Below are positions 1 through 34,055 of a stretch of 34,055 nucleotides of DNA, piece by piece. The first letter of the stretch is position 1. Each line of letters starts with the position of its first letter. The stretch comes from Kocuria turfanensis (GTDB taxonomy: Bacteria > Actinomycetota > Actinomycetes > Actinomycetales > Micrococcaceae), in assembly GCF_001580365.1 (NCBI RefSeq), contig NZ_CP014481.1:1-34055 (forward strand), read 5' to 3'. The notes under the pieces were generated by a model, which was not told the DNA's origin, ran no database searches, and was given only the letters and a program-made list of their open reading frames with translations. Position numbers and translations under genes: made by a program.

Positions 1-2
1 TT

Positions 3-143
3 GATGTACTACGTGAGGGGGACACCTTCGATCTCCGTAAGGCCCGGGGGGGGGGGTTCACCCCGGGTGCGATCGTAGACTTCATCGCCCAGTGGGCCAT
101 CGATGAGACCACCGAGGCGGTGCTGGAATTGCCGCCGGCCTAG
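3..143 (+). CDS. 3' end of an unidentified gene (46 codons visible)
   Basis: An open frame enters from the left edge and ends at a TAG at 141-143. Its last residues read FIAQWAIDETTEAVLELPPA. The frame passes through a run of eleven G (46-56), which encodes glycines. No family is recognised, and 46 residues are too few for a domain call. The frame is the only one that stays open across the segment, and its acidic, alanine-rich end looks like ordinary actinobacterial coding sequence. Because the run of G is prone to slippage, the frame before it may differ from the frame after it. The real product could therefore be only the part after the run, or the gene could be frameshifted. Confidence 0.4.
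   Translation, partial: DVLREGDTFDLRKARGGGFTPGAIVDFIAQWAIDETTEAVLELPPA
46..56. repeat. Homopolymer run of 11 G
   Basis: Eleven consecutive G lie inside the partial reading frame at the left edge. Runs of this length slip during replication and are also a common sequencing error. Confidence 0.8.
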
Positions 144-166
144 TAGTCAACAGGGCCTCGCTCAGG

Positions 167-883
167 CTATCGATGCCGCGCCGTCTGCTCTAGCATCAGG
201 GCGCAGAACTCCGCCAGCTCTTCTCTAAGCTGGTCAACGTGCGCCACGGTCGCGGCGGTGCTCTTTTCCTCTACCTCGGCGACTTGCTGGATGAGCCATG
301 ACGCCAGCGTGGCCGTGACGACGCCGAGAAGAGCGATGCCGTAGATCATCAGGGCAATAGCAATGAGCCGGCCAGTCAGCGTCACGGGGTACAAATCGCC
401 GTAGCCAACGGTCGTCACGCTGACGACGGACCACCACAGGGCGTCCCAGAAATTTGTGATGAGGGATTCCGGGTGGTTCCTCTCGGCGTCAAACATGGCC
501 AGGGCGGCGACGTAGATGAGCAGAAATGATCCGCCGGTCACGTAGACGATGACGCGGCCGCGCAGGGCTGTGCCAGCGACTCGGTGCAGGATGTTCAGCG
601 CCGTGAGCAGCCTAAGCAGCCGGAGGGGCCTGAGCATGGGCAGGGCAACGATGATGAGCTCATGCAGGTGCCGGAGGAACCATGAGCCCTTAGCCGGCGC
701 CAGGGCCAGGCTGACGGCGTAGTGAGCGGCGAACAGCAGCCATATACCCTGGAGAACCACCGAGGCGGCGCCCGGGGGAATGGTTCCCGGGTCCAGGACT
801 TGCCAGCTGTACACGGCGAGATAGACGAGGGCCGCCAACATGACCGGCCATTCAGTGATTTTTCGCCAGCGCTCCAAAGTCAT
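167..883 (-). CDS. Voltage-gated-type potassium channel family protein
   Basis: A 238-residue integral membrane protein of the Kv/Ion_trans_2 type. The selectivity filter TTVGYGD is at residues 157-163. It is preceded by a pore helix (about 145-156) and followed by S6 (about 172-197). Four hydrophobic segments precede the pore region; the fourth, near residues 84-96, carries regularly spaced arginines (LRPLRLLRLLTAL) as in an S4 voltage sensor. A short charged C-terminal tail has no RCK/TrkA-N domain. The ATG at 883 is chosen because the frame further upstream runs into the insertion sequence. The IS481-type element ends 8 bp before this start, so the original promoter and SD have been displaced. 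The stop of the transposase gene lies four bases before this ATG, so any translation probably depends on transcripts reading out of the transposase gene. Confidence 0.85.
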   Translation of the reverse strand: MTLERWRKITEWPVMLAALVYLAVYSWQVLDPGTIPPGAASVVLQGIWLLFAAHYAVSLALAPAKGSWFLRHLHELIIVALPMLRPLRLLRLLTALNILHRVAGTALRGRVIVYVTGGSFLLIYVAALAMFDAERNHPESLITNFWDALWWSVVSVTTVGYGDLYPVTLTGRLIAIALMIYGIALLGVVTATLASWLIQQVAEVEEKSTAATVAHVDQLREELAEFCALMLEQTARHR

Positions 884-887
884 AGCA

Positions 888-1898
888 CTAGTTGTAAGAG
901 GGCATGACGTTATTGGCAGGGGCCGGGACGCGTGAGGCCGGGGGATGATCGCCACAGGCGGTATGGGGCCGATGGTAATTGAAGTGGTTCACCCACACCC
1001 CGATCGCGTCCCGGCGGGCCTGCTCGCTGGAATAGGGGCGGGCGTAGAGGACCTCGTCGGCCAGCAGGCGGTTGTACCGCTCCACCTTCCCGTTGTGCCG
1101 CGGCGTGTAGGGCTTGATGCGCTGGTGGCGGCCGGCGAGGGCTTCCACGCAGCGGGTGAAGTCGCGGGCCCGGTAGTTGGCGCCGTTGTCGGTCACGACC
1201 CGGTGCAGCCGCCTGATGCCATGGGCGGCGAAGAAGGCCCTCGCCCGGCAGAAGAACCCGATCGTGGTCACCGCCTTCTCGTCGTCGAGGGCTTCGGTGT
1301 AGGCCAGCCGCGAGAAGCCGTCCACGGCGGAGTGCAGGTAGGTGTAGCCGACCTTCGCTCCGGGCCCGCACTTGGCCGCCTTCGCGGCGGTGGATCCGCG
1401 GCCGTGGGCCCGCCAACCGCCGCCGTCGGGGATCTTGCCGACCTTCTTCACATCCAGGTGGACCATGTGCCCGGGCCAGGCGGCGCGGATGCGTCCCGGG
1501 GCCCTGCGGGAGTTCTCGCCTGCGGGGGTGAGGTCGCGCAGCCGGGAGATCCCGAGTCGGTGCAGCCAACGGCCCACGGTACGCAGACTGATCGCCACGG
1601 CGCGGTCGGCCAGGTGACGGTGGATGCGCCGCGCCGACCATTTGCGGCCCCGGCGGAGCGTCTCGATAAGGTCGACGACCGCCGCCGGGGTGCGGGTGCT
1701 GCTGTGCCGCGGGGTCGAGGGCCGGTCGGTGAGCCCGGCTTCGCCGGACTCGAGGTAGCGGGCCACCCAGGTCGCCACCGTGGGCCGGCTGACGCGGAAC
1801 TCGGCGGCCACGTGGGCCTTGGGGATCCCGTCGTCGAGGTGGCGCAACACCATGCGCAGCCGGCCGGTCGGGGTCAGGGGTGCATTAACGTGGGTCAT
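888..1898 (-). CDS. IS481-family transposase
   Basis: A 336-residue DDE transposase. The N-terminal helix-turn-helix includes AAEFRVSRPTVATWVARYL. The catalytic core shows the DDE triad in HLDVKK, VTDNGANYR and NGKVERYNR. The ATG at 1898 (MTHVNAPLTP) is preferred to an earlier in-frame start because a second copy at the right end of the window begins at the same residue (MPHINAPLTP). The last codons read VMPSYN followed by TAG. That TAG is formed by the CTAG target sequence at 888-891, outside the element, so the element relies on its target to end its own gene. The protein looks full length, with no visible lesion. Confidence 0.93.
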   Translation of the reverse strand: MTHVNAPLTPTGRLRMVLRHLDDGIPKAHVAAEFRVSRPTVATWVARYLESGEAGLTDRPSTPRHSSTRTPAAVVDLIETLRRGRKWSARRIHRHLADRAVAISLRTVGRWLHRLGISRLRDLTPAGENSRRAPGRIRAAWPGHMVHLDVKKVGKIPDGGGWRAHGRGSTAAKAAKCGPGAKVGYTYLHSAVDGFSRLAYTEALDDEKAVTTIGFFCRARAFFAAHGIRRLHRVVTDNGANYRARDFTRCVEALAGRHQRIKPYTPRHNGKVERYNRLLADEVLYARPYSSEQARRDAIGVWVNHFNYHRPHTACGDHPPASRVPAPANNVMPSYN

Positions 1899-2010
1899 GA
1901 ACGGGCTCTCTCGTGCGGGCGGACGGTGTAGGAACTTCCATCCTGTGACGAGGAGCCCGTTCCTCATCTCATCGACGCACCCGCGCCAAGAACCTCATGA
2001 CCCACAACAA
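892..2010 (-). mobile_element. Complete IS481-family insertion sequence (about 1.12 kb)
   Basis: The element is bounded by CTAG at 888-891 and CTAG at 2011-2014, the target preferred by many IS481-family elements. Its ends are imperfect inverted repeats. The left end reads TTGTAAGAGGGCATGACG; the right end, reverse-complemented, reads TTGTTGTGGGTCATGAGG. The match continues for about ten more bases. It holds one gene, the transposase, on the minus strand. Insertion is just upstream of the K+ channel start codon. The right-hand terminal region of this copy is closely related, but not identical, to the element that begins at 33796. Confidence 0.88.
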
Positions 2011-2014
2011 CTAG

Positions 2015-2554
2015 TAAATCCCTTTGGGCTCGGGGCGGCCGTAGACACGGGGGTGCGCCCCCGTGGGAATTCGCTAACTCGGGTGCTGTGCTGAGACATG
2101 GCCGCGAAACCTCGACTTAGGTTCGTGTCCATCGGGGTGACTCGAGCGTCATCGCTGGATCTCTTTCACCAACCGGAGCGGTTGGTCTGAAGAGCCAGCA
2201 CCCTGTGGGCTTGGCGACGACATGGACAAAAAGGATCACCGGCCAAGTACCTGGTGATCCCAGCGACCGGCACCAGCCCTCATCCGGTGGTGCAGCCCCT
2301 GCCCGGGCTGTCTCGTACTTCGGTGTTTTGCCTGTGTGGCACCGGCCGGGCGAAAGTCTCGCTGCATCGAATCGGCACTGCCTCCTTCGCCATACCAACC
2401 ATCATCAAAATTTCCAATCCCGCCACCCCCGCTGCCCTCTGCAGAACGGCCCTACCGGCGCGACTCGGGTGGGTGCACTTACTATCGGGAACATGTCCTA
2501 TAACTCGGGACTGCTCCGCCATGGTGGAGCCCTCGCTCCCCCAGGCGGTATCCG
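2015..2554. other. Intergenic region between the IS and the lipoprotein gene
   Basis: No convincing gene was found in these 540 bases. Open frames here overlap each other on both strands and show no family resemblance. The region holds a hairpin at 2046-2065 (CACGGGGG, loop TGCG, CCCCCGTG), a minus-strand terminator at 2226-2260, and an 18-bp near-palindrome at 2513-2530 (GCTCCGCCATGGTGGAGC) just before the lipoprotein gene. TATAAC at 2499-2504 is a possible -10 element for that gene, with no good -35. Confidence 0.5.
2226..2260 (-). terminator. Rho-independent terminator reading leftwards
   Basis: GGATCACC at 2233-2240 pairs with GGTGATCC at 2253-2260 across a 12-base loop. On the minus strand the stem is followed by TTTTTG. 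This is the only hairpin noticed in the window with a clear U-tract. It implies a leftward transcript that once ended here, possibly from upstream of the K+ channel before the IS and later rearrangements. Confidence 0.55.
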
Positions 2555-3379
2555 ATGAAAGCCCGTACCCTTCCCCTCCTCTCGCTCTCCGCACTCTTGC
2601 TGACCGGTTGCGGAACCGCCTCCGATGCCGACATCGGTGCCTCGCAAGCCAGCTCAAGCAGCGCCACAACTCAGGCTGCTTCCGCGGAGAGCGCTAACCA
2701 GGGCGAATCCGCTCCAGATACGACCAATGCACCAGAGGACAGTGCTACTGGAGGTGGTGACCCGGTCTCCGAGCTCAAGGAGCAGTTCCCTGGTTACCCG
2801 GTGCTCGTGGACCTCGCCTCGATCGACACCAGAGTCGCCAGCTCCCTGGAGGGCAACACCTACAACGGCAAGGTCGTCGCCCTGGCCCCGGGCCTCTATG
2901 CCCCCTACAACGCCAACTTCACCGACCTGGACAAGTACTACGACACCGGAATCATCTACGGCGACTCCATGATGCGAGACGAGTACCTGCCCGACACCGG
3001 AGGCTCCACCTGGGGTGGAGTGCAACCCGGCGCCCAGGAGCCCGAGTCCAATCCTGCCGTAGCGTCCTCTGCAACCGGCGAATCCGAACTGGCGACCCAG
3101 CTCAAGGAAGAGTTCCCTGGTTACCCGGTGCTCGTGGACCTCGCCTCGATCGACACCAGAGTCGCCAGCTCCCTGGAGGGCAACACCTACAACGGCAAGG
3201 TCGTCGCCCTGGCCCCGGGCCTCTATGCCCCCTACAACGCCAACTTCACCGACCTGGACAAGTACTACGACACCGGAATCATCTACGGCGACTCCATGAT
3301 GCGAGACGAGTACCTGCCCGACACCGGAGGCTCCACCTGGGGTGGAGTGCAACCCGGCGCCCAGGAACCGCCGCAGTAG
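2555..3379 (+). CDS. Secreted lipoprotein with two near-identical tandem domains
   Basis: A 274-residue lipoprotein. The signal sequence ends in the lipobox LLTGC (Cys19), so the mature protein should be lipid-anchored to the outer face of the membrane. A Ser/Ala/Thr-rich linker follows, then two domains of about 85 residues. Each begins FPGYPVLVDLASIDTRVASS and ends with STWGGVQPGAQEP. The domains match no family I recognise. They contain many aromatic and acidic residues (YAPYNANFTDLDKYYDTG) and no cysteine. The DNA of the two domains is identical over 256 bp, so the duplication is recent. The start ATG gives the textbook signal MKARTLPLLSLSALLL. The SD is weak. Confidence 0.8.
   Translation: MKARTLPLLSLSALLLTGCGTASDADIGASQASSSSATTQAASAESANQGESAPDTTNAPEDSATGGGDPVSELKEQFPGYPVLVDLASIDTRVASSLEGNTYNGKVVALAPGLYAPYNANFTDLDKYYDTGIIYGDSMMRDEYLPDTGGSTWGGVQPGAQEPESNPAVASSATGESELATQLKEEFPGYPVLVDLASIDTRVASSLEGNTYNGKVVALAPGLYAPYNANFTDLDKYYDTGIIYGDSMMRDEYLPDTGGSTWGGVQPGAQEPPQ
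2784..3366 (+). repeat. Tandem 327-bp duplication with 256 bp identical
   Basis: Bases 2784-3039 and 3111-3366 are identical by eye. The period is 327 bp (109 codons), so the frame is kept. The 71 bp between them encode a diverged linker. An array like this can gain or lose a unit by recombination. Confidence 0.92.
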
Positions 3380-3486
3380 AGGCTCCTTTTGAACTGGGTC
3401 GTGGGCAAGCAGCTGCCATGCTTACTGAGGGAGGTTCGAATGGATCGCACGGCATCCATGTCTATCGGGTGGGTCTCTTATGTGCA

Positions 3487-3544
3487 TTGATTAGTTTTGT
3501 ATATGTCTAGAATCTTGATAGTCCGTCCGCACTGTTTATAGGAG
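3487..3544 (+). promoter_or_regulatory. AT-rich promoter candidate and SD for the coiled-coil gene
   Basis: The segment is much richer in A+T than its surroundings. TTGATT at 3487-3492 and TAGAAT at 3508-3513 are separated by 15 bp, shorter than ideal. AGGAG at 3540-3544 sits six bases before the GTG at 3551 and fixes that start. Confidence 0.4.
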
Positions 3545-3550
3545 CTCTTT

Positions 3551-4798
3551 GTGGCACGTCGCCGTGGTTTTTTCGCTGAAATGCAACACCAGGCAAAGCT
3601 CACCGAGCAACGCCAACGCGCAGCAGCCCGAGAGCAGGAAGCAGCTGTCCGTCGTGCTGAGCAAGCACGCAAGGCTGAGGAGAGGGCGAAGCTCGCGGCC
3701 CAGCGGGCGTCGGAGTCTGAGCGCAAACGCCTGGAGAAGGAAGCGGCAACCGCCCATACGGCTTCGCGACAGGCTGAGGTGGAGCAGCTCAACTCTGAGC
3801 TGGCGGCGTTGTATGACCGCGTCGACAGCCTCCTCGAGGCCACCTTGGATGTGGATGACTACGTCGATCTGGACAAACTCCGCCGAACGGTTAAGCATCC
3901 ACCCTTCGAGCGCGAAAAGCTGAAGAGGCCTCTTTCAGCCCCCCAGCCCATTCCTGAGCCGGCTCCCCCAGTTTTCCAGCCTCCTGCCCCGCCGACGGGC
4001 TTGTTCGGGCGGAAGCAGAAGATGGCGGAGGCCCAAGCTCAGGCAGAGGCGGACTTCGCTCAGGCACGGGCACAGTGGGAAGAGGAAATGCGGCTACTGC
4101 CTGGTCGGCGCGAGAAGCTCGCCGCTCGCCACGAGGCTGCAGAGGAAACCCGGAAGCGGGCTTTGGCTGCAGAATTAAGCCGCTATGAGGCCGAATGTGC
4201 TGAACGGGAGAAGGAGGTCGCAGAGCACAATGCCGACCTCGATCAGCTCATCGCCAATCTCGGCTACGGCTCAGTGGAAGCGGTGCAGGAGTACGTGGGG
4301 ATCGTGCTCGCGAACTCCGTATATCCAGAGGGCTTCACCGTGGAACATGAAGCACAGTTCGATCCTGAAACGGCGGAACTGTCCTTGCGGGTGCTCATCC
4401 CTGAGCCGAGCACCATCCCGACGATCAAGGCCTACCGCTATGTGAAGGCCAGCGACGAGATCACCCCGGTGGCACTTTCGCAGAAAGACGCCAAGGATCG
4501 ATACCTGGGGATCGTCCAGCAGATGGCGTTGCGTTCCCTGCACGAGGTCTTTGAAGCCGACCGGCGAGGTCTCATCCAGAGCATCTCCCTGGAAGTCGGC
4601 GCCCAGACCATCGACCCGGCCACCGGCAAAGGCATCTACGTCCCGTTCCTGGCCGTCAGTACCTCTCGGGAGGTCTTCTCCGATATCGACCTCTCGGCCG
4701 TCGTGCCCGCAGCCACCCTGGAGTACCTCGGTGCATCGGTCTCGAAGAATCCTTTGGGCTTGGTGGCTGCCAACACGGAGGGAGTGCGTCGTTCCTGA
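3551..4798 (+). CDS. Coiled-coil protein paired with a GIY-YIG protein
   Basis: A 415-residue soluble protein of no named family that I can identify. Residues 1-85 form a highly charged Arg/Glu/Ala-rich coiled coil. A Pro-rich hinge follows (about 130-147). A second coiled coil runs through about 155-225. A globular C-terminal domain (about 230-405) includes YRYVKASDEI and FLAVSTSREVFSDIDLS. The last part resembles a beta-rich binding domain rather than an enzyme, and no catalytic motif is visible. The GTG start has a clean SD. Its TGA overlaps the next ATG by one base (TGATG), so the two products are likely made in fixed ratio and act together. Codon use is slightly less GC-rich than in the stress island further right. 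Confidence 0.82.
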   Translation: MARRRGFFAEMQHQAKLTEQRQRAAAREQEAAVRRAEQARKAEERAKLAAQRASESERKRLEKEAATAHTASRQAEVEQLNSELAALYDRVDSLLEATLDVDDYVDLDKLRRTVKHPPFEREKLKRPLSAPQPIPEPAPPVFQPPAPPTGLFGRKQKMAEAQAQAEADFAQARAQWEEEMRLLPGRREKLAARHEAAEETRKRALAAELSRYEAECAEREKEVAEHNADLDQLIANLGYGSVEAVQEYVGIVLANSVYPEGFTVEHEAQFDPETAELSLRVLIPEPSTIPTIKAYRYVKASDEITPVALSQKDAKDRYLGIVQQMALRSLHEVFEADRRGLIQSISLEVGAQTIDPATGKGIYVPFLAVSTSREVFSDIDLSAVVPAATLEYLGASVSKNPLGLVAANTEGVRRS

Positions 4799-6171
4799 TG
4801 ACTGACAACGACGCGCTGGTCTTCAATCCACCTCCAGGCTGGCCCAAACCGCCCGCCGGATGGCGCCCGCCAGCTAGCTGGAACCCGGACCCCTCCTGGC
4901 CGCCCCCTCCGGAAGGCTGGCAACTGTGGGTGGCCGCAGATGCTCCGGAACCCACGGAGGCTGCCACGCAGCCAACGGAGACGACACCTGTACCTCATGC
5001 GCCTGCACCGCCGTCAACCCCGGAGGCCACGCGGATCGCCCTGCTCGAAGCGGAGAACGCCCGGTTGCGCCAGCAGGCGTCCGAGGCGTCTTCCTCGGCC
5101 GAGCCCCACATTGAACTCAGCGACGCCCGGGTGCTCCAAGACGTCGGCATTTACCGTTACCACCACCCCCTGGAAAACGCCACCGCCTTCCGCGACCGTC
5201 TCACCGACCTCGAGGCCCGGATCGCTGAGCTCGTCGCCGCCGACCGGGCCATCGTGAAGTCGAACGCTTTCACCTTCGACAACTCCCTGGCCAAAGGCCG
5301 GCGGATGACCAATGACCTGGCCAAGCTCATGCTGCGGGCCTACAACGCCGAAGCCGACAACAGCATCAGATCCCTGAGGCTGGGCAACGTCCAGACCGCC
5401 AAGCGCCGGCTCGAGGCATCGCGGGCTTCCATCGCAAAGTTGGGTGCGCTGATGGAAATGCACATCAGCGATGAGTTCCACCAGCTGCGCCTGGAGGAAA
5501 TCGAGCTCACTGCGGACTGGCTGATGAAAAAGCAGGAGGAGAAGGAAGCCGAACGTGAAGAACGTGCGCGCCTGCGCGAGGAGCGCCGGGTGGAACGCGA
5601 GTTGGCTGAAGAGCGCGCCCGGCTCGACAAGGAACGCTCTCACCTTTTGAACGCGCTCCAGACCATCCGCGCCTCAGGCACCACGGATCCCGACCTCGAA
5701 CACCGCCTGGAGTCCATCGACGAAGCCATCGCTCAGAACGACTTCCGGGCAGCCAACATCCGAGCCGGCTACATCTACGTCATCTCCAATCGCGGGGCCT
5801 TCGGTGAGGACGTGGTCAAGATCGGCCTCACACGCCGCTTGGAACCGACCGAACGCGTGGACGAACTCAGCGGCGCCGCGGTGCCCTTCCGCTTCGACAT
5901 CCACACCCTGTACTTCTCCGAAGACGCCGTCACCCTGGAGAACGAACTCCACAAGCACTTCGCATCACGGGCGCTCAACCAAGCCAACCCCCGCAAGGAG
6001 TTCTTCTTCGCCTCCCCCTCCGAGGTTCGCGAAGTCCTCGCGGAAAAGGTCGGCAACCTGCTGGAGTTCAACGAACAAGCCGAAGCCACCGAGTACTACC
6101 AATCCCTCAACAGGTGGCCCGCCAGACCTGCAGTGGACAGAGACGACGTAATAACCACTTCGCACGATTAG
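4798..6171 (+). CDS. DUF4041-like protein with C-terminal GIY-YIG (T5orf172-type) nuclease domain
   Basis: A 457-residue protein. Residues 9-45 repeat a PPxGW theme (PPPGWPKPPAGW, then WPPPPEGW), a proline/tryptophan module often found at the N-terminus of actinobacterial membrane-associated or protein-binding proteins. A linker and short coiled coil (about 78-97) come next. A helical region resembling DUF4041 (about 105-220) and a long charged coiled coil (about 230-290) follow. The C-terminus (about 323-390) fits the T5orf172/Mug113 branch of GIY-YIG: YIYVIS at 325-330, KIG at 341-343, Arg353, and LENELHKHF with the likely metal-binding Glu381. Family knowledge predicts DNA cleavage, but the active site is inferred from motifs only. 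Coupling to the coiled-coil protein suggests a two-part complex, possibly anti-phage. Confidence 0.85.
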   Translation: MTDNDALVFNPPPGWPKPPAGWRPPASWNPDPSWPPPPEGWQLWVAADAPEPTEAATQPTETTPVPHAPAPPSTPEATRIALLEAENARLRQQASEASSSAEPHIELSDARVLQDVGIYRYHHPLENATAFRDRLTDLEARIAELVAADRAIVKSNAFTFDNSLAKGRRMTNDLAKLMLRAYNAEADNSIRSLRLGNVQTAKRRLEASRASIAKLGALMEMHISDEFHQLRLEEIELTADWLMKKQEEKEAEREERARLREERRVERELAEERARLDKERSHLLNALQTIRASGTTDPDLEHRLESIDEAIAQNDFRAANIRAGYIYVISNRGAFGEDVVKIGLTRRLEPTERVDELSGAAVPFRFDIHTLYFSEDAVTLENELHKHFASRALNQANPRKEFFFASPSEVREVLAEKVGNLLEFNEQAEATEYYQSLNRWPARPAVDRDDVITTSHD

Positions 6172-6227
6172 GGCGAGTACTACTGGGACGATCATACTGA
6201 CGAGTAACCCCAGTCTTAGGAGTCCCC

Positions 6228-6851
6228 ATGCGCGTTCTCAAATACCTCGGAAATGTTCTGGTCGTCGCTGTAACGGTCGTCTTCATCCTCGTCGCTCTGC
6301 TCATTGGACTGAAGGCCTTCGGCTTGTCGGACCCGGCGCTGGAGGCCGTCGGAATCACTACACAGCAGCCCCAGGCGACTTCCAACGACGAGAATGCTAC
6401 TCAAGCAGCCGACCCTCCCGAGCGAGGTCGTGCGGAGCCCAGCGATGCGGCAACTCCCCCCGAGGCTGTCCCAACGCCTATGCCAACCCCTGAGGCGGTT
6501 CCCACGCCGGAAACAAACCCCGAGGCTGTTGCTTCCCCTGCGGAACCCGTAGACCCCGTAACAGCAACAGAGGCCGTAAACCGCTACCTGGCTGCCGAGC
6601 CCTGGTACGGGCCGCAGGAAATGGGCACCTCCATCGTGGACACAGTGGTGGTTGAGGGCGACGACGTGATCGTCACCTTTGTCACCGACCTTGAAACAAA
6701 CGCCACCAAAACCTACGCCCCTAGCGTCCTCGCGGACGTCACCAGTGCACTTCGAGCACACCCTGATGATCCCGCCCTTCAAGGCCTCGATTTGGTGGCT
6801 ATCTATACACAGGACGGCGGAATGGCCACCTACGAGACACTGTGGCGCTAG
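6228..6851 (+). CDS. Membrane-anchored protein with a Pro/Glu-rich linker
   Basis: A 207-residue protein with one N-terminal membrane segment (about residues 8-30). A low-complexity linker rich in PTPEAVPTPE-type repeats (about 55-110) leads to a compact C-terminal domain of about 90 residues (DPVTATEAVNRYLAAEPWYG to the end). The topology suggests an extracytoplasmic domain held off the membrane by the linker. No family is recognised. AGGAG at 6218-6222 lies five bases before the ATG. It follows the GIY-YIG gene after 56 bp on the same strand, so it could share that transcript. Whether it belongs to the same system is unknown. Downstream (6852-7034) a short stem (GAGGAA at 6887-6892 with TTCCTC at 6902-6907) may end the transcript. 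Confidence 0.75.
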   Translation: MRVLKYLGNVLVVAVTVVFILVALLIGLKAFGLSDPALEAVGITTQQPQATSNDENATQAADPPERGRAEPSDAATPPEAVPTPMPTPEAVPTPETNPEAVASPAEPVDPVTATEAVNRYLAAEPWYGPQEMGTSIVDTVVVEGDDVIVTFVTDLETNATKTYAPSVLADVTSALRAHPDDPALQGLDLVAIYTQDGGMATYETLWR

Positions 6852-7034
6852 TGTCATGCGCCGGCCATTCGTTGTAGAAGACGTGCGAGGAACCCAGGGG
6901 ATTCCTCAAACGTTCTCAATAGGGCCTTCGGATGGGATTCCTGCTAGCTGACGGAAAGTGAGTTCAGTTCGGCTATTGCGGCCGTGTATATTCTTCGGTG
7001 CAAGCCATGATGAAATCGATGAAAAGGTGCTGAA

Positions 7035-7364
7035 TTGGCGCAGCGCGTGAAAATCATTCTGGAAGACGACCTCGAGGGCGGTCCTGCTGAGGAGACCGTC
7101 CAGTTCGGTCTGGACGGCCGGCAGTACGAGATCGACCTCTCCACCGCTAATGCGGAGAAGCTGCGGGAGGCCCTGCGCCCCTACGCCGCCTCCGCCCGGC
7201 GGGCCCAGTCCAAGCCCACCCGGGCCACCGGGCCCCGTGCCTCCTCCGGTGGTAACCCGGAGACGGCGAAGATCCGGGCCTGGGCAAAGGAGAACGGGTA
7301 CGAGGTCTCCGACCGCGGCCGCATCCACCAGTCCGTCAAGGACGCCTACTACGCCGCCCAGTAG
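7035..7364 (+). CDS. lsr2: Lsr2 family nucleoid-associated protein
   Basis: A 109-residue Lsr2. The N-terminal dimerisation half shows LEDDLEGG and ETVQFGLDGRQYEIDLST. A basic linker follows. The C-terminal DNA-binding domain carries the RGR motif (SDRGRIHQSVKDAYYAAQ), which inserts into the minor groove of AT-rich DNA. In actinobacteria Lsr2 silences horizontally acquired genes, much as H-NS does in enterobacteria. The start is a TTG at 7035. It is supported by AAAGG at 7023-7027 with seven bases between, and by the family's usual N-terminus. TATATT at 6987-6992 is a possible -10. Being carried on a mobile region, it may lower the cost of that region or silence competing elements. A fragment of a second copy lies at 10918-11016. 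Confidence 0.95.
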   Translation: MAQRVKIILEDDLEGGPAEETVQFGLDGRQYEIDLSTANAEKLREALRPYAASARRAQSKPTRATGPRASSGGNPETAKIRAWAKENGYEVSDRGRIHQSVKDAYYAAQ

Positions 7365-7462
7365 ACCCCCACCCATGAGTCGGCACGGGAGCCTGTCGCA
7401 TTCCGTACAAGATCCAGGCGCGGACCCAAACCGTCCCCGCAGGAGGAGCAAGACCTGCACAG

Positions 7463-7489
7463 GCTCCACCGGGGCTTGCCCGGTGGAGC
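7463..7489. terminator. Perfect 11-bp hairpin downstream of lsr2
   Basis: GCTCCACCGGG pairs with CCCGGTGGAGC around a GCTTG loop. There is no U-tract, as is common for actinobacterial terminators. It lies about 100 bp after the lsr2 stop. Confidence 0.6.
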
Positions 7490-7980
7490 TGACATCCTGC
7501 AGGGGCGGGTCGGGGTCGATGGATCCGCAGCCCGGTCCGTCCCTGGCGCTGCCCAGTTTGCTCCAGTAGTTCGGTTTTCGTGGACAGGCTAGGGAACCCG
7601 GCCTGAGCGCAGTCTTCCCTGGTTCGATTTCTGGCGTAGTTGCAGGCTTGTGGGCGCCCCTCGTCCTGGGTCGGTTCAAGATTCATGTCTAGGGCCGCAC
7701 CGTGCCCTGCGGAGAGTCCTGCGGTCCCCGCGAGGTTCCCGCGTGGTGACCTTTCAGGGCGCAGGTCGTGGCGTCATTCTCGAGCTAGGTCACCCACCCA
7801 GGTCCTCGGTCGTCTCCACCGCGATCCAGGTGGCCCCATCCTCGCTATGAAACCCCTCGTGCGGTGGGCAACCACTTGGTCAGCGACTTTGTCGACCCCG
7901 GGACCTGTCAGACCCAAAACGGTGACCGCTGCAGAGGCCACCTCGCCTCTGCTGTCGACGCCGGACGAATACTGAGCAGA
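7490..7980. other. Intergenic region before the IS21 element
   Basis: No gene can be supported in these 490 bases; several overlapping frames exist on both strands without family resemblance. A hairpin lies at 7931-7952 (GCAGAGGC, six-base loop, GCCTCTGC). The 14-mer GTGACCGCTGCAGA at 7922-7935 recurs inverted at 10072-10085, beyond the other side of the IS21 element. Confidence 0.4.
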
Positions 7981-8017
7981 TGCGACGGTCGAAAAGTGAG
8001 CACTCGACGATTGGAGT

Positions 8018-9226
8018 GTGATCACTGTGGAAGATTGGGCGTTGATCCGTCGGCTGCATGCCGAGGGGGTGCCGAAGTCCCAGATCGCCTCGCGGCTGGG
8101 GATCTCGCGGAACACGGTCGCCAAGGCCGTGGCCGCCTCCCGGCCACCGCGCTACGAGAGGTCCGCCGGGCCCAACGCGTTCACCGATGTCGAGCCGGTC
8201 GTGCGGGCGCTGCTGGCCGAGCACCCGTCCATGCCGGCCACGGTGCTGGCCGAGCGGGTGGGGTGGTCGGGGTCCATCACCTGGTTCCGGGACAATCTCC
8301 GAGCCATCCGCAGCGAGTACGCCCCGCCCGATCCGGCGGACCGGTTGTTCTACCGTCCCGGGGACCAGGTCCAGTGCGATCTGTGGTTCCCGCCGGCACG
8401 GATCCCGCTGGGTGACGCTCAGCAGGGATCACCGCCGGTGCTGGTGATGGTCTGCTCCTCCTCGCGGTTCATCACCGCGGTGATGATTCCCTCGCGCACC
8501 ACCGGTGATCTGCTGGCCGGGATGTGGCACCTGGTGGTCGAGCAGATCCAGGGCGTGCCGCGGCGGTGGGTCTGGGACAACGAGTCCGGCATCGGTCGCG
8601 GGGGCCGCCCGGCCGAGGGGGTGGTCGCGTTCATGGGCACGATGGCGGCAACCCTGGTGCAGCTCAAGCCCTACGACCCGGAGTCCAAGGGCATCGTGGA
8701 GAGGGCCAACGGCTATCTCGAGACCTCGTTCCTGCCCGGGCGCAGTTTCGCTTCCCCGGCCGACTTCAACGCCCAACTGCGCCAGTGGCTGGTGGGTGCC
8801 AACACCCGGCGGGTGCGGGCCATCGCCGCCCGGCCGGCGGAGCTGATCGCCGCTGATCGGGCCGCGATGCTCCCTGTGCCGCCGGTCGCCCCGGCGATCG
8901 GGCACCGCTGGTGGGTGCGGCTGGGTCGGGACTACTACGTGCGGGTCGCCGGCAACGACTACTCCGTGGACCCGACCGTGATCGGGGCCATGGTCGAGGT
9001 CACCGCTGACCTGGATCGGGTGCTCGTGCGTCACCAGGGCCGGGTCGTGGCCGAGCACGCGCGCTGCTGGGCAAGGGCGACCACGGTCACCGACCCGGCG
9101 CACGTGGCTACCGCTGCGGTGCTGCGCCGGGCCTACCAGCAGCGCCCGCACCCGGGCGCCGAGGCGGATCCGCTGGTGCGGGATCTGGCCGACTACGACC
9201 GCGCGTTCGGGATCGAGGTCGCCTGA
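8018..9226 (+). CDS. istA: IS21-family transposase IstA
   Basis: A 402-residue DDE transposase. An N-terminal helix-turn-helix (SQIASRLGISRNTVAKAV, near residues 21-38) is followed by the integrase core, with DDE residues in QCDLWF, VWDNESG and SKGIVERANG. The C-terminal beta domain (YYVRVAGNDYSVDPTVIGAMV) is typical of IstA. The GTG start at 8018 overlaps the weaker inner left-end repeat. The stop overlaps the istB start by one base (TGATG), the usual IS21 coupling that sets the ratio of the two proteins. It appears intact. Confidence 0.95.
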   Translation: MITVEDWALIRRLHAEGVPKSQIASRLGISRNTVAKAVAASRPPRYERSAGPNAFTDVEPVVRALLAEHPSMPATVLAERVGWSGSITWFRDNLRAIRSEYAPPDPADRLFYRPGDQVQCDLWFPPARIPLGDAQQGSPPVLVMVCSSSRFITAVMIPSRTTGDLLAGMWHLVVEQIQGVPRRWVWDNESGIGRGGRPAEGVVAFMGTMAATLVQLKPYDPESKGIVERANGYLETSFLPGRSFASPADFNAQLRQWLVGANTRRVRAIAARPAELIAADRAAMLPVPPVAPAIGHRWWVRLGRDYYVRVAGNDYSVDPTVIGAMVEVTADLDRVLVRHQGRVVAEHARCWARATTVTDPAHVATAAVLRRAYQQRPHPGAEADPLVRDLADYDRAFGIEVA

Positions 9227-10011
9227 TGGCCACCACACCGGCCGAGACGGCCAAGACCCTGGAGTACCTCACCGCCTCGTTGAAGGCCCCACGGATCCGT
9301 GAGGCCGCCGCCCGGATCGCCGACACTGCCCGTGCGGGGCACTGGTCCTACGAGGAGTACCTGGCCGCCGTCCTCGAGCGCGAGGTCGCCGCCCGCAATG
9401 CCTCCGGGGCCCGGCTGCGGATCACTGCCGCAGGCTTCCCCGCGATCAAGACCGCCGAGGACTTCGACTTCACTGCCCAGACGGCGATCACCCACACCGA
9501 CTACGCCGCGATGGCCTCGGGCCGGTACCTGGCCGAGGCCGGCAACATCGTGCTCCTCGGGCCCCCAGGCACCGGCAAGACCCACCTGGCCACGGCCCTG
9601 GGCATCACCGCCTGCCAGCAGGGCCACCGGGTGCTCTACGCCACCGCCGTGGACTGGATCCACCGGCTCAAGGGCGCCCACGACACCGGGCGCCTGGACG
9701 CAGAGCTGCGCAAGCTGGGCCGCTACCGGCTGATCATCATCGACGAGGTCGGCTACCTGCCCTTCGAGCAAGAGGCCGCGAACCTGTTCTTCCAGCTCGT
9801 CTCGACCCGCTACGAGAAGGCCTCGCTGATCCTCACCAGCAACTTGCCCTTCGCCCGCTGGGGCGAGGTCTTCGGCGACGTCACCATCGCCGCGGCCATG
9901 ATCGACCGCATCGTCCACCACGCCGAGGTCCACACCCTCAAAGGCGCCAGCTACCGACTCAAGACCTTGGGCACCGACTCCCTGCCCAGCACCACCCACC
10001 AGACCAACTAG
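9226..10011 (+). CDS. istB: IS21-family helper ATPase IstB
   Basis: A 261-residue AAA+ ATPase of the DnaC/IstB group, which binds target DNA and activates IstA. The N-terminal helical region precedes a Walker A motif (GPPGTGKTHLA, near residue 110) and a Walker B motif (LIIIDEVGYLP). The sensor region LILTSNLPFARWGEVF is also present. Length and motifs match the family, with no visible lesion. The stop is only a few bases before the right-end repeats. Confidence 0.96.
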   Translation: MATTPAETAKTLEYLTASLKAPRIREAAARIADTARAGHWSYEEYLAAVLEREVAARNASGARLRITAAGFPAIKTAEDFDFTAQTAITHTDYAAMASGRYLAEAGNIVLLGPPGTGKTHLATALGITACQQGHRVLYATAVDWIHRLKGAHDTGRLDAELRKLGRYRLIIIDEVGYLPFEQEAANLFFQLVSTRYEKASLILTSNLPFARWGEVFGDVTIAAAMIDRIVHHAEVHTLKGASYRLKTLGTDSLPSTTHQTN

Positions 10012-10142
10012 CGACATCCACTGCTCACTTTTGGGCCGTCGCTACTGCTCACTTTTCGACCGTCGTTGACATCTGCAGCGGTCACTGCTCGAACTTGTCC
10101 CGCACGGGAATCCACCCCACCCGCAGGAGGTCCCCTGGGCTT

Positions 10143-10583
10143 CTAGGCCTGGGAGGCGCGGCGGCGCAGAAGGTAGGCCCCGCCGGCAGCTGCCAGCACA
10201 GCCAGGCCACCACCGACGGCCACCGCACCCGCGTCGGTGGAGTCTTCCACGACCACACCGGTGTCAGCGCCGCCAATGGGCACCTCCTCTACCTGCGGCT
10301 GCGCGTACGGGTCCTCGATGATCGGCCATTCAGGGACTGCGAGGCCGGTGAGGGAGCTTGGGTCCCAAGGCATGGTGTCGCTCTCACAGCCCACGCCATC
10401 ACCATCGCGGTCCAAAGCAGGGCTGTACGCGGACGAGTTGGCGGGGATGTTGTAGGCACCCCGTGCCGCGGCGTCATCGCAGTTCTGGAACGGTAGATCC
10501 GGGAATGCCATAGCCGGTGAGACCGACAGGGCCGAGAAACCCACCGCTGCCACCAGTGCTGCACCTGCTGCGCTTTTCTTCAT
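10143..10583 (-). CDS. Secreted excalibur calcium-binding domain protein with C-terminal membrane anchor
   Basis: A 146-residue surface protein. A signal peptide of about 26 residues ends near SPAMAFP. Next is an excalibur domain, with NCDDAAARGAYNIP followed by the EF-hand-like loop DRDGDGVGCES and paired cysteines. An acidic linker follows. A C-terminal hydrophobic segment (GGGLAVLAAAGGAYLL) followed by RRR suggests anchoring in the membrane. No clear LPxTG sortase signal is seen; GGADTG is the nearest resemblance. The excalibur fold is expected to bind Ca2+ outside the cell. The ATG at 10583 has an AGGAG five bases upstream. The gene stands alone, between the IS21 element and the lsr2 fragment. 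Confidence 0.85.
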   Translation of the reverse strand: MKKSAAGAALVAAVGFSALSVSPAMAFPDLPFQNCDDAAARGAYNIPANSSAYSPALDRDGDGVGCESDTMPWDPSSLTGLAVPEWPIIEDPYAQPQVEEVPIGGADTGVVVEDSTDAGAVAVGGGLAVLAAAGGAYLLRRRASQA

Positions 10584-10917
10584 GACTGCTCCTGGAAGTC
10601 GATGCACCTGCTTACCTCTGCATCGTATGAAAAAACGTGGATCCACTAGGGGATAAGAGCTTTTTCTACGCAGCTGACATCTGCAGCACCGCGGTAGCTC
10701 ACCGATGAGCGCGGCATTTATGACATCCCCCTGCTCGAGCCAGCACCGGCACCCCGGCGCGGGACACGTCGTGGAGCAAAACCTGTCGGCGGCCGTGACC
10801 ACTGAAGGGCACACTGCAACCCGACCAGCCCATCAGAAACAGCACGATCTCTACCACCACGGTGAACGAGCACGGCCCGCGTCCCACGGCCCAGAACATG
10901 GACATCGGGCAGATCGA
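10584..10917. other. Intergenic region upstream of the excalibur gene
   Basis: No gene is supported. The segment must hold the excalibur promoter (minus strand), but no clear -10/-35 pair was found. GTGGATCCAC at 10638-10647 is a palindrome. GCTGACATCTGCAGC at 10673-10687 resembles sequences at 7488-7503 and 10066-10080. Confidence 0.4.
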
Positions 10918-11016
10918 AAAGCGCGCACGGCCTGGGCGCCGGAGATCGGCTACCAGATCTCCGACCGCGGCCGCATCCACCAGTCCGTCAAGGACGCCTA
11001 CACCGCCGCTCAATAG
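10918..11016 (+). pseudogene. Fragment of a second lsr2 (C-terminal DNA-binding domain only)
   Basis: The last 20 codons (SDRGRIHQSVKDAYTAAQ, then TAG) are almost identical in DNA to the end of the intact lsr2; only a few bases of 60 differ. Just upstream the match reads KARTAWAPEIGYQI against KIRAWAKENGYEV, with one extra residue. The dimerisation half is missing. No start codon or SD is evident. It may be a remnant of duplication. If translated from an upstream start, it would be a minimal RGR DNA-binding peptide. Confidence 0.75.
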
Positions 11017-11489
11017 ACCCTCTACTCCCCACCCAGACAGGCCCTCGGGCTTGTCCGGGTGACCCCCGACAGCGGAGCCTCGCGAGTGCTGGCCCCCCTG
11101 GCACATCGCAGCGGAACTTCCCGGAGCGCAGCTCGAGCACGGGAACCAGGTCCCCGTGCGGATCTCCCCGCACGGGGACCAGCCGGTGACGGGCTGACGA
11201 TCCGTTCTCCGCCACGGTGCCGCTGGGACGCCCCGCGTCCAGTCTGGACAGCGCTGATCGTCCCTTTGGCGCCCAGGAACAGGCCTCGCTGGGGGTTGGC
11301 CCTGGCTTCTTGCGGCAGGTACGCGGGCACCCGCGTCGTTCGAAGACCCACCGGACCACCCGCCCCATCCCGCCGCCTGTCCCCAGAAGAAGAGAACCCG
11401 GCCCACCACCAGTGGTGAGCCGGGCTCCTTCCTCGCCGACCATGGGAAAGCCGCCCGCAGCCGCACCCCTCCCCTATCGGGGGCCGGTT
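11017..11489. other. Intergenic region with strong hairpins
   Basis: No gene is supported in these 470 bases. A perfect 13-bp hairpin lies at 11149-11180 (GGTCCCCGTGCGG, loop ATCTCC, CCGCACGGGGACC). A probable terminator for the leftward partition module is listed separately. Confidence 0.45.
11397..11424 (-). terminator. Probable terminator of the leftward partition module
   Basis: CCCGGC (11397-11402) pairs with GCCGGG (11419-11424), and CACCAC (11404-11409) with GTGGTG (11412-11417), with one mismatched pair between. On the minus strand the stem is followed by a pyrimidine-rich tail (TTCTCTTCTTCT). It lies about 65 bp beyond the stop of the leftward ribbon-helix-helix gene. Confidence 0.55.
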
Positions 11490-11840
11490 CTATCGGTTGA
11501 GCTGTTGGGCGTAGACGCGCACCGCGTTCTCGATCACCGCACGGGCGGTGCCGTCGTGCTCGGTGAGCTCCTCGATCAGATCGGAGACGTCCTGGGCCAC
11601 CCGCACCCCGAGCTGGATCGTGGGTTCCCGGCGCGGCCGGCCCCGGCCGCGCTTGGGTGCGGCCACCGGGGGCTCCGCCGCCGGGGTTGCTTGCACCGGC
11701 GGGGACGACACCACCGGTGTCGCGGGCTGGGGTGAGGTAGCGCGTGGGGGTGTGTAGTCGACCGGGTCGATGTGCTCATCCGGTGCCGGGCGGGGCCGGC
11801 GGCGCTGGAGTGAGGCGGGGCGCTCGGGCTTGTCGGTCAT
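11490..11840 (-). CDS. Ribbon-helix-helix partition protein (ParB-like partner), left module
   Basis: A 116-residue basic protein. The N-terminal two-thirds is Pro/Ala-rich and probably disordered. The C-terminus from about residue 70 (RREPTIQLGVRVAQDVSDL onwards, then a helix ending VYAQQLNR) fits a ribbon-helix-helix or CopG/MetJ-type fold. Small proteins of this kind are the centromere-binding partners of type Ib ParA proteins. Its ATG overlaps the TGA of the truncated parA (ATGA), a typical par operon arrangement. Since its ParA partner lacks the ATP-binding loop, it can no longer work as a full module. It might still bind DNA or act with the intact ParA. A start further upstream would lie inside parA. 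Confidence 0.75.
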   Translation of the reverse strand: MTDKPERPASLQRRRPRPAPDEHIDPVDYTPPRATSPQPATPVVSSPPVQATPAAEPPVAAPKRGRGRPRREPTIQLGVRVAQDVSDLIEELTEHDGTARAVIENAVRVYAQQLNR

Positions 11841-12379
11841 CGCAGCACCTTCTTCGCGATCGCCGTGTAGGCATCCAGCACACGGGAGCCCTTGCGGTAC
11901 TGGCCGTACCACTCCCCCGAAATCCGCACCTCCTGGACAATCGCCCGATCCGGGATCAACGGCTCCAAGAACAACCCCGTAGCCCGCAGCTCCTCGAGGC
12001 TGGCCACCGCCGCCCGGCTCATGATCGTCTCCTTCACCCCACCGACGACGATGCCGGCCTCGGTCAGGGTGTCCGGGGCGCCCAGCTGCTGGCGGTGCCG
12101 GCGGAACTGGGCGACCGTGCGCCTCGCCCCGTCCACCCCGTCGATGCCGTCGCTGGTGGCGGTGGCGGCGTAGACCACGGTGTCCGCCGCGTTCAACGCC
12201 GACAGGGTCAGCGGTCCGCCCTGCCGGTTCGGGCAATCGATGACCACCACATCCGCCTGAAGACCGATCAGGGAGATCTTCAGCCGCAACTCCGCATGAT
12301 CAGCTCGAGCCGCTTCCCGGTTGGAGACGTTGCGGGCCGAGGGAATGACCCGGAGGTTGGGATGCCACCCACTGGGCAC
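11837..12379 (-). pseudogene. ParA-type ATPase lacking its N-terminus (no Walker A)
   Basis: A 180-codon frame with clear ParA features in the central and C-terminal parts: ADVVVIDCPNRQGGPLT (Walker B region) and NAADTVVYAATATSDGIDG. The first residues (HPNLRVIPSARNVSN) are already mid-protein, and the KGGxGKS/T nucleotide-binding loop is absent. The upstream bases 12380-12434 do not encode the missing part in any frame. The frame opens at a GTG (12379) with no SD. This looks like a 5' deletion that brought the repeat cluster and the other par module next to it. Without Walker A it should not hydrolyse ATP. Confidence 0.8.
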
Positions 12380-12434
12380 CGCGAGACTCTAGGCAGCCGA
12401 AGAGCGAATAGGCCAGCCATGTGTGGCCTCATTT

Positions 12435-12510
12435 TGGTACCACACAAGTACCACACCATAGTAGACCGGCGTAGTACCACACTGGTACTGATGCGACACC
12501 AAAGTGGTGT
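12435..12510. repeat. Repeat cluster A between the two par modules (probable centromere/operator)
   Basis: The cluster contains TGGTACCACACAAGTACCAC (from 12435), GTACCACACTGGTAC (12474-12488) and the palindrome ACACCAAAGTGGTGT (12496-12510). The same theme recurs at three places downstream of the intact module. The palindrome lies between the likely -35 and -10 (TACTGT, 12511-12516) of parA, so binding there would repress parA. A role as parS centromere is inferred. Confidence 0.75.
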
Positions 12511-12522
12511 TACTGTAGTGCC

Positions 12523-13158
12523 ATGATCATTGTCTTTGGGCATCAGAAGGGCGGAACGGGCAAGTCGACTCTCACCGTCAACATGGCCGTTGAGTTGCAG
12601 CGGCAGGGGAAGGACGTGCTGCTGGTCGACGCTGACCCGACGATTCGCACGACCTCAAACTTCACTACTGACCGAGAGGAAGCCGGGCTCCCCTCGTTGC
12701 AATCCGTGCAGAAGTCGGGATCACTGCATAAATTTTTGGAGGAGTTCCGACCCAAGTTCGATCACATCCTGGTCGACGTCCCGGGCAAGGACTCCAAGGA
12801 GATGCGTACAGCACTGACTGCAGCGGACATGCTGATCAGCCCGACGCGCGCCACCCAAGCCGACCTTGATGCCGTGGCCGGCCTCCTGGAGACGATAGAA
12901 GGGGCCCAAGACTTCAACGAGGACCTCAAGTCAATGCTGGTCCTCAACTTTGTCTCTTCCAACGTGTTCACCAAGGAACGAGAGGAAGCGCAGTCGTACC
13001 TCGAGGACTTCCCTCGAGTGCGACTTGCTCAGACCGTGTTGCATCAGCGCAAGGCTTTCGCCGACTGCCTGGCCGACGGCAAGGGAGTCGTGGAGATGCG
13101 CGACGCCAAGGCCAAGGCCGAGATTCAACTGCTGACCCAGGAGGTCTTCTCATGGTGA
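12523..13158 (+). CDS. parA: ParA-family partition ATPase, intact
   Basis: A 211-residue short ParA (type Ib, no N-terminal DNA-binding domain). The deviant Walker A HQKGGTGKST is at residues 8-17, with VLLVDADP near residue 35 and HILVDVPGKD near residue 83. The protein binds ATP and nonspecific DNA and moves plasmid copies apart together with a centromere-binding partner. No SD precedes the ATG. The likely -10 ends only six bases before it, so the transcript may be leaderless or nearly so. The gene overlaps the next one by seven bases. It is only distantly similar to the truncated ParA on its left. Confidence 0.92.
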   Translation: MIIVFGHQKGGTGKSTLTVNMAVELQRQGKDVLLVDADPTIRTTSNFTTDREEAGLPSLQSVQKSGSLHKFLEEFRPKFDHILVDVPGKDSKEMRTALTAADMLISPTRATQADLDAVAGLLETIEGAQDFNEDLKSMLVLNFVSSNVFTKEREEAQSYLEDFPRVRLAQTVLHQRKAFADCLADGKGVVEMRDAKAKAEIQLLTQEVFSW

Positions 13159-13451
13159 GGAAACGTGGACCGATTGCCTCCAATCGAGAGGAAGAGATCG
13201 AGCGGTTTGCAGCGGCAGCCGAACGCTCGGGTTCAGACACCCCCGATCAGGGACCACCCCTGAAACCATGGAAGCGGCGGGCGCGGAACGGAGCCAAGGT
13301 GAAGGGGTACAACTTCCGGTTCAACAACACCCAGCATGCCTTGCTCAATTACGCCGCCGAAGCTGAGGACACTTCCCAGCAGAAGTTGATCGAAGAGCTC
13401 GTATGGCCCGTGCTTGAGGAGCGCTACGGCCAGAACGTGCCGCTCAAGTAG
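13152..13451 (+). CDS. Small centromere-binding protein (ParB-like, ribbon-helix-helix type)
   Basis: A 99-residue basic protein. The N-terminus is polar and probably flexible. The C-terminus (about 53-95) has VKGYNFRFNNTQHALLNYAA followed by a helix, EDTSQQKLIEELVWPVLEERY, compatible with a strand-helix-helix DNA-binding fold. Position after parA, small size and overlap argue for the partition partner that binds the GGTACCACA-type repeats on both sides of the operon. No named family is certain. Its 3' end is copied in degenerate form about 190 bp downstream. Confidence 0.75.
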   Translation: MVRKRGPIASNREEEIERFAAAAERSGSDTPDQGPPLKPWKRRARNGAKVKGYNFRFNNTQHALLNYAAEAEDTSQQKLIEELVWPVLEERYGQNVPLK

Positions 13452-13459
13452 TCCTCCTC

Positions 13460-13499
13460 ACACCACATCGGTGTGGTATTGGTACCACATAAGTACCAA
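13460..13499. repeat. Repeat cluster B downstream of the intact par genes
   Basis: It contains ACCACATCGGTGTGGT (hairpin) followed by TTGGTACCACATAAGTACCA, the same theme as cluster A. Confidence 0.75.
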
Positions 13500-13502
13500 C
13501 AT

Positions 13503-13538
13503 GGTGCCGTGTCGACAGTGGTCGGCACGGCACCTTTA
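13503..13538 (+). terminator. Terminator of the par operon
   Basis: GGTGCCGTG (13503-13511) pairs with CACGGCACC (13526-13534), followed by TTTATG. Confidence 0.6.
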
Positions 13539-13567
13539 TGCCCAGATACTGCCGTGGATACTTCCCG

Positions 13568-13702
13568 GCGAAAATTTGATCAAAAAGCTCGTCAGGTCCG
13601 TGCCTGAGGAGGGCTATGGCCACAGAGAACTTCTCAAACCCGGTTCAACACCACACTGGTGTGGTGCTGGTACTACACCAGTACAATTATGGTGCCGCGC
13701 TG
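13568..13702 (+). pseudogene. Degenerate copy of the end of the ParB-like gene plus repeat cluster C
   Basis: The frame reads ENLIKKLVRSVPEEGYGHRELLK, which aligns with QQKLIEELVWPVLEERYGQNVPLK at the end of the intact gene. The similarity continues through the intergenic repeats: the near-palindrome CACCACACTGGTGTGGTG, then GGTACTACACCAGTAC, then ATGGTGCCGCG. These correspond to cluster B and the start of the terminator about 190 bp earlier. The stop codon is lost in this copy. The unit is therefore an old tandem duplication of the 3' end together with its sites. Confidence 0.7.
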
Positions 13703-13867
13703 GTTGCTGTTGGTGCGGCTCCTACATGCCTAGATATCGCCGTAGGGCCGGACCAAACGCACGAACCATCGTCCCCAATCAGGTGAAGCCCCCGAAGTGG
13801 CGGTCCTTGTAGATATGCGACGGGAGATCATCCGTCCTGGTAGAGCAAAGGAACCGGCATTCACGAT

Positions 13868-13916
13868 TGGTACCACACTGGCACCAACTTTGTGTGGTAC
13901 CAGTGTGGTACCGACA
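13868..13916. repeat. Repeat cluster D
   Basis: It contains TTGGTACCACACTGGCACCA, then TGTGTGGTACCAGTGTGGTACC, the same theme in both orientations. The stretch between clusters C and D and on to 14029 holds no supported gene. Confidence 0.75.
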
Positions 13917-14029
13917 AGGTACAAGTTGCATGTCAGGAGCGCCCAGGACATTTCAGGAAGTCTCCAACGCCAAAGAGCATGTGGTGGATGCCGCGCCTCG
14001 ACGCAGTGCCGGAGGTGGTGAGCGACCGA

Positions 14030-15292
14030 TTAGCTGACGGTGCGTAGCTCTGCCCAGTCTGTGGTGTAGCGCGGGGAGAGGTCGGTTTGGTGGTTGGTCC
14101 AGGGGGTGGGGGAGTGGGCGCCGAGCCTGCCCAGGGCGAGGGTTCCGGTGCCGAAGCGGCGGTTCACCGCGTCGATGAGCTCCCCGATGGGGGCGGGCTG
14201 CTCGAGCACTCCGGGCAGGACCGGCACGGCTCCGTCGGGGACGAGGTCCGTGCAGAGGATGCCGGCGCGCATGTAGGACATGCCATGCATCAGCTCGGGC
14301 ACCAAGGCCGCCCGGGCGGCCGCCACGAGGGGCCCGGGCTCGTTGGTGGGCACGGCCAAGCGCACGTGAGCCGAGGCGTGGTGGGTGGGCCCGGGTCGGT
14401 GGGGGGAGGTGGTGGCGAAGACGGTGAGGCGCCCGGTGACTTCGCTTTCCTTCCGGAGCCGGCGGGAGACCCGTTGGGCGAACTCGGCCACCGCGGCCCC
14501 GACGATCTCCGGATCCCAGATCGGGTCCGGGAACGATCGGGAGACCAGGATCTGCTGCTTGGTGGCGATCTCGTCCTCGACGGGGATGGCGGGGAACCCG
14601 TTGAGCTCCAGGACGGTGCGCATCTGCACCACGGAGAACTTGTCCCGGACGGCCACCGGGTCGGCATCACGCAGCTGGACGATGGTCTGGATCCCCATCG
14701 CCTCCAGGCGCTTGGCCAGCCGCCCGGCGATCCCCCAGACCTCGGTCACCGGCAGAGCCGCCATGAGCCGGTCCCAGTACCCCTCGGGGGCCTGGTCCCA
14801 GTGGACCACCCCGTGCGTGGCGGGTAGCTTCTTCGCGGCCTCGGTGGCGATCTTGGCCCGCGTCTTCGAGCTGGCGATCCCGATGCTCACCGGCAGCCCG
14901 ACGTTGCGGGCTACGGTGGCTTTGAGCCGGCGCGCCCACCGCACCTGTTCCTCGGGTGTCCCCTCGGGTGGGAGCAGGAAGCACTCGTCGATGGAGTACA
15001 CCTCCTGGCCGCGGGCGTGGCGGGCCAGCAGCAGCATCACCCGCTCCGACAGGTCCGCATACAGCTGGTAGTTGGAGGAGCGTTTGATCAGTCCCCACCG
15101 GTTGGCGTCGGCGCGCAGCTGGAACCAGGGGTCACCCATCTTGATCCCGAGGGCTTTGGCTTCGGGGGAGCGGGCGACCACGCAACCGTCGTTGTTGGAG
15201 AGCACCACCAGCGGTTTGCCCGCCAGGGAGGGCTCGAAGAGGGCCTCGCAGGAGGCGTAGAAGTTGTTCACGTCCACCAGGGCGATCACCAC
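14030..15292 (-). CDS. umuC: Y-family DNA polymerase, UmuC (DNA polymerase V catalytic subunit)
   Basis: About 420 residues. The N-terminus [20 protein letters not shown] carries the first catalytic aspartate and the steric-gate region. YSIDECFL holds the SxDE catalytic pair, and the palm segment [20 protein letters not shown] follows. Helix-hairpin-helix, little finger ([10 protein letters not shown]) and C-terminal DUF4113-like regions complete the normal UmuC length. The enzyme performs error-prone lesion bypass during the SOS response when joined to processed UmuD. A GTG at 15292 (or 15289) is preferred because the family starts about three residues before the LVDxNNFYAS motif. No SOS box was found in its leader. 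Its usual partner umuD lies 16 kb away at 31254-31679. Confidence 0.93.
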
Positions 15293-15479
15293 ACACCACC
15301 CACCCTGGCTAGTGTGTTGGTATGTTGCGATGTTCGTTCTTGCGGTATTCCCTGCCTTTGGAGACGAAGTCACTGCTCATGAGGACTGGTATACCGGCGG
15401 GGGGCGACATCATTACTGGGCTCTTCACGGTGAAACCCATGCGGCAGGTCCTCCGGGGGTAACCGGTGGCCTAAACGGG

Positions 15480-15742
15480 CCCAGGCCGCCCGTTGGTATC
15501 TCCGCGGCATCCCTTGTCTGATGCCTCTTGACCTGTCCCGTGACGAGCCTGGTCGGAGGGCGGCGGTCTCTGGCGTCCGCGTGGGTGGGCGTGACCAAGT
15601 CTCTCGTAGCCGTGGGCGCGGTAGTGGGCGTGCCGGCGCTAAAGGGTCCGCGGCCCGATCCCGTGTCCTGGGCGAGGGTGGTGAGCGGAATGCCGTTCTC
15701 GACGTGCAACCGCAGGATCCGCCACCGCCCGGCCCCGTCCAC
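15480..15742 (-). pseudogene. Remnant of a DDE transposase/integrase N-terminal domain
   Basis: On the minus strand the frame GRWRILRLHVENGIPLTTLAQDTG matches the start of integrase-type transposases with a repeated helix-turn-helix. The similarity then moves to another frame: RTL, a stop, then RRHAHYRAHGYERLGH, corresponding to the usual RTLxRWLARYRAxGLxGL. A frameshift and a nonsense change have therefore occurred, and the catalytic core is missing. It lies directly downstream of the serine recombinase gene and may be debris from the same mobile element. Confidence 0.5.
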
Positions 15743-15750
15743 GGTCTGGC

Positions 15751-16377
15751 CTACTCCATGCTCGTCGAGACAGATGCCTGGCGCCGCGCCCGCGGCGGCC
15801 TGGGTGTGACGGGCCTTTCGGGGGCTCGGGCCAGCGCCCGGTAGATGGTGGTGCGGCTGACCCCGAGGATCTCTCCGATCTGGGTGACGGTCAGATCCTG
15901 CTGCTCATACATCCGCCGCGCGGCCCGCACCTGATCCGAGCTCAGGGCCGGGGGCCGGCCGCCCTTCCGGCCCCGGGCCCGGGCGGCGGCCAGCCCGGCG
16001 TTGGTCCGTTCCCGGATCAGATCGCGTTCGAACTCGGCCAGGGCCGCGAAGACGTGGAACACCAGCCGGCCCCCCGAGGAGGTCGTGTCGATGGTCTCCT
16101 GCAGGGAGCGGAACCCCACCCCGCGTTCGGCCAGCACCTGCAGCTGATCGATCAGGTGCCGGATGGAGCGGCCCAACCAGTCCAGGCGCCACACCACCAG
16201 CGTGTCCCCGGGGCGCAGCTGGTCCAGCAGCTTCTCCAGCTCCGGGCGCTGGGCGGAGGCCCCGGAGATCGTGTCCACGAACACCCGATAGCATCCGGCG
16301 GCGTTCAGCGCGTCGATCTGCAGCGAGGCGTCCTGGTCGATGGTGGACACACGCGCGTAGCCGAGAAGATGCCCCAT
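15751..16377 (-). CDS. Serine recombinase (Tn3 resolvase/invertase family) with a substituted active-site arginine
   Basis: A 208-residue recombinase. The nucleophile Ser11 lies in GYARVST. Arg9, Arg44 (SGASAQRPEL) and Arg70 are present. The E helix (HVFAALAEFERDLIRERT) and a C-terminal helix-turn-helix (TVTQIGEILGVSRTTIYRAL) are normal. The conserved motif RLDRLGR reads RLDWLGR here. Trp67 replaces the arginine equivalent to Arg68 of gamma-delta resolvase, which is needed for cleavage. A single CGG-to-TGG change explains this. The protein may bind DNA but be weak or inactive in catalysis. The ATG at 16377 is chosen because MGHLLGYARVS is the normal N-terminus. Confidence 0.9.
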   Translation of the reverse strand: MGHLLGYARVSTIDQDASLQIDALNAAGCYRVFVDTISGASAQRPELEKLLDQLRPGDTLVVWRLDWLGRSIRHLIDQLQVLAERGVGFRSLQETIDTTSSGGRLVFHVFAALAEFERDLIRERTNAGLAAARARGRKGGRPPALSSDQVRAARRMYEQQDLTVTQIGEILGVSRTTIYRALARAPERPVTPRPPRARRQASVSTSME

Positions 16378-16439
16378 TCCCCAAATGTATCGAAACCCGT
16401 CACAGCCCGTCAGTACCGCACCATAGATATCGCTACAGG

Positions 16440-16515
16440 GTTCCGCTACAAAAAACACGGCACGAGGGACCTCGAACGGGCAAATTTCGCCGATCGGCGT
16501 TTTTGTAGCGGAAAC
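16440..16515. repeat. Inverted repeat upstream of the serine recombinase (possible res subsite)
   Basis: TTCCGCTACAAAAA (from 16441) recurs inverted as TTTTTGTAGCGGAA (from 16500), separated by 45 bp. A partial third copy (ATCGCTACAGGG) is at 16429-16440. Their place just upstream of the recombinase start suits a recombination site or a transposon end. The rest of 16378-16744 shows no gene. Confidence 0.65.
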
Positions 16516-16744
16516 CTTCGTTTGATGAACAGAGGAGATGCGTAAAGGTGCGGTATCCGCGGTGGAGAGCGACGATCGTCTCGCGGCTGGCTGCAGGCGC
16601 ATGGTTGTTTCCAAGATGCGGCAGCAGCCTCGAGGTATCGGCGCAGGGTAATGGTCACTTGCGCCTGGCAGCGGAGGATGAGCGGTTCTCCCCCATCGGC
16701 GACTCGGCTGGAGCGGGGGCGGGCCGGTCTGGGATCATGTCGGC

Positions 16745-17320
16745 ATGATCGAGCTGCTGTCCGTTCTCCTCGCCCTGCTCGCCCTGGCCGTGGCCGTGTG
16801 GGCGGTGGCGCAGACCCGTCGGCTCCAGGGAACCGCCCCCCGGCGCCCCGCGCACTCCGGGAGCACGCGCCGTGACGCCGGACATGCCGAGAGCAGTGCA
16901 CCGCAGACCGCGGCGGCGCGCCGGCGACAGGCGGACGATGTGACGGCGTGGGTGTCCTCCGAACTGCACGACGCCGGCAGCAGCGCACCGGTGATCGAGG
17001 TCCAGAACCGCTCGGGCGCACCGATCTACGACCTCGTCGTCGTCTCCACCGGCCTCTTCTCCCCCGGGCCGCGCCGGACTTCGGGTCGGGACTCCCGGCT
17101 GCGCCTGCATATCTTCCCGCCCGGCCACCTCGTCTACGGTCTGCACCCGGAGCGCATCTGGGACACGGAGCGGCGCCCGGACGAGTGCCAGCGGCTGCGC
17201 CCCATGACCACCTCCACCGATCAGAAGGTCACGGCGTTCGAGTTCACGGACGCCTCCGGCACCCGGTGGCGCCGCGACGAGAACGGAGTGCTGGAGGAGG
17301 TCGCCCCCGGGCCGCAGTAA
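16745..17320 (+). CDS. Membrane-anchored hypothetical protein
   Basis: A 191-residue protein with an N-terminal membrane helix (LLSVLLALLALAVAVWAV, residues 4-21). A polar Arg-rich linker (about 22-70) and a compact domain (about 75-185) follow. The domain contains VIEVQNRSGAPIYDLVVVS and TAFEFTDASGTRWRRDENG, two phrases of a type common in actinobacterial proteins with a beta-sandwich-like C-terminus. The second (F-T-D-A-x-G-x-R-W-R-R) is typical of domains placed next to a membrane anchor. No enzyme motif is seen and function is unknown. The SD is weak; an ATG seven bases upstream ends after three codons. Confidence 0.7.
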   Translation: MIELLSVLLALLALAVAVWAVAQTRRLQGTAPRRPAHSGSTRRDAGHAESSAPQTAAARRRQADDVTAWVSSELHDAGSSAPVIEVQNRSGAPIYDLVVVSTGLFSPGPRRTSGRDSRLRLHIFPPGHLVYGLHPERIWDTERRPDECQRLRPMTTSTDQKVTAFEFTDASGTRWRRDENGVLEEVAPGPQ

Positions 17321-17741
17321 CGCCGGTGGCCTGCAGTACACGCTCTTACCAGATGTCCGACAGGTCCAGGGGCGGGTGGTCCCCGTCCAGGACGACGGGC
17401 ACCAAGCAATAATAAGGTTGCTTGCCAATGGGTGTTTCGGCTCGTAGGCTGGCTTTCCGGCCGCTTGCCCGCCATCCCTGATGTGCCCGTCGGTGCTCGC
17501 CCCGACCATCCCGGTGCCAGGCGGCGGGCAATGGGTTGGGGTGTTCGCTGCGAGGAACGGGGGTCTCGTGGGTCAGAAGCGGTATCTGCTGGGTCCTGCC
17601 GGCAATATCGCCCGGGGGAGCCTGCTGCGCTCCTCCGGGCCTCTGGGGGTGGCAGTGGTTGGCCGCGCTCTGCGATGGAGTGGGGGCGTCTTGAGCCAGG
17701 TGCTGCCGTCGCGGTGGCGTTCTCGGGTGCAGCTGGCAACC
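17321..17741. other. Region without a supported gene; possible gene remnant on the minus strand
   Basis: At 17346-17410 on the minus strand the frame reads YYCLVPVVLDGDHPPLDLSD and then IW and a stop, which looks like the end of a real protein. The similarity cannot be followed upstream and no family is recognised. The rest is GC-rich without features that could be defended. Confidence 0.3.
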
Positions 17742-18230
17742 GTGGTGCAGCGGTGGCCGGCGGAGGGTCCTGCTTCGGCGGCCCCGGCGGCGACCACGTG
17801 CCGGACGGTGGCGCGAGCTGTGGCCTGTTCGGTGGCGGATGCCCCCGGGGTGGTGCGGTTGCAGCCGACGCCGGCCACCGCTGTGCTGGCGGTGGTCTCG
17901 CCGGTGACCGATGCCCCGGACCCATCCTGGCGACCGTCCCGTACCCGCGTCGGCACCTGCAGCGGCGTGCACGTGCGCGCTGTCGGCGGACGGGCAGAGG
18001 TGGCCGTGCACCTGTGCATCGACCCAGCCGGGGTGGCCGCTGCTGACCGGTTGCGTGCTGCGGTGGCCATCGCCTCCGGGGTGGAGGATCGTGTTGTTTC
18101 GGTGCTGCAGAGAACGGGGTGGCGCTGCGGGGCTGTGGACATCACCGTGCACGCCCTCCGGAAAACCACGACAATCCCAGCTCCTGGGCACGTCCTGGCC
18201 GGGGTCGGACGGGGGCGAAAGGAGGGGTGA
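17742..18230 (+). CDS. Asp23/Gls24-like envelope stress protein
   Basis: About 162 residues from the GTG at 17742. The pattern TVARAVACSVADAPGVVRLQP, then VHVRAVGGRAEVAVHLCID, then a helix and AVDITVHAL matches the two alpha-beta halves of the Asp23/Gls24 (DUF322) family. Members sit at the cytoplasmic face of the membrane and respond to cell-envelope or alkaline stress. In actinobacteria they often occur in small operons with membrane-anchor partners. The start is uncertain: the frame is open back to 17481, and GTG codons at 17568, 17700, 17742 and 17745 are candidates without a strong SD. The similarity is by pattern and should be treated as probable. Confidence 0.6.
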   Translation: MVQRWPAEGPASAAPAATTCRTVARAVACSVADAPGVVRLQPTPATAVLAVVSPVTDAPDPSWRPSRTRVGTCSGVHVRAVGGRAEVAVHLCIDPAGVAAADRLRAAVAIASGVEDRVVSVLQRTGWRCGAVDITVHALRKTTTIPAPGHVLAGVGRGRKEG

Positions 18231-18234
18231 CGGT

Positions 18235-18270
18235 ATGACCGGCGGGGAGGCCGCAACCGGACTCCGGTAG
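18235..18270 (+). CDS. Eleven-residue ORF behind a strong SD
   Basis: GAAAGGAGG at 18217-18225 is the best SD in this part of the window. It is followed nine bases later by ATG and the short frame MTGGEAATGLR. This may be a leader peptide, or what remains of a partner of the Asp23-like gene cut short by mutation. Bases 18271-18392 hold nothing else that I can name. Confidence 0.3.
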   Translation: MTGGEAATGLR

Positions 18271-18392
18271 GAGGACCCGAGGTCTCCACGTCCTTGGCTT
18301 CCCTCCAGGACGGCTGGAGGTGGCTCGTGCGAAGGGTATCTGGAGTGAGGTGTGGTGATGCCGCACCCCACCGGGGGCAAGGGGGAGCCGTG

Positions 18393-18956
18393 ATGGATCA
18401 CCACGAGGATGCCGGGGCACCGGGGGTGACGGAGGCATCCGGCTTCCAACAACGCGTGCCGGCGGACCAGCAGCTCCTGACCGATTTCCTCACCGGGTTC
18501 GCCCGGGTGCTGGAAGAGGATCTCTCCCGGCCCGGGGAGACCCGGGTGTGGTGCGCGGTGACGGTGCTGGGTGGGGGTCGGGCGGAGACGATCGCGGCCA
18601 GCAACGACCGGGCCCTGTCCTTGGACCAGTTGCAGCTGCGGTTCCCGGACGGACCCTGCCTGGCCTCGGCCCGCGAGCACGTCCTGGTCCACACCGGGGA
18701 CACCCGCACCGACCACCGGTGACCGGAGTTCTTGCGGGCCGCCGCGGCCGAGGGGATCCATTGCGTACTGGGGATGCCCTTCGAGCTGGGCGATCAGCCG
18801 CTGCGGGCCGGACTCAACGTCTACTGCGACCGGCCCCACGCCTTCGACAGCGACGCCATCCTGGCCCTCCAGGACAGGGCCCGTGCCGCCTCCACCGCCC
18901 TGGGCTCCGCCGTACGGTCGGTGGCACGGCAGGTCATGGCGCCGAAACCGGCCTGA
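18393..18956 (+). pseudogene. GAF-domain regulator interrupted by one in-frame TGA
   Basis: 188 codons in one frame with a single internal TGA at 18720-18722. The N-terminal part has FARVLEEDLSRPGETRVWCA and SNDRALSLDQLQLRFPDGPC. After the stop the frame continues with PEFLRAAAAEGIHCVLGMPF and LRAGLNVYCDRPHAFD. Both parts belong to one GAF domain of the type found in actinobacterial GAF/ANTAR regulators. The family has Trp at the site of the stop (DxRWPEF), so TGG became TGA. No ANTAR domain follows. ATG 18393 is preceded by GGGGGAG at the right distance. Without readthrough a truncated 109-residue product would be made. Confidence 0.8.
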
Positions 18957-19244
18957 ACGGCACAGCAGCAGCGTCCCACCGGCGACGGGGCGCCACGTAC
19001 CGCACGCCGCCTGGGCCCGGGGCGCAGACCGTCGTCCAGTGATGCCCGGGTGGGAAAACGGCGACGACCCGGGCGTCATGAGCCGCCGGTGACGGGCCTG
19101 GTATTGGCGAGGAAACTAAGTGTGCTTACCCTGGTGGTGCTCGAGGAGAACACGAAAGGCCCTGGTCAGCGGGTCCTCCGTCGGCCCGTCACGGACCCGG
19201 AGGCTGGTGATGCGGGGCCGCTGAGAACGAGAGGAGCCACGACC

Positions 19245-19658
19245 ATGGCTGAGTTGATGCGTAGGAACTTCGATGCGCTCGAGCCCTTCCGTCGCCTGCT
19301 GGAGGGCGATCTGAGCCCCTCCTGGCCGCGGGTGGAGGAGTTCCAGGACGGGAACACCCAGGTGATCCGCGCCGAGCTGCCCGGCATCGACCCGGAGCAG
19401 GACGTGGAGCTGACCGTGGTCAACGACACCCTGCGGCTGCGGGCCCAGCGGCGGGAGCAGTCCGAGCACAAGGACAAGGACAGCTACCGCTCCGAATTCC
19501 GTTACGGCTCCTTCTCCCGCGTCCTGCCGCTGCCGGCCGGGTGCAAGGAGGAGGACATCACCGCCACCTACACCGACGGGGTGCTGGAGGTCCGGGCCCC
19601 GATGCCGGAGCGGGACGAGCAGCAGAGAACCCAGAAGATCGAGGTCACCCGCGGCTGA
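19245..19658 (+). CDS. hsp20: Small heat-shock protein, Hsp20/alpha-crystallin family
   Basis: A 137-residue ATP-independent holdase chaperone. The alpha-crystallin domain occupies about residues 30-125: IRAELPGIDPEQDVELTVVN, then YGSFSRVLPLPAGCKEEDI, then TYTDGVLEVRAP with the conserved GVLEV. A short N-terminal arm (RRNFDALEPFRRLLEG) is typical of the actinobacterial Hsp18-like group. The C-terminal tail ends QKIEVTRG, with the I-x-V anchor that docks on neighbouring subunits. The ATG at 19245 follows GAGGAG by eight bases. Neither a CIRCE element nor a complete HspR (HAIR) box was seen upstream. It likely works with the Clp ATPase encoded 1.1 kb downstream. Confidence 0.94.
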   Translation: MAELMRRNFDALEPFRRLLEGDLSPSWPRVEEFQDGNTQVIRAELPGIDPEQDVELTVVNDTLRLRAQRREQSEHKDKDSYRSEFRYGSFSRVLPLPAGCKEEDITATYTDGVLEVRAPMPERDEQQRTQKIEVTRG

Positions 19659-19674
19659 CGCACGACCGCACCGC

Positions 19675-19712
19675 GGTGGTGGCGGGCCAGGCGCGCCTGG
19701 CCCGCCACCACC
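19675..19712. terminator. Perfect 17-bp hairpin after hsp20
   Basis: GGTGGTGGCGGGCCAGG, loop CGCG, then the exact complement. There is no U-tract. It lies 16 bp after the hsp20 stop, and the stem is very stable. Confidence 0.7.
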
Positions 19713-19856
19713 GGCCCCAGGGAGAAGGGGACCAGGACGACCGCCGCGCCCGTACGGTCCCCGGTCTTCCTGTCGACCCCGAACCTGGTGGTCAGCAGCG
19801 CCGGCTGCCGGCCACCGGGCTGCCCAGGACGAGACCACGAACAGGAAGTGACGACC

Positions 19857-20330
19857 ATGTCCCATCCCACCCAGCCCACCGCCTCCACCCACTACCAGGT
19901 CCTGCGGACGGTGCCCACCTACGCCCAGGCCCAGCGCATCGTCGACTCCCTCTCCGACGCCGGGTTCCCCGTCGAGCACGTGCGCGTGGTCGGCACCGAC
20001 CTGCGCCTGGTCGAGCAGGTCACCGGCCGGATGACCTACGGCAAGGCCGCCCTGTACGGAGCCGCCTCCGGGGCCTGGCTGGGGCTGCTCATCGGCTTGC
20101 TGTTCGGCATCTTCGTCATCGTGGGGTGGCTGTCGGTGATCCTGTGGTCGGTGGTCCTGGGCGCGGTGTGGGGGCTGATCTTCGGGCTCCTGGGCCACGC
20201 CGCCACCGGCGGGCGCCGGGACTTCAGCAGCGTCCAAGGCATCGAGGCGACCTCCTACGAGATCCTCGTGGAGGCCGAGTACCTCGATGCAGCCGCCGCC
20301 AAGCTCGGCACCAGCCGCCCCACGGCCTGA
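19857..20330 (+). CDS. YflT/general-stress-protein-17M-like membrane protein
   Basis: 157 residues. The N-terminal domain (about 12-60: YQVLRTVPTYAQAQRIVDSL, VEHVRVVGTDLRLVEQVTGR) matches the general stress protein 17M/YflT domain. A Gly-rich hydrophobic hairpin follows (about 63-118: AALYGAASGAWLGLLIGLLF, then VGWLSVILWSVVLGAVWGLI), and the tail ends SYEILVEAEYLDAAAAKL. Proteins of this layout are stress-induced in Gram-positive bacteria; the molecular role is not established. ATG 19857 follows AGGAAG. It lies between hsp20 and the Clp gene on the same strand. Confidence 0.83.
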   Translation: MSHPTQPTASTHYQVLRTVPTYAQAQRIVDSLSDAGFPVEHVRVVGTDLRLVEQVTGRMTYGKAALYGAASGAWLGLLIGLLFGIFVIVGWLSVILWSVVLGAVWGLIFGLLGHAATGGRRDFSSVQGIEATSYEILVEAEYLDAAAAKLGTSRPTA

Positions 20331-20760
20331 CTCCACACCGCCGGGCCTATCGAGAGACCGGGGCCGCCGATGTGCGGGCCCGGTCAGAGGGTAGGCGCCA
20401 GGAGGGCTGTTCCCCTTGGGTGATACCGGCCAGGACACTGGGCCGCACCGGTGTGCACGGGCACCACCACGAGACCTCACCGCTCAGCACCATCGTCCAG
20501 CGGCACGGGCCTGCGGGTTTCTTCCGGTGGCACAGCCCCACCCGTGGTCCTCGCCAACGCCGTCGCGATGCCGTCTTCGCTTGCTGCGCGCGGCCCGAGG
20601 CGGGGCACCGTGGGCGACGGATGCCACTGAGCCCTATCGCCGCCGTCCGAAAGCTGGCTAGGCTCTGCTGACGGTGATGTTCTGGGCTCCCTCCGACCGA
20701 CCCCAGCATCTGCGGATGCGGAACGATGCCGTGTCAGGTATGCCAACTAACGATCACTCA
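20331..20760. other. Long leader region of the Clp gene
   Basis: No gene is supported in these 430 bases. It must contain the clp promoter. ACTCAA at 20755-20760 matches half of an HspR (HAIR) site, but no partner half is present at the right distance. Confidence 0.4.
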
Positions 20761-20761
20761 A

Positions 20762-20776
20762 CGCCTGTAGGAGGCG
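20762..20776 (+). promoter_or_regulatory. Small hairpin that overlaps the SD of the Clp gene
   Basis: CGCCT (20762-20766) can pair with AGGCG (20772-20776) around GTAGG. The SD AGGAGG (20769-20774) lies half in the loop and half in the stem, five bases before the ATG at 20780. A stem this small would melt easily, so heat-dependent translation is possible but unproven. Confidence 0.35.
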
Positions 20777-20779
20777 ACA

Positions 20780-23392
<2,613 letters not shown>

Positions 23393-23435
23393 CAACACCC
23401 CACCAACGGGCCACCACCCACCTTTGACACGCCCC

Positions 23436-23477
23436 GACGGGGCGGGGACAGACCCACCAGCCCGTCCCCGCCCCGTC
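23436..23477. terminator. Perfect 14-bp hairpin after the Clp gene
   Basis: GACGGGGCGGGGAC pairs with GTCCCCGCCCCGTC across a 14-base loop, 43 bp after the stop. There is no U-tract. The remaining bases to 23732 contain no supported gene. Confidence 0.65.
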
Positions 23478-23732
23478 ACCAGGCGGATCCACCGGATGCG
23501 CCCATGCTGCGGCCGGCATGGCCGACAAACAACGCCCCCGAGAGGGGCGAACGCTCCACCCGAGACTCCCGGTGCGGGTCCGGACCGGCTCAGCGCTCTT
23601 CAAGGGCGTTGAGCCTCTGCCCGAGGACCCCTGCCGGAATCAGCCCCCCACCGCAGCAGAGCCATCCTGGCGAACACCCCCTGCGTCGCCACACAACGTG
23701 CCGGGCTTCACGCGCCCAACAGTGCGGCACCC

Positions 23733-24445
23733 GTGTCGGACCTGCAGGAGCTGCTGCTGGCGTCCGAGGACATCACCGGGTTCCTCGACGATTTCACCGC
23801 CACCATCGCCGAAGCCCTGTCCACCGATCGCGACGAGGTGTGATGCGCGGTGACCCTGTTGCGCCCCAAGCGCTCCACCACCGTGGCCGCCTCCAGCGCC
23901 CGGGCCGAGGCGCTGGATGAGATCCAGTACCACTACGTCGACGGGTCGTGTCTGACGGGGCGCAGGAACACCGGGTGGTCTGCATTTCCGCTACCCGCAC
24001 CGGCCCGAGGTGGCCGGCCTACGGGGCCGCCGCCGCGGCCAACGGCATCCGCTCCGCTCTGGGCGTGCCCCTGGAGCTGGGGTGAGGCCACCGCGGGCCT
24101 GGACGTCTACGCCGACCGCCCCGACGCCTTGACGCGGCAACCCGGGAGGTCATCCAGCGCCAGGTCGCCGAGGCCTCCACCATTCTGCGCCTGGCCGTGC
24201 GCCTGGCTGTGCGCCTGGCCCGCCACCACGACACCGAAGCGGACCTGCAGGCGGCCATGGCCTCGCGGACCACCATCGACCTGGCCGTGGGCATCGTCAT
24301 GGGCCAGAACCGCTGCACCCAGGAGAAGACCTTCGAGATCCTGCGGGCGGCCTCCAGCCACCGCAACGTCAAGCTGCGCGAGCTGGTCGCCGACCTCGTC
24401 GCCCAGGTCGGCAAGGGACCGGCCAGCACCCACTTCGAGGCCTGA
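23733..24445 (+). pseudogene. Decayed GAF-ANTAR regulator
   Basis: The frame VSDLQELLLASEDITGFLDD begins near a GTG at 23733; the true start may be further upstream. It meets TGA at 23841, exactly where the sister gene has Trp (VWCAVT). It continues as CAVTLLRPKRSTTVAASS. A frameshift near 23962 moves the match to another frame (EHRVVCISATRTGPRWPAYG). A second near 24080-24086 leads to EATAGLDVYADRPDA, and a third near 24132 to DAATREVIQRQVAEASTILR and the ANTAR domain (MASRTTIDLAVGIVMGQNRC). ANTAR proteins bind RNA and prevent transcription termination. With one nonsense change and three frameshifts this copy is dead, unless the last piece (for example from 24197 or 24257) is made separately. 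Confidence 0.8.
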
Positions 24446-24458
24446 CCGTCTGCCCGTG

Positions 24459-24490
24459 CCCACCGGCTGTGCCGCGGCACCGCCGGTGGG
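24459..24490. terminator. GC-rich hairpin after the GAF-ANTAR remnant
   Basis: CCCACCGGC (24459-24467) pairs with GCCGGTGGG (24482-24490). The loop itself contains the palindrome GTGCCGCGGCAC. There is no U-tract. Confidence 0.6.
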
Positions 24491-24622
24491 CCCGACAGGG
24501 CCGCTTCGGTCACCTGCTCGGACACGGGGCCTGACTGGAAGCCGGTTGCTGTACCACTTATTGTTGAAGGGTGGTCAAGCAGTCGGCCGCGCCACCGTTC
24601 GTGTACGCCGAAAGCTGCTGTT

Positions 24623-24985
24623 GTGAATCACAAGCTCTCCGTGACCGTCCAGGTCGATCTGGACGGCGAGTACGTCCGCGTCCTCGCCACCGGGTGCCTC
24701 ACCGAGGCCAGCCAGCGCGCCCTGCACCCGCTGATCCGCCGGGCCCGCATCCTGACTCCCGGCATCCACGTCACCGTCGACCTGTCCGGGGCCCACCACA
24801 TCGAGGCGACCGGGATGGAGCTGCTGCGCCGCGCCCTCGAGGACACCGACTCCGCCGGTAGCCGCCCAGTGGCCCTGGTGGTCCCGGACGTGTTGCCCCA
24901 CCACCGGATCACCGTCTCACCGGAAAGTCGGGTGACGCCCGACAGCTCCGCCGGCACGGGCCCGGCCCGGAAGGTGGCGGCATGA
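24623..24985 (+). CDS. STAS-domain protein (anti-sigma-factor antagonist type), copy 1
   Basis: A 120-residue protein with a single STAS fold (about 3-90: LSVTVQVDLDGEYVRVLATG, then IHVTVDLSGAHHIEATGMEL). In SpoIIAA/RsbV proteins the motif DSSG carries the phosphorylated serine. Here the corresponding residues are EATG, so Thr could take that role. Such proteins release sigma factors by binding their anti-sigma kinase; no kinase is encoded in the window. GTG 24623 is chosen from the alignment with copy 2 (MDHQLSV). The SD is weak. The stop overlaps the next ATG (ATGA). Confidence 0.75.
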   Translation: MNHKLSVTVQVDLDGEYVRVLATGCLTEASQRALHPLIRRARILTPGIHVTVDLSGAHHIEATGMELLRRALEDTDSAGSRPVALVVPDVLPHHRITVSPESRVTPDSSAGTGPARKVAA

Positions 24986-25242
24986 GCCCGACCGCCTCTG
25001 CCCCCACCGAGGGTGCCACCAGCACCTGTTTGGGGCCGGACTGTGCTTTCCCGGCTGATCTGAGCGCTCTGTCCCTGATCGAGCTGCACGTGTTGCACAG
25101 CCAGATCTGCCGTCAGCTCGACCGGGAGTACCTCACCACCCCGGAGGGGGCTCACCCGTTCACCCTGGACCGCCATCAGGAGGTCCTTGCCGAGCTCGAC
25201 GCCCGCGAGAGCGCCCTCGCCTCCACCGCACCCGTCCATTGA
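24982..25242 (+). CDS. Small hypothetical protein coupled to the STAS gene
   Basis: 86 residues. After a flexible N-terminus with two cysteines (TCLGPDCAFP), a helical segment reads LSALSLIELHVLHSQICRQL, followed by LDRHQEVLAELDARESAL. It resembles a short helical hairpin adaptor; no family is recognised. The ATGA overlap with the preceding STAS gene suggests joint production, so it may bind the STAS protein or its target. Confidence 0.65.
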   Translation: MSPTASAPTEGATSTCLGPDCAFPADLSALSLIELHVLHSQICRQLDREYLTTPEGAHPFTLDRHQEVLAELDARESALASTAPVH

Positions 25243-25270
25243 CGCCCCGCCCCGGGTCCCCGGGCCACCA

Positions 25271-25499
25271 CACCTGCGGCGCGCGTGGTCGTGGCGGACC
25301 AGCCACACCGGGGTCGAGCAGCGGCTGATCGCCCTGGCCAGCGGCACCCCGCTCGGGCCGGCGACGTCGTCGCGCGGCTGCCAGAGCTCCTCCGCCCGGT
25401 GCTGGCCGAGTACGGCCAGCAGGAGCAGGTCGAAGTGGTGGTGGCCGACATCCTGCGTGATGGCTGCGGGGTGTGGCATCAACGCGAAGCCACGCGACC
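25271..25499 (+). pseudogene. Probable frameshifted gene remnant
   Basis: One frame reads WSWRTSHTGVEQRLIALASG. Near 25360 a shift by one frame gives AGDVVARLPELLRPVLAEYG, then VEVVVADILRDGCGVWHQRE. Together they look like one broken coding region, helical with a conserved-looking acidic strand. The family is unknown. The remaining bases to 25612 show nothing else. Confidence 0.4.
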
Positions 25500-25612
25500 G
25501 GCCACAGCTTGGGAGACATCGCACGCAGGGTGCTGGCCCTCATCCACCACGCCCCAGAGGGAAAGTCGACGACCCTCACCGCTTGAAGCGGATCATGAAC
25601 CGGAAGGACACC

Positions 25613-25996
25613 ATGCCCACCACCTCGAAGACCGACAGTCACCCGGGTCACTTCGCCCGGTTCACCACCGCTGCCGCCAACGCCCTGGGCCGGCCCGGGA
25701 TGTTCCTGCTGGCCGCGGCGCTCATCGTCGCCTGGGCGGTGAGCGGGCCGTTCCTGGACTTCTCCGACACCTGGCAGCTGATCATCAACACCCTCACCAC
25801 CCTGATCACGTTCCTGATGGTGTTCATCATCCAGAACACCCAGAACCGCGACAGCGCCGCCGTGCACCTCAAACTCGACGTCATCATGCGCCAGCTCGAC
25901 GTCAAGGACCCCACCCTCTACGACGCGGAGAACCGCAGCGAGGAAGAACTCGAGCGCGAGGATGCGCTCATCACCCCGACCGCGCCCCGGCCGTGA
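25613..25996 (+). CDS. Low-affinity iron permease family membrane protein
   Basis: 127 residues with two membrane segments (MFLLAAALIVAWAVSGPFLD; LIINTLTTLITFLMVFIIQN). The diagnostic run IIQNTQNRDSAAVHLKLDVI of the Iron_permease family follows, then an acidic tail. Despite the family name, the transport activity of the short bacterial members is doubtful, and they may have another role at the membrane. The ATG at 25613 has GGAAGG five bases upstream; another in-frame ATG is at 25595. It lies between the two STAS genes. Confidence 0.88.
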   Translation: MPTTSKTDSHPGHFARFTTAAANALGRPGMFLLAAALIVAWAVSGPFLDFSDTWQLIINTLTTLITFLMVFIIQNTQNRDSAAVHLKLDVIMRQLDVKDPTLYDAENRSEEELEREDALITPTAPRP

Positions 25997-26202
25997 TTTG
26001 CTGCCGCCTGACCGACACCGGCCGGTGACACCCCGGCCGCCCCGGCATCCACCCTTGTCAACGGCAGGTTCAAAGGTACTCGTCGGTTAGGGAAATGTGG
26101 GCACGCTCCAGCAGATCCCCTTGTGATCCCCGGGGGACCTCCCTCGCGTGGACAGGCGCCGGCAGGTCGTCGGTGATCGTGCACGCGATGAAGGGTGCCC
26201 CT

Positions 26203-26670
26203 ATGGATCACCAGCTCTCGGTGCTTGTCCAGGTCGACCTCGACGGCCGCTATGTGTGTCTGCTCGTCACCGGATGCCTGACCGAGGCCAGCCAGCAGGC
26301 CCTGTCCCCCGTGGTGGCACGGGCCCGGACGTTGCTCCCGCCGGTGATCGTCAGCGTCGATCTCACCTCCGCCGCCCATGTGGAGGCCCCCGCGGTGGAT
26401 TTGCTGCGCTGGGCGCTTGACCACGACGAGTGCCCGCACGAGGTCACCAGCCCGGTGCAGATTCTCACCCCTGCCGAGCTGCCCGATCACCGTCCCGCCC
26501 CCGCCTGGTCCCCGTCCTCGGCAGCCCCGTGGCCGGCTGTGAGCCTGAGCGCGGTGCCCGAGATGGCTTCATCGGTGCGCCTACTCTCGACGTCCCCGGG
26601 GGAACCAGCCAAACCCGTGGTCGCAGGCCACCCTCGGCGGCGCGGTCGTACACACCGGGCACGTCAGTGA
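26203..26670 (+). CDS. STAS-domain protein, copy 2, lacking the phosphoacceptor
   Basis: 155 residues. The first 90 align with copy 1 at 24623: LSVLVQVDLDGRYVCLLVTG, then CLTEASQQALSPVVARARTL. At the site of the regulatory Ser/Thr this copy reads EAPAVDLL, so it cannot be phosphorylated there. Family logic suggests either a permanently active antagonist or a non-functional paralog. A Pro/Ser-rich tail extends the C-terminus. ATG 26203 is chosen by alignment; an in-frame ATG at 26188 is possible. Upstream, 26068-26098 holds GGTTCAAAGG and GGGAAA, weakly reminiscent of a sigma-B-type promoter. Confidence 0.7.
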   Translation: MDHQLSVLVQVDLDGRYVCLLVTGCLTEASQQALSPVVARARTLLPPVIVSVDLTSAAHVEAPAVDLLRWALDHDECPHEVTSPVQILTPAELPDHRPAPAWSPSSAAPWPAVSLSAVPEMASSVRLLSTSPGEPAKPVVAGHPRRRGRTHRARQ

Positions 26671-26700
26671 CCACCGCCGTGACCGTAGGGAGGAAACCCC

Positions 26701-27003
26701 GTGGCCACCGATTACGACGCTCCCCGCACAGCCCCTGAGGACGAGCCGGTCCGCGAATCGCTGGAGGAGATCCGCGCCCAACGCAACGCAACCGCCCAAA
26801 CTCCGATCCTCGAAGACGACGACGACACTGCCGAGAGCATCGACCTGCCCGACGCGGACCTCATCGAGGAAAATCTGACCATCCAGGTCATTCCCGAGCG
26901 AGAGAACGAATTCGTCTGCGCCTCCTGCTTCCTGGTTCACCACCGCAGCCAGCTCGCTCGTGAGGGCCCAGGCGCCAAGTACTGCACCGATTGCGACACC
27001 TGA
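26701..27003 (+). CDS. DUF4193 family zinc-ribbon protein
   Basis: A 100-residue actinobacterium-specific protein. It begins MATDYDAPR, has an acidic middle (LEDDDDTAESIDLPDADL), and ends with a zinc ribbon: CASC, then HHRSQLAREG, then CTDC. Chromosomal members are conserved in Actinobacteria and of unknown function. The GTG start follows GGGAGG. It may be a second copy brought in with the island. The next gene is convergent after 92 bp, with no clear terminator between them. Confidence 0.92.
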   Translation: MATDYDAPRTAPEDEPVRESLEEIRAQRNATAQTPILEDDDDTAESIDLPDADLIEENLTIQVIPERENEFVCASCFLVHHRSQLAREGPGAKYCTDCDT

Positions 27004-27095
27004 CGCGCAGGCGGCGGTCCCACGAACACGGATGACGAGTTCGCCCACCCGGCGGTGAACCAAACGACGCCGCGGATCACTCCGGCTTGCGACGC

Positions 27096-29621
27096 TCAGG
27101 GCTGCGCTGTGCTGGATGCCGAGGGAAGCACGGTTCGCAGCACTGCGGTTGGGCTCTCTTCGGCGGCGAGCAGCAGTCCGGCGTAGTGAGCGTTGCTGGC
27201 GGCGACGGTACTGCGCCAGCGCACGGCGGTGGCCAGGTGCATGCCAATGAGGTCGGCGAGCACGGGTGGTGGCAGCTGTTGGGACAGGGTGGTCAGCGCC
27301 CCGGTCCGGGCCGGAGCCACCAGGACACCGGCGGCGGCCAGCCGTCGCACCAGAGCGGCCGCCGACAAGGGTGTCCCTGGTTGGGCGCCCGGGTACAGCC
27401 AGTGGTGGTCGCGGGCGGGGGCCAGCATCCGGCGTGCGGTGCGGTCCGCCGCGGCCCCTGTAGCCAACTCGGCCAGGGGGACGGGCAACAGCAGCGGCTC
27501 CGGTCCCACCGTGACCTCAACCGTCCCGCCGGTGGACTGGATATCGCACAGGCGGATCCGGGTGATCTGGGCCGGGCGGATGCCGAAAACCAGCACCAGG
27601 GCGGCAGCCAGCTTCGTCCCCGGCCCGATGGCCTCGCGCTCCAGGACGTCATCCAGGACCTGGCGTCGGTGGTCATCGCTGAGTCCTCCGGCCAGCAGGT
27701 ACGTCCTGGGCGGGCGGGTGATCTCCAGGGGCTGGCTGCGGCCGTTGATGTGGGCCCAGGTGAGGAAGCCGCCCACGAGGTATCTTTCGGCGCCGGTAGT
27801 GGCCCAGTGGTCCAGGTCGGCCTGATCCAGGGTCGCCAGAGTCTTGCCCCGGTGCCGGGCCCAGGCGAGCAGTTCAATCACGATCCGCAGCTCGCGCCGG
27901 CGGCTGGTGACCAGCGGACCGGACAGGGGTTCCGTACGGCTCCTGAGATCGCGCAGGTGCTTCCAGGTGGCGAACTGGAGGAACGCCTGCCGCTCACCCG
28001 GGTCCTCGATCAGTTGGGCGGCGGTGGGGATCCACGCCTGGAACCGGGCCAGCGGCAGATTGCGAGCGGGCAGCAGGCCGTGCTCGACCAGCAGCGCCCG
28101 CACCGCCCGGGTCGTGTACTCGGGCCCCAGCTCGTCGAGGGCCTCGTGATCGAGCAGCTCCGGGGTGGCCAACACCGTGCGTAGCAGTTCCACGGCGCGG
28201 TGGCGGTGGAAGGCATTGCGGATGGTGCCGGGGTTCCCGGTCTGGAGGTCGGTGAGCATCGTGCGGGCGGACCCGTTGCTGGCGAGCAGTTCGGGGGGGA
28301 ACAAGGTGGCGAGCTGGTCATCGGCGGTGCACCGGTCGCACAGCCCGGTGCGTTTCAGCTTGGCGTGGCGGCCGCAGCGGGTGCAGTCGCGGAAGCTGAC
28401 CGGGTGGCGCGGGTAGCAGTATTCGCACAGGGGCGCCCCCTTCACCCGTCCCACGACGCGCCGGTGTCGGTGGCAGACGCTGCAGGGCTCGAGGATGTGG
28501 TGGCAGCTGTGGCAGATCGGGGCCCCGTGCTCATCCCGGGTGGCGACGACCCGCTCCTGGCCGCACCGGGAGCATGTCTCCCTCCGCTTGCGGCACTTCT
28601 CGCACATCGCGTCCGGGGTGCCGGGGAACCGGCACGGTCTGGTCTGCCCGCACCGGGTGCAAGTGTCCATCTGGGCGTTGAGCCGGCACGGGGCGCAGAC
28701 GGGTCCGGCGGGGCCGCGGTAGACGATGTGCTGGTGGGTGCCGCACTGGGTGCAGGTGTCTGAGGCATCCGGGAGGGCCTTCGCGCACCCCTGGCACAGC
28801 CGGGCCTCGTCGGTCATCCGTCGGGCGATCGGGGCCGTACGCCCACATCCGTCGCACGGTTGGGATCGCAGTGCGGTGTAGCACCGGGAGCAGCAGCGCA
28901 GACCTTCATAGACGTTGGTCAGCGGCCGGTGCTGCCCGCAGTGCCCGCAGCACGCCGGCGGCAACTCGGGTGCCTGGTGGGTCAGCTGATCGTAGAGGAC
29001 ACCGAAGAGGGCCGACCCCCGGGCAGGGGCTGCGAACCAGTCCGCTCCGTAGTCGGCGACCTCCAGGGCCAAGCGCAACCGGCGCCCGGGGACGGCGGGA
29101 AGCTGGGCGAAGATCCCCGCCAGGACCGCAGGATCCAGGGAGGGGATCAGGCCGTGGGCGGCCGCGACGAAGATCGCCGGTGCTTGCCCGTACATGCCCC
29201 GCCAGCAGGTCCCGCAGTAGTCGACGTCCCCAACGCAGGAGGCGAGCTGACGCTCTCGTCGACAGCAATGACAGATGATGGCCCTGGTGCCGGCCCGCTT
29301 CTTGCACGTGGAGCAGACCCGGTGCCCGTCGAGGCGTTCGGGCAACATCCGCTCGAGACCACAGCCGGCGCAGCGCGGCAGACGCACCGAGGTGGCACCG
29401 GCCTCGAGCAGGGCGGCGATGACGCGCTGCAGCAGGGTCGGCATCGCATTGGTCCCCGAGGTCAACAGCCCCGGGTCCGCCTGAAGCTGACCCAGCAGCC
29501 GGGTCCCGGAGGGGGGCCGCACGACGATGACGGCCAGGATCTCCCGGAGGCGGTCGGCGGGTACACCGGCCTCCACCATGCTGATCACCTCGGTGAGAGA
29601 CCGCCCCGGGTGCTCAACCAT
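27096..29621 (-). CDS. 841-residue protein with nine zinc-ribbon-like motifs and a recombinase-like C-terminus
   Basis: An N-terminal helical region (1-80) precedes nine pairs of CxxC motifs: 84-106, 117-139, 224-247, 256-279, 290-312, 321-343, 350-373, 380-402 and 413-431. Each pair is spaced like a small zinc ribbon (for example CTRCG, then CEKC). A long helical region (440-660) leads to a C-terminus reminiscent of tyrosine recombinases: LVFGIRPAQITRIRL (Arg682), ARTGALTTL (Arg772), IGMHLATAVRW (His795) and NAHYAGLLL (Tyr813). Catalysis is uncertain because the HxxR motif is incomplete. ATG 29621 overlaps the preceding gene by eight bases. With the two genes upstream it forms one operon. 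The architecture recalls the accessory recombinases of Tn554-type elements, but with an array of metal-binding modules. Confidence 0.85.
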   Translation of the reverse strand: MVEHPGRSLTEVISMVEAGVPADRLREILAVIVVRPPSGTRLLGQLQADPGLLTSGTNAMPTLLQRVIAALLEAGATSVRLPRCAGCGLERMLPERLDGHRVCSTCKKRAGTRAIICHCCRRERQLASCVGDVDYCGTCWRGMYGQAPAIFVAAAHGLIPSLDPAVLAGIFAQLPAVPGRRLRLALEVADYGADWFAAPARGSALFGVLYDQLTHQAPELPPACCGHCGQHRPLTNVYEGLRCCSRCYTALRSQPCDGCGRTAPIARRMTDEARLCQGCAKALPDASDTCTQCGTHQHIVYRGPAGPVCAPCRLNAQMDTCTRCGQTRPCRFPGTPDAMCEKCRKRRETCSRCGQERVVATRDEHGAPICHSCHHILEPCSVCHRHRRVVGRVKGAPLCEYCYPRHPVSFRDCTRCGRHAKLKRTGLCDRCTADDQLATLFPPELLASNGSARTMLTDLQTGNPGTIRNAFHRHRAVELLRTVLATPELLDHEALDELGPEYTTRAVRALLVEHGLLPARNLPLARFQAWIPTAAQLIEDPGERQAFLQFATWKHLRDLRSRTEPLSGPLVTSRRRELRIVIELLAWARHRGKTLATLDQADLDHWATTGAERYLVGGFLTWAHINGRSQPLEITRPPRTYLLAGGLSDDHRRQVLDDVLEREAIGPGTKLAAALVLVFGIRPAQITRIRLCDIQSTGGTVEVTVGPEPLLLPVPLAELATGAAADRTARRMLAPARDHHWLYPGAQPGTPLSAAALVRRLAAAGVLVAPARTGALTTLSQQLPPPVLADLIGMHLATAVRWRSTVAASNAHYAGLLLAAEESPTAVLRTVLPSASSTAQP

Positions 29622-29970
29622 CGCTGGGAGGCACGATCTGGGCCCGCTTGGGCCGGGCCCCGGAGGCGCGCAACGCATCAGCCGAGCCCTCGGGCGACCC
29701 CGCCTCGGTGCCGGTGCGGGTGCGAGTGGTGGCCGCGCCGAGATCGACGCGGGTGATGAGATCATCGGCGGTGCAGCCGAAGATGTCCATCAGGGCCACC
29801 AGCACGTGCAGACTCAGCCGTTCCGGTTTCTCCGCCGCCAGCCGGTAGACCTGGCTGGCCGACAGATGGATACCCCTCGCTTCCAGTTCCGGGATGAGCT
29901 TGGTGGTACTGAACATCCCCGCAGCCGCCATCACCTGCCGCAGCTTCCACTCATAGCCGATGACCTTCAC
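29614..29970 (-). CDS. Small Cro/CI-type HTH protein between two recombinase genes
   Basis: 118 residues. Residues 5-70 form an XRE-like helix-turn-helix domain: WKLRQVMAAAGMFSTTKLIP, LSASQVYRLAAEKPERLSLH, then LVALMDIFGCTADDLI, close to the YozG-like branch. The C-terminal 45 residues are polar and basic and probably flexible. The ATG overlaps the TGA of the tyrosine recombinase (ATGA), and its own stop overlaps the start of the large protein. It is probably a repressor of the operon or an excision factor (directionality factor) for the recombinase. Confidence 0.88.
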   Translation of the reverse strand: MKVIGYEWKLRQVMAAAGMFSTTKLIPELEARGIHLSASQVYRLAAEKPERLSLHVLVALMDIFGCTADDLITRVDLGAATTRTRTGTEAGSPEGSADALRASGARPKRAQIVPPSDG

Positions 29971-31097
29971 TGTCTCTGCCCTCCCGGGGTCGTGGGCAGC
30001 ACGGCCCGGATCGCGTCGTGGAGCATCTTGTTCTTGAAGTCCCCGCTCACGGCCGTGTAAAGCGCGGTGGTGGACTGGTAGACGTGACCGGCCTGTTCCT
30101 GGACGAAGCGGGGGTCCACCCCGTCCTCGATCAGATGGGTCACGTAGCTGTGGCGCAGACAGTGCGGGGACAGGTCCGGATCCAGGCCGAGCTCATCGCG
30201 GTAGAACCCGAACCGGTCCGCGACGTCACGGGCCTGCAGCCGGGTCCCGCGCTCGGTCAACCACAGCGCATTAGAGGCCGCACTGGAAGCGCTCTTCACG
30301 ACCAGGGGACGGACGTGGGTGATGTAGTCGACCACGGCCTCCACCGCCCAGTCGAAGAGGGAGACGACCGAGCGGCGTTTGGGCGCACCACCCCGGGAGG
30401 CCTTCCCGAAGCGGACCTGCAGCACCCCGTAGTCACCGAACTGGGCAGCGTGCGGGTTACGGTAGAAATCGGTGACATCCAGATGCGCGGCCTCATTGGC
30501 GCGCAAGCCCCAGGCGTAGACCACCTTCAGCAGCGTCGCGTCGCGATAGGCGATCACCGCGCCCTTGCGCCCGGCATCCAGCCGGGCCGCCACCTCGGCA
30601 TCGGCTCGATCGAACAACTTCTGCAGCTCATCCCGGCTCAACGGCCGACGCCCCGGGCGCCCCTCGTAGCCCTGCAGGTGCTGGGCGGTGTTCTCCTCGT
30701 GACAGATCTGGCTCGGGGGCTCACCGAAGCGCCCTTCGCACTGGGCGACCCACCCGTAGTGCTCCGAGCACAGATAGGCGCAGAAAGAACGCACCGCGTA
30801 CTGGTAGGAGCGGATGGTGGTGGGGGCCAGCGCCCGGGTGCTGACCCGGTCGGTCATCCACTCATCGAACAACTGCGGACTCCACCGCCACGGCCACTCG
30901 TTGGTGCTGGCCTGGAACCGCCGCACCGTGGACACCACCGCGGCCACGGACCGCCGCTGAAGTCCACGCCCGCCGATCATCTGCGCCGACCACCCCTGGA
31001 CCATGGCCTCGAAGACGGCTTCTTCCTCCTGCAGAAAGGTCACACCAGGGGCCAGCACCAAGGAGGCCGCCCCCTGCGGCACTTCGGCCTTCACCAT
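29967..31097 (-). CDS. Tyrosine recombinase/integrase
   Basis: 376 residues. The N-terminal SAM-like core-binding domain (about 25-120) includes LAPTTIRSYQYAVRSFCAYL. The catalytic domain (about 150-365) shows all expected residues: Arg199 (GLRANEAAHL), Lys232 (FGKAS), His312 and Arg315 (HCLRHSYVTHL), His338 (AGHVY) and Tyr347 (TALYTAVS). It cuts and rejoins DNA through a 3'-phosphotyrosine link. ATG 31097 is preferred; an in-frame ATG at 31127 overlaps the upstream repeat. As first gene of the three-gene operon it is the likely catalytic subunit of an element-specific integration system. Confidence 0.92.
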   Translation of the reverse strand: MVKAEVPQGAASLVLAPGVTFLQEEEAVFEAMVQGWSAQMIGGRGLQRRSVAAVVSTVRRFQASTNEWPWRWSPQLFDEWMTDRVSTRALAPTTIRSYQYAVRSFCAYLCSEHYGWVAQCEGRFGEPPSQICHEENTAQHLQGYEGRPGRRPLSRDELQKLFDRADAEVAARLDAGRKGAVIAYRDATLLKVVYAWGLRANEAAHLDVTDFYRNPHAAQFGDYGVLQVRFGKASRGGAPKRRSVVSLFDWAVEAVVDYITHVRPLVVKSASSAASNALWLTERGTRLQARDVADRFGFYRDELGLDPDLSPHCLRHSYVTHLIEDGVDPRFVQEQAGHVYQSTTALYTAVSGDFKNKMLHDAIRAVLPTTPGGQRQ

Positions 31098-31126
31098 CAG
31101 AACCCCATCACCAAATGGGCGAATCA

Positions 31127-31246
31127 TGCATCTAATGCAGAGACTATCCGAGAGCCTTCTGCATGACGAGGGGTTCACCGGATCGGATAGACACCCTGAT
31201 GTCAAACGTCGGCACTGTCACCAGGCGAAATCGTGCATCTGATGCA
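31127..31246. repeat. Two near-palindromic repeats upstream of the recombinase operon
   Basis: TGCATCTAATGCA at 31127-31139 and TGCATCTGATGCA at 31234-31246. Both are preceded by CGAA and an ATC. The arms TGCAT/ATGCA are separated by three bases, a layout typical of recombinase core sites or dimeric repressor operators. They bracket the operon leader, which also contains TTGACA (minus strand, 31205-31200). Confidence 0.75.
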
Positions 31247-31253
31247 ACTTCGT

Positions 31254-31679
31254 TCATCTGACGTGGCGGATGCCGTAGACCACCACACCCCAGACCACCA
31301 GTTCCGACAGGGACGGAACCTCGACGTCGGGGTAGGCCGGGTTCTCCGGGTGCAGTACCACCCGGTCGGGGTAGACGTGGAGGGTTTTGATGGTGAAGTC
31401 CCCGTCCAGCACCGCGATCACCACATTGCCGTCCCGCGGGGTCAGTGACCGGTCCACGAGGACCTCGTCGCCGGAGTAGATCCCGATGCCTTCCATGGAG
31501 TCCCCGGTGACGCGGAAGAGATAGGTGGAGGTCACATCGCGGATCAGAACCTCGTTGAGGTCGATCCTCCCGTCGTCGAAGCTGTCCTGGGCGGGGGAGG
31601 GGAACCCGGCCGGGACCCGGACCAGGACCGCGTTCACCAGCACCGGGTCGTCAATGGTCAGCGGTACTGGTGGTCTCAT
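31254..31679 (-). CDS. umuD: UmuD-like self-cleaving SOS mutagenesis protein
   Basis: 141 residues of the LexA/S24 peptidase family. The self-cleavage region VPAGFPSPAQDS (expected between Ala24 and Gly25) has the FPSPA motif conserved in UmuD. The catalytic pair is Ser61 (TGDSMEGIGI) and Lys98 (DFTIKTL). RecA-assisted cleavage would yield UmuD', the activating subunit for UmuC. The ATG at 31679 is chosen because an earlier in-frame GTG lies inside the SOS box. TATTGT (31690-31685) ends six bases before this ATG and there is no SD, which fits a leaderless mRNA. umuC is 16 kb away. Confidence 0.92.
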   Translation of the reverse strand: MRPPVPLTIDDPVLVNAVLVRVPAGFPSPAQDSFDDGRIDLNEVLIRDVTSTYLFRVTGDSMEGIGIYSGDEVLVDRSLTPRDGNVVIAVLDGDFTIKTLHVYPDRVVLHPENPAYPDVEVPSLSELVVWGVVVYGIRHVR

Positions 31680-31691
31680 GCAACCACAATA

Positions 31692-31703
31692 GAACACACG
31701 TTC
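31692..31703 (-). promoter_or_regulatory. SOS (LexA) box of umuD
   Basis: GAACACACGTTC is an exact match to the GAAC-N4-GTTC SOS box of Gram-positive bacteria. It lies directly upstream of the probable -10 (TATTGT), so LexA would block RNA polymerase until DNA damage. Confidence 0.85.
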
Positions 31704-31726
31704 GATATTTGAATTCTCAAACTCGC

Positions 31727-31740
31727 TATATACGTATATA
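31727..31740. other. AT-rich perfect palindrome
   Basis: TATATACGTATATA is a perfect 14-bp palindrome in an otherwise GC-rich window. It lies between umuD and the hydrolase terminator. It could be an operator or a DNA-bending site, such as one for Lsr2. Confidence 0.5.
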
Positions 31741-31795
31741 TCTACGGTTGTCCCGTGCTGATGCTCCGGATTCTGGCCGGTGGACCGGACATGCC

Positions 31796-31831
31796 AAGGA
31801 CCCGTCCTCGGTGGGAGCGGGACGGGTCCTT
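31796..31831 (-). terminator. Terminator of the hydrolase operon
   Basis: AAGGACCCGTCC (31796-31807) pairs perfectly with GGACGGGTCCTT (31820-31831) across a 12-base loop. It lies 84 bp beyond the hydrolase stop on the minus strand. No long U-tract follows. Confidence 0.65.
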
Positions 31832-31914
31832 GGGTTGGTTTACCCCTGGTGGATGTTGGGGTTCCGGCAGGTGAAGGGTGGCTTCGTCTGTCGGTGGCCG
31901 CGGTAGGGCCAGGC

Positions 31915-32781
31915 TCAGGAGCTGACGGAGGCCCCCTTCTTGGTCTTGATCGCTTCCAGGGCCTGCTTGAGGTAGCCGGCGAACACGGGGTAGTTCTCGC
32001 TCATCGGGAAGTGGCCGATCTCCTTCATCTCGATGAAGTCCGCATTGCGGATCTGTGAGGCCGTGCGCGCCCCGTCCTCGGGGGTGGTGAGGTAGTCGTA
32101 CTCGCCAGTGAGCATCACCACCGCGCACTGATCGGTGTCAATGTCTCCGAGCTTGCCGCGCAGATCGTGGTCCACGGAGTAGAAGTGCAAATCCCCCTTG
32201 AAGGCCTCCGAGCCCTGGGTGTAGTAGAACCAGGTCTTCCACCGATCGGCATCCGGGGACTGCGGGGCCATCAGATCCCACGTTCCACTGGCGCAGACCT
32301 GGGCGGCGTTGGCGTGCGGGTGCTGCCACCAGTCCAGGTAGAAGCCCGGGGAGTAGTCCGCCCCCTCCACCGGGATGACCGCGGCGAAGCGGTCCGGGCG
32401 CCGGTAGGCCAGCTGCAGGGCGATGTTACCGCCGAAGGAGGAACCCATGAAGATCGGGTTCTCCAACTCCAGGGCATCGCACAGCGCGAGAATGAAGTTG
32501 GCGTAGTGATCGGCGGTGAGCTTGTACTCCTCGGTCCACCATGCCGTGTTCTCCGGCGGGTCGGACTTGCCGTGCCGGGGCAGGTCATAGGCGATGACCC
32601 GGTAGTTGGCGGTGATCTCCTCGTCCTCGAGCAGATCCCGCCACTGGTGGTTGTGGCAGCCGGCGGTGTGCTGACAGATCAGCGGCTGACCGGTGCCGTT
32701 CTCGAGGTAGAAGACCTTGTACTCCAAGCCGTCGACCTCGACGGTGACGTAGTGGCCGGTGACAGGTGAGATGCGAGCCAT
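31915..32781 (-). CDS. Alpha/beta hydrolase
   Basis: 288 residues of the alpha/beta-hydrolase fold. The nucleophile elbow GSSFGG places Ser115. Asp229 (LTGEYDYL) and His257 (EIGHFPMSENYP) complete the triad. The oxyanion-hole region is CQHTAG (near 36-41), with HTAGCHNHQW in place of the common HG motif. The cap domain (about 140-205) is Trp-rich. Substrate unknown: members of this group include epoxide hydrolases, C-C bond hydrolases and esterases. SD AAGGAG is seven bases before the ATG. It lies 33 bp after the SCP2-like gene on the same strand and probably in the same transcript. Confidence 0.9.
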   Translation of the reverse strand: MARISPVTGHYVTVEVDGLEYKVFYLENGTGQPLICQHTAGCHNHQWRDLLEDEEITANYRVIAYDLPRHGKSDPPENTAWWTEEYKLTADHYANFILALCDALELENPIFMGSSFGGNIALQLAYRRPDRFAAVIPVEGADYSPGFYLDWWQHPHANAAQVCASGTWDLMAPQSPDADRWKTWFYYTQGSEAFKGDLHFYSVDHDLRGKLGDIDTDQCAVVMLTGEYDYLTTPEDGARTASQIRNADFIEMKEIGHFPMSENYPVFAGYLKQALEAIKTKKGASVSS

Positions 32782-32814
32782 GAGAGTTCTCCTTTTCCAG
32801 GCGGTGCAGAGGAG

Positions 32815-33222
32815 TCAGACGGGGACGCCGACGGTGCGCAGCAGTTCGATCTGACGGGTGATACAGCGCAGGTTCTGCATCAGCACCAGCACATCCCCTT
32901 CCAGGCGCATGTCGCGCTGGAAGGACGCCGACCAGATGCCGTGGAACATCGGCGCCGGCATCTCCACCCCGAACTCCCGCCAGGTGGCGGCACTGGCACG
33001 GATGGCGAACTGGTACGGGGCACCCAAGGGGCCAGGATCGATGCTGATCTCAGCGACACGCCCGGCGTTCATCCGCACCACGACGGTGTGGTCGTCCATG
33101 TCCAGCAGATAGGAACAGGTGAAGTACTTCCCGTGCGCCTGGATCTCCGGATCCTGGTCATTGGCAGTGCGAAAGGCCTCGGCCCATTGCTGGGTGGAGG
33201 TGGTCTCGGTGGTGGCAGTCAT
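32815..33222 (-). CDS. SCP2-like lipid-binding domain protein
   Basis: 135 residues with the sterol-carrier-protein-2 pattern. A beta-rich half (FTCSYLLDMDDHTVVVRMNA, then ISIDPGP) precedes a helical half with FAIRASAATWREF. The typical signature DMRLEGDVLVLMQNL follows, before a closing helix. Stand-alone bacterial SCP2 proteins bind hydrophobic ligands, so it may deliver or sequester a lipophilic substrate of the hydrolase. The ATG at 33222 is used; an earlier in-frame ATG at 33270 would lie in the shared promoter region. GGAAGG is about ten bases upstream. Confidence 0.65.
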   Translation of the reverse strand: MTATTETTSTQQWAEAFRTANDQDPEIQAHGKYFTCSYLLDMDDHTVVVRMNAGRVAEISIDPGPLGAPYQFAIRASAATWREFGVEMPAPMFHGIWSASFQRDMRLEGDVLVLMQNLRCITRQIELLRTVGVPV

Positions 33223-33270
33223 GTCATGGTCCTTCCCGGTGGTCTCGGGCTTTCCGTGGCGATTGGCCAC

Positions 33271-33342
33271 TCCTATTGGATCGTGGTCTGAGTCACAGGG
33301 CTATGACCGGTGTGCTATGCCGCAATAGGACACGACTATTGG
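33271..33342. promoter_or_regulatory. Divergent control region between the SCP2-hydrolase operon and lysR
   Basis: TCCTATTG (33271-33278) recurs inverted as CAATAGGA (33323-33330). A further half-site, CTATTGG, is at 33336-33342. Repeated half-sites in a divergent lysR promoter are the usual LysR binding pattern. Confidence 0.6.
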
Positions 33343-33374
33343 CTCGGTGCCGGGGTGGTCTATACCGTGAGGAC

Positions 33375-33842
33375 ATGCAGCCACCCTTCGAGCTGCGTGT
33401 CCTGCGGTACTTCGTCGCTGTCGCCGAAGAGCTGCACTTCGGGCGCGCCGCTGCTCGGCTTCACATCGCCCAACCGTCCTTGAGCGTGCAGATCCGCAAC
33501 CTCGAGCACTCCATGGGCGCCCCGTTGCTGTTCCGTTCCAGTCGCGGAGCCAGTCTCACCCCGGCCGGGGAGGTCCTCCTGGACCATGCCCGGGCTCTCT
33601 TGGCCGCAGCCAATGTCGCAGCTGAAGCCACCCGTGCCGCCGCGCAAGGGATGGGACAGAAGCTCGTGGTGGGCTTCCAGGCCAACGCCGCAGCCGAGCT
33701 GACCCCAAAAGTGCTGGCCGCCTTCCGGCAGGAGCATCCTGAGATCCAGGTGCAGATGCGGTCTTACCCCTTCGCCGACCCCACCGCCGGCCTAGCTGTT
33801 GTGGGGCATGAGGTTCTTGCCGCGGGTGTGCCGGTGAGATGA
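33375..33842 (+). pseudogene. LysR-type regulator truncated by an IS481-type element
   Basis: The N-terminal DNA-binding domain is complete: LRVLRYFVAVAEELHFGRAA, ARLHIAQPSLSVQIRNLEHS, then LLFRSSRGASLTPAGEVLLD. The linker helix and the first strand of the effector domain (KLVVGFQANAAAELTPKVL) follow. After DPTAG the frame meets CTAG (33792-33795) and enters the IS end, which adds AVVGHEVLAAGVPVR and a stop. About half of the usual 300 residues remain, so the effector-binding domain is lost. The product might still bind DNA but could not sense its inducer. Confidence 0.9.
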
Positions 33843-34055
33843 GGAACGGGCTCCTCGCCACAGGATGGAAGTTCCTACACCGTCCGTCCGCAGCAAGAGA
33901 GCCCGTTCATGCCCCACATTAATGCACCTTTGACCCCGACCGGCCGGCTGCGCATGGTCCGCCGTCACCTCGAGGACGGGATCCCGAAGGCCCATGTGGC
34001 CGCCGAGTTCCGGGTCAGCCGCCCCACGGTGGCGACCTGGGTGGCCCGCTATCTC
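33796..34055 (+). mobile_element. 5' part of a second IS481-family element (runs off the window)
   Basis: The end starts just after CTAG with CTGTTGTGGGGCATGAGG, matching the end of the first element (TTGTTGTGGGTCATGAGG). The leader that follows (TGAGATGAGGAACGGGCTCC) is shared exactly, while scattered differences show the two are related but distinct copies. It is inverted relative to the first copy. Confidence 0.88.
33909..34055 (+). CDS. IS481-family transposase, N-terminal 49 codons
   Basis: MPHINAPLTPTGRLRMVRRH, then AAEFRVSRPTVATWVARYL, is nearly identical to the first transposase, with a handful of changes (MPHI for MTHV, VRRHLED for VLRHLDD). The gene continues beyond the right edge, so completeness cannot be judged. 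Confidence 0.9.
   Translation, partial: MPHINAPLTPTGRLRMVRRHLEDGIPKAHVAAEFRVSRPTVATWVARYL

Follow-up and report, generated by a model that had tools for sequence, protein, structure and literature searches.

The window, by which we mean the whole stretch of 34,055 nucleotides from Kocuria turfanensis analysed here, carries three genes head to tail on its minus strand: YR, encoding a catalytic tyrosine recombinase (29967–31205), XRE, encoding a small HTH_26 protein (29614–29970), and a gene for a large protein of 841 aa (27096–29621), called as an open reading frame (ORF) inside a longer open frame of 889 codons (27096–29765). In the ORF list YR and XRE overlap by 4 bp and XRE and the large gene by 8 bp, the coordinates and overlaps being those given in the original prediction. 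The Pfam search matched YR to PF00589 (E=1.3e-21) and XRE, which was also aligned with 17 trio relatives, to HTH_26 (E=1.4e-13). YR had been credited with all catalytic residues, and indeed R235, K268, H348, R351, H374 and Y383 are all present and invariant in 29/29 aligned trio YRs. From the start positions of relatives, the true start of YR probably lies near 31097 (Met-Val-Lys), downstream of the ORF start.

Searches of Pfam and NCBIfam gave no match at E≤1 for the large protein of the window. Residues 84–431 (28329–29372, minus strand) form a zinc-ribbon array of nine CxxC pairs (first Cys positions 84/103, 117/136, 225/244, 256/276, 290/309, 321/340, 350/370, 380/399 and 413/428); these 18 motifs, the number predicted, compare with a mean of 2.0 and a maximum of 7 in 2000 composition-keeping shuffles of the protein. 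Ribbon families were matched at E≤0.1 among the 31 aligned large-protein relatives (DZR_2 in seven, DZR in five), and the more intact ORFs fall into two size classes, with about 14–20 and about 5–7 CxxC motifs. According to the prediction, a metal-binding array on a recombinase subunit was not known to be described, and our literature search of open-licence papers found neither such an array nor any description of a zinc-ribbon/inactive-recombinase partner.

A degenerate recombinase-like C-terminus had been proposed at residues 660–841. Its nature is upheld, in that a recombinase fold with catalytic residues missing, rather than an unrelated fold, was found, but its extent has to be revised to about 539–821 (27159–28007, minus strand). 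Phage_integrase was matched by 14/31 aligned relatives at E≤0.1 (best 2.9e-6) and the best PDB sequence match of the large-family profile was XerD (E=0.0011, profile positions 577–768), while direct comparison of the large and YR family profiles with hhalign was not significant (probability 0.2). No tyrosine stands at the aligned nucleophile place in any of 30 large proteins, part of the family at least lacks five of the six catalytic residues, and W802 is not kept in 2/31 aligned rows.

The three genes go together. A class-level search with the large protein gave 29 loci besides the window, and in all of the best 20, which were fetched with their flanks, the order YR–XRE–large is kept on one strand, although at one (L152) the YR match is only a 98-aa ORF and at another (L156) the large gene is broken. 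Within the genus there are 14 YR matches at E≤1e-80, in 7/27 genomes, and each has a large-protein match directly downstream (14/14, compared by eye); on both counts the large protein is not, as might have been feared for the prediction, found mostly without the recombinase. At E≤1e-20 the large protein occurs in 64/394 class genomes, relatives at E≤1e-5 occur in 210 plasmid records, and a scan of genome contigs gave nine loci. Among 31 other loci the departures are a contig or record edge (L043, L048, L106), a large gene lacking an adjoining YR or XRE and lying next to a transposase gene (L105), YR fragments (L042, L102) and a split large gene (L032, L042, L050). On a Pseudonocardia plasmid (L097, 3428–11544) one trio is nested inside another, parting the outer YR from its XRE gene. 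Contigs C1 and C3 of genome G000, to which the window belongs, each hold a more distant trio whose ribbon array is short (L031 and L032), the large gene on C3 having an in-frame stop. The more distant trios adjoin other recombinase genes; at L108 (6233–14088) the trio is flanked on one side by a recombinase gene and on the other by a large recombinase plus DUF6262 gene, neighbours which look like a Tn554-type set, and those at L107 and L104 are similar.

Genome comparison, which had been suggested as the way to find element ends, located both. Window positions 15315–31259 recur as an inverted block, 99.6% identical but with different flanks, in a 3.5-Mb contig (C1) of G014, another genome of the genus, where the copy occupies a chromosomal non-umu site. 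In genome G021 (L068) the site is empty, umuD and umuC being joined at the exact position of the element. The element is therefore about 15.9 kb long (15315–31259, including an ambiguous 6 bp at 31254–31259), and the range 27096–31246 first singled out does hold the trio machinery but is only its core. On one side lies umuD of the target operon (Peptidase_S24; 31254–31697, minus strand, from ORF and domain match) and on the other umuC (IMS, IMS_C and DUF4113; 14030–15373, minus strand, from domains and tblastn of relatives). The listed umuC ORF enters the element and the native start of umuC is probably outside it; the ORF is intact, but the umuDC operon is split by 16 kb. The contig is probably a circular plasmid because the 55 bases at its start are repeated at its end. 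Matches to the flanks of the G014 insertion lie close together in three genomes (G013, G016 and G019), which therefore have the corresponding place without the element. The G014 site lies in a palindromic repeat of which that genome has several diverged copies, and the palindrome pattern was matched in G014 only. At the same umuD/umuC site G021 also keeps, in L069 (contig C26, 1860–3537), the cargo-side end, now diverged, of a related element, the rest of which has apparently been lost. Two further umuDC operons with umuD and umuC adjacent lie on contigs C4 and C5 of G000 (L067 and L066; UmuC 88–90% identical).

The junctions are informative about 6 bp at each end. The empty site reads CGCCACGTC|CACTGACCAGGG and the window CGCCACGTC-AGATGA-ACGAAG...CCAACA-CACTAG-CCAGGG. 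Uninterrupted umuDC sites have CACTGA (L068) or CACTAA (L070) here, so that CACTAG (15309–15314, minus strand), by the cargo-side end, is the target's native 6 bp. At the recombinase-side end AGATGA (31254–31259, minus strand) is, by comparison with G014 and L068, foreign to the target, and it supplies the stop codon of umuD; from the L068 and window junctions, umuD beside the element ends one codon later (AGA TGA) and has the same length. The 6-bp pattern is as in the window when plasmids pA8H1 and pA40H2 are compared. The G014 copy (GGGGG-AGATGA-ACGAAG...CCAACA-AGATGA-CGCCCC) has AGATGA on both sides and taken alone resembles a 6-bp duplication. The AGATGA of the window is also the cargo-side 6 bp of the G014 copy, a match with a chance of 1 in 4096 with equal bases, and one which would be expected if a G014-type copy were the donor under the rule of strand-biased circularizing elements (SEs, see below). 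At two other loci, L030 and L100, the 6 bp on the recombinase side are alike (TTCTCG, in the direction from flank to element) and resemble those of L029, L050 and L097, so the recombinase-side 6 bp may be a partly fixed end rather than donor-derived. At the level of sequence comparison, fixed ends, near-identical copies at different sites and clean insertion at umuDC with the target's 6 bp kept on the cargo side are all established.

Related elements occupy a small set of genes. The umuD/umuC junction is occupied in the window, in pA40H2 (L022), by the first element of pA8H1 (L099) and at L044, and a module at the umu junction is also described in pA2H2 (in the account of PMC6305408). Within umuC, insertions near codon 93 (of the 447-codon window ORF) are found at L050, at L100 and as the second, 8.8-kb element of pA8H1, for which pA40H2 provides the empty site. 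Near codon 142 of dprA, both halves of the gene are seen at L030, L045 and L046, the N-half at L043 and the C-half at L029, L049 and L097; a search of L115 and L116 for the other half at L029 was negative. As L045 shares 89.2% identity with L046 and 86.6% with L049, these three insertions are not independent. A 7,197-bp element is 99.96% identical between L030, in dprA, and L100, in umuC of Brevibacterium, and is therefore one element with two target genes. Together with the near-identical blocks in different flanks and the empty sites, this supports the prediction that the trio is mobile-element machinery. No report of dprA as a target of such elements was found in our search of open-licence papers, and by eye no consensus common to the target sites was seen. 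Elsewhere the trio abuts, on the opposite strand, an N-terminally short DNA ligase gene (L098, 6612–7406) and a YhcG_C PDDEXK gene (L047, 7975–8370), which are possibly further targets.

The cargo of the window element (15751–27003) reads like a stress-tolerance set plus a serine resolvase. The resolvase gene (15751–16614, minus strand; Resolvase E=1.2e-43) is followed on the plus strand by genes with domain matches to HSP20 (19050–19658), YflT (19788–20330), a ClpB-like AAA+ ATPase (20780–23392), an iron permease-like protein (25187–25996) and DUF4193 (26701–27003). We take this cargo to resemble the heat-tolerance islands of other bacteria.

A motif scan found TGCATCAGATGCACGA at the recombinase-side end (31231–31246, minus strand) and a second copy, TGCATTAGATGCATGA, before the probable YR start (31124–31139, minus strand). 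The window has two copies of TGCATYAGATGCAYGA, spaced at 107 bp, against a mean of 0.02 in shuffles, none of which had two. A shorter form (one mismatch or none), which has seven matches in the whole window with one mismatch allowed, is paired at 106–107 bp in 9/13 upstream regions, several of the nine being related (the window, L029, L045, L046, L047, L049, L050, L097 and L099b); the pair is absent from the other four (L022, L044, L098 and L100). No description of such a pair was found in the open-licence literature. When regions upstream of YR were scanned for inverted repeats, all 60 shuffles were beaten in L022 only, where a 16/17-bp inverted repeat at 130–168 of the region (about 2335–2373) is a candidate operator.

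Several known systems share features with the trio. It matches the XER modules of Arthrobacter plasmids pA2H2, pA8H1 and pA40H2 (PMC6305408, 2018), which as described there have a core of YR, XRE and a second recombinase-annotated gene, variable cargo and a position between umuD and umuC. L022 (pA40H2) and L099 (pA8H1) have homologues of all three trio genes in unchanged order, those of L022 being 59% (YR), 65% (XRE) and 42% (large) identical to the window. The umuD/umuC site and passenger genes of these modules are found in the window too, although the cargo differs and the G014 copy is at a non-umu site; ends, empty sites, zinc ribbons and missing catalytic residues do not figure in what that description (PMC6305408) offers in the part available. 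The window trio is of the same kind as these briefly noted modules, and is mobile-element machinery of the Tn554/SE/GInt kind. SEs, as described in PMC10214605, likewise combine a tyrosine recombinase and a recombinase-fold protein lacking the catalytic motif with cargo and 6-bp spacer behaviour, but their core, from Gammaproteobacteria, is intA-tfp-intB-srap with two catalytic recombinases. The 6 bp belonging to the target are on the intA side in SEs and on the cargo side in our element, so the polarity differs. SEs are also marked by a strand-biased circle and by excision that leaves no empty donor site. Judged by its three-gene core with one catalytic recombinase, the trio is not an SE. Tn554, as summarized in the same source, has a small and then a large recombinase gene, a small third gene and a 6-bp footprint, but there both recombinases have the catalytic motif, whereas in the trio it is confined to the small recombinase, and the trio's small third gene stands between the two recombinase genes. 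The Tn554-type footprint without simple duplication is seen at umuDC in the window and pA8H1, the G014 copy having the same 6 bp on both sides. The absence of the aligned tyrosine from the large family argues against membership of Tn554, with Tyr813 (below) as a caveat. GInt islands (again as outlined in PMC10214605) also join catalytic recombinases to a non-catalytic recombinase-fold protein (GinC), but have four core genes, ginABCD, with two catalytic recombinases, and are proteobacterial; on the count of recombinase-type proteins, two in its core and not three, the trio was not assigned to them.

The actinobacterial Tn554-related pairs Famint36/41 (from the listing in PMC3414803, 2012) place a short recombinase beside an abnormally long one on actinobacterial plasmids. 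We checked one of the six listed records, Arthrobacter FB24 plasmid 1 (150,000 of its 159,538 bases), where the pair we take to be the listed one has no gene between; its long partner carries a single CxxC and does not match the large profile well (2.7 bits), and on this record, with no XRE gene between, the trio is distinct. Integron-like elements in rulB (as presented in PMC4542609) resemble the trio in setting a recombinase module with variable cargo in a plasmid umuC-type gene, but these Pseudomonas elements have three predicted recombinases, a tetR homologue and a 3-bp direct repeat. Nor is the trio a gamma-mobile-trio (GMT), YR reaching 18.5 bits with the GmtY model and 9.2 with the GmtZ model, whose cut-offs are 340 and 600, and the large and XRE proteins having no NCBIfam match at E≤1, GMT models included. 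RIT elements consist of three adjacent catalytic recombinase genes, while the middle gene of the trio encodes an XRE protein and the third product lacks the catalytic set.

We consider it probable that we have here an integrative, site-selective element with the trio as its transposition module, in which YR joins the ends, the large protein is a non-cleaving protomer and XRE binds the paired motif. YR, the sole subunit with all catalytic residues, would join the two ends into a circle across the 6-bp spacer and integrate the circle at the target. The large protein would take part in the YR complex as a recombinase-fold protomer that does not cleave, its zinc-ribbon array making contact either with a partner or with DNA outside the crossover, at the element end or target, and XRE, by binding the two motif copies, one at the element end and one at the operon promoter, would couple repression to complex assembly; these roles of the large and XRE proteins are inferred. 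The original prediction likewise cast the ribbon protein as a putative recognition subunit for DNA or target and XRE as a possible repressor or control of direction. It is rather unlikely that the large protein is instead a DNA-binding regulator with an inactive recombinase fold as its scaffold, acting outside the recombination complex while YR alone moves the element. Less probable again is that the large protein is still catalytic, the pair forming a two-recombinase transposon of the Tn554 type: its recombinase fold is complete, the second catalytic Arg (R772) is kept in 31/31 and a displaced nucleophile is conceivable because Tyr813 is conserved in 30/31, but His-II is kept in only 1/30, Lys in 2/30, His-III in 0/30 and the first Arg in 16/30. 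That the trio serves to resolve plasmids or chromosomes and does not move is scarcely credible, for in spite of the 210 plasmid records and the probably circular plasmid of the window, near-identical sharp-ended blocks at different chromosomal and plasmid sites, and the end comparisons, contradict a resolution-only role.

Returning to the trio as a transposition module, we offer as a speculation that the zinc-ribbon array reads DNA in modular fashion and so allows a single recombinase to act at several targets that are unrelated. Changes in ribbon number (from about 5–7 to 14–20 CxxC motifs) would then alter specificity, and the family would be attracted chiefly to genes of DNA repair and DNA uptake (umuDC, umuC, dprA and perhaps the DNA ligase and PDDEXK nuclease genes). 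The trio belongs to a widespread actinobacterial element family that carries cargo between chromosomes and plasmids and has repeatedly entered DNA-repair genes, with a core of one catalytic recombinase and a second that looks inactive and is fused to an array of zinc ribbons. As such it would offer a handle on the role of the second subunit in Tn554/SE-type transposition and on target choice.
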